Shown here piece by piece: positions 1 through 64,000 of a stretch of DNA of 64,000 nucleotides. The position numbers and the translations under genes are program-made. The DNA lies in NCBI GenBank assembly GCA_947479085.1, contig CANJYB010000002.1, positions 62,001 to 126,000 of the forward strand, given 5' to 3'. Numbering within the stretch: position 1 is the first letter of the stretch; every line of letters begins with the position of its first letter. This DNA is from Bacteroidota bacterium. GTDB lineage: Bacteria > Bacteroidota > Bacteroidia > 2-12-FULL-35-15. The notes beneath the pieces were generated by a model, which saw only the letters and a program-made list of their open reading frames with translations, searched no databases and was not told where the DNA came from.

Positions 1-247
1 ATTAATAATAAATTATAAATGGAAGATAAGTGCTCACACCATTGGAATAGGCGGAATAGCAGGAGCGACCTTAGGCATGATGTACAGGTTACAGGTCGAC
101 CTTAACTTTATGTTTATGCTGATAATTCTGTTGGCGGGTTTTGTTTCTTTTGCAAGATTAAAGCTGAATGCACATACTCCGGCACAGGTATATACAGGAT
201 TTTTGCTTGGATTTATGGTAGAACTGGTATTAATGTTCACCATGTAA
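1..247 (+). CDS. C-terminal end of a PAP2-like integral membrane protein (5' truncated by window)
   Basis: An open frame runs from the window edge to TAA at 245-247, giving about 81 residues of a C-terminus. It begins with a WKISAH...GIGG motif followed by two or three hydrophobic helices (MLIILLAGFVSFARLK; GFLLGFMVELVLMF). Bacteroidota membrane proteins related to PAP2 phosphatases carry a similar KISxHxxGIGG stretch where the last catalytic His of PAP2 would lie, so a PAP2-superfamily lipid phosphatase or a relative is the best guess. The phosphatase motifs that would prove it lie outside the window. It ends 12 nt before the oppositely oriented tRNA-Ala. Confidence 0.5.
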   Translation, partial: LIINYKWKISAHTIGIGGIAGATLGMMYRLQVDLNFMFMLIILLAGFVSFARLKLNAHTPAQVYTGFLLGFMVELVLMFTM

Positions 248-259
248 AAATAAAAGGAG

Positions 260-333
260 TGGAGAATACCGGATTCGAACCGGTCGCCTCTTCACTGCCA
301 GCGAAGCGCTCTAGCCAAATGAGCTAATTCCCC
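260..333 (-). tRNA. tRNA-Ala(GGC)
   Basis: The reverse strand folds into a complete 74-nt cloverleaf. The acceptor stem is GGGGAAT/ATTCTCC and contains the G3:U70 wobble pair that AlaRS recognises. The D stem is GCTC/GAGC, the anticodon stem CTTCG/TGAAG, the loop CTGGCAG (anticodon GGC) and the T arm ACCGG-TTCGAAT-CCGGT. The 3' CCA is not encoded. A TACATTTG element lies 16 nt upstream. Confidence 0.97.
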
Positions 334-348
334 TTAAATTTTGGATTG

Positions 349-356
349 CAAATGTA
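349..356 (-). promoter_or_regulatory. Putative Bacteroidota -7 element for tRNA-Ala
   Basis: TACATTTG on the minus strand matches the Bacteroidota TAnnTTTG -7 consensus and lies 16 nt before the mature tRNA 5' end. No clear -33 TTTG is seen. Confidence 0.4.
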
Positions 357-416
357 GTTAAATATTTATGTCCCTGCATGAAACATTTGAGTAATTTTAA
401 CTGTTAATAGAATATA

Positions 417-1511
417 ATGATAGGATACCGTTTTACAAATCATACTCCACCCAATCAGACACCTTTCGAAAAGCTGTTTGATATTTTTAAGCAACTCATT
501 ACTTATACGAGTGGAGATTTCAGTGAAGCCATTAGTTGGTTGACAGAGCTGGATAAGGAATACAAACTTACCGAACCGGATTATGGTATTGGTGATTTTA
601 TACAGGAGCTGAAGGATAGAGGATATATTAAAGATGATGAGCCGGGCTCCGGAAATATTGTGATTACTGCCAAAACAGAACAAGCTATTCGTCAGCAGGC
701 ATTAGAAAAGATATTCGGGAAGCTGAAGAAAGGTAAATCAGGAAACCATTCAACTAAGTATACAGGTAGCGGTGAGGAGATGAGTAGTGATACCCGCCCG
801 TTTCAATTTGGTGATGGTTTGGAACAAATCTCGATGCTGGAATCATTAAAGAATGCGCAGGTTAATAATGGTATTGGCAATTTTCAAATCACGGAAAATG
901 ATTTGGAAGTAAAAGAGAAAGAGCATAAAACACAAACCTCTACTGTGCTGATGATTGATATTTCTCATTCAATGATTTTGTATGGAGAAGATAGAATCAC
1001 TCCTGCAAAGAATGTAGCCATGGCGCTTTCGGAACTAATCAAACGGAAATACCCGAAGGATACTCTTGATATTATTGTGTTTGGTGATGATGCATGGCAG
1101 ATAGAAGTTAAGGATTTACCTTACTTAAAGGTTGGACCATTTCATACTAATACCTTTGCAGGATTAGAACTGGCAATGGATTTATTGCGAAGAAGAAAAA
1201 ATGCCAACAAACAGATATTTATGATTACCGATGGAAAACCTACCTGTATAAAGGAACATGGTAAGTATTATAAAAACAGTTTTGGGTTGGACCAAAAGAT
1301 ATTGAACAAATGCCTGACCCTTGCTCAAAGTTGCAGGCGATTAAAAATACCTGTTACTACTTTTATGGTTGCCTCTGACCCTTACCTGCAGGAGTTTGTT
1401 CACGATTTTACAGAAGCCAATAATGGTAAAGCTTTTTACACTTCATTACAAGGATTGGGAGAATTTATATTTGAAGATTTTGAACGGAATAAAAAAAGAA
1501 CATTTAAATAA
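417..1511 (+). CDS. VWA-domain protein, partner of a MoxR-like ATPase
   Basis: This 364-aa protein has a charged N-terminal half of unknown fold and a C-terminal von Willebrand A domain (about residues 175-350). The metal-binding MIDAS motif appears as DISHS (DxSxS), and a later ITDGKP supplies the conserved T-D. There is no signal peptide or membrane segment, so it is probably cytoplasmic. It sits 16 nt upstream of an AAA+ ATPase gene on the same strand. VWA/MoxR-type pairs generally act together as chelatase- or chaperone-like remodelling machines, with the ATPase driving the VWA subunit. The substrate here cannot be told from the sequence. The start is the first ATG after the tRNA, with an AT-rich leader. 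Confidence 0.85.
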   Translation: MIGYRFTNHTPPNQTPFEKLFDIFKQLITYTSGDFSEAISWLTELDKEYKLTEPDYGIGDFIQELKDRGYIKDDEPGSGNIVITAKTEQAIRQQALEKIFGKLKKGKSGNHSTKYTGSGEEMSSDTRPFQFGDGLEQISMLESLKNAQVNNGIGNFQITENDLEVKEKEHKTQTSTVLMIDISHSMILYGEDRITPAKNVAMALSELIKRKYPKDTLDIIVFGDDAWQIEVKDLPYLKVGPFHTNTFAGLELAMDLLRRRKNANKQIFMITDGKPTCIKEHGKYYKNSFGLDQKILNKCLTLAQSCRRLKIPVTTFMVASDPYLQEFVHDFTEANNGKAFYTSLQGLGEFIFEDFERNKKRTFK

Positions 1512-1527
1512 AGAAATAAAAAAACGT

Positions 1528-3012
1528 ATGAATAACATCACCACATTAGGAGAATTAAAGAAATCGGGATATATAAGTAAGACGATAAAAGAAGAGTTAA
1601 GGGATAACCTTATTGCCAAAATCAAAAAGAAAGAAAATGTATTTAAAGGAATCATTGGTTTTGAAGACACCGTAATTCCTGAAATAGAAAGAGCGATACT
1701 TTCGAGACATAATATGAATTTGCTTGGTTTAAGAGGTCAGGCAAAGACCCGTATTGCAAGGCAAATAGTAGAACTATTGGACGAGTACACACCTATAGTT
1801 GCAGGAAGTGAGTTGAATGATGACCCATTGAATCCTATTTCTGATTATTCAAAAAAGTTAATTGCAGAGCAGGGTGATAAAACACCCATCGCATGGATGC
1901 ACCGTTCGGAAAGGTATGTAGAGAAACTGGCAACACCTGATGTATCCATTGCCGATTTGATTGGTGATGTGGACCCTATAAAAGCTGCCAACTTGCGTTT
2001 GAGTTATGCTGATGAACGAGTAATTCATTATGGAATTATTCCAAGAAGTAATCGTTGCATTTTTGTAATAAATGAATTGCCCGATTTGCAGGCAAGAATA
2101 CAGGTTGCATTGTTTAATATTTTGCAGGAAGGAGATATTCAAATCAGGGGATTTAAAATCAGGATTCCTTTGGATATTGAATTTATCTTTACTGCAAATC
2201 CCGAAGATTATACCAACAGGGGAAGTATTGTTACGCCTTTAAAGGATAGAATAGGTAGCCAGATATTAACGCATTACCCTAAGAGTATTGAGCTTTCAAA
2301 ACAAATAACTATTCAGGAAGCAAGGTTGAGTCCATCACAGAAACAAAGTGTGGAGGTGGGAAACCTTGTGGCTACTATTATTGAGCGTATTGCTTTTGAG
2401 GCTAGAGAAAGTGAATATGTGGATTCGAAAAGTGGAGTGTCGGCACGTTTAACTATTTCTGCTTACGAAAACCTTGTGAGTACAGCCGAGAGAAGAATGT
2501 TGCTGAATGGCGAATCAAAAACGATTGCCCGCATCAGTGATTTGATAGGAGTTATTCCTGCAGTGAATGGAAAGATAGAACTGGTATATGAAGGTGAACA
2601 GGAAGGGGCAGGCATTGTTGCTCAAAACCTGTTAGGAAAAGCCATCCGAAATGAATTTATTGAACATTTCCCTGACCCGAGCAAATTAAAAAAGAAAAAA
2701 GACCCCAGCCCGTACCAACCAATTGTGAATTGGTTTGGAGAAGGAAACGTGGTGGATTTAATGTTGCTGGAAGATGAGAAGACATTCCGAAAAGGTTTGG
2801 AAAGTATACCGAGATTGAGCAGCCTGGTGGAAACCTATCTCCCTAAGCTAAGCAAAAATGATAAATTAATTGCAATGGAATTTGTTTTGTTTGCTTTGAC
2901 TGAGCATTCGTTGATTGGAAAAAATACTCTTATAAGAGGTGTTCAGTTCAAGGATATTCTTGGGTCTATGTTTTCGGAAAAGGATTTTTTTAATGAAGGG
3001 AATAATAATTAG
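1528..3012 (+). CDS. AAA+ ATPase, MoxR / magnesium-chelatase-like
   Basis: This 494-aa cytoplasmic ATPase has Walker A at residues 67-74 (GLRGQAKT). The Walker B equivalent FVINE (179-183) has Asn where Asp is usual; the catalytic Glu is kept. Sensor 1 is in FTANPED (N224). The layout resembles the ChlI/MoxR branch of AAA+ proteins. I chose ATG 1528 because it follows the stop of the VWA gene by 16 nt. An in-frame ATG at 1369 would add 53 residues, all overlapping the VWA reading frame, and is unlikely. The two genes form an operon, so the ATPase probably energises the VWA protein. The pathway is unknown. Confidence 0.88.
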   Translation: MNNITTLGELKKSGYISKTIKEELRDNLIAKIKKKENVFKGIIGFEDTVIPEIERAILSRHNMNLLGLRGQAKTRIARQIVELLDEYTPIVAGSELNDDPLNPISDYSKKLIAEQGDKTPIAWMHRSERYVEKLATPDVSIADLIGDVDPIKAANLRLSYADERVIHYGIIPRSNRCIFVINELPDLQARIQVALFNILQEGDIQIRGFKIRIPLDIEFIFTANPEDYTNRGSIVTPLKDRIGSQILTHYPKSIELSKQITIQEARLSPSQKQSVEVGNLVATIIERIAFEARESEYVDSKSGVSARLTISAYENLVSTAERRMLLNGESKTIARISDLIGVIPAVNGKIELVYEGEQEGAGIVAQNLLGKAIRNEFIEHFPDPSKLKKKKDPSPYQPIVNWFGEGNVVDLMLLEDEKTFRKGLESIPRLSSLVETYLPKLSKNDKLIAMEFVLFALTEHSLIGKNTLIRGVQFKDILGSMFSEKDFFNEGNNN

Positions 3013-3025
3013 TTTTACGTGCTAA

Positions 3026-3254
3026 GTATGATTGGAACGCGGATTATAATGATTGTTTAGGATGAAAAATGATTTTGATTTTAGATATGATTTTCGCCTT
3101 TGGCGAATATGATTTTGAAAGCTTCTAAAGAAAATATATGAGGTATGATTGGAACGCGGATTATTATGATTGTTTAGGATGAAAAATGATTTTGATTTTA
3201 GATATGATTTTCGCCTTTGGCGATTATGATTTTAAAAGCTTCCAAAGAAAATAA
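3026..3254 (+). repeat. Two tandem copies of a 117-bp non-coding repeat with a hairpin
   Basis: The segment starting at 3026 is repeated at 3143 (period 117 bp) with only a few substitutions. Each copy contains the perfect small inverted repeat TCGCC-TTT-GGCGA inside an AT-rich stretch rich in GATT/ATGATT. No coding signal is seen. It fills the 300-nt gap between the ATPase gene and the RidA-family gene. Confidence 0.9.
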
Positions 3255-3288
3255 GAAGCAACGAATAAATTATATTGTCTTATACTTT

Positions 3289-3296
3289 TATATTTG
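3289..3296 (+). promoter_or_regulatory. Putative -7 element of the RidA-family gene
   Basis: TATATTTG fits TAnnTTTG and lies 19 nt before the ATG at 3316, leaving a short leader. No good -33 TTTG is evident. Confidence 0.35.
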
Positions 3297-3315
3297 CAAA
3301 CTAATTCAATAAACA

Positions 3316-3732
3316 ATGTCGTCAGAAAAAATAAATTCGAGTAAGGCACCTGAACCGGTGGGTGCTTATCCTCATGCGAGGAAAGTGGGTAATCTTTTAT
3401 TTCTTTCGGGAGTGGGACCACGTGAGCGGGGGACAAAAAAAATACCTGGGGTGGAACTTGATGACAAAGGAAATATAGTTTCGTATGATATAGAAACGCA
3501 ATGTAAATCGGTATTTCAGAATATAAAATACATACTGGAAGATGCCGGCAGCAGTTGGGATAACATTGTGGATGTACAGGTGTTTTTGACTAATATGAAG
3601 GATGATTTTGCTATATATAATAAGGTGTATGCAGAATGGTTTAAGGATAACCAGCCATGCCGAACTACTATTGAAATAAATTGTTTGCCTACTCCGATTG
3701 CAATTGAATTGAAGGTAATTGCTACTATTTAA
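3316..3732 (+). CDS. RidA/YjgF/UK114-family protein (2-aminomuconate deaminase-like)
   Basis: The 138-aa protein has the normal single-domain length. Family features include PVGAYPHA near the N-terminus, LFLSGVGP, the conserved Arg in PCRTTIEIN (R116) that binds the substrate carboxylate, and PTPIAIELKVIA at the C-terminus (E131). RidA proteins are trimers that hydrolyse reactive enamine/imine intermediates. The IPGVELDDKGNIVSYD insert after the first strand is more like the 2-aminomuconate deaminase branch of tryptophan/kynurenine breakdown, but no other genes of that pathway are nearby, so the substrate is open. A 90-nt copy of its 3' end recurs at 4310-4399. Confidence 0.85.
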   Translation: MSSEKINSSKAPEPVGAYPHARKVGNLLFLSGVGPRERGTKKIPGVELDDKGNIVSYDIETQCKSVFQNIKYILEDAGSSWDNIVDVQVFLTNMKDDFAIYNKVYAEWFKDNQPCRTTIEINCLPTPIAIELKVIATI

Positions 3733-3753
3733 CCTTATAAAAATGGTTAACTA

Positions 3754-4266
3754 ATGAAATTCTTTTTGACATTAGCAATATTTTTTTTTCTGCAAATTCC
3801 ATATATAGTGGGACAGGATTCGCTTGTTAATAAAGGTAAAATGAAAGTGGATAGTTCGTCAATCAAATCGACTTTCAAAATTTATGATACTCCCGGAGAC
3901 TACCGCTATGAGTATAAAAATAAAATTATTTCTCAACACGAATTAAATAATTTGTTGCTTAGTACAAAAGATGAACAAATAATTGGTTTGGTAAAATCTT
4001 CGAAACTTTCGAACCGGAAGCAATTTATTGGTTTTGGAGTATTGCCGTTATTGGGTATTTCGGCTCTCTTATTTAATACGGCTAACATTGGAGAAAAGAG
4101 TACAAGAACTTCCTCTTCAGAAAATCCAGACAGAAAGGGATTGCTTATTGGTGCGGGAATTAGTGCATTGCTAGGCATTTCCTGTCCTGTTTTATCTGTA
4201 GTTTTTATGGAAAAAAAATACAAGAAAAGTTCTGAGGCAATTAAGTTATATAACGAAAGGTACTAA
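3754..4266 (+). CDS. Small predicted membrane protein of unknown function
   Basis: The 170-aa product starts with a hydrophobic signal-like segment (about residues 1-20, ending VGQD). A soluble stretch of about 65 residues follows, then two hydrophobic helices (GFGVLPLLGISALLF, about 90-104; GAGISALLGISCPVLSVVF, about 132-150) and a basic tail. I do not recognise a family; proteins of this shape are common in Bacteroidota. It begins 21 nt after the RidA-family gene and may be cotranscribed with it. Immediately after its stop codon comes a fragment resembling ileS. Confidence 0.6.
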   Translation: MKFFLTLAIFFFLQIPYIVGQDSLVNKGKMKVDSSSIKSTFKIYDTPGDYRYEYKNKIISQHELNNLLLSTKDEQIIGLVKSSKLSNRKQFIGFGVLPLLGISALLFNTANIGEKSTRTSSSENPDRKGLLIGAGISALLGISCPVLSVVFMEKKYKKSSEAIKLYNERY

Positions 4267-4399
4267 TTGGGTATTTCAAAAGAAGACATTGGGAAGAAAA
4301 TAACTGTTGAAGGATAACCAGCCTTGCCGGACTACTATTGAAATAAATTGTTTACCCACCCCGATTGCAATTGAGTTGAAGGTGATTGCAACTATTTAA
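4265..4399 (+). pseudogene. Chimeric relic: ileS fragment joined to ridA-family 3' end
   Basis: Positions 4265-4312 match 5192-5239 inside ileS with 4 mismatches in 48 and no indels. They run straight into 4310-4399, which matches 3643-3732 (last 29 codons and stop of the RidA-family gene) with about 8 mismatches in 90. The join falls in a shared AAG, suggesting a microhomology-mediated event. Both parts are about equally diverged, so they probably arose together and decayed without selection. There is no open frame across it. Confidence 0.85.
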
Positions 4400-4426
4400 T
4401 TTTGAAATAAGTTGCTAAAAAGAGGT

Positions 4427-4690
4427 TTTTCAACTTTGGCTTTTGTAAAAATGCGTCATATGGGTCAATATCAAAATTGAAATCGTATCACTTTGCGTCA
4501 TATGGGTCAATACCAAAATTGAAATCGTATCATATTGCGTCATATTGGTCAATATCAAAATTGAAATCGTATCATATTGCGTCATGCTGTCAATTTCAAA
4601 ATTGAAACTTTACCAAAGTGTGCCATTTTGTCAATATCAAAATGGATATTGACTTAAATGATGCACTTTCACAAAAGTCAAAGTTGAAAA
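4427..4690. repeat. Inverted-repeat-bounded element with a 42-bp tandem array
   Basis: The 33-nt ends 4427-4459 and 4658-4690 are inverted repeats with about 4 mismatches. Between them lie 42-bp tandem units starting at 4453, 4495, 4537 and 4579 (the fourth degenerate), then a 9-bp-stem hairpin GTCAATATC...GATATTGAC (4630-4653). No ORF of gene size is present. The shape resembles a MITE or a non-coding hairpin element, but no transposase or target duplication is visible. Confidence 0.75.
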
Positions 4691-4847
4691 TTCAGGATTT
4701 ATACAAATTGTTATATATAATATAAAAGAGTAATCGAACCGGTTCAAAGGATAAAATAAGGTGGATACTTATAAATATCTCAAAGTAGTCGTCCTTATAT
4801 CATCCCTTACTAATCATAAATCATTATCCATTAATTACTAAAAAGCC

Positions 4848-4855
4848 TATCTTTG
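4848..4855 (+). promoter_or_regulatory. Putative ileS -7 element
   Basis: TATCTTTG, followed by CACCCC, fits the TAnnTTTG consensus and lies 35 nt upstream of the ileS ATG. The -33 region is not obvious. Confidence 0.45.
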
Positions 4856-4890
4856 CACCCCTAAAATTTAAGGCATTAACAATAACTCTT

Positions 4891-7800
4891 ATGAGTAAAA
4901 CATATAAAACATATACGGCTCTTAATCTTTCGCAAACTGCAAAGGATGTGCAAAAGACGTGGGACGAGAACAATACTTTTGAAAAATCCATTACTTCGCG
5001 TGAAGGAAAGGCACCTTTTGTTTTTTATGAAGGTCCTCCAAGTGCCAATGGACTGCCGGGTATTCACCACGTGATGGCGCGTTCTATCAAGGATATTTTT
5101 TGTCGTTATAAAACACAAAAAGGTTTCCAGGTAAAGCGTAAAGCCGGTTGGGATACGCATGGGTTGCCAATAGAATTAAGTGTGGAGAAGGAATTGGGCA
5201 TTACGAAAGAAGATATTGGGAAGAAAATAACTGTTGAAGAATACAATGTGGCCTGCCGTAAAGATGTAATGAAATACACGGATGTATGGGCAGATGTAAC
5301 AGCAAAGATGGGTTATTGGGTGGATATGGAGCATCCGTATATTACTTATGATAACCGCTATATTGAATCGGTTTGGTGGCTGTTGAATAATTTATATAAT
5401 AAAGGTGCCATCTATAAAGGATTTACTATTCAGCCTTATTCGCCTGCTGCGGGTACGGGACTTTCTACGCATGAATTAAATCAGCCGGGATGTTATAGGG
5501 ATGTGAAGGATAGGACGGCTGTGGCGATGTTTAAAGTTTCTAAAGAACAGGATTCAAACCTTCAAGGTTTTAAAAACCTTGAAGGTTTAGAAGGCGATGT
5601 TTATTTCCTTGCGTGGACAACAACTCCTTGGACATTGCCTTCTAATACTGCTTTGGCGGTTGGAAAGAATATAGATTATGTTTTAGTGGAAACATTTAAT
5701 CAGTTTACTCAGGAAAGAATATTTGTTATTCTTGCCAAGGAATTAATGAAAAAATATTTTACAGGGGAAGGCACAACAGTTACTGCTTTTGGAAAAGCTG
5801 ATGGAAAATTAGTTCCTCCTGACCCTAAACACCCATACCATCATTGGCAACTAATATCCGAATTCAAAGGTTCCGATTTAGCTGGGATAAAATACGAACA
5901 ACTACTTCCTTTTGCTCAACCAACTGATGGTGATGCATTCAAAGTAATCATCGGAGATTTTGTAACTACAGAAGATGGTACAGGTATCGTTCACATTGCT
6001 CCAAGTTTTGGTGCAGACGATTTTCGTGTTGCTAAACAAAACGGAATTGGCTCGTTAACATTGGTAGACAAACGTGGTAAGTTTTTGCAGGAAGTAAAAG
6101 ACGATGTGTTTTTGTATGGTGAAGAATATGTGAAGGAAGCTTATTTGACTGATGAAGAAAAGGAAACAGAGTTTCAACATCAAAAGAAAATACTGGAAGC
6201 AAAGGGAAAAATAAAGGAGTTGAAATCTTACCTGAGTGTGGATGAACGCATTGTTCTGAAACTACAGGAAGAAGGAAAACTTTTTAAAAAAGAGACTTAC
6301 GAGCATAGCTATCCGCATTGCTGGCGCACAGATAAACCAGTTTTATATTATCCGTTAGATTCATGGTTTATTAAAACTACTGATTATAAAGATAGAATGA
6401 TTGAGTTGAACAAAACTATTAACTGGAAACCTGAATCGACAGGTACCGGGCGTTTTGGCAACTGGCTGGAGAACCTGAACGATTGGAACTTATCGCGTTC
6501 GCGCTTTTGGGGAATTCCTATTCCTATCTGGACAAGTGAAGACAAGAGTGAACAAATTTGTATTGGTTCTGCAGAGGAATTAAAAAAGGAAATTGAAAAT
6601 GCAGTTGCAAAAGGAGCAATGCAAAACAACCCGCTTGACTCATTTAAAGTCGGTGATAACAGTGCGGAGAACTACAATACATTTGATTTGCATAAACCTT
6701 ATGCGGATAATATTGTGCTGGAACGTAATGGGAAAAAGCTTTTCCGCGAACCTGATTTGATTGATGTTTGGTTCGATTCGGGCGCTATGCCTTATGCACA
6801 GCTTCATTACCCTTTTGAGAACAAGGAGTTAATTGACAATAAAAAATATTTCCCTGCTGATTTTATTGCAGAAGGAGTTGACCAGACAAGAGGTTGGTTC
6901 TTTACATTGCACGCTATTGGAACGATGTGTTTTGATTCCGTTGCTTTTAAAAATGTAGTGAGTAACGGTTTGGTGCTGGATAAAAACGGGCAGAAAATGA
7001 GCAAGCGATTGGGTAATGCTGTCAATCCGTTTGAAACCATTGAGAAATACGGACCGGATGCTACGCGCTGGTATATGATTACCAATGCAGCTCCCTGGGA
7101 TAATTTGAAATTTGACTTAGAGGGAATCACGGAAGTACAACGTAAGTTTTTCGGAACGTTGCATAATACCTATTCGTTCTTTGCGTTGTATGCTAATGTG
7201 GATGGGTTCAGTTATTCAGAGGCAGAGATACCGATGAGTGAACGGGCTGAAATTGACCGTTGGATAATTTCGGAATTGAATACATTGATTAAAAAAGTGG
7301 ATGAAGCGTACAGTGATTACGAACCACATCGTGCAGGAAGATATATTGAATCTTTTGTGGATGAACATTTGAGTAACTGGTACGTTCGCCTCTGCAGAAG
7401 ACGTTTCTGGAAAGGAGATTATTCGCAGGATAAGATAGCAGCCTACCAAACCTTATATACTTGCCTGGAAACAATAGCAAAGCTTTCAGCACCGATTGCT
7501 CCTTTCTTTATGGATAGATTATTTACTGATTTGAACGCGGTAACCAATCGCGACAAGTTTGAATCCATTCATTTGAGCGAGTTTCCGGTAAGTGATGAAA
7601 AAGTAATTGATAAGAATTTGGAAGAAAGAATGGAGTTGGCGCAAAAGATTTCTTCCATGGTTTTATCTATCCGAAAAAAAGAAAATATTCGTGTTCGTCA
7701 ACCGTTGAACAGAATCCAGATCCCGGTATTGGATGATTCGTACAAAGCGAAAATAGAAGCGGTAAAGGATTTGATTCTTTCGGAAGTAAATGTAAAGACC

Positions 7801-8367
7801 CTTGATTTGGTGGATGAATCGCATACCCAAATAGTAAAGAATTTGAAACTGAATTTCAAAACGCTTGGGAAGAAATGCGGGAAGAATATGAAAGCGGTTC
7901 AGACTTTTGCGAATGAAAATGCACAGGTTATTATTTCAGGAATTGAGAAGGCAGGAACCTACGAAATGAAGTTGGGCGAGGATACTATTGTGCTGGAAAC
8001 GGAAGATGTGGAAATTATCCCGGTAGATATTCCGGGATGGAAGGTTTCCAATTCCGGGCAGTTAACGGTGGCTTTGGATATTACTATTACCCCTGAACTG
8101 AGGGAGGAAGGCCTGGCCAGGGAACTGGTAAATCGTATTCAGAACCTTAGAAAAGATAGTAATCTGGACGTTACAGATAAGATAGAAGTGCGAATTCAAA
8201 GAAATTCTGCATTAAATTCCGCCATAAATAATAATTTGAAGTATATTTGCGCGGAAATTTTGGCATCTTCTCTGGAAATTGTCGATAATCTTGCTGCTGG
8301 TAGCAGCACTGATATTGAACTGGATGAAGAAATCAGGACATTAATTACTATTCATAAACTTAATTAA
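4891..8367 (+). CDS. ileS: Isoleucyl-tRNA synthetase
   Basis: The 1158-aa cytoplasmic class I synthetase charges tRNA-Ile. The HIGH motif is GIHH (in NGLPGIHHVMAR, about residues 57-60) and the KMSKR loop is complete (about 698-702). The editing-domain core WTTTPWTLPSNTAL is present near residue 250. Length and the KDIFCRYKTQKGF start region fit the long type-2 IleRS usual in Bacteroidota. Just before the editing core the reading frame carries an 11-residue stretch, SNLQGFKNLEG, encoded by a 33-nt near-perfect palindrome (5556-5588) that looks inserted. It is the first gene of the ileS / dksA-like / lspA string, with 10 nt to the next gene. Confidence 0.98.
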   Translation: MSKTYKTYTALNLSQTAKDVQKTWDENNTFEKSITSREGKAPFVFYEGPPSANGLPGIHHVMARSIKDIFCRYKTQKGFQVKRKAGWDTHGLPIELSVEKELGITKEDIGKKITVEEYNVACRKDVMKYTDVWADVTAKMGYWVDMEHPYITYDNRYIESVWWLLNNLYNKGAIYKGFTIQPYSPAAGTGLSTHELNQPGCYRDVKDRTAVAMFKVSKEQDSNLQGFKNLEGLEGDVYFLAWTTTPWTLPSNTALAVGKNIDYVLVETFNQFTQERIFVILAKELMKKYFTGEGTTVTAFGKADGKLVPPDPKHPYHHWQLISEFKGSDLAGIKYEQLLPFAQPTDGDAFKVIIGDFVTTEDGTGIVHIAPSFGADDFRVAKQNGIGSLTLVDKRGKFLQEVKDDVFLYGEEYVKEAYLTDEEKETEFQHQKKILEAKGKIKELKSYLSVDERIVLKLQEEGKLFKKETYEHSYPHCWRTDKPVLYYPLDSWFIKTTDYKDRMIELNKTINWKPESTGTGRFGNWLENLNDWNLSRSRFWGIPIPIWTSEDKSEQICIGSAEELKKEIENAVAKGAMQNNPLDSFKVGDNSAENYNTFDLHKPYADNIVLERNGKKLFREPDLIDVWFDSGAMPYAQLHYPFENKELIDNKKYFPADFIAEGVDQTRGWFFTLHAIGTMCFDSVAFKNVVSNGLVLDKNGQKMSKRLGNAVNPFETIEKYGPDATRWYMITNAAPWDNLKFDLEGITEVQRKFFGTLHNTYSFFALYANVDGFSYSEAEIPMSERAEIDRWIISELNTLIKKVDEAYSDYEPHRAGRYIESFVDEHLSNWYVRLCRRRFWKGDYSQDKIAAYQTLYTCLETIAKLSAPIAPFFMDRLFTDLNAVTNRDKFESIHLSEFPVSDEKVIDKNLEERMELAQKISSMVLSIRKKENIRVRQPLNRIQIPVLDDSYKAKIEAVKDLILSEVNVKTLDLVDESHTQIVKNLKLNFKTLGKKCGKNMKAVQTFANENAQVIISGIEKAGTYEMKLGEDTIVLETEDVEIIPVDIPGWKVSNSGQLTVALDITITPELREEGLARELVNRIQNLRKDSNLDVTDKIEVRIQRNSALNSAINNNLKYICAEILASSLEIVDNLAAGSSTDIELDEEIRTLITIHKLN
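5556..5588. repeat. 33-bp palindromic repeat inside ileS
   Basis: The left arm 5556-5571 (AAACCTTCAAGGTTTT) and the right arm 5573-5588 are perfect 16-nt reverse complements around one A. The element is in frame and adds residues to IleRS. Its plan (ACCyT...ArGGTT, nAA loop, mirror) is shared with the intergenic palindromes at 9466-9500 and 15026-15060. Confidence 0.93.
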
Positions 8368-8377
8368 GATTAGAAAA

Positions 8378-9382
8378 ATGGCGAAAAAAGCGAAAACAGT
8401 GAAGCCAGCTAAAAAAGCTGCTAAACCTGCTAAAAAAGCAGTAGCAAAAAAGCCTGCAACGAAAGCAGCTCCTAAAAAAGCAGCTAAGCCTGCAAAAAAA
8501 GCAGCTCCTAAAAAGGTTGTTAAGAAAACAGCACCTAAAAAAGCAGCTAAGCCTGCAAAAAAAGTGATTGCTAAAAAACCAGTAAAGAAAGTGGTAGCGA
8601 AAAAAGTTACAAAACCGGTTGTGAAGGCAGTGGCAAAAAAGATAGTTAAACCAGTTAAAAAAGTAGTTGCTAAAAAAGCAGCGAAACCATCTAAACAAAT
8701 AATAGTGAAAAAAGCGGTGAAGAAAGAAGCTCCTAAAAAAGCTGTGAAAGAAGTTAAAAAAGTAGTGGCAAAACCGATTGCGAAACCAGTTGCAAAAGCA
8801 GAAGTTAAAAAAGCGGCTCCGGCTAAACCTGTGGCAGTTGCGAAATCAACACCTCCAGCTCCTAAAAAAGCCAAGAAACAGGATTATTCGATTGATAGCG
8901 ATGAAGATAACAATACAACGGAAGAGGCTCCGATGGTAGTTGAATATAAAACTCCAAGCATGCGTAAACCTATGGGGCCTGCGCCAATTCCTCACATCAA
9001 TGATGATAAACGTACGCGTTATACTGATCCTGAATTAAAAGAATTTAAGCAACTTATCATTAAGAAACTTACGGAAGCTCAAAAAGATTATGAATTGTTG
9101 AAAAGCACACTGTCGCACAGAGATGATCATGGAACGGATGATACTTCTCCAACCTTTAAATTATTGGAAGATGGTTCGGATGTATTGTCAAAGGAAGAGA
9201 CAGCGCATTTGGCAGGTCGCCAGGAAAAATTTATTCAGAATTTGCAGAATGCACTTATCAGAATAGAAAACAAAACGTATGGTATTTGTCGTGCTACGGG
9301 TAAATTAATTTCTAAAGAACGTCTTAGAAGTGTGCCTCATGCAACTTTGGCTATTGAAGCGAAGCTGGTACAAAAATCATAG
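8378..9382 (+). CDS. TraR/DksA-family protein with long Lys/Ala/Pro-rich histone-H1-like N-terminus
   Basis: The 334-aa protein has two parts. Residues 1 to about 170 are almost only K, A, P and V in KPAKKA/APKKA repeats, like histone H1 or HU tails that bind DNA non-specifically. Residues about 205-334 form a DksA/TraR-like domain: a helical hairpin with acidic residues (DDHGTDDTSP) and the C-terminal YGICRATGKLISKERL. Only one of the four zinc-ligand Cys remains, as is usual for this family in Bacteroidota. DksA proteins modulate RNA polymerase through its secondary channel; the tail may add DNA or RNA binding. It lies 10 nt after ileS and is followed by a terminator. Confidence 0.85.
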   Translation: MAKKAKTVKPAKKAAKPAKKAVAKKPATKAAPKKAAKPAKKAAPKKVVKKTAPKKAAKPAKKVIAKKPVKKVVAKKVTKPVVKAVAKKIVKPVKKVVAKKAAKPSKQIIVKKAVKKEAPKKAVKEVKKVVAKPIAKPVAKAEVKKAAPAKPVAVAKSTPPAPKKAKKQDYSIDSDEDNNTTEEAPMVVEYKTPSMRKPMGPAPIPHINDDKRTRYTDPELKEFKQLIIKKLTEAQKDYELLKSTLSHRDDHGTDDTSPTFKLLEDGSDVLSKEETAHLAGRQEKFIQNLQNALIRIENKTYGICRATGKLISKERLRSVPHATLAIEAKLVQKS

Positions 9383-9404
9383 TTTTTTTTATACGTATTT
9401 AAAT

Positions 9405-9445
9405 AGAAAGGTTACCATGTTATTGAGTAACCTTTCTTTATTTTA
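9405..9445 (+). terminator. Rho-independent terminator after the DksA-like gene
   Basis: AGAAAGGTTAC (9405-9415) pairs with GTAACCTTTCT (9426-9436) and is followed by TTATTTTAT. It would end ileS/dksA transcripts before lspA. Confidence 0.75.
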
Positions 9446-9465
9446 TAAAATTCATTAATAGTAAA

Positions 9466-9500
9466 TACCCCTTTCTGGGTTCTAAACCCTGAAAGAGGTA
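9466..9500. repeat. Palindromic repeat (16-bp arms, 3-nt loop), lspA leader
   Basis: Arms 9466-9481 and 9485-9500 are reverse complements with two mismatches, separated by CTA. Arm size, loop size and the ACCC...GGGTT / AACCC...GGGT plan are the same as in the perfect copy at 15026-15060. It lies 27 nt upstream of the lspA start. Confidence 0.8.
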
Positions 9501-9526
9501 ATAATTAAATTAAATCTAAATTTTCT

Positions 9527-10192
9527 GTGAGAAGACCCCTTTTAATTATTTTTCTTGTATTGCTGACGGATCAGTTAATCAAAATTTATATTAAGACTCA
9601 TTTTTTTCTTGGCGAAGAATATCATGTTGCCGGCAACTGGTTCATTCTGCATTTTACAGAAAATAATGGAATGGCTTACGGGATGGAATTTGGTGGGAAG
9701 TTCGGGAAAATATTTCTCAGTACTTTTCGTATTGTAGCTGTAGGAGGTATTGGGTATTATTTATGGACCTTAACGAAGAAAAAAGAAGATAAATTGTACA
9801 TTGTTTGTATTGCTTTGATATTTGCAGGTGCACTCGGAAACATTATTGACAGTGCTTTTTACGGGGTATTGTTCAGCGACAGTGGTTATGATTTGGCGAG
9901 GTATTTACCTGAAGAAGGCGGTTATGCCACCTTTTTGCATGGTAAGGTGGTAGATATGTTTTACTTCCCGGTTATGGAAGGGCATTTTCCTGCCTGGTTT
10001 CCTTTCTGGGGAGGTGAAGATTTTATTTTCTTTCGCCCGGTTTTTAACTTTGCAGATGCATCCATTAGTATTGGTGTGGCTATGATTGTACTTTTCCAGA
10101 AAAGGTTCTTTGGTAAAAAATCAGTGGTGGTGGAGGAATTGCCTCCAGTAACTCCTGAGCCGGAACATCCGCATGAACAATCAGCGTTTTAA
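9527..10192 (+). CDS. lspA: Lipoprotein signal peptidase (signal peptidase II)
   Basis: This 221-aa inner-membrane aspartic protease removes signal peptides from prolipoproteins. It has hydrophobic segments near residues 1-17, 58-80 and 85-105 and a last one near 175-195. The conserved motifs are FTENNGMAYG, GALGNIIDS (first catalytic Asp), KVVDMF and FNFADASIS (second catalytic Asp). Translation must start at GTG 9527 or close to it, since an in-frame stop lies at 9506-9508. The C-terminal tail rich in Pro/Glu/His is variable in the family. The ileS-dksA-lspA order is typical of Bacteroidota. Confidence 0.95.
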   Translation: MRRPLLIIFLVLLTDQLIKIYIKTHFFLGEEYHVAGNWFILHFTENNGMAYGMEFGGKFGKIFLSTFRIVAVGGIGYYLWTLTKKKEDKLYIVCIALIFAGALGNIIDSAFYGVLFSDSGYDLARYLPEEGGYATFLHGKVVDMFYFPVMEGHFPAWFPFWGGEDFIFFRPVFNFADASISIGVAMIVLFQKRFFGKKSVVVEELPPVTPEPEHPHEQSAF

Positions 10193-10208
10193 GTGTAGCT
10201 TAAAAGGG

Positions 10209-10448
10209 CACGCAGAGACGCAAAGCACGCAAAGAGGAGGATTAGATTATTATAAAGGATCACGCAAAGACGCAAAGAACGCAAATGGAGGATTATTAGA
10301 TTATTTTAAAGGGTCACGCAAAGACGCAAAGAACGCAAAGGGAGGATTAGATTATTATAAAGGGTCACGCAAAGACGCAAAGAAATCAAAGGAAGGGTTA
10401 GATTATTATAAAAGAGTCACGCAAAGACGCAAAGAACGCGAAGAGTAA
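10209..10448 (+). repeat. Five copies of a 51-54-bp CACGCAAAGACGCAAAG repeat
   Basis: Units start at 10209, 10261, 10315, 10366 and 10418. Each opens with CACGCAAAGACGCAAAG or a close variant, then AACGCAAAG and a GGATTAGATTATTATAAAG spacer. Units are nearly identical and unequal in length, as in intergenic repeat families found across many unrelated genomes. The reading frame across it (10173-10448) is a by-product. Confidence 0.9.
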
Positions 10449-10485
10449 ATTATATTAACTATTGCCATCTTTCTAAATCATTTTT

Positions 10486-11475
10486 TCAGCACAATTTATT
10501 TTTAACAAGGTATTCGGCAATCTGAACGGCATTGGTGGCAGCACCTTTGCGTAAGTTATCCGAAACGATAAACATGTTAAGGGTTTTATCCTGCGATTCA
10601 TCTCTTCGCAAACGGCCTACAAATACTTCATCTTTTTCGTGTGCATCCATTGGCATTGGATATTTTAAATTCTTTATATCGTCTATCACTATTACACCTG
10701 CTGTATTTTCAAGTAGGGTTCTTACTTCATTCAAATCAAAATCGTTTTCAAATTCCACATTTACACTTTCGCTATGCCCCCCCATTACCGGAATACGAAC
10801 AGTGGTAGCGGTAAGCCGAATGGAATTATCGCCCATGATTTTCCTGGTTTCGTTTACCATTTTCATTTCTTCCTTGGTATAACCATTGTCAGTAAATACA
10901 TCTATCTGAGGTATGGCATTAAAGTCGATAGGGTAGGGGTAAGCCATTTCGCCTTTTATTCCTTTCCGTTCATTCATTAGTTGTGTAACGGCTTTAACAC
11001 CTGTGCCAGTAACCGATTGATAAGTGGAAACAACAATTCTTTTTATTTTATATTTTTTATGAAGAGGATTTAACACCATCACCATTTGAATGGTGGAGCA
11101 GTTAGGATTTGCAATGATTTTATCTTCGGCAGTTAACGTATCTGCATTAATTTCAGGTACCACTAATTTTTTTGTGGCATCCATTCTCCATGCAGAAGAA
11201 TTATCAATAACTGTGATGCCTGCAGCTGCAAATTTGGGAGCCCATTCAAGAGAAGTTCCTCCCCCGGCCGAAAACAAAGCAATGACAGGTTTACTATCAA
11301 TTGCCGTTTGCATGCCAACAACCGCATATTTTTTTCCTTTAAATGAAATTTCTTTTCCAACAGATTTTTCGGAAGCAACAGGAATTAATTCTGTAACAGG
11401 GAAATTGCGTTCTTCCAATATCTGCATCATTTTAGTTCCAACCAAACCGGTGGCTCCTACTACTGCTATTTTCAT
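10486..11475 (-). CDS. asd: Aspartate-semialdehyde dehydrogenase
   Basis: The 329-aa cytoplasmic enzyme reduces aspartyl phosphate to aspartate semialdehyde with NADPH, on the lysine, diaminopimelate, threonine and methionine pathways. Residues 1-15 give the Rossmann loop GATGLVG. The catalytic Cys is C126 in NPNCSTIQ. SAGGGTSLEWAP, DNSSAWRMD and the ESVNVEFE segment near the C-terminus are also typical. Length is normal. It stands alone between the repeat cluster and the divergent LTD-protein gene. Confidence 0.97.
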   Translation of the reverse strand: MKIAVVGATGLVGTKMMQILEERNFPVTELIPVASEKSVGKEISFKGKKYAVVGMQTAIDSKPVIALFSAGGGTSLEWAPKFAAAGITVIDNSSAWRMDATKKLVVPEINADTLTAEDKIIANPNCSTIQMVMVLNPLHKKYKIKRIVVSTYQSVTGTGVKAVTQLMNERKGIKGEMAYPYPIDFNAIPQIDVFTDNGYTKEEMKMVNETRKIMGDNSIRLTATTVRIPVMGGHSESVNVEFENDFDLNEVRTLLENTAGVIVIDDIKNLKYPMPMDAHEKDEVFVGRLRRDESQDKTLNMFIVSDNLRKGAATNAVQIAEYLVKNKLC

Positions 11476-11504
11476 TTGTTAATTGTATAATAATTATGAG
11501 ATGA

Positions 11505-11512
11505 CAAAAATA
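11505..11512 (-). promoter_or_regulatory. Putative asd -7 element
   Basis: TATTTTTG on the minus strand fits TAnnTTTG and lies 30 nt upstream of the asd ATG. The -33 box is not clear. Confidence 0.35.
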
Positions 11513-11583
11513 TTTAAAATATTTCTTAATGCAGTGATTAAACCATTTTTTATATATTTACAGACCTATTACAAACAAAACTT

Positions 11584-14500
11584 ATGCGCTTATTTATTCT
11601 ATTCTTATTATTTGCAACCTCCATTGCATCAGCGCAGGTAACTGATAATTTCGGTGATGGTGATTTTACTGCCAATCCCGGGTGGAGCGGTGATGCAGCT
11701 GAGTTTACGGTGAATGCTGTTTTTCAATTGCAAACCAATAATTCCATTGCTGGCGCAAGTTACCTTTCTACACCAAGCCCGACTTCTTCTTTAAATAATA
11801 CAGAATGGAGTTTTTATATCAAACAATCTTTTGCACCCTCTTCAAGTAATTACGGGAGGGTGTACCTTGCATCTGACCAGGCTAACCTGGAAAGCACAAC
11901 ATTGAATGGTTACTATCTTCAGTTCGGAGAAGCATTGAGTAATGATGCGGTAGAGCTTTTTCGTCAGACCGGGGGAACAAGTACTTCGGTATGCAGGGGC
12001 ACGAATGCACAGATAGCGGCTTCCTTTGCTATTGGTATCAGGGTTACCCGCGATGCTGCCGGATTATGGAGCCTGTATGTGGACCCTGCCGGAGGAACAG
12101 CCTACGGACTGGAAGCTTCGGGAACGGATATTACTTATACCACTACCAGTTTTTTCGGGGTGGCTGCGGTTTATACTTTAAGCAATGCGCATAATTTTTT
12201 CTTCGATAATTTTTATAACGGACCCATTATAGTGGATACTACTCCACCCACTATTGTTTCTTCATCGGTTATTTCTTCGACACAACTGGATGTATTATTT
12301 GATGAAGCAGTGGATGCAATTACTTCCCAGGTAGTAACAAATTACAGTGCCAGCAATGGATTGGGTAATCCTTCTGCGGCTGTGCGAGATGCAGTTAATT
12401 TCAGCCTCGTGCATTTAACATTTGCAACAGCCTTTACCAATGGTCTTTTGAACACACTAACCGTTACCAATGTACAGGATTTAAGTGCGAATGCAATTAC
12501 TTCCGCAACTACCAACTTTACTTATGTGGTAGTGGTGGGTGCTGCTTTTAAGGATATTATTATTAATGAAATAATGGCTGACCCGACACCTCAGGTGAAT
12601 GTTCCAGCTGTGGAGTTTATAGAACTGTATAATCGAAGCACCAGTGCATTTGATTTGACGGGCTGGAAGTTCACTGATGGAAGTTCCACTGCTACCCTGG
12701 GAAGTGTTATTCTCTCTTCTCATCAATATTTAATTATCTGCAATACGGCCGATACTGCTTTATTTAATGGTCTTGGCAATCACATGGGAGTGGGTAGCTT
12801 TCCTTCACTTAATAATACAGGTGACCACCTATACCTTCAAGACAATGCACTTGCTTTTATTGATTCTGTTACCTATTCGGATGCATGGTACCAGGATGGA
12901 GTGAAGCAGGCAGGTGGCTGGACGCTTGAATTAATTAACCCGGATGCAAATGTGAACTGCCCTGCATCCAGCAATTGGATTGCTTCTAACGACCCGGATG
13001 GAGGAACTCCCGGAGCACAGAATTCGTTTTATTCTATTTTAGCAGATACTTCTCATCCTGCCATTGCAGGAGTTACTGTGGTGGATTCCACTCATATTTA
13101 TGTTTGTTTTTCAGAAGCATTGGATGCATCGGTAATTGCGCAGGTTGCTAATTATGTTATTGGAAGCGGAATAGGAACACCTACCCTGGATACAGTAAAT
13201 TCAACTCTTTCGTGCGCTTATCTTACTTTGAGTACGCCTCTTACCAATTCAACCACTTACCTGCTTACCTTAAGTAATATGAGCGATTGCTCGGGGAATG
13301 CCTTGTTGATAGACACTGCAAGTTTTGCTTATTACAAAGTAAAACCTTTTGATGTGGTGATAAATGAAATAATGGCCGACCCTGATCCTCCTGTGAATGT
13401 GCTACCAAATGAAGAGTACGTGGAATTGTATAACAAAACACAGTTTCCGATTAACCTGAATAACTGGACATTTTCAGCAGGTAGTACTGTGAGGGCTTTG
13501 CCAAATGTAACAGTGGCAGCGCATGGATACATTGTGCTGACAAATCCTGCAGCGGTACCATTCTTTTTTTCAAACATAAATGTGGCGGGTGTTACCAGCT
13601 TTCCGGGGCTTACCAATACAGGTCAGCACCTGACATTAAAATCTTCAGAGGGTCTTGTTATTTCAGACGTTACGTATACTGACAACTGGTACCAGGATGC
13701 TAATAAACAGGATGGGGGCTGGAGTATTGAACAAATAGACCCTACCAATCCATGTGCAGGAATGATTAACTGGAGAGCATCTAATGGAGCTGCCGGAGGA
13801 ACACCCGGAACGGTGAACTCCATCAATGCTGCTAATCCGGATAATGCTCCCCCGCAGGTGGTGCGCGTTTCAGTAATTGCGGTGGATACCATTCAACTTT
13901 ATTTTAATGAACCATTGGATAGTGTTACTATGTTAAACCCTTTGACCTATAGTATTAATAATAGTATAGGTACTCCTATTCAGGTTACTCCCGTTGGGCC
14001 CGATTTTTCAAGCGTTCGGTTAACCTTAGCTTCATCATTACAACCTGTTATTATTTATACTGTGGTAGTAAATAATGCTATTACGGATTGTGTGGGGAAC
14101 ATTATAGGTGCGGACAATAGTGCCCGGTTTGCATTGCCGGAACAGGCCGTGCCCAATGATATTGTAATTAACGAAATACTTGCCGACCCTAATACAGGCG
14201 GTGTGGATTATGTAGAGATTTACAACCGTTCGGCTAAGGTGATAGATTTAAAAACCATTACCCTTTCGCAGTACGATACAATAAACAACAGCATTCTGAG
14301 TCCAAAGGTAATTACAGAAGACGGTTACCTGATTTTTCCGCAGGATTATGTTTTGTTGAGTACAAACGGAATAGCAGTTAAGAGTCAGTATGCTACCACT
14401 AATCCAAAAGGATTTTTGGATATACCGAGTATGATTACCATGAACATTGACAATGGGACTGTTTGCTTATCAACAACCACCGACATTATTGATAATTTTA

Positions 14501-14994
14501 TTTATTATTCCGACATGCAGTTTGCATTATTAAATTCCACCAAAGGAGTTTCGCTGGAACGGATTGATTTTAACCGTACCACGCAGGACCGCACCAACTG
14601 GCATTCGGCAGCGCAGGATGCTGGTTTCGGGACACCAGGATTTAAAAATTCGCAATACAACGATGCTGGAGAAACAGACAATGCAATAGAGATTACCCCT
14701 GAAGTTTTTTCGCCTGACGAAGATGGGTACAATGATATTGTAAATATTAATTATCATTTTGATACTCCCGGATACACTGCCAACATTACTATTTTTGATA
14801 GCAAGGGATTACTCATAAAACATTTAATCCGTAATGAATTGTTGGGAATAAAAGGAACTTTCAGCTGGGATGGGATAAACGATGACCGCGAAAAATCTCG
14901 CATTGGTATTTATGTTATTTACTGCGAAGTGTTTGATTTATCAGGCAATGTAAAGCATTATAAAAAGACCTGTGTGCTTGGCGGGAAGTTGTAA
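11584..14994 (+). CDS. Secreted protein with three lamin-tail domains and T9SS type B C-terminus
   Basis: The 1136-aa exported protein has a signal peptide (residues 1-18, ending SASAQ). After a jelly-roll-like N-terminal region, pairs of Ig-like (SbsA/Big_5-type) domains and lamin-tail domains alternate three times. The lamin-tail domains open with INEIMADP or INEILADP near residues 325, 590 and 859 and continue with VEFIELYN or VEYIEIYN-like strands. The last 100 residues (VFSPDEDGYND... to the end) are a gliding-motility/FlgD-like type B sorting domain for secretion through T9SS. Lamin-tail domains in bacterial exoproteins often accompany nucleases or surface adhesion, but no enzyme domain is seen here; an adhesive surface role is inferred. 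Confidence 0.88.
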   Translation: MRLFILFLLFATSIASAQVTDNFGDGDFTANPGWSGDAAEFTVNAVFQLQTNNSIAGASYLSTPSPTSSLNNTEWSFYIKQSFAPSSSNYGRVYLASDQANLESTTLNGYYLQFGEALSNDAVELFRQTGGTSTSVCRGTNAQIAASFAIGIRVTRDAAGLWSLYVDPAGGTAYGLEASGTDITYTTTSFFGVAAVYTLSNAHNFFFDNFYNGPIIVDTTPPTIVSSSVISSTQLDVLFDEAVDAITSQVVTNYSASNGLGNPSAAVRDAVNFSLVHLTFATAFTNGLLNTLTVTNVQDLSANAITSATTNFTYVVVVGAAFKDIIINEIMADPTPQVNVPAVEFIELYNRSTSAFDLTGWKFTDGSSTATLGSVILSSHQYLIICNTADTALFNGLGNHMGVGSFPSLNNTGDHLYLQDNALAFIDSVTYSDAWYQDGVKQAGGWTLELINPDANVNCPASSNWIASNDPDGGTPGAQNSFYSILADTSHPAIAGVTVVDSTHIYVCFSEALDASVIAQVANYVIGSGIGTPTLDTVNSTLSCAYLTLSTPLTNSTTYLLTLSNMSDCSGNALLIDTASFAYYKVKPFDVVINEIMADPDPPVNVLPNEEYVELYNKTQFPINLNNWTFSAGSTVRALPNVTVAAHGYIVLTNPAAVPFFFSNINVAGVTSFPGLTNTGQHLTLKSSEGLVISDVTYTDNWYQDANKQDGGWSIEQIDPTNPCAGMINWRASNGAAGGTPGTVNSINAANPDNAPPQVVRVSVIAVDTIQLYFNEPLDSVTMLNPLTYSINNSIGTPIQVTPVGPDFSSVRLTLASSLQPVIIYTVVVNNAITDCVGNIIGADNSARFALPEQAVPNDIVINEILADPNTGGVDYVEIYNRSAKVIDLKTITLSQYDTINNSILSPKVITEDGYLIFPQDYVLLSTNGIAVKSQYATTNPKGFLDIPSMITMNIDNGTVCLSTTTDIIDNFIYYSDMQFALLNSTKGVSLERIDFNRTTQDRTNWHSAAQDAGFGTPGFKNSQYNDAGETDNAIEITPEVFSPDEDGYNDIVNINYHFDTPGYTANITIFDSKGLLIKHLIRNELLGIKGTFSWDGINDDREKSRIGIYVIYCEVFDLSGNVKHYKKTCVLGGKL

Positions 14995-15025
14995 TTTCAG
15001 ACTTTAGTTAGACCTCATTATCTCT

Positions 15026-15060
15026 TACCCCTGTCAGGGTTCAAAACCCTGACAGGGGTA
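15026..15060. repeat. Perfect palindromic repeat (16-bp arms) between convergent genes
   Basis: Arms 15026-15041 (TACCCCTGTCAGGGTT) and 15045-15060 are perfect reverse complements around CAA. It lies between the 3' ends of convergent genes, so it may act as a bidirectional terminator. It belongs to the same palindrome family as 9466-9500 and 5556-5588. Confidence 0.92.
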
Positions 15061-15089
15061 TATTATATCCAATATTTTATCCTTTAAAT

Positions 15090-15746
15090 CTAAAACAAAA
15101 CCACCGTCAGCGGTTTGCTTTCTTTTCCGGCTTCTCCTGTAGGGCTTATATAATAAACTTTTATATAAAGTACCATTTTTGATTTTTCGGCAGGATAGGA
15201 AAGTTCGAAAATAGATTTCTTTTCAGGAAGTTGCATTCTGTAGTCATCCGGTTTGGGAGCCGGATCTCCCTGGTTTATGTAGGCTGTCAATATGCCCACA
15301 GAACCAGCCCCTTCGGGTTTTTTCTTTTTATGTGGATGCTTCTGGTCAAAAGCAAAAAAACGGACCATTTGTTGTGTTTGAAAAATACAGGCAAGCGAAG
15401 GGGCAAAGTCCGTAACAGGAATTTTTCCCACGCTTTTTGTATTATCATTAATTTGCAAAAACTGTTTATCAGCAGCATTCAGTTTTATAGCGGTATCCGA
15501 TTTCAAACGGGTTCGTAGTCCTGCCAGAAATTCGAAGCAGGTGGAATACTGTGGAGCAATATCCGAAAGGTGCTGAGTTAAGGGGGAAATGTATTTGTTA
15601 AACTCTTCTTCCCAGTCCTCCCAATGCTCATCAAGTAGTTCTATGAACGATTCAGGAAGGTTTAATCGTTCCGCATTGTCGCTTACGTAAGGAACAAGAA
15701 TCATAAACCGGATGTGAAATTCGAGGTATTTTGCTGATAGAATCAT
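15090..15746 (-). CDS. Hypothetical protein, family shared with the 225-aa gene at 24705-25382
   Basis: I do not recognise a named family for this 218-aa protein. It has no signal peptide or membrane segment. Its C-terminal half aligns with the 225-aa product at 24705-25382: PVTDFAPSLACI (110-121) versus PTNAPTLACI, then MVRF, KKKKP, DDYR, FEL, and KVYYISPTGEAG (196-207) versus KVFYINSRGEAG. The ending resembles the last strands of a fibronectin-III-like fold. A degenerate array of exact 21-bp units begins 169 nt upstream of its ATG, the same arrangement as at two other hypothetical genes in the window. Confidence 0.7.
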   Translation of the reverse strand: MILSAKYLEFHIRFMILVPYVSDNAERLNLPESFIELLDEHWEDWEEEFNKYISPLTQHLSDIAPQYSTCFEFLAGLRTRLKSDTAIKLNAADKQFLQINDNTKSVGKIPVTDFAPSLACIFQTQQMVRFFAFDQKHPHKKKKPEGAGSVGILTAYINQGDPAPKPDDYRMQLPEKKSIFELSYPAEKSKMVLYIKVYYISPTGEAGKESKPLTVVLF

Positions 15747-15914
15747 GTGTTTTTAGGGTTGAGTATTTAATTTATGAACTTAATAATATGTGTTAAGATA
15801 TTCTTTAAATGAAAACCAACAGAATTCGAATAATATTGCATCGCGTTCCCTTGTTATGCAATGTTGTAGGGATGAGTTTCAATAATATTTGAATTTTTTT
15901 ACATCTTACCCCGT

Positions 15915-16104
15915 TGATATTGAATCTTACTCCGATGAGATTCAATATCACTCCAATGATATTAACATCCTATTCCTTTGATATTAAATCATGTTCCCTT
16001 AAGATGGTATCTTGTTCACATGACATTTCATCTCATCGGAATGCTTTTCAAAACCATCGGGATGATCCACAATAATATTCGAATTATTTGACATATAATT
16101 CGAA
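15915..16104. repeat. Nine degenerate 21-bp tandem units upstream of the 218-aa gene
   Basis: Units start at 15915, 15936, 15957, 15979, 16000, 16021, 16042, 16063 and 16084: each is 21 nt, with one extra base before the fourth. The loose pattern is TGAtATTnAATC... ending in TCCGA, TCGGA or TCGAA. GATATTGAATCT (15916-15927) and AGATTCAATATC (15938-15949) form a 12-bp inverted repeat. The rest of the 572-nt gap (15747-16318) shows only AT-rich sequence and a promoter-like box at its right end. Confidence 0.8.
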
Positions 16105-16283
16105 TTTTGTTCTCCGGCAAAAGTAAGAGAATATTTGGAAAGTTTTGGGTATTTATTCCTGTTTATTTTTACTTCCAATTCATTTCTTTGCAATGTTTTG
16201 AGAACATCTGTTTTCCATTAAATATGTTTATAAGACTAATTTTAATATCGGAATTAAACCAATCTAAATTGAAAACTTAGGTT

Positions 16284-16291
16284 TATATTTG
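16284..16291 (+). promoter_or_regulatory. Putative -7 element of the 777-aa T9SS protein gene
   Basis: TATATTTG matches TAnnTTTG, 28 nt upstream of the ATG at 16319. Confidence 0.4.
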
Positions 16292-16318
16292 TAGAACAAT
16301 ATATAAATATTTGACTCA

Positions 16319-18652
16319 ATGAAAACAAAGAAAGAAAATATGATATCCCGGCTTTCCCATTCGGGAAAAAATAAACTCTTCTTTATTGCTTTTATTATTA
16401 TGCTTGTTTCGGGAGGGGTTTGTGAGGGGCAGACTCCCAATTGGGCATGGGCGAGATATGGTGGAGTAAGTGCTAATGGTACAGGAAATAGTGTTACTGC
16501 CGATGCTTCCGGTAATGTTTATGTAGCAGGAGTTTTTTATACACCAACTATTACATTCGGTTCTATTACGTTGACAAATTTTGGTACTTCAAATTTTGCT
16601 GATATGTATATAGTAAAATACGATGGAAACGGAAATGTGCTTTGGGCAACAAGTGCAGGAGGTTCAAAAGACGATGTAGTAAATTCTATAACCACAGATG
16701 TTTTTGGTAATGTTTTTGTAACAGGCAGTTTCCGAAGTACTTCAATCCTTTTTGGCTTCACTACATTAACCAATGTTGATATTACAGGCACAACCGGTGA
16801 TATTTTTATTGTTTCTTATGGATCTGGAGGAAATTTTAATTGGGCAAAAAAAGCAGGAGGAAATATGGATGATGGCGGAATTTCTGTTGCAACGGACATG
16901 ATAGGTAATATATATTTACTTGGTAATTTTAAAAGTCCTAATATTGTTTTTGGATCCACTACACTCACCAATGTAAGTTCTACTAATTATATGGATTTAT
17001 ATCTGGTTAAATATACTTCAAATGGAATTGCTATATGGGCAAAAAGTGCGGGTGGAACAGATCATGATATTGCATATTCTGTTGCTGTTGATAATTTAAA
17101 TAATGCTTATATAACAGGATTTTTCTATAGCCCTTCTATTCTTTTTGGTTCCATTACATTAAATAACGCCAATAGTCAAATGTTTATTGTGAAGTACAAT
17201 CCATCAGGAACAGTTCTTTGGGCAAATACTGCAATTGGTGCTATTCAGTATCATCCATCTGTTACTACAGATAATCTTAATAATGTTTATGTGACCGGTG
17301 CTTTCAGCAGTTCTACTATAGTTTTTGGTGGTACAACCTTACTTAATGCTGATACTACTGCTGTTACATGTGATGTTTTTTTTGTAAAATACAATCCTTC
17401 AGGTTCAGTGCTTTGGGCGAAAAATTTTGGAGGGAGCGGAGACGACAGAAGTTATTCTGCCTCTACAGATTTATCGGGAAATCTATATAGTACCGGGGAT
17501 TTTAGAAGCTCAATTATTGCGTTTGATTCTTTTGCTTTAAATAATGCAACACCATTATTTAACGATATTTTTGTTGTTAAATGCGATTCATTGGGAACTG
17601 TAGATTGGGCAATAAGTACCGGAGGACCTGCTACTGATTATGGAAGTTCAATTACCACTGATAATAATGATAATGTTTATGTGTCAGGGGTGTTTTGGAC
17701 CACTAATATTAGTTTCGGCTCAACTATATTAAATAATCCTAGCCAAAATGATATGTTTATTGCCAAACTTGCCCATTGCAATCTTTCTGCTCCTACCATC
17801 ACACCATCATCAATTACAACTTTTTGTCAGGGAGATTCAATAAATCTTACAACTTCATCAGCGTATTCTTACGCTTGGTCAAATAATGCAACAACCCAAT
17901 CCATATCAATAAAAAGTACAGGAAATTATTCGGTTACTATTTCAGATAGCTTAGGATGTATTGGTATTTCTCCAATAACAACAGTTACTGTTAATCCAAC
18001 TTATTCACAAATCATTTCTGCTTCCATTTGTAATGGCAGTAATTATACTTTCCCTGATGGCACAATAGATTCAATTGCTTCAGTGCATACAAGTCATCTG
18101 AATACTGTTAATGGATGTGATAGTATTATTACAACCAATCTTAATGTTATTACTCCAAACGATTCTATTTTTCTTCAAATTCCAACATGTTTTTGCGTTC
18201 CCTCAGATTTGGCTGTAGCTTGGGGGGCCACAAGTTATCAATGGATTGATTGTAATAATGGCAATTCAATTATTCCCGGGGAAGTCAATAGTTATTTTAT
18301 GATCATTCAGGAAGGAAATTATGCGGTTATTGTTAATCAAAATGGATGTATTGATACTTCTGATTGTTATTATGTTTTGTCGGATGGGCTGGTAAACTTA
18401 AATTCTGCAATGGAAGTTTCCATTTCTCCCAATCCTTTTACTTCTCAAACTACTATTACTTTTGCAGAAGAACAACAAAACACAAGGATAGAAATTACTG
18501 ATGTGATGGGAAGAAGAGTGAACAAGGAGCAATTAATAGTGAACAGTAAAAGTGCAACCATAGATATGAGTGGATATGCAAAAGGAATTTATTTCGTGCA
18601 GATAACTGACGAAAATAAAAACAGTATAAACAAAAAAATAGTATTGCAATAA
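16319..18652 (+). CDS. Secreted SBBP-type beta-propeller protein with T9SS type A sorting domain
   Basis: The 777-aa protein starts with a basic segment and a hydrophobic signal (about residues 20-38). Residues about 45-490 hold eight or so repeats of about 55 residues of the form WA...GG...D...SVTTDxxGNVYVTGxFxSxxIxFGxxTLxN, which is the SBBP beta-propeller repeat pattern. An Ig-like segment follows (FCQGDSINLTTSS...YAWSNNATTQSI). The final 80 residues are a type A T9SS domain (SISPNPFTSQTTI...GIYFVQI...KKIVLQ). It is probably a cell-surface or secreted protein; no enzymatic motif is visible. An unusual near-identity of repeats suggests recent internal duplication. Confidence 0.88.
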   Translation: MKTKKENMISRLSHSGKNKLFFIAFIIMLVSGGVCEGQTPNWAWARYGGVSANGTGNSVTADASGNVYVAGVFYTPTITFGSITLTNFGTSNFADMYIVKYDGNGNVLWATSAGGSKDDVVNSITTDVFGNVFVTGSFRSTSILFGFTTLTNVDITGTTGDIFIVSYGSGGNFNWAKKAGGNMDDGGISVATDMIGNIYLLGNFKSPNIVFGSTTLTNVSSTNYMDLYLVKYTSNGIAIWAKSAGGTDHDIAYSVAVDNLNNAYITGFFYSPSILFGSITLNNANSQMFIVKYNPSGTVLWANTAIGAIQYHPSVTTDNLNNVYVTGAFSSSTIVFGGTTLLNADTTAVTCDVFFVKYNPSGSVLWAKNFGGSGDDRSYSASTDLSGNLYSTGDFRSSIIAFDSFALNNATPLFNDIFVVKCDSLGTVDWAISTGGPATDYGSSITTDNNDNVYVSGVFWTTNISFGSTILNNPSQNDMFIAKLAHCNLSAPTITPSSITTFCQGDSINLTTSSAYSYAWSNNATTQSISIKSTGNYSVTISDSLGCIGISPITTVTVNPTYSQIISASICNGSNYTFPDGTIDSIASVHTSHLNTVNGCDSIITTNLNVITPNDSIFLQIPTCFCVPSDLAVAWGATSYQWIDCNNGNSIIPGEVNSYFMIIQEGNYAVIVNQNGCIDTSDCYYVLSDGLVNLNSAMEVSISPNPFTSQTTITFAEEQQNTRIEITDVMGRRVNKEQLIVNSKSATIDMSGYAKGIYFVQITDENKNSINKKIVLQ

Positions 18653-18672
18653 GAAGAGTATTGAATAAAAAC

Positions 18673-18710
18673 AAAAAACTCCCGGCAAATAAATGCCGGG
18701 AGTTTTTTTA
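18673..18710. terminator. Bidirectional terminator between convergent genes
   Basis: AAAAAACTCCCGGCA (18673-18687) pairs perfectly with 18694-18708, with an AATAAA loop. The A and T runs at both ends suit termination on both strands, for the 777-aa gene and the acyl-CoA dehydrogenase. Confidence 0.92.
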
Positions 18711-18728
18711 TTTAGAAAAAGATATTTG

Positions 18729-19868
18729 TTATTGCAACAGCGCTCTCGAAATTACAATCTTCTGAACCTCTGTAGTTCCTTCATATATCTGGGTAATCTT
18801 AGCATCGCGCATCAATCGTTCCACATGGTATTCTTTTACAAAACCATATCCGCCATGCACCTGCACTGCTTCAATGGTGTTGTCCATGGCTACTTTGCTG
18901 GCAAATACTTTTGCCATTGCGCTAGCGGTACCATAGTCAAGATGTTTGTCTTTCAGCCAGGCAGCCTTTAAACAAAGCAAACGGGCAGCTTCTATCTGAG
19001 TCGCCATGTCTGCTAATTTAAACTGAATGGCCTGGTGTTGGTTAATGGCTTTACCAAAAGCCTTGCGTTCTTTCGAATAAGCCAATGCTAGTTCGTACGC
19101 ACCAGATGCAATTCCCAATGCCTGGGAAGCAATCCCTATTCTTCCTCCGGTTAATGTCTGCATGGCAAACTTAAACCCGAAACCATCTTCGCCTATTCTG
19201 TTTTCCTTTGGCACTTTCACATTGTCAAACATCAACGAATGTGTGTCCGAACCGCGTATTCCTAATTTGTTTTCTTTTGGTCCTACCACAAAGCCTGGCA
19301 TACCTTTTTCAACTATCAGGGCGTTAATTCCTTTATGTCCTTTTTCAGGATGCGTTTGAGCAATAACAAGGTAAACAGAAGCTGTGCTACCGTTAGTAAT
19401 CCAATTTTTGGTGCCGTTCAAAATATAATGGTCGCCCATATCCACAGCTGTTGTTTTTTGAGAAGTAGCATCCGAACCTGCTTCCGGCTCCGAAAGGCAG
19501 AATGCACCTATTATCTGGCCGGTAGCCAGTCTTGGCAAATATTTTTGTTTTTGTTCTTCTGTTCCGAAAGTTTCAATACCCCAGCATACCAGCGAATTGT
19601 TAACCGACATCACCACAGAGCAGGAAGCATCTACTTTCGAAATTTCTTCCATAGCCAGAACATAGGAAATACAATCCATTCCGCCACCACCGTATTTCGG
19701 ATCCACCATCATTCCAAGGAAACCAAGTTCCCCCATTTGTTTAATTTCTTCAGTCGGAAATTTCTGGTGTTCATCTCTTTCTATTACCCCCGGCTTCAAC
19801 ACATCGTTTGCAAAGTCGCGTGCCGCCTTTTGAATCATTAAATGCTCTTCTGTAAGATTAAATAACAT
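18729..19868 (-). CDS. Acyl-CoA dehydrogenase (short/medium-chain type)
   Basis: The 379-aa flavoenzyme introduces the alpha-beta double bond into acyl-CoA in fatty-acid or branched-chain amino-acid breakdown. All signatures of the family are present: GAFCLSEPEAGSDATSQKTTA (FAD/substrate), NGTKNWITNG, KLGIRGSDTHSL, RKAFGKAINQHQAIQFKLADM, and IEAVQVHGGYGFVKEYHVERLMRDAKI. The active-site Glu lies in QIYEGTTEVQ near residue 366. Length and ending match short-chain (butyryl-type) dehydrogenases. No other beta-oxidation gene is adjacent. It is divergent from anmK with an 82-nt shared upstream region. Confidence 0.95.
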   Translation of the reverse strand: MLFNLTEEHLMIQKAARDFANDVLKPGVIERDEHQKFPTEEIKQMGELGFLGMMVDPKYGGGGMDCISYVLAMEEISKVDASCSVVMSVNNSLVCWGIETFGTEEQKQKYLPRLATGQIIGAFCLSEPEAGSDATSQKTTAVDMGDHYILNGTKNWITNGSTASVYLVIAQTHPEKGHKGINALIVEKGMPGFVVGPKENKLGIRGSDTHSLMFDNVKVPKENRIGEDGFGFKFAMQTLTGGRIGIASQALGIASGAYELALAYSKERKAFGKAINQHQAIQFKLADMATQIEAARLLCLKAAWLKDKHLDYGTASAMAKVFASKVAMDNTIEAVQVHGGYGFVKEYHVERLMRDAKITQIYEGTTEVQKIVISRALLQ

Positions 19869-19898
19869 AGTCTGTAATTTTTATATTGAAAATTGCTT

Positions 19899-19906
19899 TA
19901 TTTTTG
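19899..19906 (+). promoter_or_regulatory. Putative anmK -7 element
   Basis: TATTTTTG fits TAnnTTTG, 44 nt upstream of the anmK ATG chosen here. It lies in the divergent region shared with the acyl-CoA dehydrogenase. Confidence 0.35.
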
Positions 19907-19913
19907 AGAAGTG

Positions 19914-19921
19914 CAAAAGTA
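19914..19921 (-). promoter_or_regulatory. Putative acyl-CoA dehydrogenase -7 element
   Basis: TACTTTTG on the minus strand, followed by CAC, fits TAnnTTTG and is 46 nt upstream of the start codon. Confidence 0.4.
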
Positions 19922-19950
19922 TATTTATTATTCAAATTTTGCTACTATTT

Positions 19951-21033
19951 ATGACAAATATCACCTCCAATACCTATAATGTAATCGGCCTTATGTCGGG
20001 AACCTCGCTTGATGGCCTTGATATTGCCTTTTGCCGGTTTTCTGTCGACAATAATAACTGGTCGTACCAAATTGAACAAGCAGATACTATCCCTTATTCT
20101 GATTATTGGAGAAAACAGTTAGTATCTCTCGAAACCGCTGATGCACTTACCTTTCAGCAGGTAAATACCGAATATGGCTTTTACCTGGGCCAGCGTGTTT
20201 CCGATTTTATAGTAGTAAACAACCTGAACCCTGATTTTGTTTCGTCTCACGGGCATACTATTTTTCATCAGCCTGAAAAAAAGCTGACCGTCCAGATTGG
20301 TGCAGGAGCGGCCATAGCTTCCAAATGTAAACTGACCGTGGTTTCCGATTTTCGTTCCATGGATGTGGCACTTTCCGGGCAAGGTGCGCCATTGGTACCT
20401 ATCGGGGATAAACTGTTGTTCCCGGAGTATGATTTTTGCCTTAACCTTGGCGGATTCTCCAATGTTTCTTACCAGCATAACGGCCAGCGTATCGCTTTCG
20501 ATATATGCCCGGTAAATATTGTGATGAATGAAATCTGCAACAAGATGGGGAAACCGTATGATGACAAAGGGGAAATAGCAGCATCGGGTATGCTAAGTAC
20601 TTACCTGCTGAACGAGCTTAACCAGTTAGGACATTACAAGCAGGTAGCTAATATCCCTAAATCACTGGGAAAGGAATGGGTATTGAAAAATATTTATCCA
20701 CTGATTGATCAATACGAACTTGCCGACAATGATTTACTCCGCACCTTTTGCGAGCATATTGCCATACAGGTTGCAAAAGCGCTGGCTCATAAACCTGCAG
20801 GAAAAATGCTGGTAACAGGTGGAGGAGTGTACAATTCGTTTTTGATGGAATGTATTAAAAAGCATACAGCCCATGAAATAGTGGTGCCGGATAAAAAAAC
20901 AATAGAATTTAAGGAAGCATTGGTGTTTGCTTTTCTGGGGGTATTAAGAATGAGGAATGAAATAAACTGCCTGAAAAGTGTAACAGGAGCCAACAGGGAC
21001 AACTGCGGGGGCAGTGTATGTATTTATAAATGA
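19951..21033 (+). CDS. anmK: Anhydro-N-acetylmuramic acid kinase
   Basis: The 360-aa cytoplasmic kinase converts 1,6-anhydro-MurNAc, from recycled cell wall, to MurNAc-6-phosphate. Diagnostic motifs are GLMSGTSLDGLDIAF near the N-terminus (ATP phosphate loop), SHGHTIFHQP, VVSDFRSMDVALSGQGAPLVPIGD (catalytic Asp region), NLGGFSNV and LVTGGGVYNSFLME. I chose ATG 19951 over an in-frame TTG at 19939 because it leaves a normal short N-terminus. No other recycling gene is adjacent. A bidirectional terminator follows. Confidence 0.96.
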   Translation: MTNITSNTYNVIGLMSGTSLDGLDIAFCRFSVDNNNWSYQIEQADTIPYSDYWRKQLVSLETADALTFQQVNTEYGFYLGQRVSDFIVVNNLNPDFVSSHGHTIFHQPEKKLTVQIGAGAAIASKCKLTVVSDFRSMDVALSGQGAPLVPIGDKLLFPEYDFCLNLGGFSNVSYQHNGQRIAFDICPVNIVMNEICNKMGKPYDDKGEIAASGMLSTYLLNELNQLGHYKQVANIPKSLGKEWVLKNIYPLIDQYELADNDLLRTFCEHIAIQVAKALAHKPAGKMLVTGGGVYNSFLMECIKKHTAHEIVVPDKKTIEFKEALVFAFLGVLRMRNEINCLKSVTGANRDNCGGSVCIYK

Positions 21034-21034
21034 A

Positions 21035-21078
21035 AAAACCACAGGCAAAGAAAAAATTCTTTAAACCTGTGGTTGTAT
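21035..21078. terminator. Bidirectional terminator (anmK / acidic small protein)
   Basis: AACCACAGG (21037-21045) pairs with CCTGTGGTT (21066-21074), with inner AAAG/CTTT pairing possible, and is flanked by an A run and T-rich sequence between convergent genes. Confidence 0.8.
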
Positions 21079-21084
21079 TATGAA

Positions 21085-21330
21085 CTAAAAATCATCATCG
21101 TAAAAAGCACGGTCATCATCATCATCGTCATCGTCTAACGAGTTATCAAACTTGATGTCATCTTCCACCGCAAAATCATCTTCCTCGTCATCCAGTTTAT
21201 GTTTCCAGCCTTTTTTTTCTTTTTCTTTCAGAGGTTTAAGTTTAGCCGGTTTTCTTAACTCATCTGAATCCTTACCTTTGTCTCCGCCTTTTTTTGCTGA
21301 GATCTTTTTTGTGTTGTCTGGCTTTTTCAT
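21085..21330 (-). CDS. Small basic/acidic protein of unknown function
   Basis: The 81-aa product has a Lys-rich N-terminal half (KKPDNTKKISAKKGG...) and an extremely acidic tail with a run of Asp residues ending RAFYDDDF. Such small proteins with a poly-Asp end are conserved in Bacteroidota but no function is known to me. It is likely intrinsically disordered, so a role in binding basic proteins, nucleic acid or metal ions can only be guessed. It has its own start codon context and shares a terminator with anmK. Confidence 0.6.
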   Translation of the reverse strand: MKKPDNTKKISAKKGGDKGKDSDELRKPAKLKPLKEKEKKGWKHKLDDEEDDFAVEDDIKFDNSLDDDDDDDDRAFYDDDF

Positions 21331-21464
21331 TTGTAATGAAATTTTTTTAGCAAGCTAAATGTTGTTGTTTTTATGTTAATTGTAATTACGATACTACAAA
21401 TCTCTGAAAAATATTTTTTCAAAACAAAATATTTTTTAGAAATTATTAATAAATTTTTTCACCA

Positions 21465-21472
21465 TACCTTTG
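21465..21472 (+). promoter_or_regulatory. Putative MscS-gene -7 element
   Basis: TACCTTTG, followed by TCAATAAA, fits TAnnTTTG and is 47 nt before the start codon. Confidence 0.4.
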
Positions 21473-21519
21473 TCAATAAAGTGTTTTTTGGTTTTTAATA
21501 ACAATAAAATAATATAGTA

Positions 21520-22629
21520 ATGCTTGAATTTTTACACCGTACTTTTTTAGGAAACACCATTGAATCGCTTTGCTGGTTTGTTGGGATTATATTGCTGGGC
21601 TTGCTTTTTAAGAAGTTATTGTCGAAACTGCTGGCTTTGTTTGTGTTCCGGTTTTTTAAGAAATATTCGCAAGGCGTAGGGTATAACAAACTATTCCTTT
21701 TGTTAAAAAAACCGCTCGAAATTTTTATCCTTTTAATCACCCTCTATTTTGCCTTCGACCGGCTTCATTTTCCAGAAGAATGGAATATTGTTGCCATCGA
21801 GCATTTCGGACTACGATTGATTTTATCAAAATTATTCCAGATTTTTATTGTTGGTTCCATTACCTGGATACTGCTTCGGGTGGTTGATTTTTTTGGAGTG
21901 GTATTTAAGCAGAGGGCATTGCTTACAGCATCCAAAACCGATGACCAGATTGTGCCCTTTGTAAAAGATGCCATTAAAGTATTCATTACAATTTTTTCTT
22001 TCTTTTTTATACTCGGAACCATATTTGATTTAAACATTGCTTCACTTGTTGCAGGTCTTGGAATTGGGGGATTAGCAGTGGCCCTGGCAGCCAAGGAATC
22101 GCTGGAAAATCTTTTTGGTTCGTTCACCATATTTCTCGATAAGCCATTTGTAATTGGAGATTTAATAAGGGTGGGCACGGTGGAAGGAACAGTTGAAAAG
22201 ATTGGTTTTCGTAGTACCCGTATTCGCACAGCAGAAAAAAGTTATGTCACCGTTCCCAATAAAAAAATGGTGGATAGTGATTTGGATAATTTATCGCTTC
22301 GCTTACAAAGAAGAGCAAGATTCGATATTGGTTTAACTTACGAAACCACCGCACCACAGTTTAAAAGCATTATAAAGGATATTCAAAATACCCTGGAAAA
22401 TCATCCTTCTATTCTGAAAGGAGATATGCAGGTAAAACTTCATGATTTCGGAGATTCGGCTATCAATATTATGATTTATTATTTTGTGGATACCCTGGAA
22501 TATGAAGTATATCTTGCTGTTCGTGAAGAAATAAATTATAAAATAATCGAGATTGTAGCGAATAACGGAAGCAGTTTTGCTTATCCAACTACTTCTGTAT
22601 GGGTGAAAAAGGATGACAAACTCATATAA
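21520..22629 (+). CDS. Small-conductance mechanosensitive channel (MscS family)
   Basis: The 369-aa inner-membrane channel opens under membrane tension to release solutes on osmotic downshock. Hydrophobic helices lie near residues 14-40, 65-82, 105-125 and 145-165. The pore helix is the Gly/Ala-rich IASLVAGLGIGGLAVALAAKESLENLFGS segment (about 172-200). It is followed by the beta domain FVIGDLIRVGTVEGTVEKIGFRSTRIRT and VTVPNKKM. Four N-terminal helices rather than three place it among the slightly extended MscS proteins (YnaI-like or YbdG-like). It ends 15 nt before the convergent T9SS gene. Confidence 0.93.
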   Translation: MLEFLHRTFLGNTIESLCWFVGIILLGLLFKKLLSKLLALFVFRFFKKYSQGVGYNKLFLLLKKPLEIFILLITLYFAFDRLHFPEEWNIVAIEHFGLRLILSKLFQIFIVGSITWILLRVVDFFGVVFKQRALLTASKTDDQIVPFVKDAIKVFITIFSFFFILGTIFDLNIASLVAGLGIGGLAVALAAKESLENLFGSFTIFLDKPFVIGDLIRVGTVEGTVEKIGFRSTRIRTAEKSYVTVPNKKMVDSDLDNLSLRLQRRARFDIGLTYETTAPQFKSIIKDIQNTLENHPSILKGDMQVKLHDFGDSAINIMIYYFVDTLEYEVYLAVREEINYKIIEIVANNGSSFAYPTTSVWVKKDDKLI

Positions 22630-22644
22630 ATACAGTTCTTACTT

Positions 22645-24069
22645 TTATTCCTTTATTAGCTTCTTCACCATTATTTCACCATTCTCATTGGTTATACTGA
22701 TATAATAAATTCCCTGTGAGTATTGGCTAATATCTAAATTAAAAGTATTGGTTGAGAGTGCGTTTATTTCTATAATTATTCTTCCAAGTACATCTATTAT
22801 TCTAATACTTTTAAATTTGTTCTTTGTGCATTCTATAGTAAACACACCATTTGCAGGATTAGGATAAATGCTAAGGTTATTAAGTTCTGTTGTTTCTTCC
22901 TCCACCCCCACATTACATCCTGCAACCTCACAGCCATTACTATCTACTTTTACAACCCACGCATCTTGCCCTGTTAAATTTCCTGAGCCTATTAGTATAA
23001 AACCATTATCAGATGTATGTTTTACATCATAAATGTAATTTGCATTATTAGCATTTGCGTAATATGTTCGCAGCCATTGCTGATTTCCGGCACTATCAGT
23101 TTTTATGAGCATTCCTAAATGAGAAGTAATAGTGCTAGAACCTGAACATACAATACTTCCATCGCTCAATATGATTGGAACTGCATAAAACTGCTGGTCT
23201 CCAATGCCCCCATATGTATGTTGCCATATTAAAGATCCTGTGCTTGTGAGTTTAGCCATATATGCTTCATATCCCAATCCTGAAACTGACTTCGCTCCAA
23301 GCAATAAATATGTATTATCAGCAAGCTGTTTAATAAATCCAGTCCCGGCAGTATTAGGTATTTGTGTATCCCATTCAAAATTTGCATTGGTGTCGAGTTT
23401 TAATACATATAATAAACTATTTTTAATTCCACTCATAATATAACCTCCATCCGAAGTTACTTGACCTGAAACACAGTCTTCTGCTAAGGTGGTGCCATAA
23501 GCCTGCTGCCATTGAAACACCCCATTTTTATCCGTTTTAATCAAATAAAAATCAGAAGCAGTGCCATTACTAAAGCTTTGAGTTACGCCCATTAATACAA
23601 AACCACTATCTACTGTTTGGCAAACAGTATTGGCATTATCAAAGTTTGCTCCCCCGTACGAGTGCGTCCAAAGAGTATCGCCTAACGAATCCAACTTTAC
23701 CAATAATGCATCTGCATTACCAATAGTTCCTACATATATACCAGACTGAACAAAATTTCCATCATAACATTTTATTAATGAATTAGAAGATCCCGTTTGG
23801 TATGAGCCATTATATTTTACATACCTTTTTGAATAAATAGTATCTCCATTTGAATTTAATTTTATAAAAAATAAAGCACCGAAATTGGAGGAATAATATT
23901 TATTACCTGTTATTAAGTAATCACCGTTAGCAAATTGGTAAGCAGAGGACGCAGAATTAGAATATATATTCGTATTATCAAAGTCATACAAATAATTAAA
24001 ATAGGTTTGTGCATTTGCTTTTGTGGCAAATGCGCAAATAATCAATAAAAATCTAAATACTATTTTCAT
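22645..24069 (-). CDS. Secreted propeller-like protein with T9SS type A sorting domain
   Basis: The 474-aa protein has a signal peptide (residues 1-20, ending TKANAQT). Residues about 25-385 contain repeats of about 50 residues of the type DSxGDTLWTHSYGG...DSGFVLxG...SDFYLIKTDKNG, as in delta-60 or SBBP-type beta-propellers. The C-terminal 80 residues are the T9SS type A domain (LSIYPNPANGVFTI...GIYYISITNENGEIMVKKLIKE). Function unknown; a surface or secreted location is inferred from the sorting domain. An orphan sorting-domain ORF ends just upstream, four nt before this ATG. Confidence 0.85.
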   Translation of the reverse strand: MKIVFRFLLIICAFATKANAQTYFNYLYDFDNTNIYSNSASSAYQFANGDYLITGNKYYSSNFGALFFIKLNSNGDTIYSKRYVKYNGSYQTGSSNSLIKCYDGNFVQSGIYVGTIGNADALLVKLDSLGDTLWTHSYGGANFDNANTVCQTVDSGFVLMGVTQSFSNGTASDFYLIKTDKNGVFQWQQAYGTTLAEDCVSGQVTSDGGYIMSGIKNSLLYVLKLDTNANFEWDTQIPNTAGTGFIKQLADNTYLLLGAKSVSGLGYEAYMAKLTSTGSLIWQHTYGGIGDQQFYAVPIILSDGSIVCSGSSTITSHLGMLIKTDSAGNQQWLRTYYANANNANYIYDVKHTSDNGFILIGSGNLTGQDAWVVKVDSNGCEVAGCNVGVEEETTELNNLSIYPNPANGVFTIECTKNKFKSIRIIDVLGRIIIEINALSTNTFNLDISQYSQGIYYISITNENGEIMVKKLIKE

Positions 24070-24072
24070 TTA

Positions 24073-24270
24073 CTATTTGGAAATAATTACTTTTTGTTTG
24101 TCAATAATTTCAGAAGTACTTACATTTTGTAAAGTATAAAAGTAAATTCCATCACCAAGATTTTGATTATCTATCCTTAAAGAATTGGCTCCAGTTTTTA
24201 GCACTTCTTCATATACTTTCACTCCCAAAACATTAAAAATAGTTACTTTTCGCCCTTGTTGGTGTTCCAT
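24073..24270 (-). pseudogene. Orphan T9SS type A sorting-domain fragment
   Basis: The 65-aa frame VTIFNVLGVKVYEEV...DGIYFYTLQNVSTSEIIDKQKVIISK is the last two-thirds of a T9SS type A domain without the usual YPNP strand, signal peptide or cargo domain. An in-frame TGA sits two codons before its ATG. It most likely marks the 3' end of a lost cargo gene. Its stop is directly followed by TAA and the next gene's ATG. Confidence 0.75.
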
Positions 24271-24303
24271 TTTTCATCTTTAAAATTTTGCAGAAACGAT
24301 GCC

Positions 24304-24329
24304 TTTGCAGGTGTTTTTTCACCTGCAAA
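24304..24329. other. Perfect hairpin with T6 loop
   Basis: TTTGCAGGTG (24304-24313) pairs perfectly with CACCTGCAAA (24320-24329) around six T. Its role is not evident; it lies between the orphan sorting domain and a stronger terminator. Confidence 0.6.
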
Positions 24330-24414
24330 CGAACGGAACTAAAATCCCTCTTTCCTTTTATCATCAAACAAACATAAGCAAAATAAATTTAAACAATTGA
24401 AATGCCCAAAAACA

Positions 24415-24448
24415 AAACCTCCCGCTCTTTTTCAAAAGCAGGAGGTTT
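24415..24448 (-). terminator. Terminator after the 55-aa gene
   Basis: AAACCTCCCGCT (24415-24426) pairs with AGCAGGAGGTTT (24437-24448), with one mismatch. Read on the minus strand it is followed by a TTTTGTTTTTGG tract. Confidence 0.8.
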
Positions 24449-24465
24449 GATAAAATCAAGGGTAC

Positions 24466-24633
24466 TTACTTTTTACCCCACATTTGTTTCCCAATTTTAT
24501 CTTCCTTAAAGGCAAGCTCGAACGTGCTGCTTAAAGATAAGGGCATCAGGTAATCAGTTGCTGAGGGAGCATCAGCAGTGCTAATTGTTTTTATACCTAT
24601 AGCAGGTGCATGGGTTGGTTTGGTTCTTTTCAT
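24466..24633 (-). CDS. 55-aa miniature paralog of the 225-aa hypothetical protein
   Basis: A complete small frame of 55 residues lies between two terminators. It aligns with residues about 150-205 of the neighbouring 225-aa protein and with the 218-aa protein: KPTHAPAIGIK versus KPSFAHFIGVK, a shared DY, then STFELAFKEDKIGKQMWGKK versus TVFEALFTAGQVGKVAWVKV. It lacks the PTxAPxLAC segment and the final GEAG strands. Being open with its own start, stop and terminator, it could be a reduced gene; it could equally be a truncated remnant. Confidence 0.55.
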   Translation of the reverse strand: MKRTKPTHAPAIGIKTISTADAPSATDYLMPLSLSSTFELAFKEDKIGKQMWGKK

Positions 24634-24644
24634 TTGTTTTTTAT

Positions 24645-24681
24645 AAAAAGGTTCCGCCTTGGCATAAGGCGGAACCTTTTT
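24645..24681 (-). terminator. Terminator after the 225-aa hypothetical gene
   Basis: AAAAAGGTTCCGCCTT (24645-24660) pairs perfectly with 24666-24681 around GGCAT, with a T run on the minus strand. It separates the 225-aa gene from its 55-aa relative. Confidence 0.9.
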
Positions 24682-24704
24682 AATCTGTCATTCCTTAATC
24701 TTCA

Positions 24705-25382
24705 TTAAGCTATTGTAATAATATAAGGCATTGAATCGGGACCTGCCTCACCGCGGCTGTTGATATAAAATACTTTTACCCAGGCAACTTTGCCTACCTG
24801 TCCTGCAGTAAACAGGGCTTCAAACACTGTTTCTGTTTCATCGTCCTGCCTTACATAATCCGAATCTGGCGGTGCAGCAGCGCCTGCTCCAGTGATTGCA
24901 ATTTTTACTCCTATAAAATGTGCAAAAGATGGTTTTGCTTTTTTAAATGGCAATAGCGGGTTGAGGGCAGCAAACCGCATCATCATCATGCCTACATATA
25001 TACATGCCAGTGTGGGTGCGTTTGTGGGAATAATGGAGGGTGTACGTGTGGTATCCCGGTCTTTGATGTTGCACATCGATTTTTCGGCACTGGTTAATAC
25101 AATGGTGGTGTTACCCATTAGTTGGTTGCGGGCACCTTGCGTAACCAAAAATGCTGCCTGGTAAGCCGTGTTAATAGCGTTAATTATGGTAGTGCTGCCA
25201 TAGTTAAGCGGGTTTATGTAGTCGGCATATTTCAAATTCCAGCTGGTGAGCAGGGCATTAAATGCTGATACCTGTATGGATGTCCAGCCAAACCGGGTTA
25301 CATTGGCTGCGGTGGTAATAAAAGGAATAAAATTGTTAATGAATACATTGTAAAGTAAAAGTTTGAAGGATAAATTTTTCAT
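24705..25382 (-). CDS. Hypothetical protein (225 aa), effector-like gene of the LytTR / 21-bp array cluster
   Basis: I do not recognise a named family. Residues 119-128 (PTNAPTLACI), MMMRFAALNPLLPFKKAKP (133-151), SDY, TVFEALFTA and KVFYINSRGEAGPDS (203-217) are shared with the 218-aa product at 15090-15746, and the C-terminal end resembles a fibronectin-III-like strand pair. No signal peptide or catalytic motif is obvious. The N-terminal 80 residues are mildly hydrophobic and do not match the 218-aa protein. Twelve exact 21-bp repeats begin 137 nt upstream of the ATG, and a LytTR gene on the same strand lies beyond them. Regulation by that LytTR protein is inferred only. Confidence 0.7.
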   Translation of the reverse strand: MKNLSFKLLLYNVFINNFIPFITTAANVTRFGWTSIQVSAFNALLTSWNLKYADYINPLNYGSTTIINAINTAYQAAFLVTQGARNQLMGNTTIVLTSAEKSMCNIKDRDTTRTPSIIPTNAPTLACIYVGMMMMRFAALNPLLPFKKAKPSFAHFIGVKIAITGAGAAAPPDSDYVRQDDETETVFEALFTAGQVGKVAWVKVFYINSRGEAGPDSMPYIITIA

Positions 25383-25518
25383 AGTCTTTGGTTTTTTTAG
25401 TTTATTATTTATTTAATTGATTTTTGTTTTTTGTATAGTTATTATTTTGGTTCCATTTTCTCCTGGTTTTTGTGTGTAATTAGTATCTCCTAAAGCGTAA
25501 AACCTCTTTTTCGTTCCG

Positions 25519-25770
25519 TAAAGCCTTTTTATTACAAACAAAGACCTTTTCCTTTGAAACAAAGACCTTTCTTTCATACCGAGAGACCTTTTCCTTAGAA
25601 ACAAAGACCTTTCTTTCATACCGAGAGACCTTTTTATTACAAACAAAGACCTTTCTTTCATACCGAAAGACCTTTTCCTTTGAAACAAAGGCCTTTCTTT
25701 CATACCGAAAGACCTTTTTGTTATAAACAAAGACCTTTCTTTTATACCGAAAGACCTTTTTATCACAAAC
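25519..25770. repeat. Twelve contiguous 21-bp repeats (alternating A/B, 42-bp higher order)
   Basis: Units start every 21 nt from 25519 to 25750 without any indel. Odd/even units alternate: AAAGACCTTTCTTTCATACCG-type and a second type ending in GAAAC, CAAAC or TAAAC. There are no unique spacers, so this is not CRISPR. Because 21 is divisible by 3, a 148-codon frame stays open on the minus strand with 14-residue repeats; I regard it as a by-product. Confidence 0.93.
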
Positions 25771-25796
25771 AAAACGTTTTGTTTGTGATAAAAAGG
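25755..25796. repeat. Perfect 42-bp palindrome at the end of the 21-bp array
   Basis: 25755-25775 (CCTTTTTATCACAAACAAAAC...) and 25776-25796 are exact reverse complements with no loop. The right arm is an inverted copy of the last array unit, so the repeat changes orientation here. The gap continues to 25953 with no other signal. Confidence 0.95.
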
Positions 25797-25953
25797 CAAA
25801 ACGAAGGTTTTTGAATGTTTATGCATGTTTGCGATGCACAAACGGAGATTTAAAACCAATTCAAGGAACTTTTCGGAACAAAAATAAATGAAATGAAAGA
25901 GCAGCTACTTTATTTTGATTATTCGTGAAACGTAATGATTATTCGTGAAAATA

Positions 25954-26544
25954 TCAGGACAATTTATCGGGTTTTAAAGCAAGCCATATTGGAAAATTGG
26001 GGCGTTCGAGGAATGACACATCAAACACATTTTCAGTATTCATAAATGGATTTTTTAAATCATATGTCATAGTTACGGTTTTACCATCAAACTCAATTTG
26101 ATGATTAATAAAATCACGATTGACATATACACCGCTTCTTACCCTGCCAAACTGGTAGTGGGGCAATTGTTTACAAATTGTTTTGAGAGGAACAGAACAA
26201 TGAAACCGGACACGGTTATTAAAATACACATAACAATAATTGCCATTAGCCCTCAGGTGAGTGACGTTTGTAAATTCAAAAAATTCTTCCCCGATTTGCT
26301 TACTTACAAGGCGCAATTTTGTTGGCAAAGCTGCTACAGGCTGCATGCCCAAAATTTCAAAACCAGCTAAATAAAACCCCAACCGCTTCCTTTGCTTTGG
26401 TGTTAGATTATTAAACACCTCCGTTATATCCAACTGAATAAATTTTCGCTTGCCTTTATTTATAAGTTTGCTTTTACCAATTTTCTTAATAAATAAAATC
26501 TTTTCAGCAAGTAAATCTGCAATTGTTGGTTTTTTAGTTTTCAC
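25954..26544 (-). CDS. LytTR-type DNA-binding protein without receiver domain
   Basis: This 196-aa protein has a divergent LytTR domain at about residues 87-150. The family pattern is FEFTNVTHLRANGNYCYVYF (predicted EIxYIEAxGNY strand), then SVPLKTICKQL, then FGRVRSGVYVNRDFI (usual F.RvHrS.iVN...I). There is no CheY-like receiver. The N-terminal 80 residues are Lys-rich with a possible helical region, and about 45 residues follow the domain. LytTR proteins bind pairs of about 9-bp direct repeats two helical turns apart. Candidate sites of that form lie in its own upstream region (26633-26677), suggesting autoregulation. Confidence 0.62.
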   Translation of the reverse strand: MKTKKPTIADLLAEKILFIKKIGKSKLINKGKRKFIQLDITEVFNNLTPKQRKRLGFYLAGFEILGMQPVAALPTKLRLVSKQIGEEFFEFTNVTHLRANGNYCYVYFNNRVRFHCSVPLKTICKQLPHYQFGRVRSGVYVNRDFINHQIEFDGKTVTMTYDLKNPFMNTENVFDVSFLERPNFPIWLALKPDKLS

Positions 26545-26623
26545 GAGAGGATTGTTTTATTAAAATCAACCAATTAAACTATGCAGCAAAGGAAAAAAAA
26601 ATAAATAAAATAAAGAGGGCACT

Positions 26624-26680
26624 TTGAGAATACGGTCGTTTTTGGCACTTAAACGGTCGTTTTGGAACTTGAGCGGTAAT
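26624..26680 (-). promoter_or_regulatory. Candidate LytTR direct-repeat operator
   Basis: On the minus strand ACCG cores begin at 26677, 26657 and 26636, so spacing is 20 and 21 bp. The middle copy, ACCGTTTAA, matches the described LytTR consensus [TA][AC][CA]GTTN[AG][TG] at 8 of 9 positions; ACCGCTCAA at 7 of 9; the third is weaker. It is about 90-130 nt upstream of the LytTR gene. A 71-codon frame across it looks accidental. Confidence 0.45.
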
Positions 26681-27031
26681 TTCTTTTCTTTTTGTTCTTG
26701 TTTTTTTTAAAAATAATTGAAAATAATTGTAACCTTTTTTGAAACCTTGCGTAAAACTACTTGTAAGAGTTTTAAAAATTAACCCTAAAACCATTTGCCA
26801 TTTGAAACACCGCTACCTACCTAAATAGTAAATCACAAATCAAGTATTACCAGTAAAGCGTATTTTTTAATGTTTGGCAGAAACATAAAAACTGTCGAAA
26901 AGTAACAAACAATTATTGTTATTTCGTCAATAAAACGAAACGAAATAATGTATAACAAACTATCAGAAAGTTTAGTAATGGTCCGTTTATGGACTTTTAA
27001 TATAACGACTTTGGGTGAGTGGTGAAGTTGG

Positions 27032-27069
27032 AAAACAGGTTCGGGGAGTGGAAGCCTCGTACCTGTTTT
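27032..27069 (+). other. Strong hairpin in the 614-nt gap before tonB (possible terminator or small RNA end)
   Basis: AAAACAGGTTCGGGG (27032-27046) pairs with CCTCGTACCTGTTTT (27055-27069), one mismatch and a G:U, loop AGTGGAAG, followed by an A run. No protein-coding frame is convincing in 26545-27158. A transcript ending here, or a leader structure for the TonB gene, is possible. Confidence 0.5.
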
Positions 27070-27158
27070 AAAAAAAAGTTCTTAATTATTTATGGAATTT
27101 CAAAAAGAATGCATCTTATAGATAAAGAGTAATTATAAACCTTTAAATCTAAAATGTT

Positions 27159-27941
27159 ATGGAATCACAAAATCAAATCATCGAAAACTTTAACGAATTG
27201 GTTTTCGAAAAAAGGAACAAAGCATACGGGGCTTACATTCTTCGCAGAAGTTATACTAATAATGTAAGTTTTTCTCTTCTTCTATCTATTGTGTTTTTTG
27301 GATGTATTGCTTTAGCAGCACTGGCTTTTACAAGAAGCAGTGTGCCAGCTTTAACAAAAAAAGACTTTGTAGTTAATAAGGATTCAACCTTTATAGTAGA
27401 AATAGAATTACCTCGTCCGGAACCAAAGACAGTTGAACCTATAAAAAAAGTAGAAACACCCAAACTTCATTCGGATGACCGCAATTTTGTGGTTACTGAT
27501 AAAAAAGTAGAAACTGATTTAAAAACGAATGTGGATGTTGTCATCACCAAGTTTGGAACCACTGATGGAAAGGATACTGTTGCAAAAACAGATATAATCC
27601 CTGATGTACCAATTAAAAAAGTGGAAGTGAATACGGACCCTTTGGTTTATGTAAGCGAAATGCCGGAGTTTTATGGAAACGTGTTTCAATATCTTGCAGA
27701 TAATTTACATTACCCTCGTATTGCAGTTGAAAATGGAACGGAAGGTCAGGTGGGCTTATCTTTTGTGATAGAAAAGGATGGAAATGTAGGGGATATAAAA
27801 GTATTAAAAGGGTTGGCTGATGGATGCACTGAAGAAGCGATACGAGTGGTGAAAGGAATGCCGAAATGGAAACCAGGAAAAAATCATGGGGACTTGGTTA
27901 GGGTGCAGTTCAATCTGCCTGTAAAGTTCAGGTTGAAATAA
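27159..27941 (+). CDS. TonB-family energy transducer
   Basis: The 260-aa protein has a short cytoplasmic start (NELVFEKRNKAYGAYILRR), one membrane anchor (about residues 35-58), a Pro/Glu/Lys-rich periplasmic spacer (PRPEPKTVEPIKKVETPK) and a C-terminal TonB domain (about 175-260: YPRIAVENGTEGQVGLSFVIEKDGNVGDIKVLKG...FNLPVKFRLK). TonB transmits proton-motive force from ExbBD to outer-membrane receptors. It is the first of two TonB-like genes around exbB/exbD. The 184-nt gap to exbB shows no obvious terminator. Confidence 0.93.
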   Translation: MESQNQIIENFNELVFEKRNKAYGAYILRRSYTNNVSFSLLLSIVFFGCIALAALAFTRSSVPALTKKDFVVNKDSTFIVEIELPRPEPKTVEPIKKVETPKLHSDDRNFVVTDKKVETDLKTNVDVVITKFGTTDGKDTVAKTDIIPDVPIKKVEVNTDPLVYVSEMPEFYGNVFQYLADNLHYPRIAVENGTEGQVGLSFVIEKDGNVGDIKVLKGLADGCTEEAIRVVKGMPKWKPGKNHGDLVRVQFNLPVKFRLK

Positions 27942-28125
27942 GTTTAAAACCCTTTTGCTTTCCTTTTGAGAAAGGAGGAGGAGATGAAAATGTACTATTC
28001 TAATAAACAACTGTATGTTTATAAGTTAACCGATGTGAAAAACATTTGACCAATGCTTACAATTAATTTAGCGTTCTATAAAACAAATTAAAAAGTAAAT
28101 ATAAATCTAACTAAAAAATAAAAAT

Positions 28126-28851
28126 ATGTTTCATTCGGTATTATTGCAAATAGTAACAAATACGGTGGTTGCCACTAACCAGGTGGTAGATACTGCAAAG
28201 AATGCATTATCAGGAATGCCTCCTATTACTCCGCCCAAACAGGATTCGCTTAGCTTATGGGATTTAATTGTAAAAGGTGGACCGATTATGTATCCGATGG
28301 GATTGCTTTCCATTCTTACTATTTACTTTTTTATTGAGCGTTTTATTACCATACGCAAAGCATCTAAAATGGAAAACAACTTTATGAATAATATTAAAGA
28401 TTATATTCATAATGGAAATATGGATGCTGCAAAAGCGTTGTGTAAAAACTCCACTGCTCCTGCAGCACGTATGGTGGAAAAAGGAATCTCCCGCATAGGC
28501 AAACCTATTAAGGAAATTGAAGAGGCAATGGAAAGTGTTGGTAAACTTGAAATAAATAAGATGGAAAAAAACCTTTCGGTATTAAGTTTGATTGGAAGAA
28601 TCGGGCCGATATTTGGTTTTATCGGAACCATTGCGGGGGTTATTAAAATATTTTATGATATATCTTTAACTGATAATATCAGTATCGGTGTTATTTCATC
28701 AGGGTTATATCAAAAAATGATTACATCTGCTTCAGGTCTGGTAATTGGTTTGCTGGCCTTTATTGGTTACTATATTCTGAACGCCATGCTGGATAAAACG
28801 ATTAATAAAATGGAAACGGCTTCGGTAGAGTTTATGGATATTATCCAGTAA
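28126..28851 (+). CDS. exbB: MotA/TolQ/ExbB proton-channel family protein
   Basis: The 241-aa inner-membrane protein has helices at about residues 55-78 (IMYPMGLLSILTIYFFIERF), 150-175 (ISLIGRIGPIFGFIGTIAGVIKIF) and 200-225 (SASGLVIGLLAFIGYYIL). This is the ExbB/TolQ arrangement, with the family SxIGPxFGxxGTxxGV motif seen as IGRIGPIFGFIGTIAGV. It forms the proton-conducting pore with ExbD. ExbD follows 40 nt downstream, then a TonB-like gene, so it supports TonB (or a Tol-like system) in outer-membrane energisation. The N-terminal 50 residues are a variable extension. Confidence 0.94.
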   Translation: MFHSVLLQIVTNTVVATNQVVDTAKNALSGMPPITPPKQDSLSLWDLIVKGGPIMYPMGLLSILTIYFFIERFITIRKASKMENNFMNNIKDYIHNGNMDAAKALCKNSTAPAARMVEKGISRIGKPIKEIEEAMESVGKLEINKMEKNLSVLSLIGRIGPIFGFIGTIAGVIKIFYDISLTDNISIGVISSGLYQKMITSASGLVIGLLAFIGYYILNAMLDKTINKMETASVEFMDIIQ

Positions 28852-28891
28852 AAACAAAGTTAACAGATAATGATTTACTAAATCGAAAAAG

Positions 28892-29293
28892 ATGAAACTA
28901 AAACGCAGACATAGAGAAGGAGCAGAGGTAAGTACGGAATCGTTGAACGATATCATGTTCTTTCTGTTACTTTTCTTTTTAATTATATCCACACTTGCCA
29001 ACCCTTCTGTATTGAAGTTAACCTTGCCAAGTTCTAAAACAGCAGTACAGATGGCGAAACAACAGGTAACACTGGAAGTGGATGCCAATCATCAATATGT
29101 ATTGGACAAAACACCTATTGCATTTAGTGATTTGGAAAACGGGTTAAAAATTGAATTGGCAAGAACTCAATCACCAACCGTGGTTTTAAAACTGGACAAC
29201 ACTTTATCCATACAGGATTTGGCAGATGTGATGCAGATAGGATACAGTTTAGGAGTAAAAATGGTATTGGCAACAAAAGCTACAACTAAATAA
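28892..29293 (+). CDS. exbD: ExbD/TolR-family protein
   Basis: The 133-aa protein has a short N-terminal basic stretch (KLKRRHREGAEVSTESLNDIMFFLLLFFLIIST). The membrane Asp used in proton transfer lies in NDIMFFLL near residue 23. A periplasmic domain follows. It works with the ExbB product 40 nt upstream, and only 2 nt separate it from the following TonB-like gene, so the three are an operon. Confidence 0.94.
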   Translation: MKLKRRHREGAEVSTESLNDIMFFLLLFFLIISTLANPSVLKLTLPSSKTAVQMAKQQVTLEVDANHQYVLDKTPIAFSDLENGLKIELARTQSPTVVLKLDNTLSIQDLADVMQIGYSLGVKMVLATKATTK

Positions 29294-29295
29294 AA

Positions 29296-30105
29296 ATGGA
29301 AGCCGCAGCGGAAAATAAAAACAAATATGTAGCACTTTCCTTAACGCTTATATTTCATGCGTTATTGTTTTTGCTGTTTATTTTAATTGTATTCATTACT
29401 CCTATTCCTCCTTTTGAAGTGAAACCTGTTCCTGAGATTGAAATAGGATTAGGAATGGAAGGGTTAGGAAATAAAGATGCAGGAGGAAGTGGACAGCACG
29501 ATAAGGATATTGTTACCACTCCGGAGGAAAAGGTACAGAGCCCAAAAATAGACAACAGTGCTACCAATATTGTTACTGATGACAGTGAGCCTGATGTAGC
29601 AATAAAAACAAACCCTAAGAACAAAGAGGATAATAAGTCGGAAACACCTGTGGTGGAAGAAAAAGCAAGTTCTGAATTGCAGGCTGCCCTGGCTGCTCTT
29701 AAAAATAAGAAACGCCATACAGGAAAAGGAGAAGGAGGAGGAAATACCGGTGGCTCCGGAAATGGAGATAAACAAGGTGTTGGAGATGGGGGAGGAACTG
29801 GTCATGGAAACGGAACTCCAGGTTATAATGGAAAAGGAGGGTATGATTTAAAAGGCAGACAGTTATTGGTGAAACCGGATAAGTTAACCGACTCGGAAGA
29901 GGAAGGAATTGTGGTGGTTGAAATTATTGTGGATGAGAATGGTAAAGTAATTAGTGCTACTCCCGGACAAAGAGGTTCCACTACTACGTCAGCAAAATTA
30001 TTCGCAAAAGCCCGTCAGGCAGTAAAACAGGTAAAGTTTAATCCTAGCCCTGATGGAGCAAAGGAGCAAAGAGGCACGTGGACGTTTGTTTTTACGCTTG
30101 AATAA
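29296..30105 (+). CDS. TonB/TolA-like transducer with Gly-rich linker
   Basis: The 269-aa protein has one membrane anchor (about residues 13-36) and a long charged spacer. A striking Gly-rich run (GKGEGGGNTGGSGNGDKQG... about 140-185) follows, then a C-terminal TonB-like domain (KLTDSEEEGIVVVEIIVDENGKVISATPG...VKFNPSPDGAKEQRGTWTFVFTLE). It is a TonB relative that likely couples ExbBD to a different partner from the upstream TonB. It starts 2 nt after exbD and is followed after 51 nt by folC. Confidence 0.85.
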   Translation: MEAAAENKNKYVALSLTLIFHALLFLLFILIVFITPIPPFEVKPVPEIEIGLGMEGLGNKDAGGSGQHDKDIVTTPEEKVQSPKIDNSATNIVTDDSEPDVAIKTNPKNKEDNKSETPVVEEKASSELQAALAALKNKKRHTGKGEGGGNTGGSGNGDKQGVGDGGGTGHGNGTPGYNGKGGYDLKGRQLLVKPDKLTDSEEEGIVVVEIIVDENGKVISATPGQRGSTTTSAKLFAKARQAVKQVKFNPSPDGAKEQRGTWTFVFTLE

Positions 30106-30156
30106 ATTACTGACTTCATACCTTAAAAGAAAGAATAGTTTCTCTAAAGTTTTTTT

Positions 30157-31464
30157 ATGAACTATCAGGAAACACTGGATTATATGTTTTCCCGCCTGCC
30201 AATGTTTCAGCGCATTGGCAGTGCTGCTTATAAAGCAAACCTGGACAATACTATTCGTCTATGTAAATTGCTTGATAACCCTGAAAGTAATTTCAAGTCG
30301 ATACACATAGCCGGAACCAATGGAAAAGGTTCTACCTCTCACATGATGGCATCCATTCTTCAAAGTGCAGGATATAAGGTAGGACTTTATACTTCTCCCC
30401 ACTTGGTTGATTTCAAAGAACGCATAAAAATTAATGGAGAAAAAATACCTGAAAAGTATGTGGTGGATTTTGTGGAACAATATATCGTTCCGGAAACAGA
30501 AAAAGGGCTGGAGCTTTCCTTTTTTGAAATGACTGTCGGTTTGGCCTTTAAGTATTTTTCTGATGAACAGGTTGATATTGCTGTTATTGAAGTCGGTCTG
30601 GGTGGAAGACTCGACTCCACTAATGTAATTAATCCTGAATTAAGCATCATCACCAATATCAGTTTCGATCATAAAGCTTTGCTTGGTGATACATTGGAAT
30701 TAATTGCAAGGGAAAAAGCAGGAATAATTAAAAAAGATATTCCTGTTATTATTGGAGAAAAGCAAGAGAGTTCAAAAAATGTTTTTAATGAAAAAGCTGC
30801 TGAATTAAACGCACCAATAGTTTTTGCAGATGATATTTATAAAGCAAAAAATGTCCGGCATAAGAAGGATGGTAAGCTCACTTTAGTTATGGATATTGTG
30901 AGGAGGGGAACTGTTGTTTACGGTGATTTAGAATGTGAACTGCCCGGTCTTTACCAGCAAAAAAATATTCCGGCTGTGATTTGTGCAGTGGATGAATTAA
31001 GAAAGAAGGATTATTTTATATCCGATGCCAATATGCGAAGCGGAATTAAAAATGTTATTAAGAATACTGGTTTGCTGGGTCGATGGCAAGTGTTGGGTGA
31101 ACAACCTTTGGTTATTGCAGATACTGGCCATAATGAAGCTGGAATAATGGAAGTGGTTTCGCAGATATGTTTAACACCTCATAAAAAATTGCATTTTGTT
31201 TTAGGAATGGTAAGTGATAAAGATATTTCGTCCGTCCTTAAATTATTACCTGTAGATGCCATTTATTATTTCTGCAAAGCGAATATACCCCGTGCATTAA
31301 ATGCAGGTGAATTAGCAAATCAGGCCAAGCCATTTAATCTGGAAGGAAAGGTTTACGAAACAGTAAAAGAAGCATTGAGTGCTGCAAAACAAAACGCAGC
31401 TAAAGATGATTTGATTTTTATTGGTGGCAGTAATTTTACGGTTGCCGAAGTAGTCGGTAACTAG
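30157..31464 (+). CDS. folC: Bifunctional folylpolyglutamate synthase / dihydrofolate synthase
   Basis: The 435-aa cytoplasmic Mur-ligase-family enzyme adds glutamates to folate. IAGTNGKGSTSHMMASIL (about residues 51-68) is the ATP-binding P-loop, GLYTSPHLVDFKERIKING is the folate-binding loop, and VAIIEVGLGGRLDSTNVI-like and IADTGHNEAGIME segments are the later motifs. Length is normal. It is the last gene after the exbB-exbD-tonB set, a common Bacteroidota order, and its stop overlaps by 4 bp the stop of the convergent outer-membrane gene. Confidence 0.95.
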   Translation: MNYQETLDYMFSRLPMFQRIGSAAYKANLDNTIRLCKLLDNPESNFKSIHIAGTNGKGSTSHMMASILQSAGYKVGLYTSPHLVDFKERIKINGEKIPEKYVVDFVEQYIVPETEKGLELSFFEMTVGLAFKYFSDEQVDIAVIEVGLGGRLDSTNVINPELSIITNISFDHKALLGDTLELIAREKAGIIKKDIPVIIGEKQESSKNVFNEKAAELNAPIVFADDIYKAKNVRHKKDGKLTLVMDIVRRGTVVYGDLECELPGLYQQKNIPAVICAVDELRKKDYFISDANMRSGIKNVIKNTGLLGRWQVLGEQPLVIADTGHNEAGIMEVVSQICLTPHKKLHFVLGMVSDKDISSVLKLLPVDAIYYFCKANIPRALNAGELANQAKPFNLEGKVYETVKEALSAAKQNAAKDDLIFIGGSNFTVAEVVGN

Positions 31465-33950
31465 AAAACTAAATTCAGCGAAAACCGGATACTGAAAGGT
31501 GTAACTCTTGGATTGTCCAAATAAGAAAGTCTCCATACTCCATCAAAACGGAATATCTTAAAAATATTTTCAACCCCTGCATTTGCCTCCAGGTAAGGCC
31601 CTCTGCTTAAATCGTTAAGGTGGTCAGGGAAATTTAACAGGCTTCTGTTCTGATCATTTACTCTTCCTATCAAAGCATTGCCACCAATAACCTCACGCCA
31701 TTTTAATTTTCTTAATAAAGGAATCTTGTTAAAGAAAAATCCATCAAAGTGATGTTCTCCTTTAAAGAAAGCATATTCATCGCTTACAAATTCATAATAG
31801 TTCATCGCGTTAAACGCATAAGGGTCGTAAGTATAAGTTTCATTTCCTCCATGTAGGGTTAACAAAGGATAGGGCAAAGGCTTCCATGTTTTTCCATATT
31901 CCAACACATAATCAAAATGCCCTAACGCCCTTGTTCTGATAAAATGATCGAAGTTGATAACCAGTTTATGGTAATCATAATTTCCCCCAAAAAGATTTTT
32001 TACACCCAATGTATATTGAACAGAAAGTATTGGCCATTTGGTACCCATGCTAACCCTGGTAAATACTCCTTCAATGTATTTTTCATGATAGGCAAGTCTG
32101 GTAAGGAAACGTATTTCTGTGGTAGTAATGTTTTCCAGGAGGGCAGTTTGCGTTGGCGTTTTTTGGTATTCATAATGAAAGTCAGCAAGCGGTGTCATTA
32201 TTCTGTTATATATACTAATGGTGGATTTGAAACCGGTGAACCATTCCCTTTCATAATATGCATACGTTTGTCTAACATTGGTAAGATTACTAAGAGGAGT
32301 AATGGCCAATGCCGAAGAAAGGATATTATCTGTTGTGAAACCATTCTGGCTCTGACCTAAAATCTCGTTATCATTCTTATAATACATCCCTACCAATACA
32401 CGTGGTTTCTTGGTAACAAATGCACGTATTCCTAATCCATATTTAAATTTTTCATCTTTGGTACCAAAGGCCGTATACCCGCTTAACTCATACCACTTAC
32501 TGAATTTATTGCTTGTTCTTCCGCCAAAGCGGAAACGGTTTCCTTCAATGGCATTGTAGCTAAACAAATTATAATAAGGACCTATTTCAAAGTTGCCGGT
32601 TATTTTGTATCCGGTAGCAAATAATTGAATAATATCAATCCAGGTATGATACACCGGCAATGTTTGAAGGGTATCCACCATGTGATAGATTTGTTTCTCG
32701 TCCTTGTTAAGCGAATCCAATCGATGCTCCTTCCAATATTCAGGTGACTTGTTAAACGCATCATCAGCTACTTTCAGGTTTTCAGTCAAGGAATAAAACT
32801 TACTGTCGTGTAGCTGATTTATTTTAAAGTTATTATAGGACGCAGTTTTCCTGCCATACACTCCCATCATCGATTTCTTTTTCTGGTCTATCGGGAACGG
32901 ATTAAAATCAATAACAAGCCGTTCTTTTTTCATCATCCATGTACTGTCAACATAAGTGTACTCCTGAATAACATTAGTAGTATTAATAAAATTAATGTTG
33001 GCATCCTCTGCCAGGCTCATTTCAATTCGTTTAATACCAAAAGTGGTATCTGCAGTAAATAAATTTCCTGAGAAAGTAAGGTCTCCTTTTCGCTTGGGTT
33101 TAAACTGTAATTGGTAGCATTTATGTCCGTCAATGGACATACTGTCAATAAGGTAAAATTTATAAAACAACAAAGCATTATCTGCAATCGGGGAAATGAA
33201 ATTTTTTCCGAATACTAAAATAGAGTTATCATAAATATTTACATTCTGGTACATATCGCCCATAAACTGTGAGACAGATGCATTCTGAACGCCTGCTACT
33301 TTACTTGCTTTTACAACTTCGTTTTTTGTCTGCGGACTTTTTCGGTAATAAAAATCAGAAAGAGCTTCCGTCATAAACACCGGTAGGTATGGTTTTTCTT
33401 TTGTGTTACTACTGTCAATTTCATTGAAAATAAAAGAGAAGGGCTTCAGAATCTTTTTAGTTGCTTTATTAATATTGTTCAAATCAAACTCTACTTTGTT
33501 ATACACTTCATATTCGTAGGCGTCTAATTTCTTTCGGTCATTCTTGTCTTTATTTGCAATTATTTTTCTTAGAATTCTCCATGCAGGGTTTTCACCAGCT
33601 TTTACTACTACTGTTTGTAATTCCACTCCCTGTGTTAAAGGAATATTTAACTCCTGGGCAACACCTTTTTTTATGGCACGTTTTACAGTATTGTATCCGA
33701 TGTAGGAAATTATTAAAGTATCTACTTTAAGTGAAGTGGAAATAGAGTATTGTCCTTCTACATCGGTGGTAACACCCACTGTAGTTCCCTTGAAAATCAT
33801 GTTTACAAAGGGCAATGGTTCCCTTGTTACTGCATCCACCACTTTACCTGTTACTTTAGTGGTTTGCGAAAAAACCTTTGGAGCACATCCTAACAAGAGT
33901 AATATTGCTAAAGTAAAAGTAAGAAAATGATATTTTTTATTGTTATCCAT
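31461..33950 (-). CDS. Outer-membrane protein with carboxypeptidase-regulatory-like N-domain and DUF5686-type barrel
   Basis: The 829-aa protein carries a signal peptide (to about residue 29, VFSQ). An N-terminal carboxypeptidase D regulatory-like domain follows (TKVTGKVVDAVTREPLPFVNMIFKGTTVGVTTDVEGQYSIST). The rest matches the large Bacteroidota family of outer-membrane barrel proteins often labelled DUF5686, ending in aromatic residue SLNLVF as barrels do. The N-domain resembles that of SusC-like receptors but the TonB-dependent plug is absent, so it is not a receptor. Function unknown; outer-membrane location is inferred. Confidence 0.83.
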   Translation of the reverse strand: MDNNKKYHFLTFTLAILLLLGCAPKVFSQTTKVTGKVVDAVTREPLPFVNMIFKGTTVGVTTDVEGQYSISTSLKVDTLIISYIGYNTVKRAIKKGVAQELNIPLTQGVELQTVVVKAGENPAWRILRKIIANKDKNDRKKLDAYEYEVYNKVEFDLNNINKATKKILKPFSFIFNEIDSSNTKEKPYLPVFMTEALSDFYYRKSPQTKNEVVKASKVAGVQNASVSQFMGDMYQNVNIYDNSILVFGKNFISPIADNALLFYKFYLIDSMSIDGHKCYQLQFKPKRKGDLTFSGNLFTADTTFGIKRIEMSLAEDANINFINTTNVIQEYTYVDSTWMMKKERLVIDFNPFPIDQKKKSMMGVYGRKTASYNNFKINQLHDSKFYSLTENLKVADDAFNKSPEYWKEHRLDSLNKDEKQIYHMVDTLQTLPVYHTWIDIIQLFATGYKITGNFEIGPYYNLFSYNAIEGNRFRFGGRTSNKFSKWYELSGYTAFGTKDEKFKYGLGIRAFVTKKPRVLVGMYYKNDNEILGQSQNGFTTDNILSSALAITPLSNLTNVRQTYAYYEREWFTGFKSTISIYNRIMTPLADFHYEYQKTPTQTALLENITTTEIRFLTRLAYHEKYIEGVFTRVSMGTKWPILSVQYTLGVKNLFGGNYDYHKLVINFDHFIRTRALGHFDYVLEYGKTWKPLPYPLLTLHGGNETYTYDPYAFNAMNYYEFVSDEYAFFKGEHHFDGFFFNKIPLLRKLKWREVIGGNALIGRVNDQNRSLLNFPDHLNDLSRGPYLEANAGVENIFKIFRFDGVWRLSYLDNPRVTPFSIRFSLNLVF

Positions 33951-33995
33951 TTAGTTTACCATCCAATCTTTTTTCTGAGAAAGGACAGTTGAAAA

Positions 33996-34352
33996 TTATG
34001 AATTAGATTGTTTGTTTTGTAATTCCTCCCAAAATTCAACCGCTCTTCTTGTATGGGGAATAACAATTGTACCCCCTACAATGTTTGCAACTGCAAATAT
34101 TTCAAATATTTCAGGAGTAGTAATTCCCTGCTCATGACATTTTTCAAGGTGATATTTAATACAGTCATCGCAACGTAACACCATAGAAGCTACCAGGCCA
34201 AGCATTTCTTTTGTTTTAGATGGCAATGCACCATCTGCATAAGTATTGGTATCCAGGTTAAATAATCGTTTAAGCACTGTGTTGTCGGCTGAAAGGATTT
34301 TTTCATTCATTTTAGCCCTGTAGTCGTTAAACTCTTTTACAATATCGCTCAT
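33996..34352 (-). CDS. Carboxymuconolactone decarboxylase-family protein (AhpD-like)
   Basis: The 118-aa helical protein has the CxxC redox motif and following His: VLRCDDCIKYHLEKC, then the VVAMVLRC/IFEIFAVANIVGGTIVIPH helix pattern typical of the AhpD/CMD superfamily. Members act as peroxidase partners or disulfide reductants; a decarboxylase role is not implied by the sequence alone. It may be cotranscribed with the VIT1 gene upstream, 66 nt away. Confidence 0.88.
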   Translation of the reverse strand: MSDIVKEFNDYRAKMNEKILSADNTVLKRLFNLDTNTYADGALPSKTKEMLGLVASMVLRCDDCIKYHLEKCHEQGITTPEIFEIFAVANIVGGTIVIPHTRRAVEFWEELQNKQSNS

Positions 34353-34377
34353 TACTTTTTCAGTATTAATTATATTG

Positions 34378-34385
34378 CAAATGTA
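34378..34385 (-). promoter_or_regulatory. Putative -7 element of the CMD-family gene
   Basis: TACATTTG on the minus strand fits TAnnTTTG, 26 nt upstream of the start codon. Confidence 0.35.
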
Positions 34386-34418
34386 ACGTAAAAATCAAAT
34401 AGAAAATAATGTGAGAAG

Positions 34419-35123
34419 TTATGCTTGAATTAATTTGGCAATTGCAAAGGCACAGCCTGCTGCCAGAGCTCCGATAACGGCTACCTTTAATGCTCCGGAA
34501 AAGGGATTCATTCCTGTCAGTTTAGATTTAAAATATCCGAAAATCAATAAACTAATGATGGCTAATAATGCTGAAAATTTTAATCCGGTTATTCCATCAT
34601 CCACAAAGAAATAAGGAGAAAGAGGAACCAGTCCTCCTACTATATAAGCTGCACCAATATTAAATGCAGATTTACCTGCGCGTTTTGGATCAGGTTTATC
34701 AAGTCCCAATTCATGTTTCATCATAAAGTTTACCCAACGGTCATCATTTTTAATAATTTCCAGGGTTGCTTTTTCCTGAACATCCTCGCTTAATCCGAGT
34801 TCGGCAAAAAAATCTTTTACTTCCTGTTTTTCAATATGTGGAACTTCTTTAATCTCCAGGTATTCCCTTTTTAGTTCACTGTTATAATGGTCCTGTTCTG
34901 TTTTTCCGGCAAGGTATCCTCCAAGGCCCATGGCAATAGAACCGGCAGCAATTTCAGCAATACCGGCAATAACAATAAGGTGAACATCTTTTACTGCTCC
35001 ACTTAATCCGGCAGCGAGTGCAAAAGGCACGGTCAATCCGTCAGACATACCAATAACAATGTCCATTAAGGCATCTGAACTGGTAAGGTGATGTTCCTTA
35101 TGCGGATGTAGGCGAGTGTCCAT
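34419..35123 (-). CDS. VIT1/CCC1-family iron/manganese transporter
   Basis: The 234-aa membrane protein has the VIT1 layout. SDALMDIVIGMSDGLTVPFALAAGL is the first-helix signature, followed by a second helix and a cytoplasmic helical metal-binding hairpin rich in Glu/Asp (EVKDFFAELGLSEDVQEKATLEII, about 105-135). Three C-terminal helices follow. Members exchange Fe2+ or Mn2+ for protons, here most likely exporting them from the cytoplasm. An N-terminal HPHKEHHLT cluster could bind metal. Confidence 0.9.
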   Translation of the reverse strand: MDTRLHPHKEHHLTSSDALMDIVIGMSDGLTVPFALAAGLSGAVKDVHLIVIAGIAEIAAGSIAMGLGGYLAGKTEQDHYNSELKREYLEIKEVPHIEKQEVKDFFAELGLSEDVQEKATLEIIKNDDRWVNFMMKHELGLDKPDPKRAGKSAFNIGAAYIVGGLVPLSPYFFVDDGITGLKFSALLAIISLLIFGYFKSKLTGMNPFSGALKVAVIGALAAGCAFAIAKLIQA

Positions 35124-35143
35124 TTATTTTCTTATCATTTTTG

Positions 35144-35215
35144 TGGCTTCGACAGGAATCGAACCTGTATCTAAAGTTTAGGAAACTTCTATTCTATCCA
35201 TTGAACTACGATGCC
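35144..35215 (-). tRNA. tRNA-Arg(CCT)
   Basis: The reverse strand folds as a cloverleaf: D arm GTTC/GAAT, anticodon stem GAAGT/ACTTT with loop TTCCTAA (anticodon CCT, reading AGG), and T arm ACAGG-TTCGATT-CCTGT. The acceptor GGCATCG/CGAAGCC has an A4-A69 mismatch in an otherwise paired stem. CCA is not encoded. Confidence 0.93.
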
Positions 35216-35312
35216 ATTTTAAAAATAATTATGAATAGAAATTATTAATTATGAATTGAGAAGAAATTCTAACTGGTTCTCATTGCAATTAATTATTTAC
35301 AATTACTTCAAA

Positions 35313-36008
35313 CTATTTTTTATTCAGAATTTTAAATCCTTTTCCGTGAATATTAATCAGTTCAATAGAGTCGTCTGCTTTTAAGTATTTACGAAGCTTT
35401 GCAATATAAACATCCATGCTTCTTCCATTAAAATAATTATCATCACTCCAGATGGTTTTTAATGCAAAATTTCTATCCAGGAATGTTTCCCTGTTCAGGC
35501 AAAGTAATTTCAGAAGCTCAGCTTCCTTAGTAGTTAGCTTTTGCTGAATTCCTTTTATTTCTAACGTCTGGCGAGGATAATCAAATTTGAATTTACCTAT
35601 CTCAAATTCTTTTTGTTCGGTAGTCTTCACCATTTTATTATCCGTCCTTCTCAATATTGCTTTGATACGTAAGAGAAGTTCTTCCATGCTGAACGGCTTG
35701 GTGATATAGTCATCAGCTCCTACATTAAATCCTTCTATGGCATCTTCCTTCATCGACTTTGCAGTAAGGAAAACAATTGGAATATCATTTTCAATCACCC
35801 TTATTTCCTTTGCCAGAGTGTATCCATCCTTTACAGGCATCATCACGTCCAACAGGCAAATGGCAAACTTTCCTTTTGCAAAAACATCATATGCTTCAGC
35901 ACCGTCTTTAGCCCATGTGGTGGAATATCCTTTAGCGTCAAGGTATTCCTTTAAAAGACCACCTAAATTCGGGTCATCTTCGGCTAATAAAACTTTTACT
36001 TTTTCCAT
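35313..36008 (-). CDS. OmpR/PhoB-family response regulator
   Basis: The 231-aa regulator has a receiver domain (residues 1-120) with acidic pair D11/D12, phospho-acceptor D54 in LLDVMMP and switch residues T and K in FLTAKSM and YITKPFSM. The C-terminal winged-helix domain (about 135-230) is of the OmpR type, with KFDYPRQTLEIKG, LTTKEAELLKLL and YIAKLRKYL. It begins 27 nt after the stop of the histidine kinase gene upstream, so the two form a two-component pair. Targets are unknown. Confidence 0.94.
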   Translation of the reverse strand: MEKVKVLLAEDDPNLGGLLKEYLDAKGYSTTWAKDGAEAYDVFAKGKFAICLLDVMMPVKDGYTLAKEIRVIENDIPIVFLTAKSMKEDAIEGFNVGADDYITKPFSMEELLLRIKAILRRTDNKMVKTTEQKEFEIGKFKFDYPRQTLEIKGIQQKLTTKEAELLKLLCLNRETFLDRNFALKTIWSDDNYFNGRSMDVYIAKLRKYLKADDSIELINIHGKGFKILNKK

Positions 36009-36035
36009 ATTTGTATTACTTGATTTTTTATTATT

Positions 36036-37649
36036 TTAATTTAATGGATTTGTTGGCAAATATACGATGAAAGTACTTCCTTTATTCAATTCACTTTCTA
36101 CTTTTATTACACCACCATGTTTTTCTACTACCGCCTTTACATAACTCAACCCTAAACCAAACCCTTTTACATTATGAACATTACCCGTATGAACGCGATA
36201 CATAGTGTCGAATATGCGGTGCTGGTTCTCCTTGCTTATCCCTATTCCATTATCCTTTACATAAATCAGTATCCCGTCCTTTTTGCTTTTTGTTGATATT
36301 TTAATTTCAGGATTGGCGCTTGAATATTTCAGAGCATTGTCTATTAAATTAAATACAATGTTTGTAACATGCACCCTGTCGGCATTAATAACCGGGTTTT
36401 CTGCATTCAGCTCGGTAGATATTTTACCTTCTTTGTTCTCCACCTGCAATTTAATATTGGCAATTGTTTGTTCTATCAACGTGTGAATATCAGTGCTTTG
36501 TATTTTCAGTTTAAATTCACCTTTATCAAGGATAGCAGTTTGTAAAATGTTTTCTACCAGCAAACTTAACCTTTTATTTTCATCGCTAATCATTTTTACA
36601 TAATTAGCTGTTCTTTCTTTTGTTTTTTCAATAGATGCATCATTCAGCACTTCGCAGGCAAGTGAAATGGTGGAGATAGGTGTTTTAAACTCATGTGTCA
36701 TATTACTGATAAAATCATTTTTTATTTCAGATAATTTCTTTTGTTTGAATATGGTGGAAATGGTATAGTAAAAAGAAAACACCAACACTAATGTAAATGC
36801 CACTGAAATTAAGAGCATAAACCAAAGCGAACTGAGCAGATACCTGTTTTGACCAGGAAAATAAACCGACAAATACTGAGGCTTAATAAAAATGTTATCC
36901 GGACTTAAGTTTATTTTGTATTTCGAATTGTAAAGCAATTTGTCACGACCGGACAGCAAAGTGGAATCCACAGGCATTTGTTTGGAGGGAGTAACCCCAT
37001 AAATATAATTGGCCGAAATTCCTTTTTCAAGCAACTCGAAACGAATTACAGAATCCAATAGCAGTGTATCTATTTTACGGTTATTGTCATTGTAAATATT
37101 TACACTTACCATTTCATCAAATATATCATTCACCATTTCCTTTTTGTGGGCAAACCATTTGTTTCTGAATTCGCCTGAATCTAAACGGGGAATGTACAAA
37201 GGTCCATCGTTATCAATCCGAGAATCAAGGTTACGCGAAATGGAATCGCTTGAATAACTTTTGAACCTGGTTTTCTTTACAGGTATGCCACTGCTGTCTG
37301 CCTCGTATTCTTCGTATATTTTTACATTTACCCTATCCTTTTGCAATGCAAACCCTCTTTTGTCCGACATGTTTCGCCTTACCAACTTTGAGTTTGATTT
37401 GATAGAATCCTGCGGTGTGTACCAGCGAATACCTTGTTTTCTGAAATTAATTTTTTTACTCAGGTTGGCAGCAGTCAGTTTCTTTTCTAAACGTACTACC
37501 ACATTATTTAAAGCTTCGCTAACATTTTCCTCAAATCGTTCTTTCCCCAGTTTAATAGCATTGTTTACCCAATAGGCTTGTATGGCTATCAATCCGATTA
37601 ATGCCACACTTGCTAAAATGGTAATTGTTTTTACACTGCTTTTATTCAT
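36036..37649 (-). CDS. Sensor histidine kinase (partner of the OmpR-type regulator)
   Basis: The 537-aa inner-membrane kinase has an N-terminal helix (about 8-28), a periplasmic region of about 240 residues and a second helix (about 275-300). A dimerisation/phospho-acceptor domain follows, His in MTHEFKTPIS, about residue 318. The ATPase domain shows N box VFNLIDNALKYS, G1 DNGIGI and G2 GFGLGLSYVK. The periplasmic sensor is a variable type and its ligand is unknown. It lies upstream of the regulator gene, 27 nt apart. Confidence 0.94.
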   Translation of the reverse strand: MNKSSVKTITILASVALIGLIAIQAYWVNNAIKLGKERFEENVSEALNNVVVRLEKKLTAANLSKKINFRKQGIRWYTPQDSIKSNSKLVRRNMSDKRGFALQKDRVNVKIYEEYEADSSGIPVKKTRFKSYSSDSISRNLDSRIDNDGPLYIPRLDSGEFRNKWFAHKKEMVNDIFDEMVSVNIYNDNNRKIDTLLLDSVIRFELLEKGISANYIYGVTPSKQMPVDSTLLSGRDKLLYNSKYKINLSPDNIFIKPQYLSVYFPGQNRYLLSSLWFMLLISVAFTLVLVFSFYYTISTIFKQKKLSEIKNDFISNMTHEFKTPISTISLACEVLNDASIEKTKERTANYVKMISDENKRLSLLVENILQTAILDKGEFKLKIQSTDIHTLIEQTIANIKLQVENKEGKISTELNAENPVINADRVHVTNIVFNLIDNALKYSSANPEIKISTKSKKDGILIYVKDNGIGISKENQHRIFDTMYRVHTGNVHNVKGFGLGLSYVKAVVEKHGGVIKVESELNKGSTFIVYLPTNPLN

Positions 37650-37673
37650 GAATATAAAAATACGTTATTGTTT

Positions 37674-37681
37674 CAAACGTA
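37674..37681 (-). promoter_or_regulatory. Putative two-component operon -7 element
   Basis: TACGTTTG on the minus strand fits TAnnTTTG, 25 nt before the kinase ATG. Confidence 0.35.
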
Positions 37682-37705
37682 TGTTGGTCCGATAGCTTTT
37701 TAACT

Positions 37706-39376
<1,671 letters not shown>

Positions 39377-39509
39377 TTATTTTGGGAGATGTTTAGCAAA
39401 GAAATGAGGGTGTGGAAAGGAATGCAATAGGAGGGATGGTTTCTTTTATTTCCGCCAAAAAAGTAATAACACTAATTTAATAAGAAAACAAAAGATAAGC
39501 TTTAGCCCT

Positions 39510-40661
39510 TTACCCTTTCCTTTCTCTTAGCCGCTTTCCAAATGCTATTGATTTCTGTTCAATAAAAACATACATGGAATAAGAGATAAGGAAGACAATG
39601 AGAAACGCAAATAATGGTTTGGGAAGAATATTAAGATACTTAACAATTCCGCTGTGCACAGAGTAATGTGTAAGGTTAAAAACGCCCATCAACTCTCTTA
39701 AAAACGGGAGATGAATTAAATAAATACTGTAACTGCATAAACCAATGGTGACAAAACATCGGGCCAACCAATTGGTTACTTTTATTTTCTCTGATAAAAT
39801 AAACCATTCGAAAAAGGCTAACCACATGGCGGTGGCAAAATAGTATTGAAAATAATTTGCAAATGAATAATATTTGGAAACCGTTAATACCACAAAAAAC
39901 AAAAGACTGTAAACCAATCCCCGGTTATTAAACAAGGTTTGTTTGTTATAATATCTTTCGGCCAGCAAAGCACCTGCTGCCCATACAAACCACATTTTGA
40001 ATACCGACCAGTCATAAGAATTTACCGTTCCGAAATTATTGGTAATAATACCCACCACCTGCAGCACCAGCGACAAAGCCACTATCCACATAAATGTTTT
40101 ATTCATCCCGGTTTTATTTCTTAAATAAAGCAACAGCGGATAAATAAGATACAATTGCATTTCCAATGCTAAGCTCCAGAAAGGACCATCGATGGTAAGA
40201 ATGGTGGTGTCAGAAAAATTATGTACCAGGAAAGCATGCGAAAAGAAATCTACCAAACCCTCTTTAGTAAAAAAATAATACACTAGCCCTCTTTTAAAAA
40301 TACAAAAGAAAAGCAGTACAATAAAGTAAGGAGGATATATACGCCAAAAGCGTTTGCTGTAAAAAGTACTAACCGAGAAAGCTTCCTTATTTCTTAAATA
40401 CCCAAGATGAATTAAAAAACCACTGATAAGCAAAAACAACTGCACACCCGACCAACCAAAGGCAATGGGATTAAAATTGAGAATATAATTTTTAGTTCCT
40501 GCTAAGTCTAATGTATGAGCGGCTGTATAGGTTTTTACAGCATAGCTAGGAAAAAGGCAGTTGATAGCATGAAAAAGAAACACCGCTATAATGGCAATAG
40601 CCCTGAGCATATCTATTTTTTGAAGATGTGCCGAGGAATTAAGTTCAGGAAGCTTTTTCAT
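39510..40661 (-). CDS. Acyltransferase family 3 (OafA/YrhL-like) membrane protein
   Basis: The 383-aa protein has about ten hydrophobic helices. The family signatures are LRAIAIIAVFLFHA near the N-terminus, the FGWSGVQLFLLISGFLIHLGYLRN segment (about 72-95), FYSKRFWRIYPPYF and PFWSLALEMQLYL. These enzymes O-acylate sugars or peptidoglycan at the membrane. The substrate cannot be inferred, since no polysaccharide genes are adjacent. Its own upstream TAGATTTG box is at 40690-40697. Confidence 0.92.
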   Translation of the reverse strand: MKKLPELNSSAHLQKIDMLRAIAIIAVFLFHAINCLFPSYAVKTYTAAHTLDLAGTKNYILNFNPIAFGWSGVQLFLLISGFLIHLGYLRNKEAFSVSTFYSKRFWRIYPPYFIVLLFFCIFKRGLVYYFFTKEGLVDFFSHAFLVHNFSDTTILTIDGPFWSLALEMQLYLIYPLLLYLRNKTGMNKTFMWIVALSLVLQVVGIITNNFGTVNSYDWSVFKMWFVWAAGALLAERYYNKQTLFNNRGLVYSLLFFVVLTVSKYYSFANYFQYYFATAMWLAFFEWFILSEKIKVTNWLARCFVTIGLCSYSIYLIHLPFLRELMGVFNLTHYSVHSGIVKYLNILPKPLFAFLIVFLISYSMYVFIEQKSIAFGKRLRERKG

Positions 40662-40689
40662 AAGTTGCTTTTGAAAACAGTTAAAGTTA

Positions 40690-40697
40690 CAAATCTA
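40690..40697 (-). promoter_or_regulatory. Putative acyltransferase-gene -7 element
   Basis: TAGATTTG on the minus strand fits TAnnTTTG, 29 nt before the ATG. No -33 box is clear. Confidence 0.35.
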
Positions 40698-40762
40698 AAA
40701 GAATATATTTACTTAATGTGTATGTGGGTAATAAAACAAAGAAAGGGGGAGGGGGAAAGTAT

Positions 40763-41761
40763 TTACTCCTTCACAAACTTCTTTCTTCCTATTTTGTTCT
40801 CTGCTCGCACTTCTACAAAGTACATCCCTTTGGGCATTGTACTTAAATCAATTTCTGTTTGGGGATTTGTTATAGCAGACGTAAAAACAATTTCTCCTAT
40901 GATATTATAAAGACTTATATTTCCTTCATAAGTTTTAAGGTTTAGTGTTAACTTGGTTGTAGCAGGGTTTGGGTAAATTTCAATACTTTCTTTTTCTATT
41001 TCACTAACTGCCTCATGATTACAACTGCAACAATGCACATCTACATCATCTATATAATAATAACCACCAGGGGGACCGAGCACGGTTCCATTCATATTGT
41101 GAACCGTATCAGTTAAGCTATCCGAATAAAAGTTACCAATGATAATATATTTTTCACCTCCATGAGAAGTATAAGTTCCTGAAATTAAAGTCCAGTTGGT
41201 AGAATCTGTAACAATATTAGTGTCATTAATTTGAGGCATAACATTTAGTGTTCCTTGGTATGCGGGGAATCCTAAATTGAGAATGGTAGTATCTGAGTTT
41301 GAAAAATACATTCCAATATTGTTACTGGCAATTTTCCAGTAATTTGCAAAACTGACGTAAAAACTTACACAATAATTTTGTTGGTTTACTAACATGCTGT
41401 CTAATTCCACCTGCATGTATTCTCTATAATCATAGTTTGTACTTTTACCATAAATTGCGGCACCTGCATATCCATTTCCATTGTGGGCAGGTTGCCAGCC
41501 AAAATAGTTAGAAGGAACACCCCATAAATAAACACTCCCAATATTATAAGTACAACAAGAGTTATAAATATCAGGGCTTCCGTCACTTGGACTGTTCCAT
41601 GGGGGGGCGTTGTTTATAAAAATGCCTCCACCTAATGAATCAGACTCACAGGAATTAATAATTTCAAATCCAGGGTTAGGCACCAAGTTAACTTGACCAG
41701 AAATCCTTTCTGAAATGCCAAAGGCGAAAAAAAATAAAATATAGAGTATTGTTTTATCCAT
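40763..41761 (-). CDS. Secreted T9SS type A protein (332 aa), related to the 1581-aa neighbour
   Basis: The signal peptide (about residues 1-22) is followed by a domain LVPNPGFEIINSCESDSLGGG...YMQVELDSMLVNQQNYCVSFYVSFA...IGMYFSNSD and YYIDDVDVHCC. This resembles a carbohydrate-binding or OmpA-N-terminal-like jelly-roll module. A type A sorting domain ends it (IEIYPNPATTKLTLNL...GMYFVEVRAENKIGRKKFVKE). The same module (RNGDFEQF...IGMYFYRQT...YYIDQVSLHV) occurs in the gene upstream, so the two probably arose by duplication of a domain. Function unknown. Confidence 0.8.
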   Translation of the reverse strand: MDKTILYILFFFAFGISERISGQVNLVPNPGFEIINSCESDSLGGGIFINNAPPWNSPSDGSPDIYNSCCTYNIGSVYLWGVPSNYFGWQPAHNGNGYAGAAIYGKSTNYDYREYMQVELDSMLVNQQNYCVSFYVSFANYWKIASNNIGMYFSNSDTTILNLGFPAYQGTLNVMPQINDTNIVTDSTNWTLISGTYTSHGGEKYIIIGNFYSDSLTDTVHNMNGTVLGPPGGYYYIDDVDVHCCSCNHEAVSEIEKESIEIYPNPATTKLTLNLKTYEGNISLYNIIGEIVFTSAITNPQTEIDLSTMPKGMYFVEVRAENKIGRKKFVKE

Positions 41762-41765
41762 TGTT

Positions 41766-41806
41766 TAAAAAGGAAACCCTTTGCAAATTTAGCAAAGGGT
41801 TTCCAT
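41766..41806 (-). terminator. Terminator after the 1581-aa T9SS gene
   Basis: GGAAACCCTTTGC (41772-41784) and its complement (41792-41804) form a 13-bp hairpin with a T run on the minus strand (41767-41771). Confidence 0.85.
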
Positions 41807-41814
41807 AGTACAAG

Positions 41815-44800
41815 TTATTTGATTATTATTAATTTTTCTGATTTTCTATTATTCTCACCGTCTTTCACATCATAATAGTAAATACCTGCATTTAATTCTG
41901 TACCGTCAATCAATACAGTTTTATTGCCTGCATCCAACGTTAGTTGTTTCACTAATCTGCCTGCAATATCATAAATACGGAACTCGGCCGATTCTGTTCC
42001 TTCCAGTTTGTATTCAAGCACCATATTTCCCGAATTTGGATTAGGATATAATTTATAGTTACTTGTTTTAGATTCCACCCGATTTCTGAATTGCTGAGGC
42101 TGATTTGGATTTACAGGTGTTTCGTTCGGAACATCTATCCAAAGCATGGTCCTTGCCCTGTACACTGCCTCTCCACCATAAGTCGGGCTTTGAACAGCAA
42201 TGGCATGCAGGGTAGCTCTTTGCTCCTGGTCCAGCACATATATATCGCCTTTGGTAGTATCCATCAGATAATTTAACTGAGCCAGCAATATATCGTTTAC
42301 TGCCCGCTCGTTAGTTTCTATATTATTATTCGGGATAATGGCATTGTTTGCAAATATTGCGGAAGCGATATCACCGGATAGAATGTACTGGGTTACCTGC
42401 TCAAACTTTCCAACATTTTTGGTACTTGCTATTGCATAGAATGCCTGGTACAGGTTATCGTCCTGTGCTCCTATATTAATCATTGAAGCATCTCTGCTGA
42501 TTATTCTATATGCATAGATGGTATCGTTCAATAAGCGTTCAGCAGCTAAGGTATCGTATTGCGCTTCTCCTCTTATAATAGACCCTAACATTTCCTCTCT
42601 GTCCGAAACAGTAACCGTTCTTAACACATTGCCTGATAAAACAGGCATTGAAGTGGGTGGTGTATGCGTGCACTGGTCAGAATTGGAAGTATTAACAGTT
42701 AATATTTCTGCAGGATTTACAATACTGAATGGGGTATAAACAGTATTGTTATAATACCAGTTGCGCAATGTTGAAGTTGTATTACCTGCAAGGTCATAGT
42801 TGGGAGCCGCATAAAAAGGCGCATTGGGATTATTCCAAATATTACCGGTAACATCAGTTGAAGAAGTAGTTAACTGATTGCTGATGGATGGGGCTGTACC
42901 AAAATTAAAGTAAAACCCATCGTAACACTTATCAAGTTTGTTACATCCATACAAAGAACCAACACAATTGTCGTTCAGACCAATTCCGGTACTCATGTAT
43001 CCTGTATGGTTATACCAAACTTTAGTATTAGTAGTTACATCATTTAATATCCCTAATAACTCCTTGTAAGAAGCAGTTGGTGTCCATGGTGAACCTCCTA
43101 CAGATGCTCCTTTGTTTTCCATAAAATTATCGTGTATGTTTGCTTTGTCCACATCTTCTGTCCATATTCCATGTGCTGGGTTTCCGGCATTGTTCAATGT
43201 TCCCGGGTCAGCATATATGTCTATATGGCTATTCAAAATCTCAGCAGTATTATCCGTGTTGCCTTGCATTCTTATTCCATCGCAGGTATGGCTATTGTCA
43301 AAGGTGTACATACCAAAGTGATTATCATCAATAAGAACAGGAGAAGGATTAGCGGCTATGGTGGTAAATATACCTATTCCAAAGCTGTTTTTAACCGTAG
43401 AAAGATAAGGGAAGGAACTCATACTGATATGATTTCCGCGGATAGTGGTTGCCACATCGGCTAAAAGGTTAACCGCGCTAATTCCATAATGTACATTACC
43501 AATTGTATTTATCAATACATCGTTGGTTCTGCCTTGTCCTCCGTCTAATAAAACCCCATAAGTCATTCCATCCCATATCTGGTTATTTATTACCTGGGTA
43601 TTGTTATTGTAACTAAATACCCCATTGTCGCAATTGGTTATCCAGTTGGTTTGAGAGGGCAACACAGTATTGTCTCCTCCCACTATCAGGTATCTTGGCA
43701 CACCCGGAGACAACCCCCCTGCGTATTTTACATAAGCATACACAGCAGCAGTATTAAGGAAAAGCGGGTCGCCCCCTTGTCCGCTTAATGTACCTGCTTT
43801 TATATTATAGATATTAAAAAACAAGTTGTTGTACACTGAAGTATTGCTATAGATACTTCTTATTCCATAATCAAGGAAATCAAATGTATTCATTCCGTCA
43901 TTGGTTTCATTTGCATTGCCTGTAAGATAAGTTTGGTCACCTATCTCTAAAGGAATTGAGTTGGATACATATTCAACATCTACTCCCACATGAGAACGTT
44001 CTTTTGAGCGGGGCCATTTCAAAAAAGAAAATTTATAATCTCCTGCAGTATTGGGTACTACATACGAATTCATATTATAATCCCAATAAAGTCCGGTGGC
44101 GGAAATTCCCATCGGGTCGTATGTATAAGTTGGATATACAGACTGGTTATATACTCCCCAGATAAAATCCTGCAAAGGGGTGTATATGTTTCCTGCATAT
44201 AAACCTAAGGTAGTTAAATCCCTGCATGTAAAAATACTATGGTCTATCTGGTGGTCTCCGCTCCAGGTGCCTTTAAAATCTCTTACCACCAGCCCTTTGT
44301 AATTTTTATTAAATACAGTTTCACTGATGCTATAGAGTCCTCCATTAAGCGAAGTTATAGCACTGTCTGCATCTTCAAGCAATGAATTATCAACTGTAAT
44401 TTTCCCGGGGGTATCGCCTCCAGGTACTTCTATGCCGTTCCACATATCGTCACAGCAGGATAGTAAATGACAATCTTCCAGTTCAAATTTTATTCCCGGG
44501 CTAACAATAATTTTTGCTTCATGACCTAAAAATACTTCGCAACCTTCGAGAGTTAAATCATGGTCCACATAAAAGTTACCGTTAATAGAAAATGCTTTTT
44601 CAAAGACAATCATTCCAGGAGAAGCCCAGTAAATATCAAAAACACTTAAACTGGGGTTAACAGACATACCGCTCATAAATTGAGAAGCATGATCCAGCGG
44701 GGGATGAACGGCTGGAAAACCGTCTACAGTATATCCCAGGTCTCCCAGCACAGGGCCTATTTTACCAGTTACAAGGTCTTTTGTTTCACAACAACCAAAT

Positions 44801-46560
44801 ATAACAAGAGGAAAAACATGGTCGCATTCGCACATACTAATAGTAATATCAATGGTAACATCGCAAGTAGGTTTTGTTAGCCAATTAATAGTAAAACTAC
44901 CATCAGCAGCAATAGCCGAAATGGAACTGATAAATGGTGAAGAGCTGGTAGCTGTATAGGTAGCGCCAGCTATTGTAAGATGAGGTGTAATGGTATAAGA
45001 AACTGACTGACCTCCTTCTTTAATAGAACATGGAATTACTTCTGTTGCTAATGTAGGTGCTATTGCAGCTTCATCCACATGTAAGGAAACCTGATCAATA
45101 TAATAATATGCATGGGCTCCCACATCGAGATGACCAGGATGATTTGCGTCAGGAAAAGAAGGATCTAAAGCCGGGTTCAATGGAACATAATCATCATTTT
45201 GAAAATTTCCTATAATGATTACGTATGTTCCACTATTTGCAGGTGTAAATGTACCTGATACTTGCATCCATTTTGTTTTATCTGTCATATATCCGCCATT
45301 CAAATGGAAATTATTTGGACCAGTAACTCCATTAATAGTATGAACAGAAGAAGTTGCCCAGGCTGCTCCATAAGAAGGTTGCTGAATTTGAGGTATTACA
45401 GATGTTAAAGCCATTGTGTTTGGATTATACCCTGCCACTGTGCTTGCACCGGGGTTGTATAATAAATAGTTTCGGGTACTTACCATGTCAGCATACACTG
45501 GTGCCCCAGGAGTGCTCGTTAATGTATAAGGATCGGCCATGTACGGAAGTGGCCAATCAGCAGTTTGCCGATAGAAATACATTCCAATATGATTGCTTGC
45601 GTAAACACTGTTATCTGCCAGACTAACCATAAAGGAGGCATCGTAGGTAACCCCTTCCAGCAAATTACAAGTTATTTCCTGATATATGTATTCCTTATAT
45701 TCAGGATTGGCACTTATTGCATGTGTACTTGTATTATCCACCCAAGCTTGGTAGGAATAAAACCCGGCATATCCTTGTCCGTCAGTATTGCCTAAAGGAT
45801 CTGTTGAGTTTTGATTTCCTTGCGAATTTGCAGGCACCCCTGCTGTAGCAAGAGCCGATCCGGCATTAAAAGCATCCGGTGAACAGTAATAAGGATGAGT
45901 ATATAAGGTGGTGGGATATGTCCCGACTACGGGATAATATCCAAATCCTACATTATCATAAGGATTATTACTTACAATTGTTGCAGAGGCCGGATAAACC
46001 CATCCTTCTTCCCAACCACAATCCTGTATTACGTTTTGTTGAGTAGGTATATCAACAAATTGTTCGAAGTCACCATTCCTAACCATTTCAGGACAAATAG
46101 CTGGTTCACCTGGGCAAATTAAAGGAGCATGCATGTCAATAAATGTATGGAATTTCAATTCCGCTGTAGAAGTAGTATCCGTTTTCTCAAAAAGTACATA
46201 ATAAGTATTTCCCATAGTTAGGGATGTTGTGCTTAATACCAATACGCTGTCTGTCCATCCGCTTATGGTATCGCTTGTAACTAAAGAAAGACCGCTGCAT
46301 GTTCCGCTCCATAATGTAATTTTGCTGAACATATTTGTTGTATCAAGAGCCCATTCAGTAAACGTAGCGTCTATTGAATCACTCAATGCTGTAAATTTAT
46401 ACCAAACCTTACCTGATAAAAATGATTCCTCAGGTGTTATGTCCGGGTCATAAATAAATGTTCTGGCACTATCACAGCTTAAGCCGCTCTGCGCCCTCGT
46501 TGTTTTATTCCACCCCATCAAAAGCAGGGCAAGAATAATAATCGTGAATTTTTTTTTCAT
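41815..46560 (-). CDS. Giant secreted protein with T9SS type A sorting domain, probable beta-helix
   Basis: The 1581-aa protein has a signal peptide (to about residue 23, TTRAQS). N-terminal region: a SLSCDSARTF...GKVWYKFTALSDSI segment of the PPC-like type, then the GDFEQF jelly-roll module shared with the downstream 332-aa gene (about 160-500). The central 700-1350 stretch (ITVDNSLLEDADSAITSLNGG, HISMSSFPYLSTV, SHIDIYADPG) has the repeating pattern of a right-handed parallel beta-helix. A type A sorting domain ends it (YKLYPNPNSGNMVLEYKL...GIYYYDVKDGENNRKSEKLIIIK). Surface adhesion or polysaccharide breakdown is possible, but no catalytic residues can be named. Confidence 0.82.
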   Translation of the reverse strand: MKKKFTIIILALLLMGWNKTTRAQSGLSCDSARTFIYDPDITPEESFLSGKVWYKFTALSDSIDATFTEWALDTTNMFSKITLWSGTCSGLSLVTSDTISGWTDSVLVLSTTSLTMGNTYYVLFEKTDTTSTAELKFHTFIDMHAPLICPGEPAICPEMVRNGDFEQFVDIPTQQNVIQDCGWEEGWVYPASATIVSNNPYDNVGFGYYPVVGTYPTTLYTHPYYCSPDAFNAGSALATAGVPANSQGNQNSTDPLGNTDGQGYAGFYSYQAWVDNTSTHAISANPEYKEYIYQEITCNLLEGVTYDASFMVSLADNSVYASNHIGMYFYRQTADWPLPYMADPYTLTSTPGAPVYADMVSTRNYLLYNPGASTVAGYNPNTMALTSVIPQIQQPSYGAAWATSSVHTINGVTGPNNFHLNGGYMTDKTKWMQVSGTFTPANSGTYVIIIGNFQNDDYVPLNPALDPSFPDANHPGHLDVGAHAYYYIDQVSLHVDEAAIAPTLATEVIPCSIKEGGQSVSYTITPHLTIAGATYTATSSSPFISSISAIAADGSFTINWLTKPTCDVTIDITISMCECDHVFPLVIFGCCETKDLVTGKIGPVLGDLGYTVDGFPAVHPPLDHASQFMSGMSVNPSLSVFDIYWASPGMIVFEKAFSINGNFYVDHDLTLEGCEVFLGHEAKIIVSPGIKFELEDCHLLSCCDDMWNGIEVPGGDTPGKITVDNSLLEDADSAITSLNGGLYSISETVFNKNYKGLVVRDFKGTWSGDHQIDHSIFTCRDLTTLGLYAGNIYTPLQDFIWGVYNQSVYPTYTYDPMGISATGLYWDYNMNSYVVPNTAGDYKFSFLKWPRSKERSHVGVDVEYVSNSIPLEIGDQTYLTGNANETNDGMNTFDFLDYGIRSIYSNTSVYNNLFFNIYNIKAGTLSGQGGDPLFLNTAAVYAYVKYAGGLSPGVPRYLIVGGDNTVLPSQTNWITNCDNGVFSYNNNTQVINNQIWDGMTYGVLLDGGQGRTNDVLINTIGNVHYGISAVNLLADVATTIRGNHISMSSFPYLSTVKNSFGIGIFTTIAANPSPVLIDDNHFGMYTFDNSHTCDGIRMQGNTDNTAEILNSHIDIYADPGTLNNAGNPAHGIWTEDVDKANIHDNFMENKGASVGGSPWTPTASYKELLGILNDVTTNTKVWYNHTGYMSTGIGLNDNCVGSLYGCNKLDKCYDGFYFNFGTAPSISNQLTTSSTDVTGNIWNNPNAPFYAAPNYDLAGNTTSTLRNWYYNNTVYTPFSIVNPAEILTVNTSNSDQCTHTPPTSMPVLSGNVLRTVTVSDREEMLGSIIRGEAQYDTLAAERLLNDTIYAYRIISRDASMINIGAQDDNLYQAFYAIASTKNVGKFEQVTQYILSGDIASAIFANNAIIPNNNIETNERAVNDILLAQLNYLMDTTKGDIYVLDQEQRATLHAIAVQSPTYGGEAVYRARTMLWIDVPNETPVNPNQPQQFRNRVESKTSNYKLYPNPNSGNMVLEYKLEGTESAEFRIYDIAGRLVKQLTLDAGNKTVLIDGTELNAGIYYYDVKDGENNRKSEKLIIIK

Positions 46561-46791
46561 TTTTTAATAGTTTTAATTTTTCTCAAAACCTCTTCCTTAA
46601 TTTAAACGAATCAGAATTCCCATTCTGAAAGTACTTAGTAATCTGTTTTTGAGCAAGCGAACTTTTTAATCTGTTTGATGTTGCACCTCCTTTCTTTTTT
46701 TAGTTAATAGATAATTTAATAATTAGGGTAATTCGGGTAATTGAGGGTAACTCAGGAACAATCACCTCAATCACTCAATTACCCAACCCCC

Positions 46792-47727
46792 TTAAACCCC
46801 CACCATATTAAAAGTATGATTATACACAAACACACCATCTACATAAGTGAGCACAAATTCCTGGGCTATATATCCCGGAGCTTCCACCTCAATGGTTATT
46901 TCATCGGCCACAGTGGTGGTTAATGTGGCGTTTCCGGCTGCATCGGTTAGCTGTGAGTTTTCACTTTCCACTATGCTAACTGTGGCACCCTCTATGGCTG
47001 CACGTGTATCAGCATTTAATACCGTTACATTAATAGTGTACGATTGGCTGGATACAAATATTTCTCCCCACAGGCGGCATTTTCTGCGTTGAGAAGGAGC
47101 ATCATCTTCATCATAAAATGTTTCTATCTCATCCCATATTTTTTTAATCAGCTTATCCACATCTTCGCGCGAATTTTCCACATCTTCCTGAGTTGTATCG
47201 TAAGCCGATTTTTTAATAGCGTGAGAATTATTGGTGAGTACAAAAGCATCCACCACTGCGTTTACCTGAGCCGTGGTAGGGTTGCTCATGGCAGCACCTC
47301 CGGCAGCCAGGCGGGCTATATCGCCATTTTTAATGTTAGCGCCCCAGTCTCTTATATCGGCTTCCGAAGCTAATGAGGGCACCGCATTGGCCGATAGGTC
47401 GAGCGAATAATAACTTTTGGCACTCGAAGGATATACCCCCCTTTCCACTCCCAGGAAAAACACCTGAAAAAAATGACTGATGAACATCCTGGCCAGCTCC
47501 TTGGCTACCTCGTTTAAGGAGGTGCTGCTTCCCTGGGTGGCCAATGCCACCGCCCGGGCCAGCAGCAAGGCCGGAAAAGAAAGGTTCGTAGCTGTTACCC
47601 TTGCCTGTGTGGCGGGTGTTAGGGCCATATCGGCCGGTGCTACCCGGCCCATTTGTGCATCTGCGGCATTTAATGCGCGCTTTCTGCCAGTGTCTGTTTT
47701 AGGCAATCGCCTGCTTATAACTACCAT
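46792..47727 (-). CDS. Hypothetical protein (311 aa) with C-terminal carboxypeptidase-regulatory-like domain
   Basis: Residues 1 to about 215 are of a type I do not recognise (MVVISRRLPKTDTGRK..., then SHFFQVFFLGVERG and an acidic EDVENSREDVDKLIKKIWDEIETFYDEDDAP segment). Residues about 225-311 form a Greek-key sandwich of the carboxypeptidase-regulatory type (SYTINVTVLNADTRAAIEGATVSIV...DAAGNATLTT). There is no signal peptide. A 42-bp repeat array lies about 210 nt upstream, with a LytTR response-regulator gene beyond it on the same strand, matching the layout at 24.7-26.5 kb. A hairpin (46735-46745 with 46774-46784) is just downstream. Confidence 0.7.
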   Translation of the reverse strand: MVVISRRLPKTDTGRKRALNAADAQMGRVAPADMALTPATQARVTATNLSFPALLLARAVALATQGSSTSLNEVAKELARMFISHFFQVFFLGVERGVYPSSAKSYYSLDLSANAVPSLASEADIRDWGANIKNGDIARLAAGGAAMSNPTTAQVNAVVDAFVLTNNSHAIKKSAYDTTQEDVENSREDVDKLIKKIWDEIETFYDEDDAPSQRRKCRLWGEIFVSSQSYTINVTVLNADTRAAIEGATVSIVESENSQLTDAAGNATLTTTVADEITIEVEAPGYIAQEFVLTYVDGVFVYNHTFNMVGV

Positions 47728-47939
47728 ATCTTTATATTTTTTTTGTTTAATTTTTTGTTTTATGCCGGTTTGTTTTCTTTATTTCCGGCTATTGTTATTT
47801 TTATTTATTTTTGTTAAAGTGACTTTTTGGCATACCAGGGTATGCAGACAGACGGGTGGAGGTTTGCTGTATAAAATATTGTAAATCAATGTAAATAGAA
47901 TTATTTCGGAATGCCCAACGGAATAAAAGCAAATGAGAG

Positions 47940-48330
47940 GGGGGCAAATTGAACCTAATCCGGGTCTCTCCAACATGGGAGGGGGGCAGATTGAACCTAA
48001 TCCGGGTCCCTCCAACATTGGAGGGGGGCAGATTGAACCTAATCCAGGTACCTCCAACGTGGGAGGGGGGCAAATTGAACCTAATCCGGGTCCCTCCAAC
48101 ATGGGAGGGGGGCAGATTGAATCTAATCCGGGTCCCTCCAACATGGGAGAGGGGCAGATTGAATCTAATTTGTGGTCCATCCGTTTTACTAAACCCTGTA
48201 TTAAAGTCAATTTGGCATCCTTCCGGTTTTGTAAACCTTCAATTGAAACCAATTTTGCCTCCTCTCGGTTTTTGGAACCAAGGATTATTTTCCATATCCA
48301 GTTTACTAATGTGAGGAACCCTTTCATTTT
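47940..48330. repeat. 42-bp tandem array (six near-perfect units plus degenerate ones)
   Basis: ATTGAACCTAATCCGGGTCC marks successive units at 47948, 47990, 48032, 48074, 48116 and 48158, each exactly 42 bp apart; degenerate 42-bp units continue to about 48330. Each unit splits into two 21-bp halves. It is contiguous, with no unique spacers. Because 42 is a multiple of 3, several frames on both strands stay open across it, one (47779-48327, minus) with 14-residue repeats; I count these as by-products. The rest of 47728-48514 shows no other gene. Confidence 0.92.
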
Positions 48331-48514
48331 TTATCCTTTTTGTTTTTTAAAAATGAATTACCTTTTTAGGGAAATCAATTTTTAATTACGGCTGCTGATG
48401 ATTAATTTCTTTTCAGCGACCAAAGGAAGTAAAAACAATAAGTTGAAAATGGCAGGCTGGTGAAAGGGGTAATATTCTTTGCGAAAAGGGTAGTTTTCTT
48501 TGCGAAATCTTTTT

Positions 48515-49267
48515 TTAGTAGATAAGATTATCCCAAACGTTAATTAATTCCTGCCATAATTCCTCCTTACCTGCAAATATTGGTTTGGTATAAGGAGCCT
48601 TGAGGTAAATAATTCCCTCAGCTCTTTTTAACCTTTCTATATATAATATATTGACCAAAAAACTTTTCTGAACTCTGTAAATACCACAGCCATAAACTTC
48701 TTCCTCGCAAACCTTTAATGTTTTTGAAACTAAAAAATTACTGCCATCAGCAAAATTAAAACGTACCTGCGAATTAGCGGATTCCATATATGCCAGCGTA
48801 TTCAGAATGATTTTTTTTTCACCATGTTCATTATTCTTCAGTGTAAGTAGCCGATTTTGCTGAAGAGTAAGATTTGCAATAGAGTACTTTTTTCTTAAAG
48901 CAGTTTCTATCAATGGCACTATCCGTTTGATTGTCTGGACAGCATCCACAGGTTTTTGCAAAAATTCATGCTTATGATTTATCAGTTTATTGTTTATTTT
49001 CTGATTCTCCGGAGTGGTTACAAATACCACCTCAAACCCTTTTTCAGTCTTTGTTTTGGCAAACTTAAAACCATCTCCTCCGCATTGCAGCGGGTCTATA
49101 AAAATAATGTCGGGCTGCAAAGTGTTAATTACAGGGCGTGCCAGGTCAATGTGTTCGAAACAGCCTGTAACTGTTAAACCAAAAAGTTCTTGCTTTAGCA
49201 GCAAACAGAGATGTTCTCTGTGGTTATTATTGCTGTCAATAATAATGGCGGTTAAATTTTTTTTCAT
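48515..49267 (-). CDS. LytTR-family response regulator
   Basis: The 250-aa regulator has a receiver domain (residues 1-120; D58 in IIFIDPLQ is the likely phospho-acceptor and K105 in FLQKPV the conserved Lys, but the acidic pair is reduced to D11) and a LytTR DNA-binding domain (about 150-245; LAYMESANSQVRFNFADGS, SKTLKVCEEEV, IYRVQKSFLVNILYIERL). Such proteins bind pairs of direct repeats about 21 bp apart. Its cognate kinase is not next to it. The 42-bp array and a hypothetical gene lie downstream on the same strand, and co-varying palindromes lie upstream. Confidence 0.88.
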   Translation of the reverse strand: MKKNLTAIIIDSNNNHREHLCLLLKQELFGLTVTGCFEHIDLARPVINTLQPDIIFIDPLQCGGDGFKFAKTKTEKGFEVVFVTTPENQKINNKLINHKHEFLQKPVDAVQTIKRIVPLIETALRKKYSIANLTLQQNRLLTLKNNEHGEKKIILNTLAYMESANSQVRFNFADGSNFLVSKTLKVCEEEVYGCGIYRVQKSFLVNILYIERLKRAEGIIYLKAPYTKPIFAGKEELWQELINVWDNLIY

Positions 49268-49364
49268 GGCTTTATTATTTATGATTATAAAATCAAAAAC
49301 TTATTTTCATTGCAATTATCTTACATCATACTTACCTTTTATAGATACATAACTTGTAAATAAA

Positions 49365-49660
49365 TGCACCTCTTGTTTAACGTTTCAAAATTAGCTACTG
49401 CCTGTAGGTTCTGCCAAATCGAAATTCAGTAGATTTTGTACTGAAATTCAGTATTTTTTCTTCTACTGAAATTCAGTACACCCTAATGAAATTCAGTAGA
49501 AATTTTACCTGTTTTATCTTTTTAAGCCTTCTGTAAATGATGCACCAACACCACTTATTTAACGTTTCAAAATTAGCTACTGCCTGTACCAACTGCCAAA
49601 TCGAAATTCGGTATTTTCTCTACCGAAATTCGGTATTTTTTTCTCTACCGAATTTCGGTA
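49365..49660. repeat. Two diverged blocks of palindromes with a duplicated leader
   Basis: A segment ACGTTTCAAAATTAGCTACT...CTGCCAAATCGAAATTC occurs at about 49380-49427 and again at 49562-49610. After it, block 1 has TACTGAAATTCAGTA at 49439-49453 and 49464-49478 and a variant at 49484-49498; block 2 has TACCGAAATTCGGTA at 49621-49635 and a centre-flipped copy at 49646-49660. The T/A to C/G changes occur in both arms together. No coding frame is seen in the 535-nt gap 49268-49802. Confidence 0.85.
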
Positions 49661-49802
49661 GGGTTTTATCAGGCGAAAATTAAATTTACCAATAAGTAAA
49701 TAATGTAACTTTTGCTTTGCGTTTTGAAATACCATGCTTAAAAATAACAGGGACCTTTGTGCGGTGAAAATTTATTCACCATTAAAACAAATAAAAAATT
49801 AA

Positions 49803-50582
49803 ATGAAAAAATTAGTGGTAGTAGTGTCTGCCTGTATGTTGATGGCAGTAGGTAGTAAAGCACAAGGTAGGTTAGAAGCAGGATTTCGTTTCAATCCGCA
49901 GTTTACAGCAATATTAAATAAAGAGGATGCAGATGCAGGAAACGAATTAAATCCGGAAACTCATTTTACGGCTCGCTCGTTTGGTGTAGGGTTTATGTAT
50001 AACATCAGCAACAGTATAGGCTTAGGGGCCGATGTATTATTTTCACGCGAAGGTCAGGCCTATAGCGGATACATAACAGGAACTTCCGTTAATCAGGAGG
50101 CGTACACCGCAGTAATAGACAAGCAGACATTTCTTAATAACGAGTTAGTACTGGGCGATTACAAAGCACTGGCCGAATTAAATTATGTAAAAGTTCCGGT
50201 AATGCTTTCGCTGGGTTCCGATAAATCCAAAAAAGTATTTTTCTCGGTGCTGGCAGGTCCGCAGTTTAATTTTCTTGTAAATGTAGCGCAGGAAGTAAAC
50301 GGAAAAGACCTGGAATATCCTTATACCAATATAGAGGCAAAGGATTTGTACAAACCGGTTACCTACAGCGGAATGCTGGCCATAGGTGGCGGACTCAATG
50401 TGGGGCCGCACCTGGTATTGTCAGCAAGATTAAGAGCTGATTATGGATTTACAGACGCAGAGAAAAAAGACGTAATGATTAGTTATCTCGGAACCCCATC
50501 CACCCGGTTTTATTCAACCAATCGCGGTGCTGCTCATACCCTTACAGGTGGGCTGATGATAGGATTAGATATAAAAATATAA
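49803..50582 (+). CDS. Outer-membrane beta-barrel protein
   Basis: The 259-aa protein has a signal peptide (to about residue 20, GSKAQG), then alternating strands typical of small porin-like barrels (AGFRFNPQFTAIL, ARSFGVGFMYNISNSIGLGADVLFSREG, VKVPVMLSLGS, FFSVLAGPQFNFLV, GGGLNVGPHLVLSARLRADYGFTDA) and ending GGLMIGLDIKI. It belongs to the broad PorT/outer-membrane-barrel group of Bacteroidota; no ligand can be inferred. A good terminator follows. Confidence 0.85.
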   Translation: MKKLVVVVSACMLMAVGSKAQGRLEAGFRFNPQFTAILNKEDADAGNELNPETHFTARSFGVGFMYNISNSIGLGADVLFSREGQAYSGYITGTSVNQEAYTAVIDKQTFLNNELVLGDYKALAELNYVKVPVMLSLGSDKSKKVFFSVLAGPQFNFLVNVAQEVNGKDLEYPYTNIEAKDLYKPVTYSGMLAIGGGLNVGPHLVLSARLRADYGFTDAEKKDVMISYLGTPSTRFYSTNRGAAHTLTGGLMIGLDIKI

Positions 50583-50600
50583 ACACAATTTTATCTTAAT

Positions 50601-50639
50601 AAAAGCGATGCAAAGATAATCTGCATCGCTTTTTTTTTG
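50601..50639 (+). terminator. Terminator after the outer-membrane barrel gene
   Basis: AAAAGCGATGCA (50601-50612) pairs with TGCATCGCTTTT (50622-50633), followed by a T run to 50638. Confidence 0.95.
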
Positions 50640-50778
50640 CCCTAAAATAAATTCCATAACCGTTATTTGTCATTTGGTCGATGTCCCAACCTTTAAACAA
50701 TAAAATGTTAATACTTACTCCTGTTTTATCATTTTAATTGTAATTTTTATTTTACTTTAGTGACCTCTAATCGATACA

Positions 50779-53700
50779 ATGCCTGTGAACAATAAGCTAC
50801 TGTTTTCATTTTTAATTCCTTTGTTTTTACTATTCTCTTTTTCGCTGCATGCGCAAAAACTGAATATTAAAAACTTTACCATTGATGATGGATTAACTCA
50901 GCCACAGGTACTCGATATGGAGCAAGACCATACAGGAGCCATTTGGCTTGCTACCAACGGAATTGGTGTTATTCAGTTTGACGGGCTGAAATACACCACC
51001 TATGCCACCCGCGAAGGGCTGAACAGCAATCACGTATTTTCAGTATTTGAAGACAACCACCAATGCCTCTGGATAGGCACAGCCAAAGGGCTTAACAAGT
51101 ATGAAAATAAAATGCTGGCTAAGGTAGCCGATACCCTTGTCAATCAGATTTCCATTCATACTTTTCATCAGCATAGCTCCAATTCGCTTTGGATAGGGAC
51201 CAACAAAGGGATAGTTATTTTCAAGGATGGAAAGTTTACACCCTTTAAAAATAATAAGGAACTGGGCAATTCGCAGGTATGGGCCATGGAAGAAGACAAG
51301 TTTGGCAATACCTGGATTGCCACTTTGCTTAACGGAGTGTTTTGTTTCGATGGAAAAAAGATGATACACTTTGGTATTGACGAAGGCCTGAACGACAACC
51401 GCTGCCGCGATTTGATAATGAAAGAAAATTTCCTCTGGGTGGCTACTTACAAGGGAATAAGTGTACTGGATGTTTCGAAACCTATACTGGGCGGAGGAAA
51501 ACACTTTGACTCATTACGAATAGCCGGTAAAGCATTTACCGAAAGTTCGCACCGGCTGTTTAAGGATAACAAAGGTGCTATCTGGGTAGGAAGTATTCAG
51601 GGTGTTACCAAGGTGGAGAATAACCGCGAAACATTGATTACCAAAAATAACGGGCTTTGCAATACCGTGATAGATGCAATAATGCAGGACAATGAAGGCA
51701 ATATGTGGTTTGGTTCTTATGGTGGAGGACTTAGCAGGTATCGCAATAATTTATTTGTCAATATCAGCGAACAACAAGGCTTGGCGCATAATGATGTAAT
51801 GTCTTTTTTAAAAGATAAAAAAAATAACCTCTGGATAGCCACCTGGGGTGGAGGTGTATCCCGGATGGATTACAATGCCTTTAAAGACAGAGACACCACC
51901 ATCTTCCGTAATTTTATGCAGCAAAAAGATGGACTCCCTGCAAATACTATCACCAGCATGTGCGAGGACAAAAGGGGCAATATCTGGCTTGCCACCATGG
52001 CTGCTGGCGTAAGCAGGTATGATGGAAAAAAGTTTACCAACTATGACATAAGCTCCGGGCTAGATGGCTTGCGAAACCAGGCCATGCTGGCAGACAAAAA
52101 TGGTAATGTGTGGATAGGGAACGAAGCAGGAGTGGATAAGTTTGATGGCGAAAATTTTATTCATTACGGCAGACAACAAGGCTTTTCGGTGCAAGGCGTC
52201 AGCTGTATATATGAGGATGACAACGGTTATCTATGGTTTGGTTCGCAGGATAAAATAGTGAAGTACGATGGGAAAAATTTCACCTCCATCCTTCGCTCTG
52301 AAGGGTTTCCACATTTAAAAAATATTACAAAAGACAAAAGAGGTTACCTCTGGTTCAGTACCGATGCCGGTGCCTGTATATACACAGGTAAAGGATTCAG
52401 AGTTATCAGTGAAAACGATGGACTGGTTTCCAATACTGTAAGTTTTGTTCGTCCGGATTTGGATGGGAACCTGTGGATAGGCACTAATAAAGGAATTGAC
52501 AAGCTTGACCTCAACCGGTTTATTAACCAGAAAGAAATATCATTAACACATTACGGCAAGTACGAAGGGTTCAATAACCTGCAGTGCAACCCCAATTCTT
52601 TTTTTGCAGACAATGATGGAAAGCTTTGGATAGGTACCAACAATGGTGTAATGATTTATAACCCCCGGTTGGATGGAAACAAAAATCTGGTGGAACCCAT
52701 TACGCAACTCACCGGCATCAGGTTGTTTCTTAACCCCGTTGATTTAAGTAAGTATTCAGATAGTATTAAAAACGGGTTGCCGGTTAATTTTGTATTGCCT
52801 TACAGCGAGAACCATGTAACTTTTGATTTTATTGGAATATCGCAAACAGACCCGGAAAAAGTAAAATACCAGTTTAAGCTGGAAGGTGCGGATAATGAAT
52901 GGTCTCCGGAGAGCAAAGAAACCAAGGCAACCTATTCAAACCTTGCACCGGGCAAATACACTTTTGTACTGAAAGCTAAAAACAGTGATGGAGTATGGAA
53001 CAGTAAACCATTAACATTTTCTTTCCAGATTATTTCCCCCATCTGGAAAAGACCATGGTTCTTTCTAACTCTTATGGTTATTGGTGTTATCGGTATTTAC
53101 ATGGTAATAAAAATCCGCGAAAGAAGATTACGTTTTTCCAAACGATTGCTCGAGCGACAGGTTTCATTACGAACAAAGGAGTTGTTTGATGAAAAGGAAA
53201 AACTTCAGGTGTTGAACTCGGAAATAGACGAAAAAAACAAAGCCATTACAGATAGTATTCATTATGCAAAAAGAATTCAGCAGGCCCTGTTACCTTCGGA
53301 TACTTCAATGAAACAAATCTTCCCCGATTCGTTTGTGTTTTTCAGGCCAAAGGATATTGTGAGCGGAGATTTTTACTGGATGGAACAATGGGGTCATCAA
53401 ACCCTTATAGCTGCAGTAGATTGCACTGGTCATGGTGTGCCGGGTGCATTCATGAGTATAGTGGGCCACAATATTCTGACACATGCTGTTAATGTATTGG
53501 GTTTAACCAAACCTGCATTAATACTGAACGAAACAAATAAACAGTTGTCAAGAAAGTTAAATCAAAATCCATTGGAAGCCAAAGTAAGAGATGGAATGGA
53601 CATAGCATTGTGTTCTATTAATTATACAAAATCCACCATGGAATACGCAGGAGCGAATAACCCTGTATGGATGATACGTAACAATGAAGTGATAGAGATA

Positions 53701-53997
53701 AAAGGAAATAAATTTCCGATCGGAGTTTATATGGGAGAAGAGTTTCAGAAATTTACCAACCATGAATGGGAGCTTCAGAAAGGTGATTACATCTATATAT
53801 TTACAGATGGTTATGCCGATCAGTTTGGTGGAGAAAAGGGAAAAAAATTTAAGTACAAGGAATTCCAGAAAATGCTTTTGGACAATCATAAAAAACCAAT
53901 GGTGGAACAGAAACTCCTTCTCGAAAGAGCGTTTGACGAATGGAGAGGAAGCCTGGAGCAGGTGGATGACGTATTGGTAATTGGCATCCGGATATAA
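50779..53997 (+). CDS. Two-component-type sensor: regulator propeller, Y_Y_Y domain and SpoIIE phosphatase
   Basis: This 1072-aa membrane sensor has a signal peptide (to about residue 26). A large regulator-propeller region follows (about 30-640; repeats of the type GLNSNHVFSVFEDNHQCLWIGTAKGLNKY), then a Y_Y_Y domain (about 685-755), one helix (PWFFLTLMVIGVIGIYMVI, about 757-778), a coiled coil, and a C-terminal SpoIIE PP2C-type phosphatase (DIVSGDFYWMEQWG, DCTGHGVPGAFMS, FTDGYADQFGG; about 840-1072). Propeller/Y_Y_Y sensors usually feed histidine kinases; here the output is a Ser/Thr phosphatase. An adjacent kinase starts 16 nt after the stop, so the two may share a pathway. Confidence 0.92.
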   Translation: MPVNNKLLFSFLIPLFLLFSFSLHAQKLNIKNFTIDDGLTQPQVLDMEQDHTGAIWLATNGIGVIQFDGLKYTTYATREGLNSNHVFSVFEDNHQCLWIGTAKGLNKYENKMLAKVADTLVNQISIHTFHQHSSNSLWIGTNKGIVIFKDGKFTPFKNNKELGNSQVWAMEEDKFGNTWIATLLNGVFCFDGKKMIHFGIDEGLNDNRCRDLIMKENFLWVATYKGISVLDVSKPILGGGKHFDSLRIAGKAFTESSHRLFKDNKGAIWVGSIQGVTKVENNRETLITKNNGLCNTVIDAIMQDNEGNMWFGSYGGGLSRYRNNLFVNISEQQGLAHNDVMSFLKDKKNNLWIATWGGGVSRMDYNAFKDRDTTIFRNFMQQKDGLPANTITSMCEDKRGNIWLATMAAGVSRYDGKKFTNYDISSGLDGLRNQAMLADKNGNVWIGNEAGVDKFDGENFIHYGRQQGFSVQGVSCIYEDDNGYLWFGSQDKIVKYDGKNFTSILRSEGFPHLKNITKDKRGYLWFSTDAGACIYTGKGFRVISENDGLVSNTVSFVRPDLDGNLWIGTNKGIDKLDLNRFINQKEISLTHYGKYEGFNNLQCNPNSFFADNDGKLWIGTNNGVMIYNPRLDGNKNLVEPITQLTGIRLFLNPVDLSKYSDSIKNGLPVNFVLPYSENHVTFDFIGISQTDPEKVKYQFKLEGADNEWSPESKETKATYSNLAPGKYTFVLKAKNSDGVWNSKPLTFSFQIISPIWKRPWFFLTLMVIGVIGIYMVIKIRERRLRFSKRLLERQVSLRTKELFDEKEKLQVLNSEIDEKNKAITDSIHYAKRIQQALLPSDTSMKQIFPDSFVFFRPKDIVSGDFYWMEQWGHQTLIAAVDCTGHGVPGAFMSIVGHNILTHAVNVLGLTKPALILNETNKQLSRKLNQNPLEAKVRDGMDIALCSINYTKSTMEYAGANNPVWMIRNNEVIEIKGNKFPIGVYMGEEFQKFTNHEWELQKGDYIYIFTDGYADQFGGEKGKKFKYKEFQKMLLDNHKKPMVEQKLLLERAFDEWRGSLEQVDDVLVIGIRI

Positions 53998-54013
53998 AAG
54001 AGTTAAAAAAATC

Positions 54014-55054
54014 ATGAAAGATAATTCTCCTAAAATAGTATTAGTATTTATTGCTATTGCACTTTCCATATTAGTTTCCATTTTAATAAGTTCCTTTATA
54101 TTTAATCTAAAAGAAACATTCAGTTGGAATTTTGTTGCCTTCAGTTTTGTTGTTTCCTTTATGACAGCTATGGTTCTCCTGGTTTTTGTAAATCGTTTAG
54201 TTTTCAAAAAGATTGAACGAATATTGCAGCATGTAAAAGATTTTCGCGCGCATGGTGATACTTCTATAACTGATGTTGATTACAGTAAGAATGAAATCAA
54301 TAACCTGGATGAAGAAATAATGGCATGGGCCAATGACAGGAAAAATGAAATAGAACGATTGAAGAAGTTGGAAGTTTACAGAAAAGAATTTCTTGGCAAC
54401 GTATCGCATGAGTTGAAAACGCCTATCTTTAATATACAAGGGTATGTACTTACTTTATTGGATGGAGGATTGGAAGATGCCTCCATCAACAGGAATTATT
54501 TGCAGCGTGCTGAAAAAAGTGTTGACAGAATGATTGCCATAATAGATGATCTGGAAGCAATATCTCAACTGGAAACAGGCGAATTGCAAATAGAGCCGGA
54601 ACGATTTGATATCACTGCATTAATTAAAGATGTGTTGGATGCTCAGGAATTGAAGGCTACTGCAAGAGGTATCATCCTTACCATGACAGGAGAGCCAAAA
54701 CCTTTATATGTTTTAGCTGATAAATTCAGGATACGACAGGTGATTGTAAACCTGATTGTAAACTCTGTGAAATATGGAAAAGAGTATGGTGAAACAAAAG
54801 TCAGAATTTATGATGTGGGAGAAAATATTTCTGTTGAGATATCTGATAATGGAATAGGGATAGCCAGTGAACACCTGCCTCGTTTGTTCGAACGCTTCTA
54901 TCGGGCTGATAAAAGCCGTTCGAGAGAGCAGGGAGGAACAGGTTTAGGTTTAGCTATTGTAAAGCACATTATAGAAGCACATAATCAAACCATTAATGTA
55001 ATGAGCACAGAGGGCGCAGGCACGGTGTTTTCGTTTACTTTAAAAAAGGCATAA
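54014..55054 (+). CDS. Sensor histidine kinase (PhoR-like)
   Basis: The 346-aa kinase has two N-terminal helices (about 8-30 and 40-60), a short coiled linker, the phospho-acceptor His H132 in GNVSHELKTP, and an ATPase domain (NLIVNSVKYG N box, DNGIGIASEHLPRLFERFYRADKSRS, GGTGLGLAIVKHII). It resembles PhoR-type kinases. ATG 54014 was chosen: it leaves a 16-nt gap to the phosphatase gene, whereas an upstream in-frame ATG at 53981 overlaps it. No response-regulator gene is nearby. Confidence 0.93.
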   Translation: MKDNSPKIVLVFIAIALSILVSILISSFIFNLKETFSWNFVAFSFVVSFMTAMVLLVFVNRLVFKKIERILQHVKDFRAHGDTSITDVDYSKNEINNLDEEIMAWANDRKNEIERLKKLEVYRKEFLGNVSHELKTPIFNIQGYVLTLLDGGLEDASINRNYLQRAEKSVDRMIAIIDDLEAISQLETGELQIEPERFDITALIKDVLDAQELKATARGIILTMTGEPKPLYVLADKFRIRQVIVNLIVNSVKYGKEYGETKVRIYDVGENISVEISDNGIGIASEHLPRLFERFYRADKSRSREQGGTGLGLAIVKHIIEAHNQTINVMSTEGAGTVFSFTLKKA

Positions 55055-55061
55055 AGAAGTA

Positions 55062-58000
55062 TTATTGGTTAGTACTGTTTAATGAAACAAAGAAGGTGCA
55101 TCCTTCCCCGCTCTTAGAAGAAAACCAGATCTTCCCGTTAATACTTTCCACAATATTTTTAACCATTGCAAGTCCCAGCCCCATGCCACCAGTCTTTGTG
55201 GTAAAGTTTGGTGAGAATATTTTATCAAGCACATCTTCCGAAATTCCGGCTCCGTTATCTGAAATACTTATTATTATCTGTTCCATTTCTTTTTTGACGG
55301 AAACAATTATTTTACCTTCTTTGTCTTCGGGGATTGCTTGTATTGCATTTTTAAAGAGATTGTTAAATACCCTCAGTAGTTGTTCCTTGTCAGCCAGAAC
55401 AAAGTAGTCTTCTTTATTTTCTTTATTAAAAATGAAGTGAACATTTTGTGTATTGCTATATAAACCAATTGTACTTAATAGTATTTCCTGCAGGTTTATT
55501 CTTTCCAGGTTGGTTTTAGGCATCTTGGCAAAGTTGGAAAACTCAGTAGCTATGGTAGAAAGTGTATCAATCTGTTCAATAAGGGTTTTGGTTAATCGCT
55601 CCATTTTTATATCCATATCCGGAGCATGGTCCAGCCATGTACGCTGTAAATGCTGAACAGAGAGCTTCATAGGAGTGAGGGGGTTTTTAATTTCATGGGC
55701 TACCTGTTTAGCCATTTCCCTCCAGGCACTTTCCCTTTCTGATTTTGCAAGTAACTCCGCGCTCTTTGCAAGTTCCGAAATCATCCGGTTGTATTCACTC
55801 ACAAGGCTTCCTATCTCGTCATTCTCTTTCCATTCTATTGGCTCGTTTGTTCTTCCTAGTTTTATTTTACTCAGTTTATCCTGGATTAGTTTTAATGGTT
55901 TGGTTACATAATTGGAAATAAAAATAGCAGTGATAATAGAAAGCGCAAATAGTAATACATAAATATTAATCAATGCAACAAGGAATCCTGAAATCTCTTT
56001 CTCAAGCTCGCTTTGTTTAGCAAAATAAGGCAGGTTAAGATAAGCAAGCAATTTGCCATCTTTGTTTTTAAATGGAATATAAGCAGATAAATAGTTAAGT
56101 TTTCCTATTCGTTCATCGTGAATAAATTCCGTTTTCCCCAGGATAGCAATTTGTAAGAATGCTTCAGGGTTCATCTTTTTAGAAGTCAATCCTTCATCAA
56201 ATACTTTGGAGCGGGAAGAAGCATAAAGATTTCCTTTCGCATCATAAAAACTGATATCAGTAAAAAAGATGGAGGAAGATTTCTTTAGATTAAAAGAAAC
56301 GTATTCAGTAAGCCCTTTATTCAAAATGGGTTCAGCCGATAGTTTTTCACCCAAATCAATTAATACGGAATGAATCTTTTCGCTAATGTTTTTCTGGTTC
56401 TGTGTTTCAAACTGATGCTTGATATAATAAATAGTGCCGCCACCAAAAAGTGCAAGAGAAACTAACACAATTAATACGAGTACTACCTGGATTCGGTATT
56501 TGAAACTGAAATTGTCTAATAAACTTCCCAATGAAATCTGCCGAAAGAACAAAATTGTAAGGAGCAACAAACAGAAGAAAGCAAAAAGATAAGAGAAGGT
56601 GGTAACTTTCCCAATCAGCCCTTCGCTTTTAAAACTAAGAACAATTAATGTTTCCTTATCCGGTTGATATAAGAGGTGGTTGTATCCATCCTTGTCAACA
56701 AAATTAAATTCCTGTTTGGAAATTTCGAAATCCTTACTCTTCATTCCATATGAATATTTGCCGTATTGATTTATCAGTTCATGATGTTTGTATTTTGCGT
56801 AGGAGTAGTTAGTGAGTTCTTCAGATAAGCCAATGTTTCTGTCCAAAAGCAATTCAGGGAAACCAATTTCATCCGAAATAAACTTGGCATCCAATTCTAT
56901 ATAAAGTGTTCCGTATTTATGTTTGGTTTTTGGATTACGGTAAAGGACCAGTTTAGTCAGATAGCTTATTTTTCCTGACTCGTTATTAATGAAATTAAAA
57001 TTTTCGTTGGAGGTAGGCCTACCTTTTTTTGCAATCAGCTCATCAAAATAAAAGTTATTATCAAACAAAGTGTTTTGAGATTTGATAACAGGTACACACA
57101 TACTATCGAAAAGCGCAACGTGTACATCGTATTTTTCCCAGAAACCACTGAAATATTGTTGTTTAATTCTCTTCTCAAATTCGGCAGGTTGCTTTTCCAC
57201 TTTGTCAACATAGGAGATTAAAACTAAATCATTTTGTAGTTTATCTTCTATGTCCTGAAATAATAATTCCGCTACAGGGTCTTGTTCTGCCGAAAGTTTT
57301 TCTGCATAAATTTTCCTGATTTCCATTTCCTTTATGCTCGTATGTTTTATGAAAATATGTACAGCATACAAGGAAAAAATAAATACCAGCAAAACAATTC
57401 CGGAAAATGGATAAACGGTCTGTTTTCGTTTTATTAGTGCTATGGAAAGGATAAGAATAAAAGGCAGGAAGATTACTATCAAATCAAGTGTGCCAAGCAA
57501 ATGTGAAATTACAGTATGAATGGTAGCTGAAATAACAAACACCAAAATGAACTCACGATTATTTAGCTTCAATTGCTTTAAAACAGAAACCATTTTATCA
57601 GCAAACAAAAAGTAAACAAACAATAAGAGACCTATAATGAAAATCGCAGTATAAGTATATCCATTAAGGCTAAACAAATTATTAATGGAGAATGCAATGT
57701 TGGAGTTTTTGATTAAACCAATAAATACTTCTGTAATTATCCATGAAAACCAAAAGAAACCAAGGAAAAAAAACAGGGATAGTACAAGTTTGTTAATGTT
57801 TTTTAGCCGGTAAACTAAATGGTCAATATTACTTTTTGTTAAAACATAAAAAGAAAGATAAAATAGAATTACTGCATTTATTAATAAATCACCAAGAGAG
57901 GTTAGCCATACTGAACTCGCATCGGCAAATACCTTTGGTAGGAATAGTTCAAAACCATAAAAACTTTCTGGGAATTTGAATCGGATTGATAAGTAGCGAA

Positions 58001-58766
58001 GCAATACAATTGACAAAACATATAAAAGCACAGAAAAGCTTTTGCCTGTTTTGTCTTTTGAGGTTAAAAATAAAGCTTGTAGGTAAAGTAGAATAAGAAA
58101 ACAACCTATGAGATTAAGTAACACTACTACATAGGATGTATTGGAACTGTAATAATTAGCAGGGTTGAAATTAAGTGAGAATAAATGTTCTCCTGAAATA
58201 CTTTTTATTGCATTGGTCGAATTAGGATTGTCGGTAATTAATTTTGTATCTGAAGCTAAATCAAAATCTTTTTGAAATTCATTAGCAAGGTATTTGTTCT
58301 GGTAGGGATATTCATTTTTTATCAGCGCCAATCCTACAACAGTTTTGGTTGTACTTGCATTGGTATGAGGACGCATAACCTCAAACCAACCGTTGTGAAG
58401 TTTCACCATTTTGGTGTCAAGACAAACTTCTTTCACCCAATTCTCAACAGCAATGGAGTTATCACTCCAGAATTTAAGGGTATCATTTTCATAAATTAAA
58501 ACGGCTAATCCTTCCTGTTCCAGTAGTTCATTATAATATTGGGGCTTGTCTATAAAGAGTTGATTGTAATTTTGTTTTTCCGCTCTTTTGGCAAGGGCAG
58601 TCATTTCTTCCGTAAGTCGTAGTTCTTTTTTGTGCAATTCCTTTTCAAATCTGATGATGGTGGAGGAGGCATTGTCGCTGTAAGAGCGGTGCAGAAAATA
58701 AGCAGCAATAAAGAACACTAGAGAAAGTGTCAGAAGAACGTATTTGTTTTTGAGAGATGTTTTCAA
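55062..58766 (-). CDS. NtrY-like large sensor histidine kinase
   Basis: The 1234-aa kinase has an N-terminal helix (5-27), a periplasmic part, several clustered helices (about 195-460), another sensor part, two more helices near 755 and 795, a HAMP domain (about 955-1005: SNYVTKPLKLIQDKLSKIKLG) and a kinase core with His in QVAHEIKNPLTPMK (about residue 1025), N box FNNLFKNAIQAI and GGMGLGLAMVKNIV. Its NtrY-like core and long membrane region are seen in Bacteroidota. The regulator partner is not adjacent. A TACTTTTG box is at 58828-58835. Confidence 0.93.
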   Translation of the reverse strand: MKTSLKNKYVLLTLSLVFFIAAYFLHRSYSDNASSTIIRFEKELHKKELRLTEEMTALAKRAEKQNYNQLFIDKPQYYNELLEQEGLAVLIYENDTLKFWSDNSIAVENWVKEVCLDTKMVKLHNGWFEVMRPHTNASTTKTVVGLALIKNEYPYQNKYLANEFQKDFDLASDTKLITDNPNSTNAIKSISGEHLFSLNFNPANYYSSNTSYVVVLLNLIGCFLILLYLQALFLTSKDKTGKSFSVLLYVLSIVLLRYLSIRFKFPESFYGFELFLPKVFADASSVWLTSLGDLLINAVILFYLSFYVLTKSNIDHLVYRLKNINKLVLSLFFFLGFFWFSWIITEVFIGLIKNSNIAFSINNLFSLNGYTYTAIFIIGLLLFVYFLFADKMVSVLKQLKLNNREFILVFVISATIHTVISHLLGTLDLIVIFLPFILILSIALIKRKQTVYPFSGIVLLVFIFSLYAVHIFIKHTSIKEMEIRKIYAEKLSAEQDPVAELLFQDIEDKLQNDLVLISYVDKVEKQPAEFEKRIKQQYFSGFWEKYDVHVALFDSMCVPVIKSQNTLFDNNFYFDELIAKKGRPTSNENFNFINNESGKISYLTKLVLYRNPKTKHKYGTLYIELDAKFISDEIGFPELLLDRNIGLSEELTNYSYAKYKHHELINQYGKYSYGMKSKDFEISKQEFNFVDKDGYNHLLYQPDKETLIVLSFKSEGLIGKVTTFSYLFAFFCLLLLTILFFRQISLGSLLDNFSFKYRIQVVLVLIVLVSLALFGGGTIYYIKHQFETQNQKNISEKIHSVLIDLGEKLSAEPILNKGLTEYVSFNLKKSSSIFFTDISFYDAKGNLYASSRSKVFDEGLTSKKMNPEAFLQIAILGKTEFIHDERIGKLNYLSAYIPFKNKDGKLLAYLNLPYFAKQSELEKEISGFLVALINIYVLLFALSIITAIFISNYVTKPLKLIQDKLSKIKLGRTNEPIEWKENDEIGSLVSEYNRMISELAKSAELLAKSERESAWREMAKQVAHEIKNPLTPMKLSVQHLQRTWLDHAPDMDIKMERLTKTLIEQIDTLSTIATEFSNFAKMPKTNLERINLQEILLSTIGLYSNTQNVHFIFNKENKEDYFVLADKEQLLRVFNNLFKNAIQAIPEDKEGKIIVSVKKEMEQIIISISDNGAGISEDVLDKIFSPNFTTKTGGMGLGLAMVKNIVESINGKIWFSSKSGEGCTFFVSLNSTNQ

Positions 58767-58827
58767 AAGAAGAATATTAACCGGTTTTTTATTTTGTACA
58801 GAATTAAGTTTATTTTTACCATCAAAA

Positions 58828-58835
58828 CAAAAGTA
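58828..58835 (-). promoter_or_regulatory. Putative -7 element of the large kinase gene
   Basis: TACTTTTG on the minus strand fits TAnnTTTG, 62 nt before the start codon, in the divergent region with the TPR membrane gene. Confidence 0.35.
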
Positions 58836-58881
58836 AAGAAATTAATTTTGGGCGGTACATTGCACCATAAATTATACCAAA

Positions 58882-60771
58882 ATGGCAAAACAGAAAATAA
58901 ACAGAAAAGAAGCTGATACCAGTATCTCTGCAGTGAAACCGAATTTTTTTGACAGTTTCCGGTTACAGGCAATTTTATTAATCATTATTGGTTTTGTGTT
59001 TTATGGAAATTCATTTCAAAATGAATATGCACTGGATGATGGTATTGTAATACAAAAGAATGACTATGTTCAACAAGGGCTTCGTGGTATTCCTAAAATA
59101 ATGAAGACCGATGCATACGATAGTTTTTACAGGTCGATGAATGCTAAGCAGCAACTCTCCGGTGGACGATACAGACCTCTATCTGTCGTTACTTTTGCAA
59201 TTGAACAGCAGTTATTCGGAAGCCATGAGAAAGTGAAGCCGGAAACAGATGTGGCGATGGTAAGGCATATTATGAATGTTTTGTTTTTTATTTTATCTGT
59301 CGTAATCCTTCTTTATTTCCTTCAGACGTATATTTTTAAAGACACACCTTTGGTAGCATTTTTAACCTGTCTGGTTTTCTTAATTCACCCTATACATACT
59401 GAGGTTATTTCGAATGTGAAGAGCCGAGACGAAATTCTGTCCTTCTTATTTATTGTTCTCACCTTTATTGCTGCTTTTAAATATCGTGAAACAAGAAAGA
59501 TGTTTCATCTTTTTATTGGATTACTTTATTATTTCTGTGCTCTTCTCTCTAAGGAATACGCTGTTACTTTAGTTGTATTAATCCCAATGTTATTTTATAT
59601 TGTTAACGGGGACACAATGAAGGGTGCATTAGTGGCCGTTATCCCCTATATTTTTATTGCCGCTATTTATTTACTCATCAGGTATTCTATTGTAAAAGCA
59701 GGCGCTACCGGAGAGAATCCTGATGTATTAAATAACCCATTTAAGTTTGCAACAGATGCCGAAAAGTGGGCTACTAAAATTGAAATACTAAATCATTATT
59801 TGAAACTTTTGTTTTTCCCTTACCCTCTTTCCAGCGATTACTCATACAATACAATACCTTATACAAACTTTACAAACCCAATGGTTTGGTTTTCTATTCT
59901 TTTTCATTTATCAGCTGTGGCTGCCACTTTTTGGCTTTTCTTTAAAAGAAATATCCTGAGTTTTGCTTTAGCCTTTTATTTGTTGCATTTGCTGTTGGTG
60001 TCAAACTTTATTATGAATTTGGGGGCAACTATGGGGGAACGTTTGGTATTCCATTCTTCTTTTGGTTTTGCTATTATTATTGCAATTGGCATTAATTATT
60101 TAATCCAAAAAGTAACTGTTACTAATGTAAGAAAGATTGTAACAGTTTGTTTTATTTGTCTTATTTCTGTCTCATGTCTTGCCTTTGTTTTTCCGCGAAA
60201 TGCACAATGGAAAAATGATACCACCCTTTTTATAGCAGATGCTCAAACAGTTCCTAATAGCTCATTGGTTAATGGAAATGCGGGGAAGGCTTATCTTGAT
60301 TTGGCAGAAAAGCCTGAAAATAAAACGAAAGAAAAGGAGTTAATTAGAAAAGCCATTTCACATTTAAGTAAATCCGTTGCTATTCATACTGAATATGTGA
60401 ACGGATACCTCAACCTTGGAGTAGCATATTATAAGTTAGAAAATTACGATAGTGCCAAAGTAGTTTGGGACATAGCAAAGAGAATTTATCCCAATAATCC
60501 ATTTGTAAAAAGAAACTATGATTTGCTGGCTCAGGTATACTTTAATAAAGGTATGGAAATAGGTGCTAAAAACCCACTGGAAGCAATTGAATATATTGAA
60601 AAGGCAGTAAAAATGGACACTGAAAATGATAATTATTGGTATAACTTGGGTGGAGCTTATTATACCATAATGGATTTTGAAAAGGCTAAATATGCCTGGG
60701 ATACTGCTGTTCAACTTAACCCAAATAATGAGCAGGCAAAACAGGGGCTAAATGCTATTCCTGTTAAATAG
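58882..60771 (+). CDS. TMTC-like polytopic membrane protein with C-terminal TPRs
   Basis: The 629-aa protein has a basic N-terminus, a first helix (about 28-45) followed by FQNEYALDDGIVIQKNDYV, where the Asp pair is the GT-C glycosyltransferase-like acidic motif, then GGRYRPLSVVTFAIEQQLFG, FLIHPIHTEVISNVKSRDEILSF and about ten further helices to residue 450. Residues 480-629 are tetratricopeptide repeats (YLNLGVAYYKLENYDSAKVVWDIAKRI...NYWYNLGGAYYTIMDFEKAKYAWDTAVQL). This is the TMTC/O-mannosyltransferase-like plan. It may glycosylate exported proteins; the acceptor is unknown. Confidence 0.87.
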   Translation: MAKQKINRKEADTSISAVKPNFFDSFRLQAILLIIIGFVFYGNSFQNEYALDDGIVIQKNDYVQQGLRGIPKIMKTDAYDSFYRSMNAKQQLSGGRYRPLSVVTFAIEQQLFGSHEKVKPETDVAMVRHIMNVLFFILSVVILLYFLQTYIFKDTPLVAFLTCLVFLIHPIHTEVISNVKSRDEILSFLFIVLTFIAAFKYRETRKMFHLFIGLLYYFCALLSKEYAVTLVVLIPMLFYIVNGDTMKGALVAVIPYIFIAAIYLLIRYSIVKAGATGENPDVLNNPFKFATDAEKWATKIEILNHYLKLLFFPYPLSSDYSYNTIPYTNFTNPMVWFSILFHLSAVAATFWLFFKRNILSFALAFYLLHLLLVSNFIMNLGATMGERLVFHSSFGFAIIIAIGINYLIQKVTVTNVRKIVTVCFICLISVSCLAFVFPRNAQWKNDTTLFIADAQTVPNSSLVNGNAGKAYLDLAEKPENKTKEKELIRKAISHLSKSVAIHTEYVNGYLNLGVAYYKLENYDSAKVVWDIAKRIYPNNPFVKRNYDLLAQVYFNKGMEIGAKNPLEAIEYIEKAVKMDTENDNYWYNLGGAYYTIMDFEKAKYAWDTAVQLNPNNEQAKQGLNAIPVK

Positions 60772-60794
60772 TCTAATAACTTAGGAAGTAATAA

Positions 60795-60833
60795 AAATAA
60801 ACCCTTGCCTGACTTTCGGGCAAGGGTTTATAA
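60795..60833. terminator. Bidirectional terminator between convergent genes
   Basis: ATAAACCCTTGCC and GGCAAGGGTTTAT arms form a long hairpin between the TPR membrane gene and the lysyl oxidase gene, with A and T runs at its ends. Confidence 0.85.
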
Positions 60834-60853
60834 AAGGAGAGAAAAAAGAATTA

Positions 60854-62674
60854 CTATTTTCCCAACTGAACTAACCGTATGGAAGCCGTTTTAAAAGGAG
60901 TGGTGAGTTTAAGAGTATAAACACCATTGCTCAAACCAATATCCTTCACGTTCATATTAAATTCATAATGCCCTATTTCCTGGGTTCCTTTTGAAACTGA
61001 GTAAACTTTTTCTCCCATCACATTAAATAATTCAAATTTAACGTCAGATTTTTCAGGAATAAAGTAACTTACTGTTGTGCTTTCTGTAGCTGGATTCGGG
61101 TAAATGGAATATCCAAGTGACGCAACAGGAGAATCACTCAATCCGACTGTTAACAAAGTAATGTATTGAGTTAATGTATCGTTTCCACAGTTAGAAGATA
61201 CAATTTGAGTTACGGCAAATGTACCATTGGATGTGTACAAGTGAGAAGGGTTCTGGTTATTAGAACTTCCACCGTCACCAAAAAACCATTGATAAGTATT
61301 ATTGATATTTGGTGGGTTTGAAAACTGAACATTATTTCCATTAGCAGTATAGGTAAAGGAAGCAAGCGGTTGTGGGATCTGTTGGGTTAAAGTAATGGGA
61401 GCAGCTGCCCAGTTATTTGTTTCATTACTTTCTATAAAGTTATTATCAGGGTCAGTAATAGAAACTATATAATAATCTCCGTTACAAACTCCTGTTAAGT
61501 CCATCGACATACCTGCTAATCCCTGGCTGTAAATATCGAGGTTACCAACATAAATTCCCTGATCAACACCACAACCGGTAACCTGCCCGAAACCTGAATT
61601 AGGTATAGAGTCCATATTTATCGTATTCCCTGCACCATTATCTCTAACACAATAACCATAATTACTGGTACAATTACCAAGGTTTATCAAGCAGAAGGAT
61701 ATTTTAGAACCGGTAGCTACAATCGGCCATGTAGTGGCATCAGGATTGGAAGTGGCAGAACGTAAAGTAAATGCAGCCCAGTTATTAACATGGATATGTC
61801 CATGTGATGGATGATAACTCATGGTCCCTTGTGTCAAAGTATCGTGAGTGGTAATTACATTACCGTTTTTATGATAAATAGTTTGTAATAATTTTTGAGT
61901 AGGGAAACTTCCGTCAGGACAAGTTATCGTGGAGCAAGGGACAGTAACCGTATCGCACCAGCATGAATTGGAACCATGTATTTCCATTGGACCCCAGCCA
62001 ATATTAGGTGTTGCGTTACTTAAAGTAATTAATCCAGGTGTTTCGGTATGTTGTTGTGCAATAATTAATGCAGATGCGGTCATATCTGGTAATAAATCGC
62101 AGTCTTGAGAACCATCGGGGCAATAGCAACCTGCACCGTTGGCAGCAGAACAAGGCCCGAATACAATTGGGTCTGCAGGAGGATTAGCTGCAAAAGTCAC
62201 AGAAAAGGAGTTTAAGTTTCCAAAGTCACCTGGTACTTCGTCTATAATTGCAAGATACCAAACGCCATTTGGATTTTGGTTGTTGTTTAGATTGTTAATA
62301 GAAGAGACAGGCACATAAGTTCCTGTAAAAGGTGCGGAAGCAGAGGTTACGTTTCCATTAACTCCATTCATAGCAAAACAGCTATTGGTGAAGTTATCTC
62401 CGCCACCTCCATTATTGTTGGTTAATGACATGAAAGTAGAATCAGGTGACATTAACCGAATGTCTATATCTCCGTCATAAGTATGAGTAAGGTTCACACA
62501 TACCTGGTATAACCCAAAAGAATTGTCTATCTGTGAAGGCAGCCCTGAGACTGTAACAGGAAAGTACCGAAGGGTATTGTCATCTGTAATGGCTCCTCCT
62601 GCGCTATTGGTAAATGTCTGTGCATTCAAAAACACAGGAGCCAGAAATAAAAAGGATAGTATAAGTTTTTTCAT
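60854..62674 (-). CDS. Secreted lysyl oxidase with P-domain, PKD domain and T9SS type A sorting domain
   Basis: The 606-aa exoprotein has a signal peptide (1-19), a proprotein-convertase P-like domain (about 20-165: HTYDGDIDIRLMSPDSTFMSL...NPNGVWYLAIIDEVPGDFG), a lysyl-oxidase domain (about 190-425), a PKD domain (about 435-510, FGDGGSS) and a sorting domain (YSIYPNPATESTTV to the end). Copper ligands H291/H293/H295 (HGHIH) match the HxHxH of lysyl oxidase. K324 in SKISFCL and Y382 in LDIY match the Lys and Tyr that form the LTQ cofactor in animal enzymes. It should deaminate lysine or amines outside the cell, perhaps crosslinking surface proteins. Confidence 0.9.
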   Translation of the reverse strand: MKKLILSFLFLAPVFLNAQTFTNSAGGAITDDNTLRYFPVTVSGLPSQIDNSFGLYQVCVNLTHTYDGDIDIRLMSPDSTFMSLTNNNGGGGDNFTNSCFAMNGVNGNVTSASAPFTGTYVPVSSINNLNNNQNPNGVWYLAIIDEVPGDFGNLNSFSVTFAANPPADPIVFGPCSAANGAGCYCPDGSQDCDLLPDMTASALIIAQQHTETPGLITLSNATPNIGWGPMEIHGSNSCWCDTVTVPCSTITCPDGSFPTQKLLQTIYHKNGNVITTHDTLTQGTMSYHPSHGHIHVNNWAAFTLRSATSNPDATTWPIVATGSKISFCLINLGNCTSNYGYCVRDNGAGNTINMDSIPNSGFGQVTGCGVDQGIYVGNLDIYSQGLAGMSMDLTGVCNGDYYIVSITDPDNNFIESNETNNWAAAPITLTQQIPQPLASFTYTANGNNVQFSNPPNINNTYQWFFGDGGSSNNQNPSHLYTSNGTFAVTQIVSSNCGNDTLTQYITLLTVGLSDSPVASLGYSIYPNPATESTTVSYFIPEKSDVKFELFNVMGEKVYSVSKGTQEIGHYEFNMNVKDIGLSNGVYTLKLTTPFKTASIRLVQLGK

Positions 62675-62804
62675 TTGGTTAAAGATTTAAGTTAGTAGAA
62701 TACAATAGTAGAAAAAAATAATGTAAAACGCAATATTTTTGCCTAACAATTAAATCGGTCAACTAAATAATAAATAACTCAGATGAAAATAGAATAGCAA
62801 TGAG

Positions 62805-64000
62805 TTAGTAAGCCCTAACATTTTTACCTTCCATATAATTAATGAAAGATTTATTCACCACTTTGTTCCCTCCAGGAGTAGGATATTTTCCTGTAAAATA
62901 CCAGTCACCTGTATGATTAGGACAGGCATTATGCAATCCTTCTATGGTTTGATAAATTATTTCCACTTCAGCATTGGTGCCTTCCGGGCGCAAAAGCTCT
63001 GATATTTTTTTAGAAATATCTTCCGGTGTAAACGGTGCATATATTTCCTTAACCACATTAATTATTTTCTCTTTTGGTAAACTTTCCTGGGCTTTTGCTT
63101 TTTCATATAATTCATCCAAAAGGTTTTCTTTAAAATTATCTTTCAATAATTGCACAGCAGCCTGAAAGGCAATAAAATCGCCAAGTTTTGCCATGTCAAT
63201 CCCGTAACAATCAGGGTAACGTATTTGAGGAGCAGAGGAAACGATTACAATTTTTCTTGGTCCTAATCTATCCAGTATTTTAATAATGCTTTGCTTTAAA
63301 GTGGTACCACGAACTATGGAATCATCAACCACCACAAGGCTATCAATTCCTCTTTTCACTACTCCATAAGTGGTATCATATACGTGGGCAACCATTTCAT
63401 CACGTTGCGAATCATTGGTAATAAAGGTTCGCAGCTTTGCATCCTTTATTGCAATTTTATGAATGCGTGGCTGTATAGAAAGAATTTCACCTAACTCAGG
63501 GTCGCGAACGGCTGAACCCATTTGCAATATCTTATGTTTTTTTATCGTGTTGGCATAATGATGTAATCCTTCCACTAAGCCACCAAAGGCTACTTCTGCT
63601 GTGTTTGGAATATATGAAAAAACAGTGTTCTTTAAATCGTAATCCACAGACTTTAATACAGCCGGACAAAGTTGTTTACCAAGTTGTTGTCTTTCCTGGT
63701 ATATATCTGCATCGCTTCCTCTTGAGAAATAAATGCGTTCGAAAGAGCAGGATGTTTTTTTAGCAGAAGAAATAATTTCCTGTTCAGAACAGGTCCCGTC
63801 TCTTTTAATTATTAAAGCATGCCCGGGAGTTAGTTGCTTTACGCTTTCTATAGGAACATTAAATGCAGTTTGAATAACTGGTCGTTCGGAAGTAACTACC
63901 ACCACTTCATCATCTGAGTAATAAAATGAAGGTCGTATTCCATTCGGGTCGCGAAGTACAAATGCATCTCCATGACCAAATAAACCGGCCATGGTATACC
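62805..64000 (-). CDS. purF: Amidophosphoribosyltransferase, 5' part outside the window
   Basis: The frame runs off the window's right edge and gives the C-terminal 398 residues. The PRPP-binding loop VVVDDSIVRGTTLKQ is complete, with MAGLFGHGDAFVLRDPNGIRP, RIYFSRGSDADIYQERQQLG, IPNTAEVAFGG and SSAPQIRYPDCYGIDM also typical. The enzyme makes phosphoribosylamine from PRPP and glutamine, the first step of purine synthesis. The N-terminal nucleophile Cys of the glutaminase domain lies beyond 64000. The C-terminal EIIYQTIEGLHNACPNHTGDWYFTGKYPTPGG extension is the Bacteroidota-type form. Confidence 0.94.
   Translation of the reverse strand, partial: YTMAGLFGHGDAFVLRDPNGIRPSFYYSDDEVVVVTSERPVIQTAFNVPIESVKQLTPGHALIIKRDGTCSEQEIISSAKKTSCSFERIYFSRGSDADIYQERQQLGKQLCPAVLKSVDYDLKNTVFSYIPNTAEVAFGGLVEGLHHYANTIKKHKILQMGSAVRDPELGEILSIQPRIHKIAIKDAKLRTFITNDSQRDEMVAHVYDTTYGVVKRGIDSLVVVDDSIVRGTTLKQSIIKILDRLGPRKIVIVSSAPQIRYPDCYGIDMAKLGDFIAFQAAVQLLKDNFKENLLDELYEKAKAQESLPKEKIINVVKEIYAPFTPEDISKKISELLRPEGTNAEVEIIYQTIEGLHNACPNHTGDWYFTGKYPTPGGNKVVNKSFINYMEGKNVRAY

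Follow-up and report, generated by a model that had tools for sequence, protein, structure and literature searches.

The stretch at 46792–49267 of the window, a 64,000-nucleotide section of contig CANJYB010000002.1 from a Bacteroidota bacterium, carries on its minus strand a LytTR regulator gene, a 42-bp tandem array and a gene for a 311-residue hypothetical protein, and raises the question of which of its two neighbors the array belongs with. The original prediction, in which the regulator binds the array, located these three parts correctly, and rightly noted that they share strand and order with a second locus of the window (cassette A, the present locus being cassette B). The hypothetical gene lies 206 bp past the array, where about 210 nt had been noted, and the two GTT-containing 9-mers described for each 42-bp unit are present, 22/20 bp apart. 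The supposed exact 42-bp units at 47940–48330 do have the period of 42 bp, but the copies are near-identical rather than exact, and the stretch is part regular and part degenerate: TRF finds period 42 in both, with 5.6 copies, 92% matches and no indels at 47933–48169, and 2.3 copies with 74% matches at 48176–48272, copy numbers that may be wrong in a host genome known as a 4.28-Mb draft of 50 contigs. Gene content such as Por_Secre_tail also marks this genome as that of a Bacteroidota bacterium. Recurrence of the order regulator, 21n-bp array, hypothetical gene extends far past these two cassettes. The accompanying claim that the layout and not the protein recurs stands insofar as the A and B proteins belong to different families, but each family is paralogous, and both are predicted to join a helix bundle to a β-sandwich. 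These two uncatalogued families are referred to below as F1 (about 220 aa, cassette A) and F2 (about 310 aa, cassette B).

Table 1. Features of cassettes B and A and of a further array locus in the window.
Feature	Position	Strand	Remarks
Cassette B: LytTR regulator, 250 aa	48515..49267	-	PF04397; receiver match below cut-off; no adjoining histidine kinase gene
Cassette B: probable LytTR operator, 14-mers TTTCGCAAAGAAAA / TTTCGCAAAGAATA	48473..48507	-	21 bp apart; 7 bp past LytTR stop
Cassette B: candidate -7 promoter box TTCCTTTG	48421..48428	-	1 mismatch to TAnnTTTG; position fits exact boxes elsewhere
Cassette B: degenerate array part	48176..48330	-	period 42; gap-free conservation in C5 copy
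Cassette B: regular array part	47933..48169	-	5.6 units of 42 bp, 92%
Cassette B: 542-bp segment, array with flanks	47821..48362	-	86% identical gap-free copy at C5, about 95894-96435
Cassette B: short dyad GCATACCAGGGTATGC, between array and F2 gene	47830..47845	.	C5 copy retains dyad as CATACCCGGGTATG; read off alignment
Cassette B: F2 protein, 311 aa	46792..47727	-	predicted long four-helix bundle and C-terminal transthyretin-like (CarboxypepD_reg) sandwich
Cassette A: divergent LytTR regulator, 196 aa	25954..26544	-	PF04397 19.9 bits, under cut-off 22.6
Cassette A: probable operator, two identical TTCACGAATAATCA-like 14-mers	25917..25950	-	20 bp apart, just past LytTR stop
Cassette A: -7 box TATTTTTG	25879..25886	-	
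Cassette A: 42-bp array with 21-bp substructure	25540..25773	-	
Cassette A: F1 protein, 225 aa	24705..25382	-	predicted four-helix bundle and FN3-like sandwich
Third array, 21 bp, 4.3 copies	15899..15990	-	upstream of F1 gene; no regulator gene adjacent
F1 protein, 218 aa	15090..15746	-	downstream of 15899..15990 array

The array belongs with the F gene downstream of it, not with LytTR. In the host genome, which holds five F2 genes (that of cassette B and four paralogues) and 18 F1 genes by our own tally of matches, a 21n-bp array lies within 620 bp upstream of 18 of 23 F1/F2 genes compared with 26 of the 534 genes in random stretches, four of them themselves F-type (p=9e-18). The F-gene classes were formed during the analysis, background rates derive from forty 20-kb stretches (800 kb) picked regardless of LytTR, gene calls follow a simple ORF rule, and TRF overlooks very diverged arrays. 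Most F genes in congeners are likewise preceded by arrays, as are most full-length F2 genes of other Bacteroidota, of an Ignavibacteria MAG and of Draconibacterium orientale. All four F genes of G299, a genome of another class, have arrays (one F2 gene, the other three F1-like), and the closest ORFs in the 1.5 kb examined upstream include no LytTR gene. The F2 gene of D. orientale has its array while 320 kb sampled from that genome hold no non-coding 21n array, so that the link between array and F gene is local. Periods of 21n predominate among the non-coding arrays of the 800 kb (39, versus 17 of other periods). Array density in random stretches reaches 4.0 per 100 kb in the host genome (G000), 2.9 and 3.9 in G004 and G015, two congeners with F genes, and 1.25 in G027, which belongs to another family of the class and has F2 genes; four congeners that yielded no F gene contain no genuine 21-bp array in 354 kb, the one row reported being a 9-bp repeat family. 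Most host-genome arrays (about 4 per 100 kb) do not lie beside F genes, and some lie between convergent genes; these, and copies found elsewhere, mean that arrays may have a broader role.

What, then, does the LytTR protein recognize? The cassette B regulator has a LytTR domain (PF04397, E=3.4e-8; score 34.1 bits, cut-off 22.6) behind an N-terminus that scores 23.3 bits for Response_reg, whose cut-off is 30.2. The count named as a possible refutation of the original prediction did not refute it, as LytTR genes are found within 700 bp of a 21n array more often than random genes (8 of 20 versus 59 of 496, about 12%; Fisher p=0.002). Short or divergent LytTR genes account for this surplus (7 of 9, p=1e-5, in a grouping made post hoc, the short class having been formed during the analysis), there being no surplus among canonical receiver-LytTR genes (1 of 11). 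A separate sequence is the better candidate for the LytTR operator. Eight of the 11 LytTR cassettes scored carry a 14-bp direct repeat with 20–22 bp spacing, 0–9 bp past the LytTR stop codon, all eight at shuffle p<=0.021 and seven at p=0.001, and this feature is specific to them, a direct repeat at p<0.05 occurring in two of 14 non-LytTR cassettes and one of 11 canonical LytTR genes. The two 14-mers match at 13 of 14 positions in cassette B (21 bp apart, p=0.001) and at all 14 in cassette A (p=0.001), with centers at -74 and -58, respectively, from the putative start site. In cassettes with an identified -7 box, the repeat center lies 56–74 bp before the putative start; at one locus, L152, the repeat is farther from the LytTR stop codon. 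In AgrA the corresponding center is about -60, compared with -56 to -74 in the cassettes (PMC4227749). Given its place past the LytTR stop and a center near the AgrA value, this twofold direct repeat is most likely the site on which the LytTR protein acts, a putative AgrA-like operator with the array lying downstream. Like AgrA-type regulators, the cassettes combine a LytTR domain with two direct repeats upstream of a promoter; they differ in having the operator immediately behind the stop codon of the regulator itself and, past the promoter, a long array.

Recurrent promoter boxes place the array downstream of a putative transcription start. The motif TAnnTTTG is the -7 box of sigma-A promoters in flavobacteria (PMC9723704). 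In 44 F loci the region 50–150 bp before the array has 15 sense-strand copies of it and a single antisense copy; inside arrays it is absent from the sense strand, and between array and gene it is found three times. Since boxes and operator recur upstream of the array, the latter would lie in the leader of the F mRNA, with the cassette B start site probably at about 48416. A comparison of cassette A with its orthologous locus in G004 is consistent with this arrangement, as homology between the two starts at about the putative start site: the loci retain the array and the F gene but have different regulators and promoters. Regulators preceding arrays are of several types, LytTR, XRE-, homeodomain- or GerE-like, the non-LytTR types having been assigned by eye from the sequences. 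Together with the arrays of G299 and the separate direct repeat before the promoter, this diversity tells against the part of the original prediction in which LytTR binds the array. Strict pairing of array and regulator was considered and rejected, being contradicted by the A/G004 pair and by loci L007 and L118, which have F2 and a related regulator in common and different arrays. Nor is an array strictly paired with its F sequence, as the close paralogues at C3 and C5 (74% by alignment) have largely different arrays.

The nature of the array is best read from what its copies conserve. Across 73 arrays the units differ at nearly all loci while the period stays at 21n. The 542-bp segment of cassette B and its C5 copy differ by 77 substitutions and no gaps, spread evenly over codon positions (26/26/25), and this evenness, with the stops in the C5 copy, rejects the array as coding sequence despite ORFs of 182 and 150 aa. 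Over six pairs of F loci, 10 indels were counted in 1285 array positions versus 62 in 1169 flank positions, so that indels are about six times rarer in arrays at similar substitution rates. Spacing is thus conserved, and many arrays carry dyads: 19 of 73 contain palindromes at p<0.05, and when compared with column-shuffled copies, a shuffle in which dinucleotides are not preserved, 39 of the 41 F-gene arrays show better folding, on both strands alike. Among double changes in the dyads 35 of 59 are compensatory, above the one third mark, in a count of cells rather than independent events with one locus entered twice. Mismatches of the G-U and of the A-C type number 68 each in the dyads, and therefore give no sign of RNA selection. 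These data fit double-stranded DNA sites of twofold symmetry placed two or four helical turns apart. The dyad of the cassette B array itself is weak (palindrome p=0.47, single-strand fold z=-1.5), so that the reading as dimer sites rests on other arrays. Array sequences are unrelated among F paralogues and distant orthologues, which is hard to reconcile with one conserved sequence-specific reader.

From these sequence comparisons, the array is most likely a row of helically phased DNA sites with a cis effect on F-gene expression. We propose a module, to which we assign an even chance of being correct, in which an orphan regulator gene is followed by its operator directly behind, a sigma-A type promoter, a leader with the 21n-bp array and the F gene, the array acting in cis. 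The LytTR protein would bind the direct repeat at 48473–48507 and control the promoter in the manner of AgrA. Downstream of the start site, array sites spaced by exactly two (or four) turns of the helix would line a protein along one face of the DNA, and this protein might slow or gate the polymerase, by which the array would act on expression of the F gene. As LytTR seems to use a separate, ordinary site, the repeats have the appearance of a hitherto undescribed element that is part of the F gene itself. A wider and more tentative reading, to our minds falling slightly short of even, is that the arrays represent a new class of gene control, in which phased dyad-site arrays in the transcribed leader of F-family genes are read as double-stranded DNA and regulator-operator-promoter modules are exchangeable upstream, LytTR with direct repeats or HTH proteins with other sites. 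If so, many ‘hypothetical’ genes of Bacteroidota would come under a single hidden architecture of control, phased exactly to the helix within a transcribed region, for which we know of no model; the uncatalogued F proteins would gain a defining genetic context, and D. orientale FH5T offers a cultured carrier of array and F2 gene.

Other explanations account for some of these observations. An array located in the putative 5′ leader and able to fold could act as RNA, as a row of leader hairpins controlling translation or termination of the F mRNA. This we consider unlikely, since the sense strand folds no better than its complement (p=0.99) and the dyads tolerate G-U and A-C mismatches equally; a search of the whole window against Rfam returned two tRNAs only and matched no curated leader RNA family, and the array as a structured RNA was rejected for want of strand preference and of an Rfam match. 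Moreover, the A-form RNA helix has about 11 bp per turn and 21 bp make two turns of B-DNA, so that 21 nt have no evident meaning for RNA. The array as a polymeric binding platform for the neighboring LytTR protein draws on the above-chance presence of short LytTR genes near arrays, on a period of 21 bp near the LytTR half-site spacing with two GTT 9-mers per unit, and on RemA of Bacillus, a LytTR-like ring that binds repetitive DNA and is thought to wrap it (PMC8481266). RemA and the cassettes have in common a fold related to LytTR and a regulatory region with repeats, but the RemA sites are 7-bp repeats with 3-bp gaps within the promoter's regulatory region (PMC8481266), whereas the cassettes have 21/42-bp units in the putative leader, and the cassette B array, of period 42/21, shows no such 7-bp repeats. 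Arrays with other regulators or none adjacent, a better and separate LytTR operator upstream of the promoter, the A/G004 pair that shares an array but not a regulator, and the many arrays built of dyads instead of direct half-sites make a LytTR platform decidedly improbable.

The arrays might also be neutral minisatellites, by-products of replication or recombination tolerated between genes and hitch-hiking near F genes, as their wide spread in the host genome and fast, locus-specific divergence would suggest. We regard this as highly unlikely in view of the fixed 21n period, the depletion of indels at ordinary substitution rates, the enrichment, seen in more than one class, ahead of a single gene architecture, and the F-linked array of D. 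orientale with no other non-coding 21n array in its sample. Hardly probable at all is a MITE-like mobile element that bears the array, for which a precedent is BrickBuilt of Porphyromonas gingivalis, likewise an intergenic tandem repeat of a Bacteroidota genome with copies at several loci (PMC4596501). In its favor, the 542-bp segment of cassette B is repeated at C5 before another gene, and host-genome arrays form small similarity groups. BrickBuilt, however, has one common 23-nt unit and a leader and tail with terminal inverted repeats (PMC4596501), whereas the arrays accompany F genes and have 21n-bp units, with a different unit at almost every locus among the 73 arrays. Very few copies like that at C5 exist, and arrays of orthologous F genes keep their place between species.

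Searches of the open-access literature found no description of such arrays with LytTR or in Bacteroidota; the nearest known systems also include two other kinds of repeats. Plasmid iteron and centromere arrays consist of direct repeats about two helical turns apart beside a gene for a DNA-binding protein. The cassette B array resembles them in both respects but is chromosomal, adjoins no replication or partition gene that we could see, and has an F gene downstream. TAACTGA heptamer repeats of Beggiatoaceae, Cyanobacteria and some Bacteroidetes are also intergenic direct repeats upstream of genes, and 7 divides 21 (PMC4679880); they differ in using a single heptamer, mostly no more than several nucleotides from start codons, where the arrays have long, locus-specific units about 100–250 bp before the gene.

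Structural models give a consistent picture of the proteins. AlphaFold2 predicts four helices followed by an FN3-like sandwich for F1 (mean pLDDT 91.7), and four long helices followed by a transthyretin-like sandwich for F2 (mean pLDDT 92.8). The F2 C-terminus matches PF13620 (E=1.7e-7, slightly under the curated cut-off) and the PDB profiles 9gbc (E=2e-6) and 5aq0 (E=1.5e-5), the last also found by fold search. Fold searches with both models matched β-sandwich domains only, the helical part having no clear match there, no Pfam family, and no convincing match in NCBIfam, PHROGs or PADLOC. Among known defense and phage families, F2 has no PADLOC match and one member has a weak match in PHROGs; five F2 members match an anammox S-layer model. 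F1 and F2 are present in a minority of congeners, F1 in 7 to 15 copies or none. Arrays also precede other families, a third of 224 aa at C24 and a fourth of 208–216 aa at C14 and C25. Relatives of F2 with about 229–235 aa in Bacteroidales (e.g. L240, L273) are conserved and have no array and no Pfam family; in the loci read, their neighbors on either side are polyprenyl synthetase and TatD genes. Two loci of the host genome depart from intact F genes. At L062/L066 (G000:C2:132394-133052) an F1 gene is split into two overlapping frames, with an array and a tandemly repeated segment of 158 bp ahead of it, and at L131 (G000:C10:99541-99777) a fragment resembling the F2 N-terminus lies within a longer ORF, the match containing one TGA stop.

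Several further observations concern arrays and intergenic DNA near these loci. The C5 copy of the cassette B segment (L035 4004-4359, G000:C5:96004) lies upstream of a gene for a secreted protein (321 aa), not of an F gene, and a weaker relative of the segment occurs at C4:24055. Within the window, the 42-bp array at 4452–4643, upstream of an isoleucyl-tRNA synthetase-like gene (4891–8367) with no F gene, is one of many outside F cassettes. Clustering by neighbors paired loci L096 (G000:C11) and L110 (G000:C5), where a small regulator-like family of 198 and 192 aa lies beside arrays. Some 550–600 bp before the F1 gene of L133 (G004:C80), a perfect inverted repeat, TTTGTAGACTTTTT...AAAAAGTCTACAAA, stands behind a GerE-like regulator and is perhaps its operator, or a terminator. 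Lastly, a stretch (TTTAACGTTTCAAAATTAGCTACTGCCTGTA...) is duplicated at 49378–49500 and 49558–49667, between the divergent LytTR and β-barrel genes, and behind the duplicates lie two differing palindrome clusters, one TACTGAAATTCAGTA-like and the other TACCGAAATTCGGTA-like.
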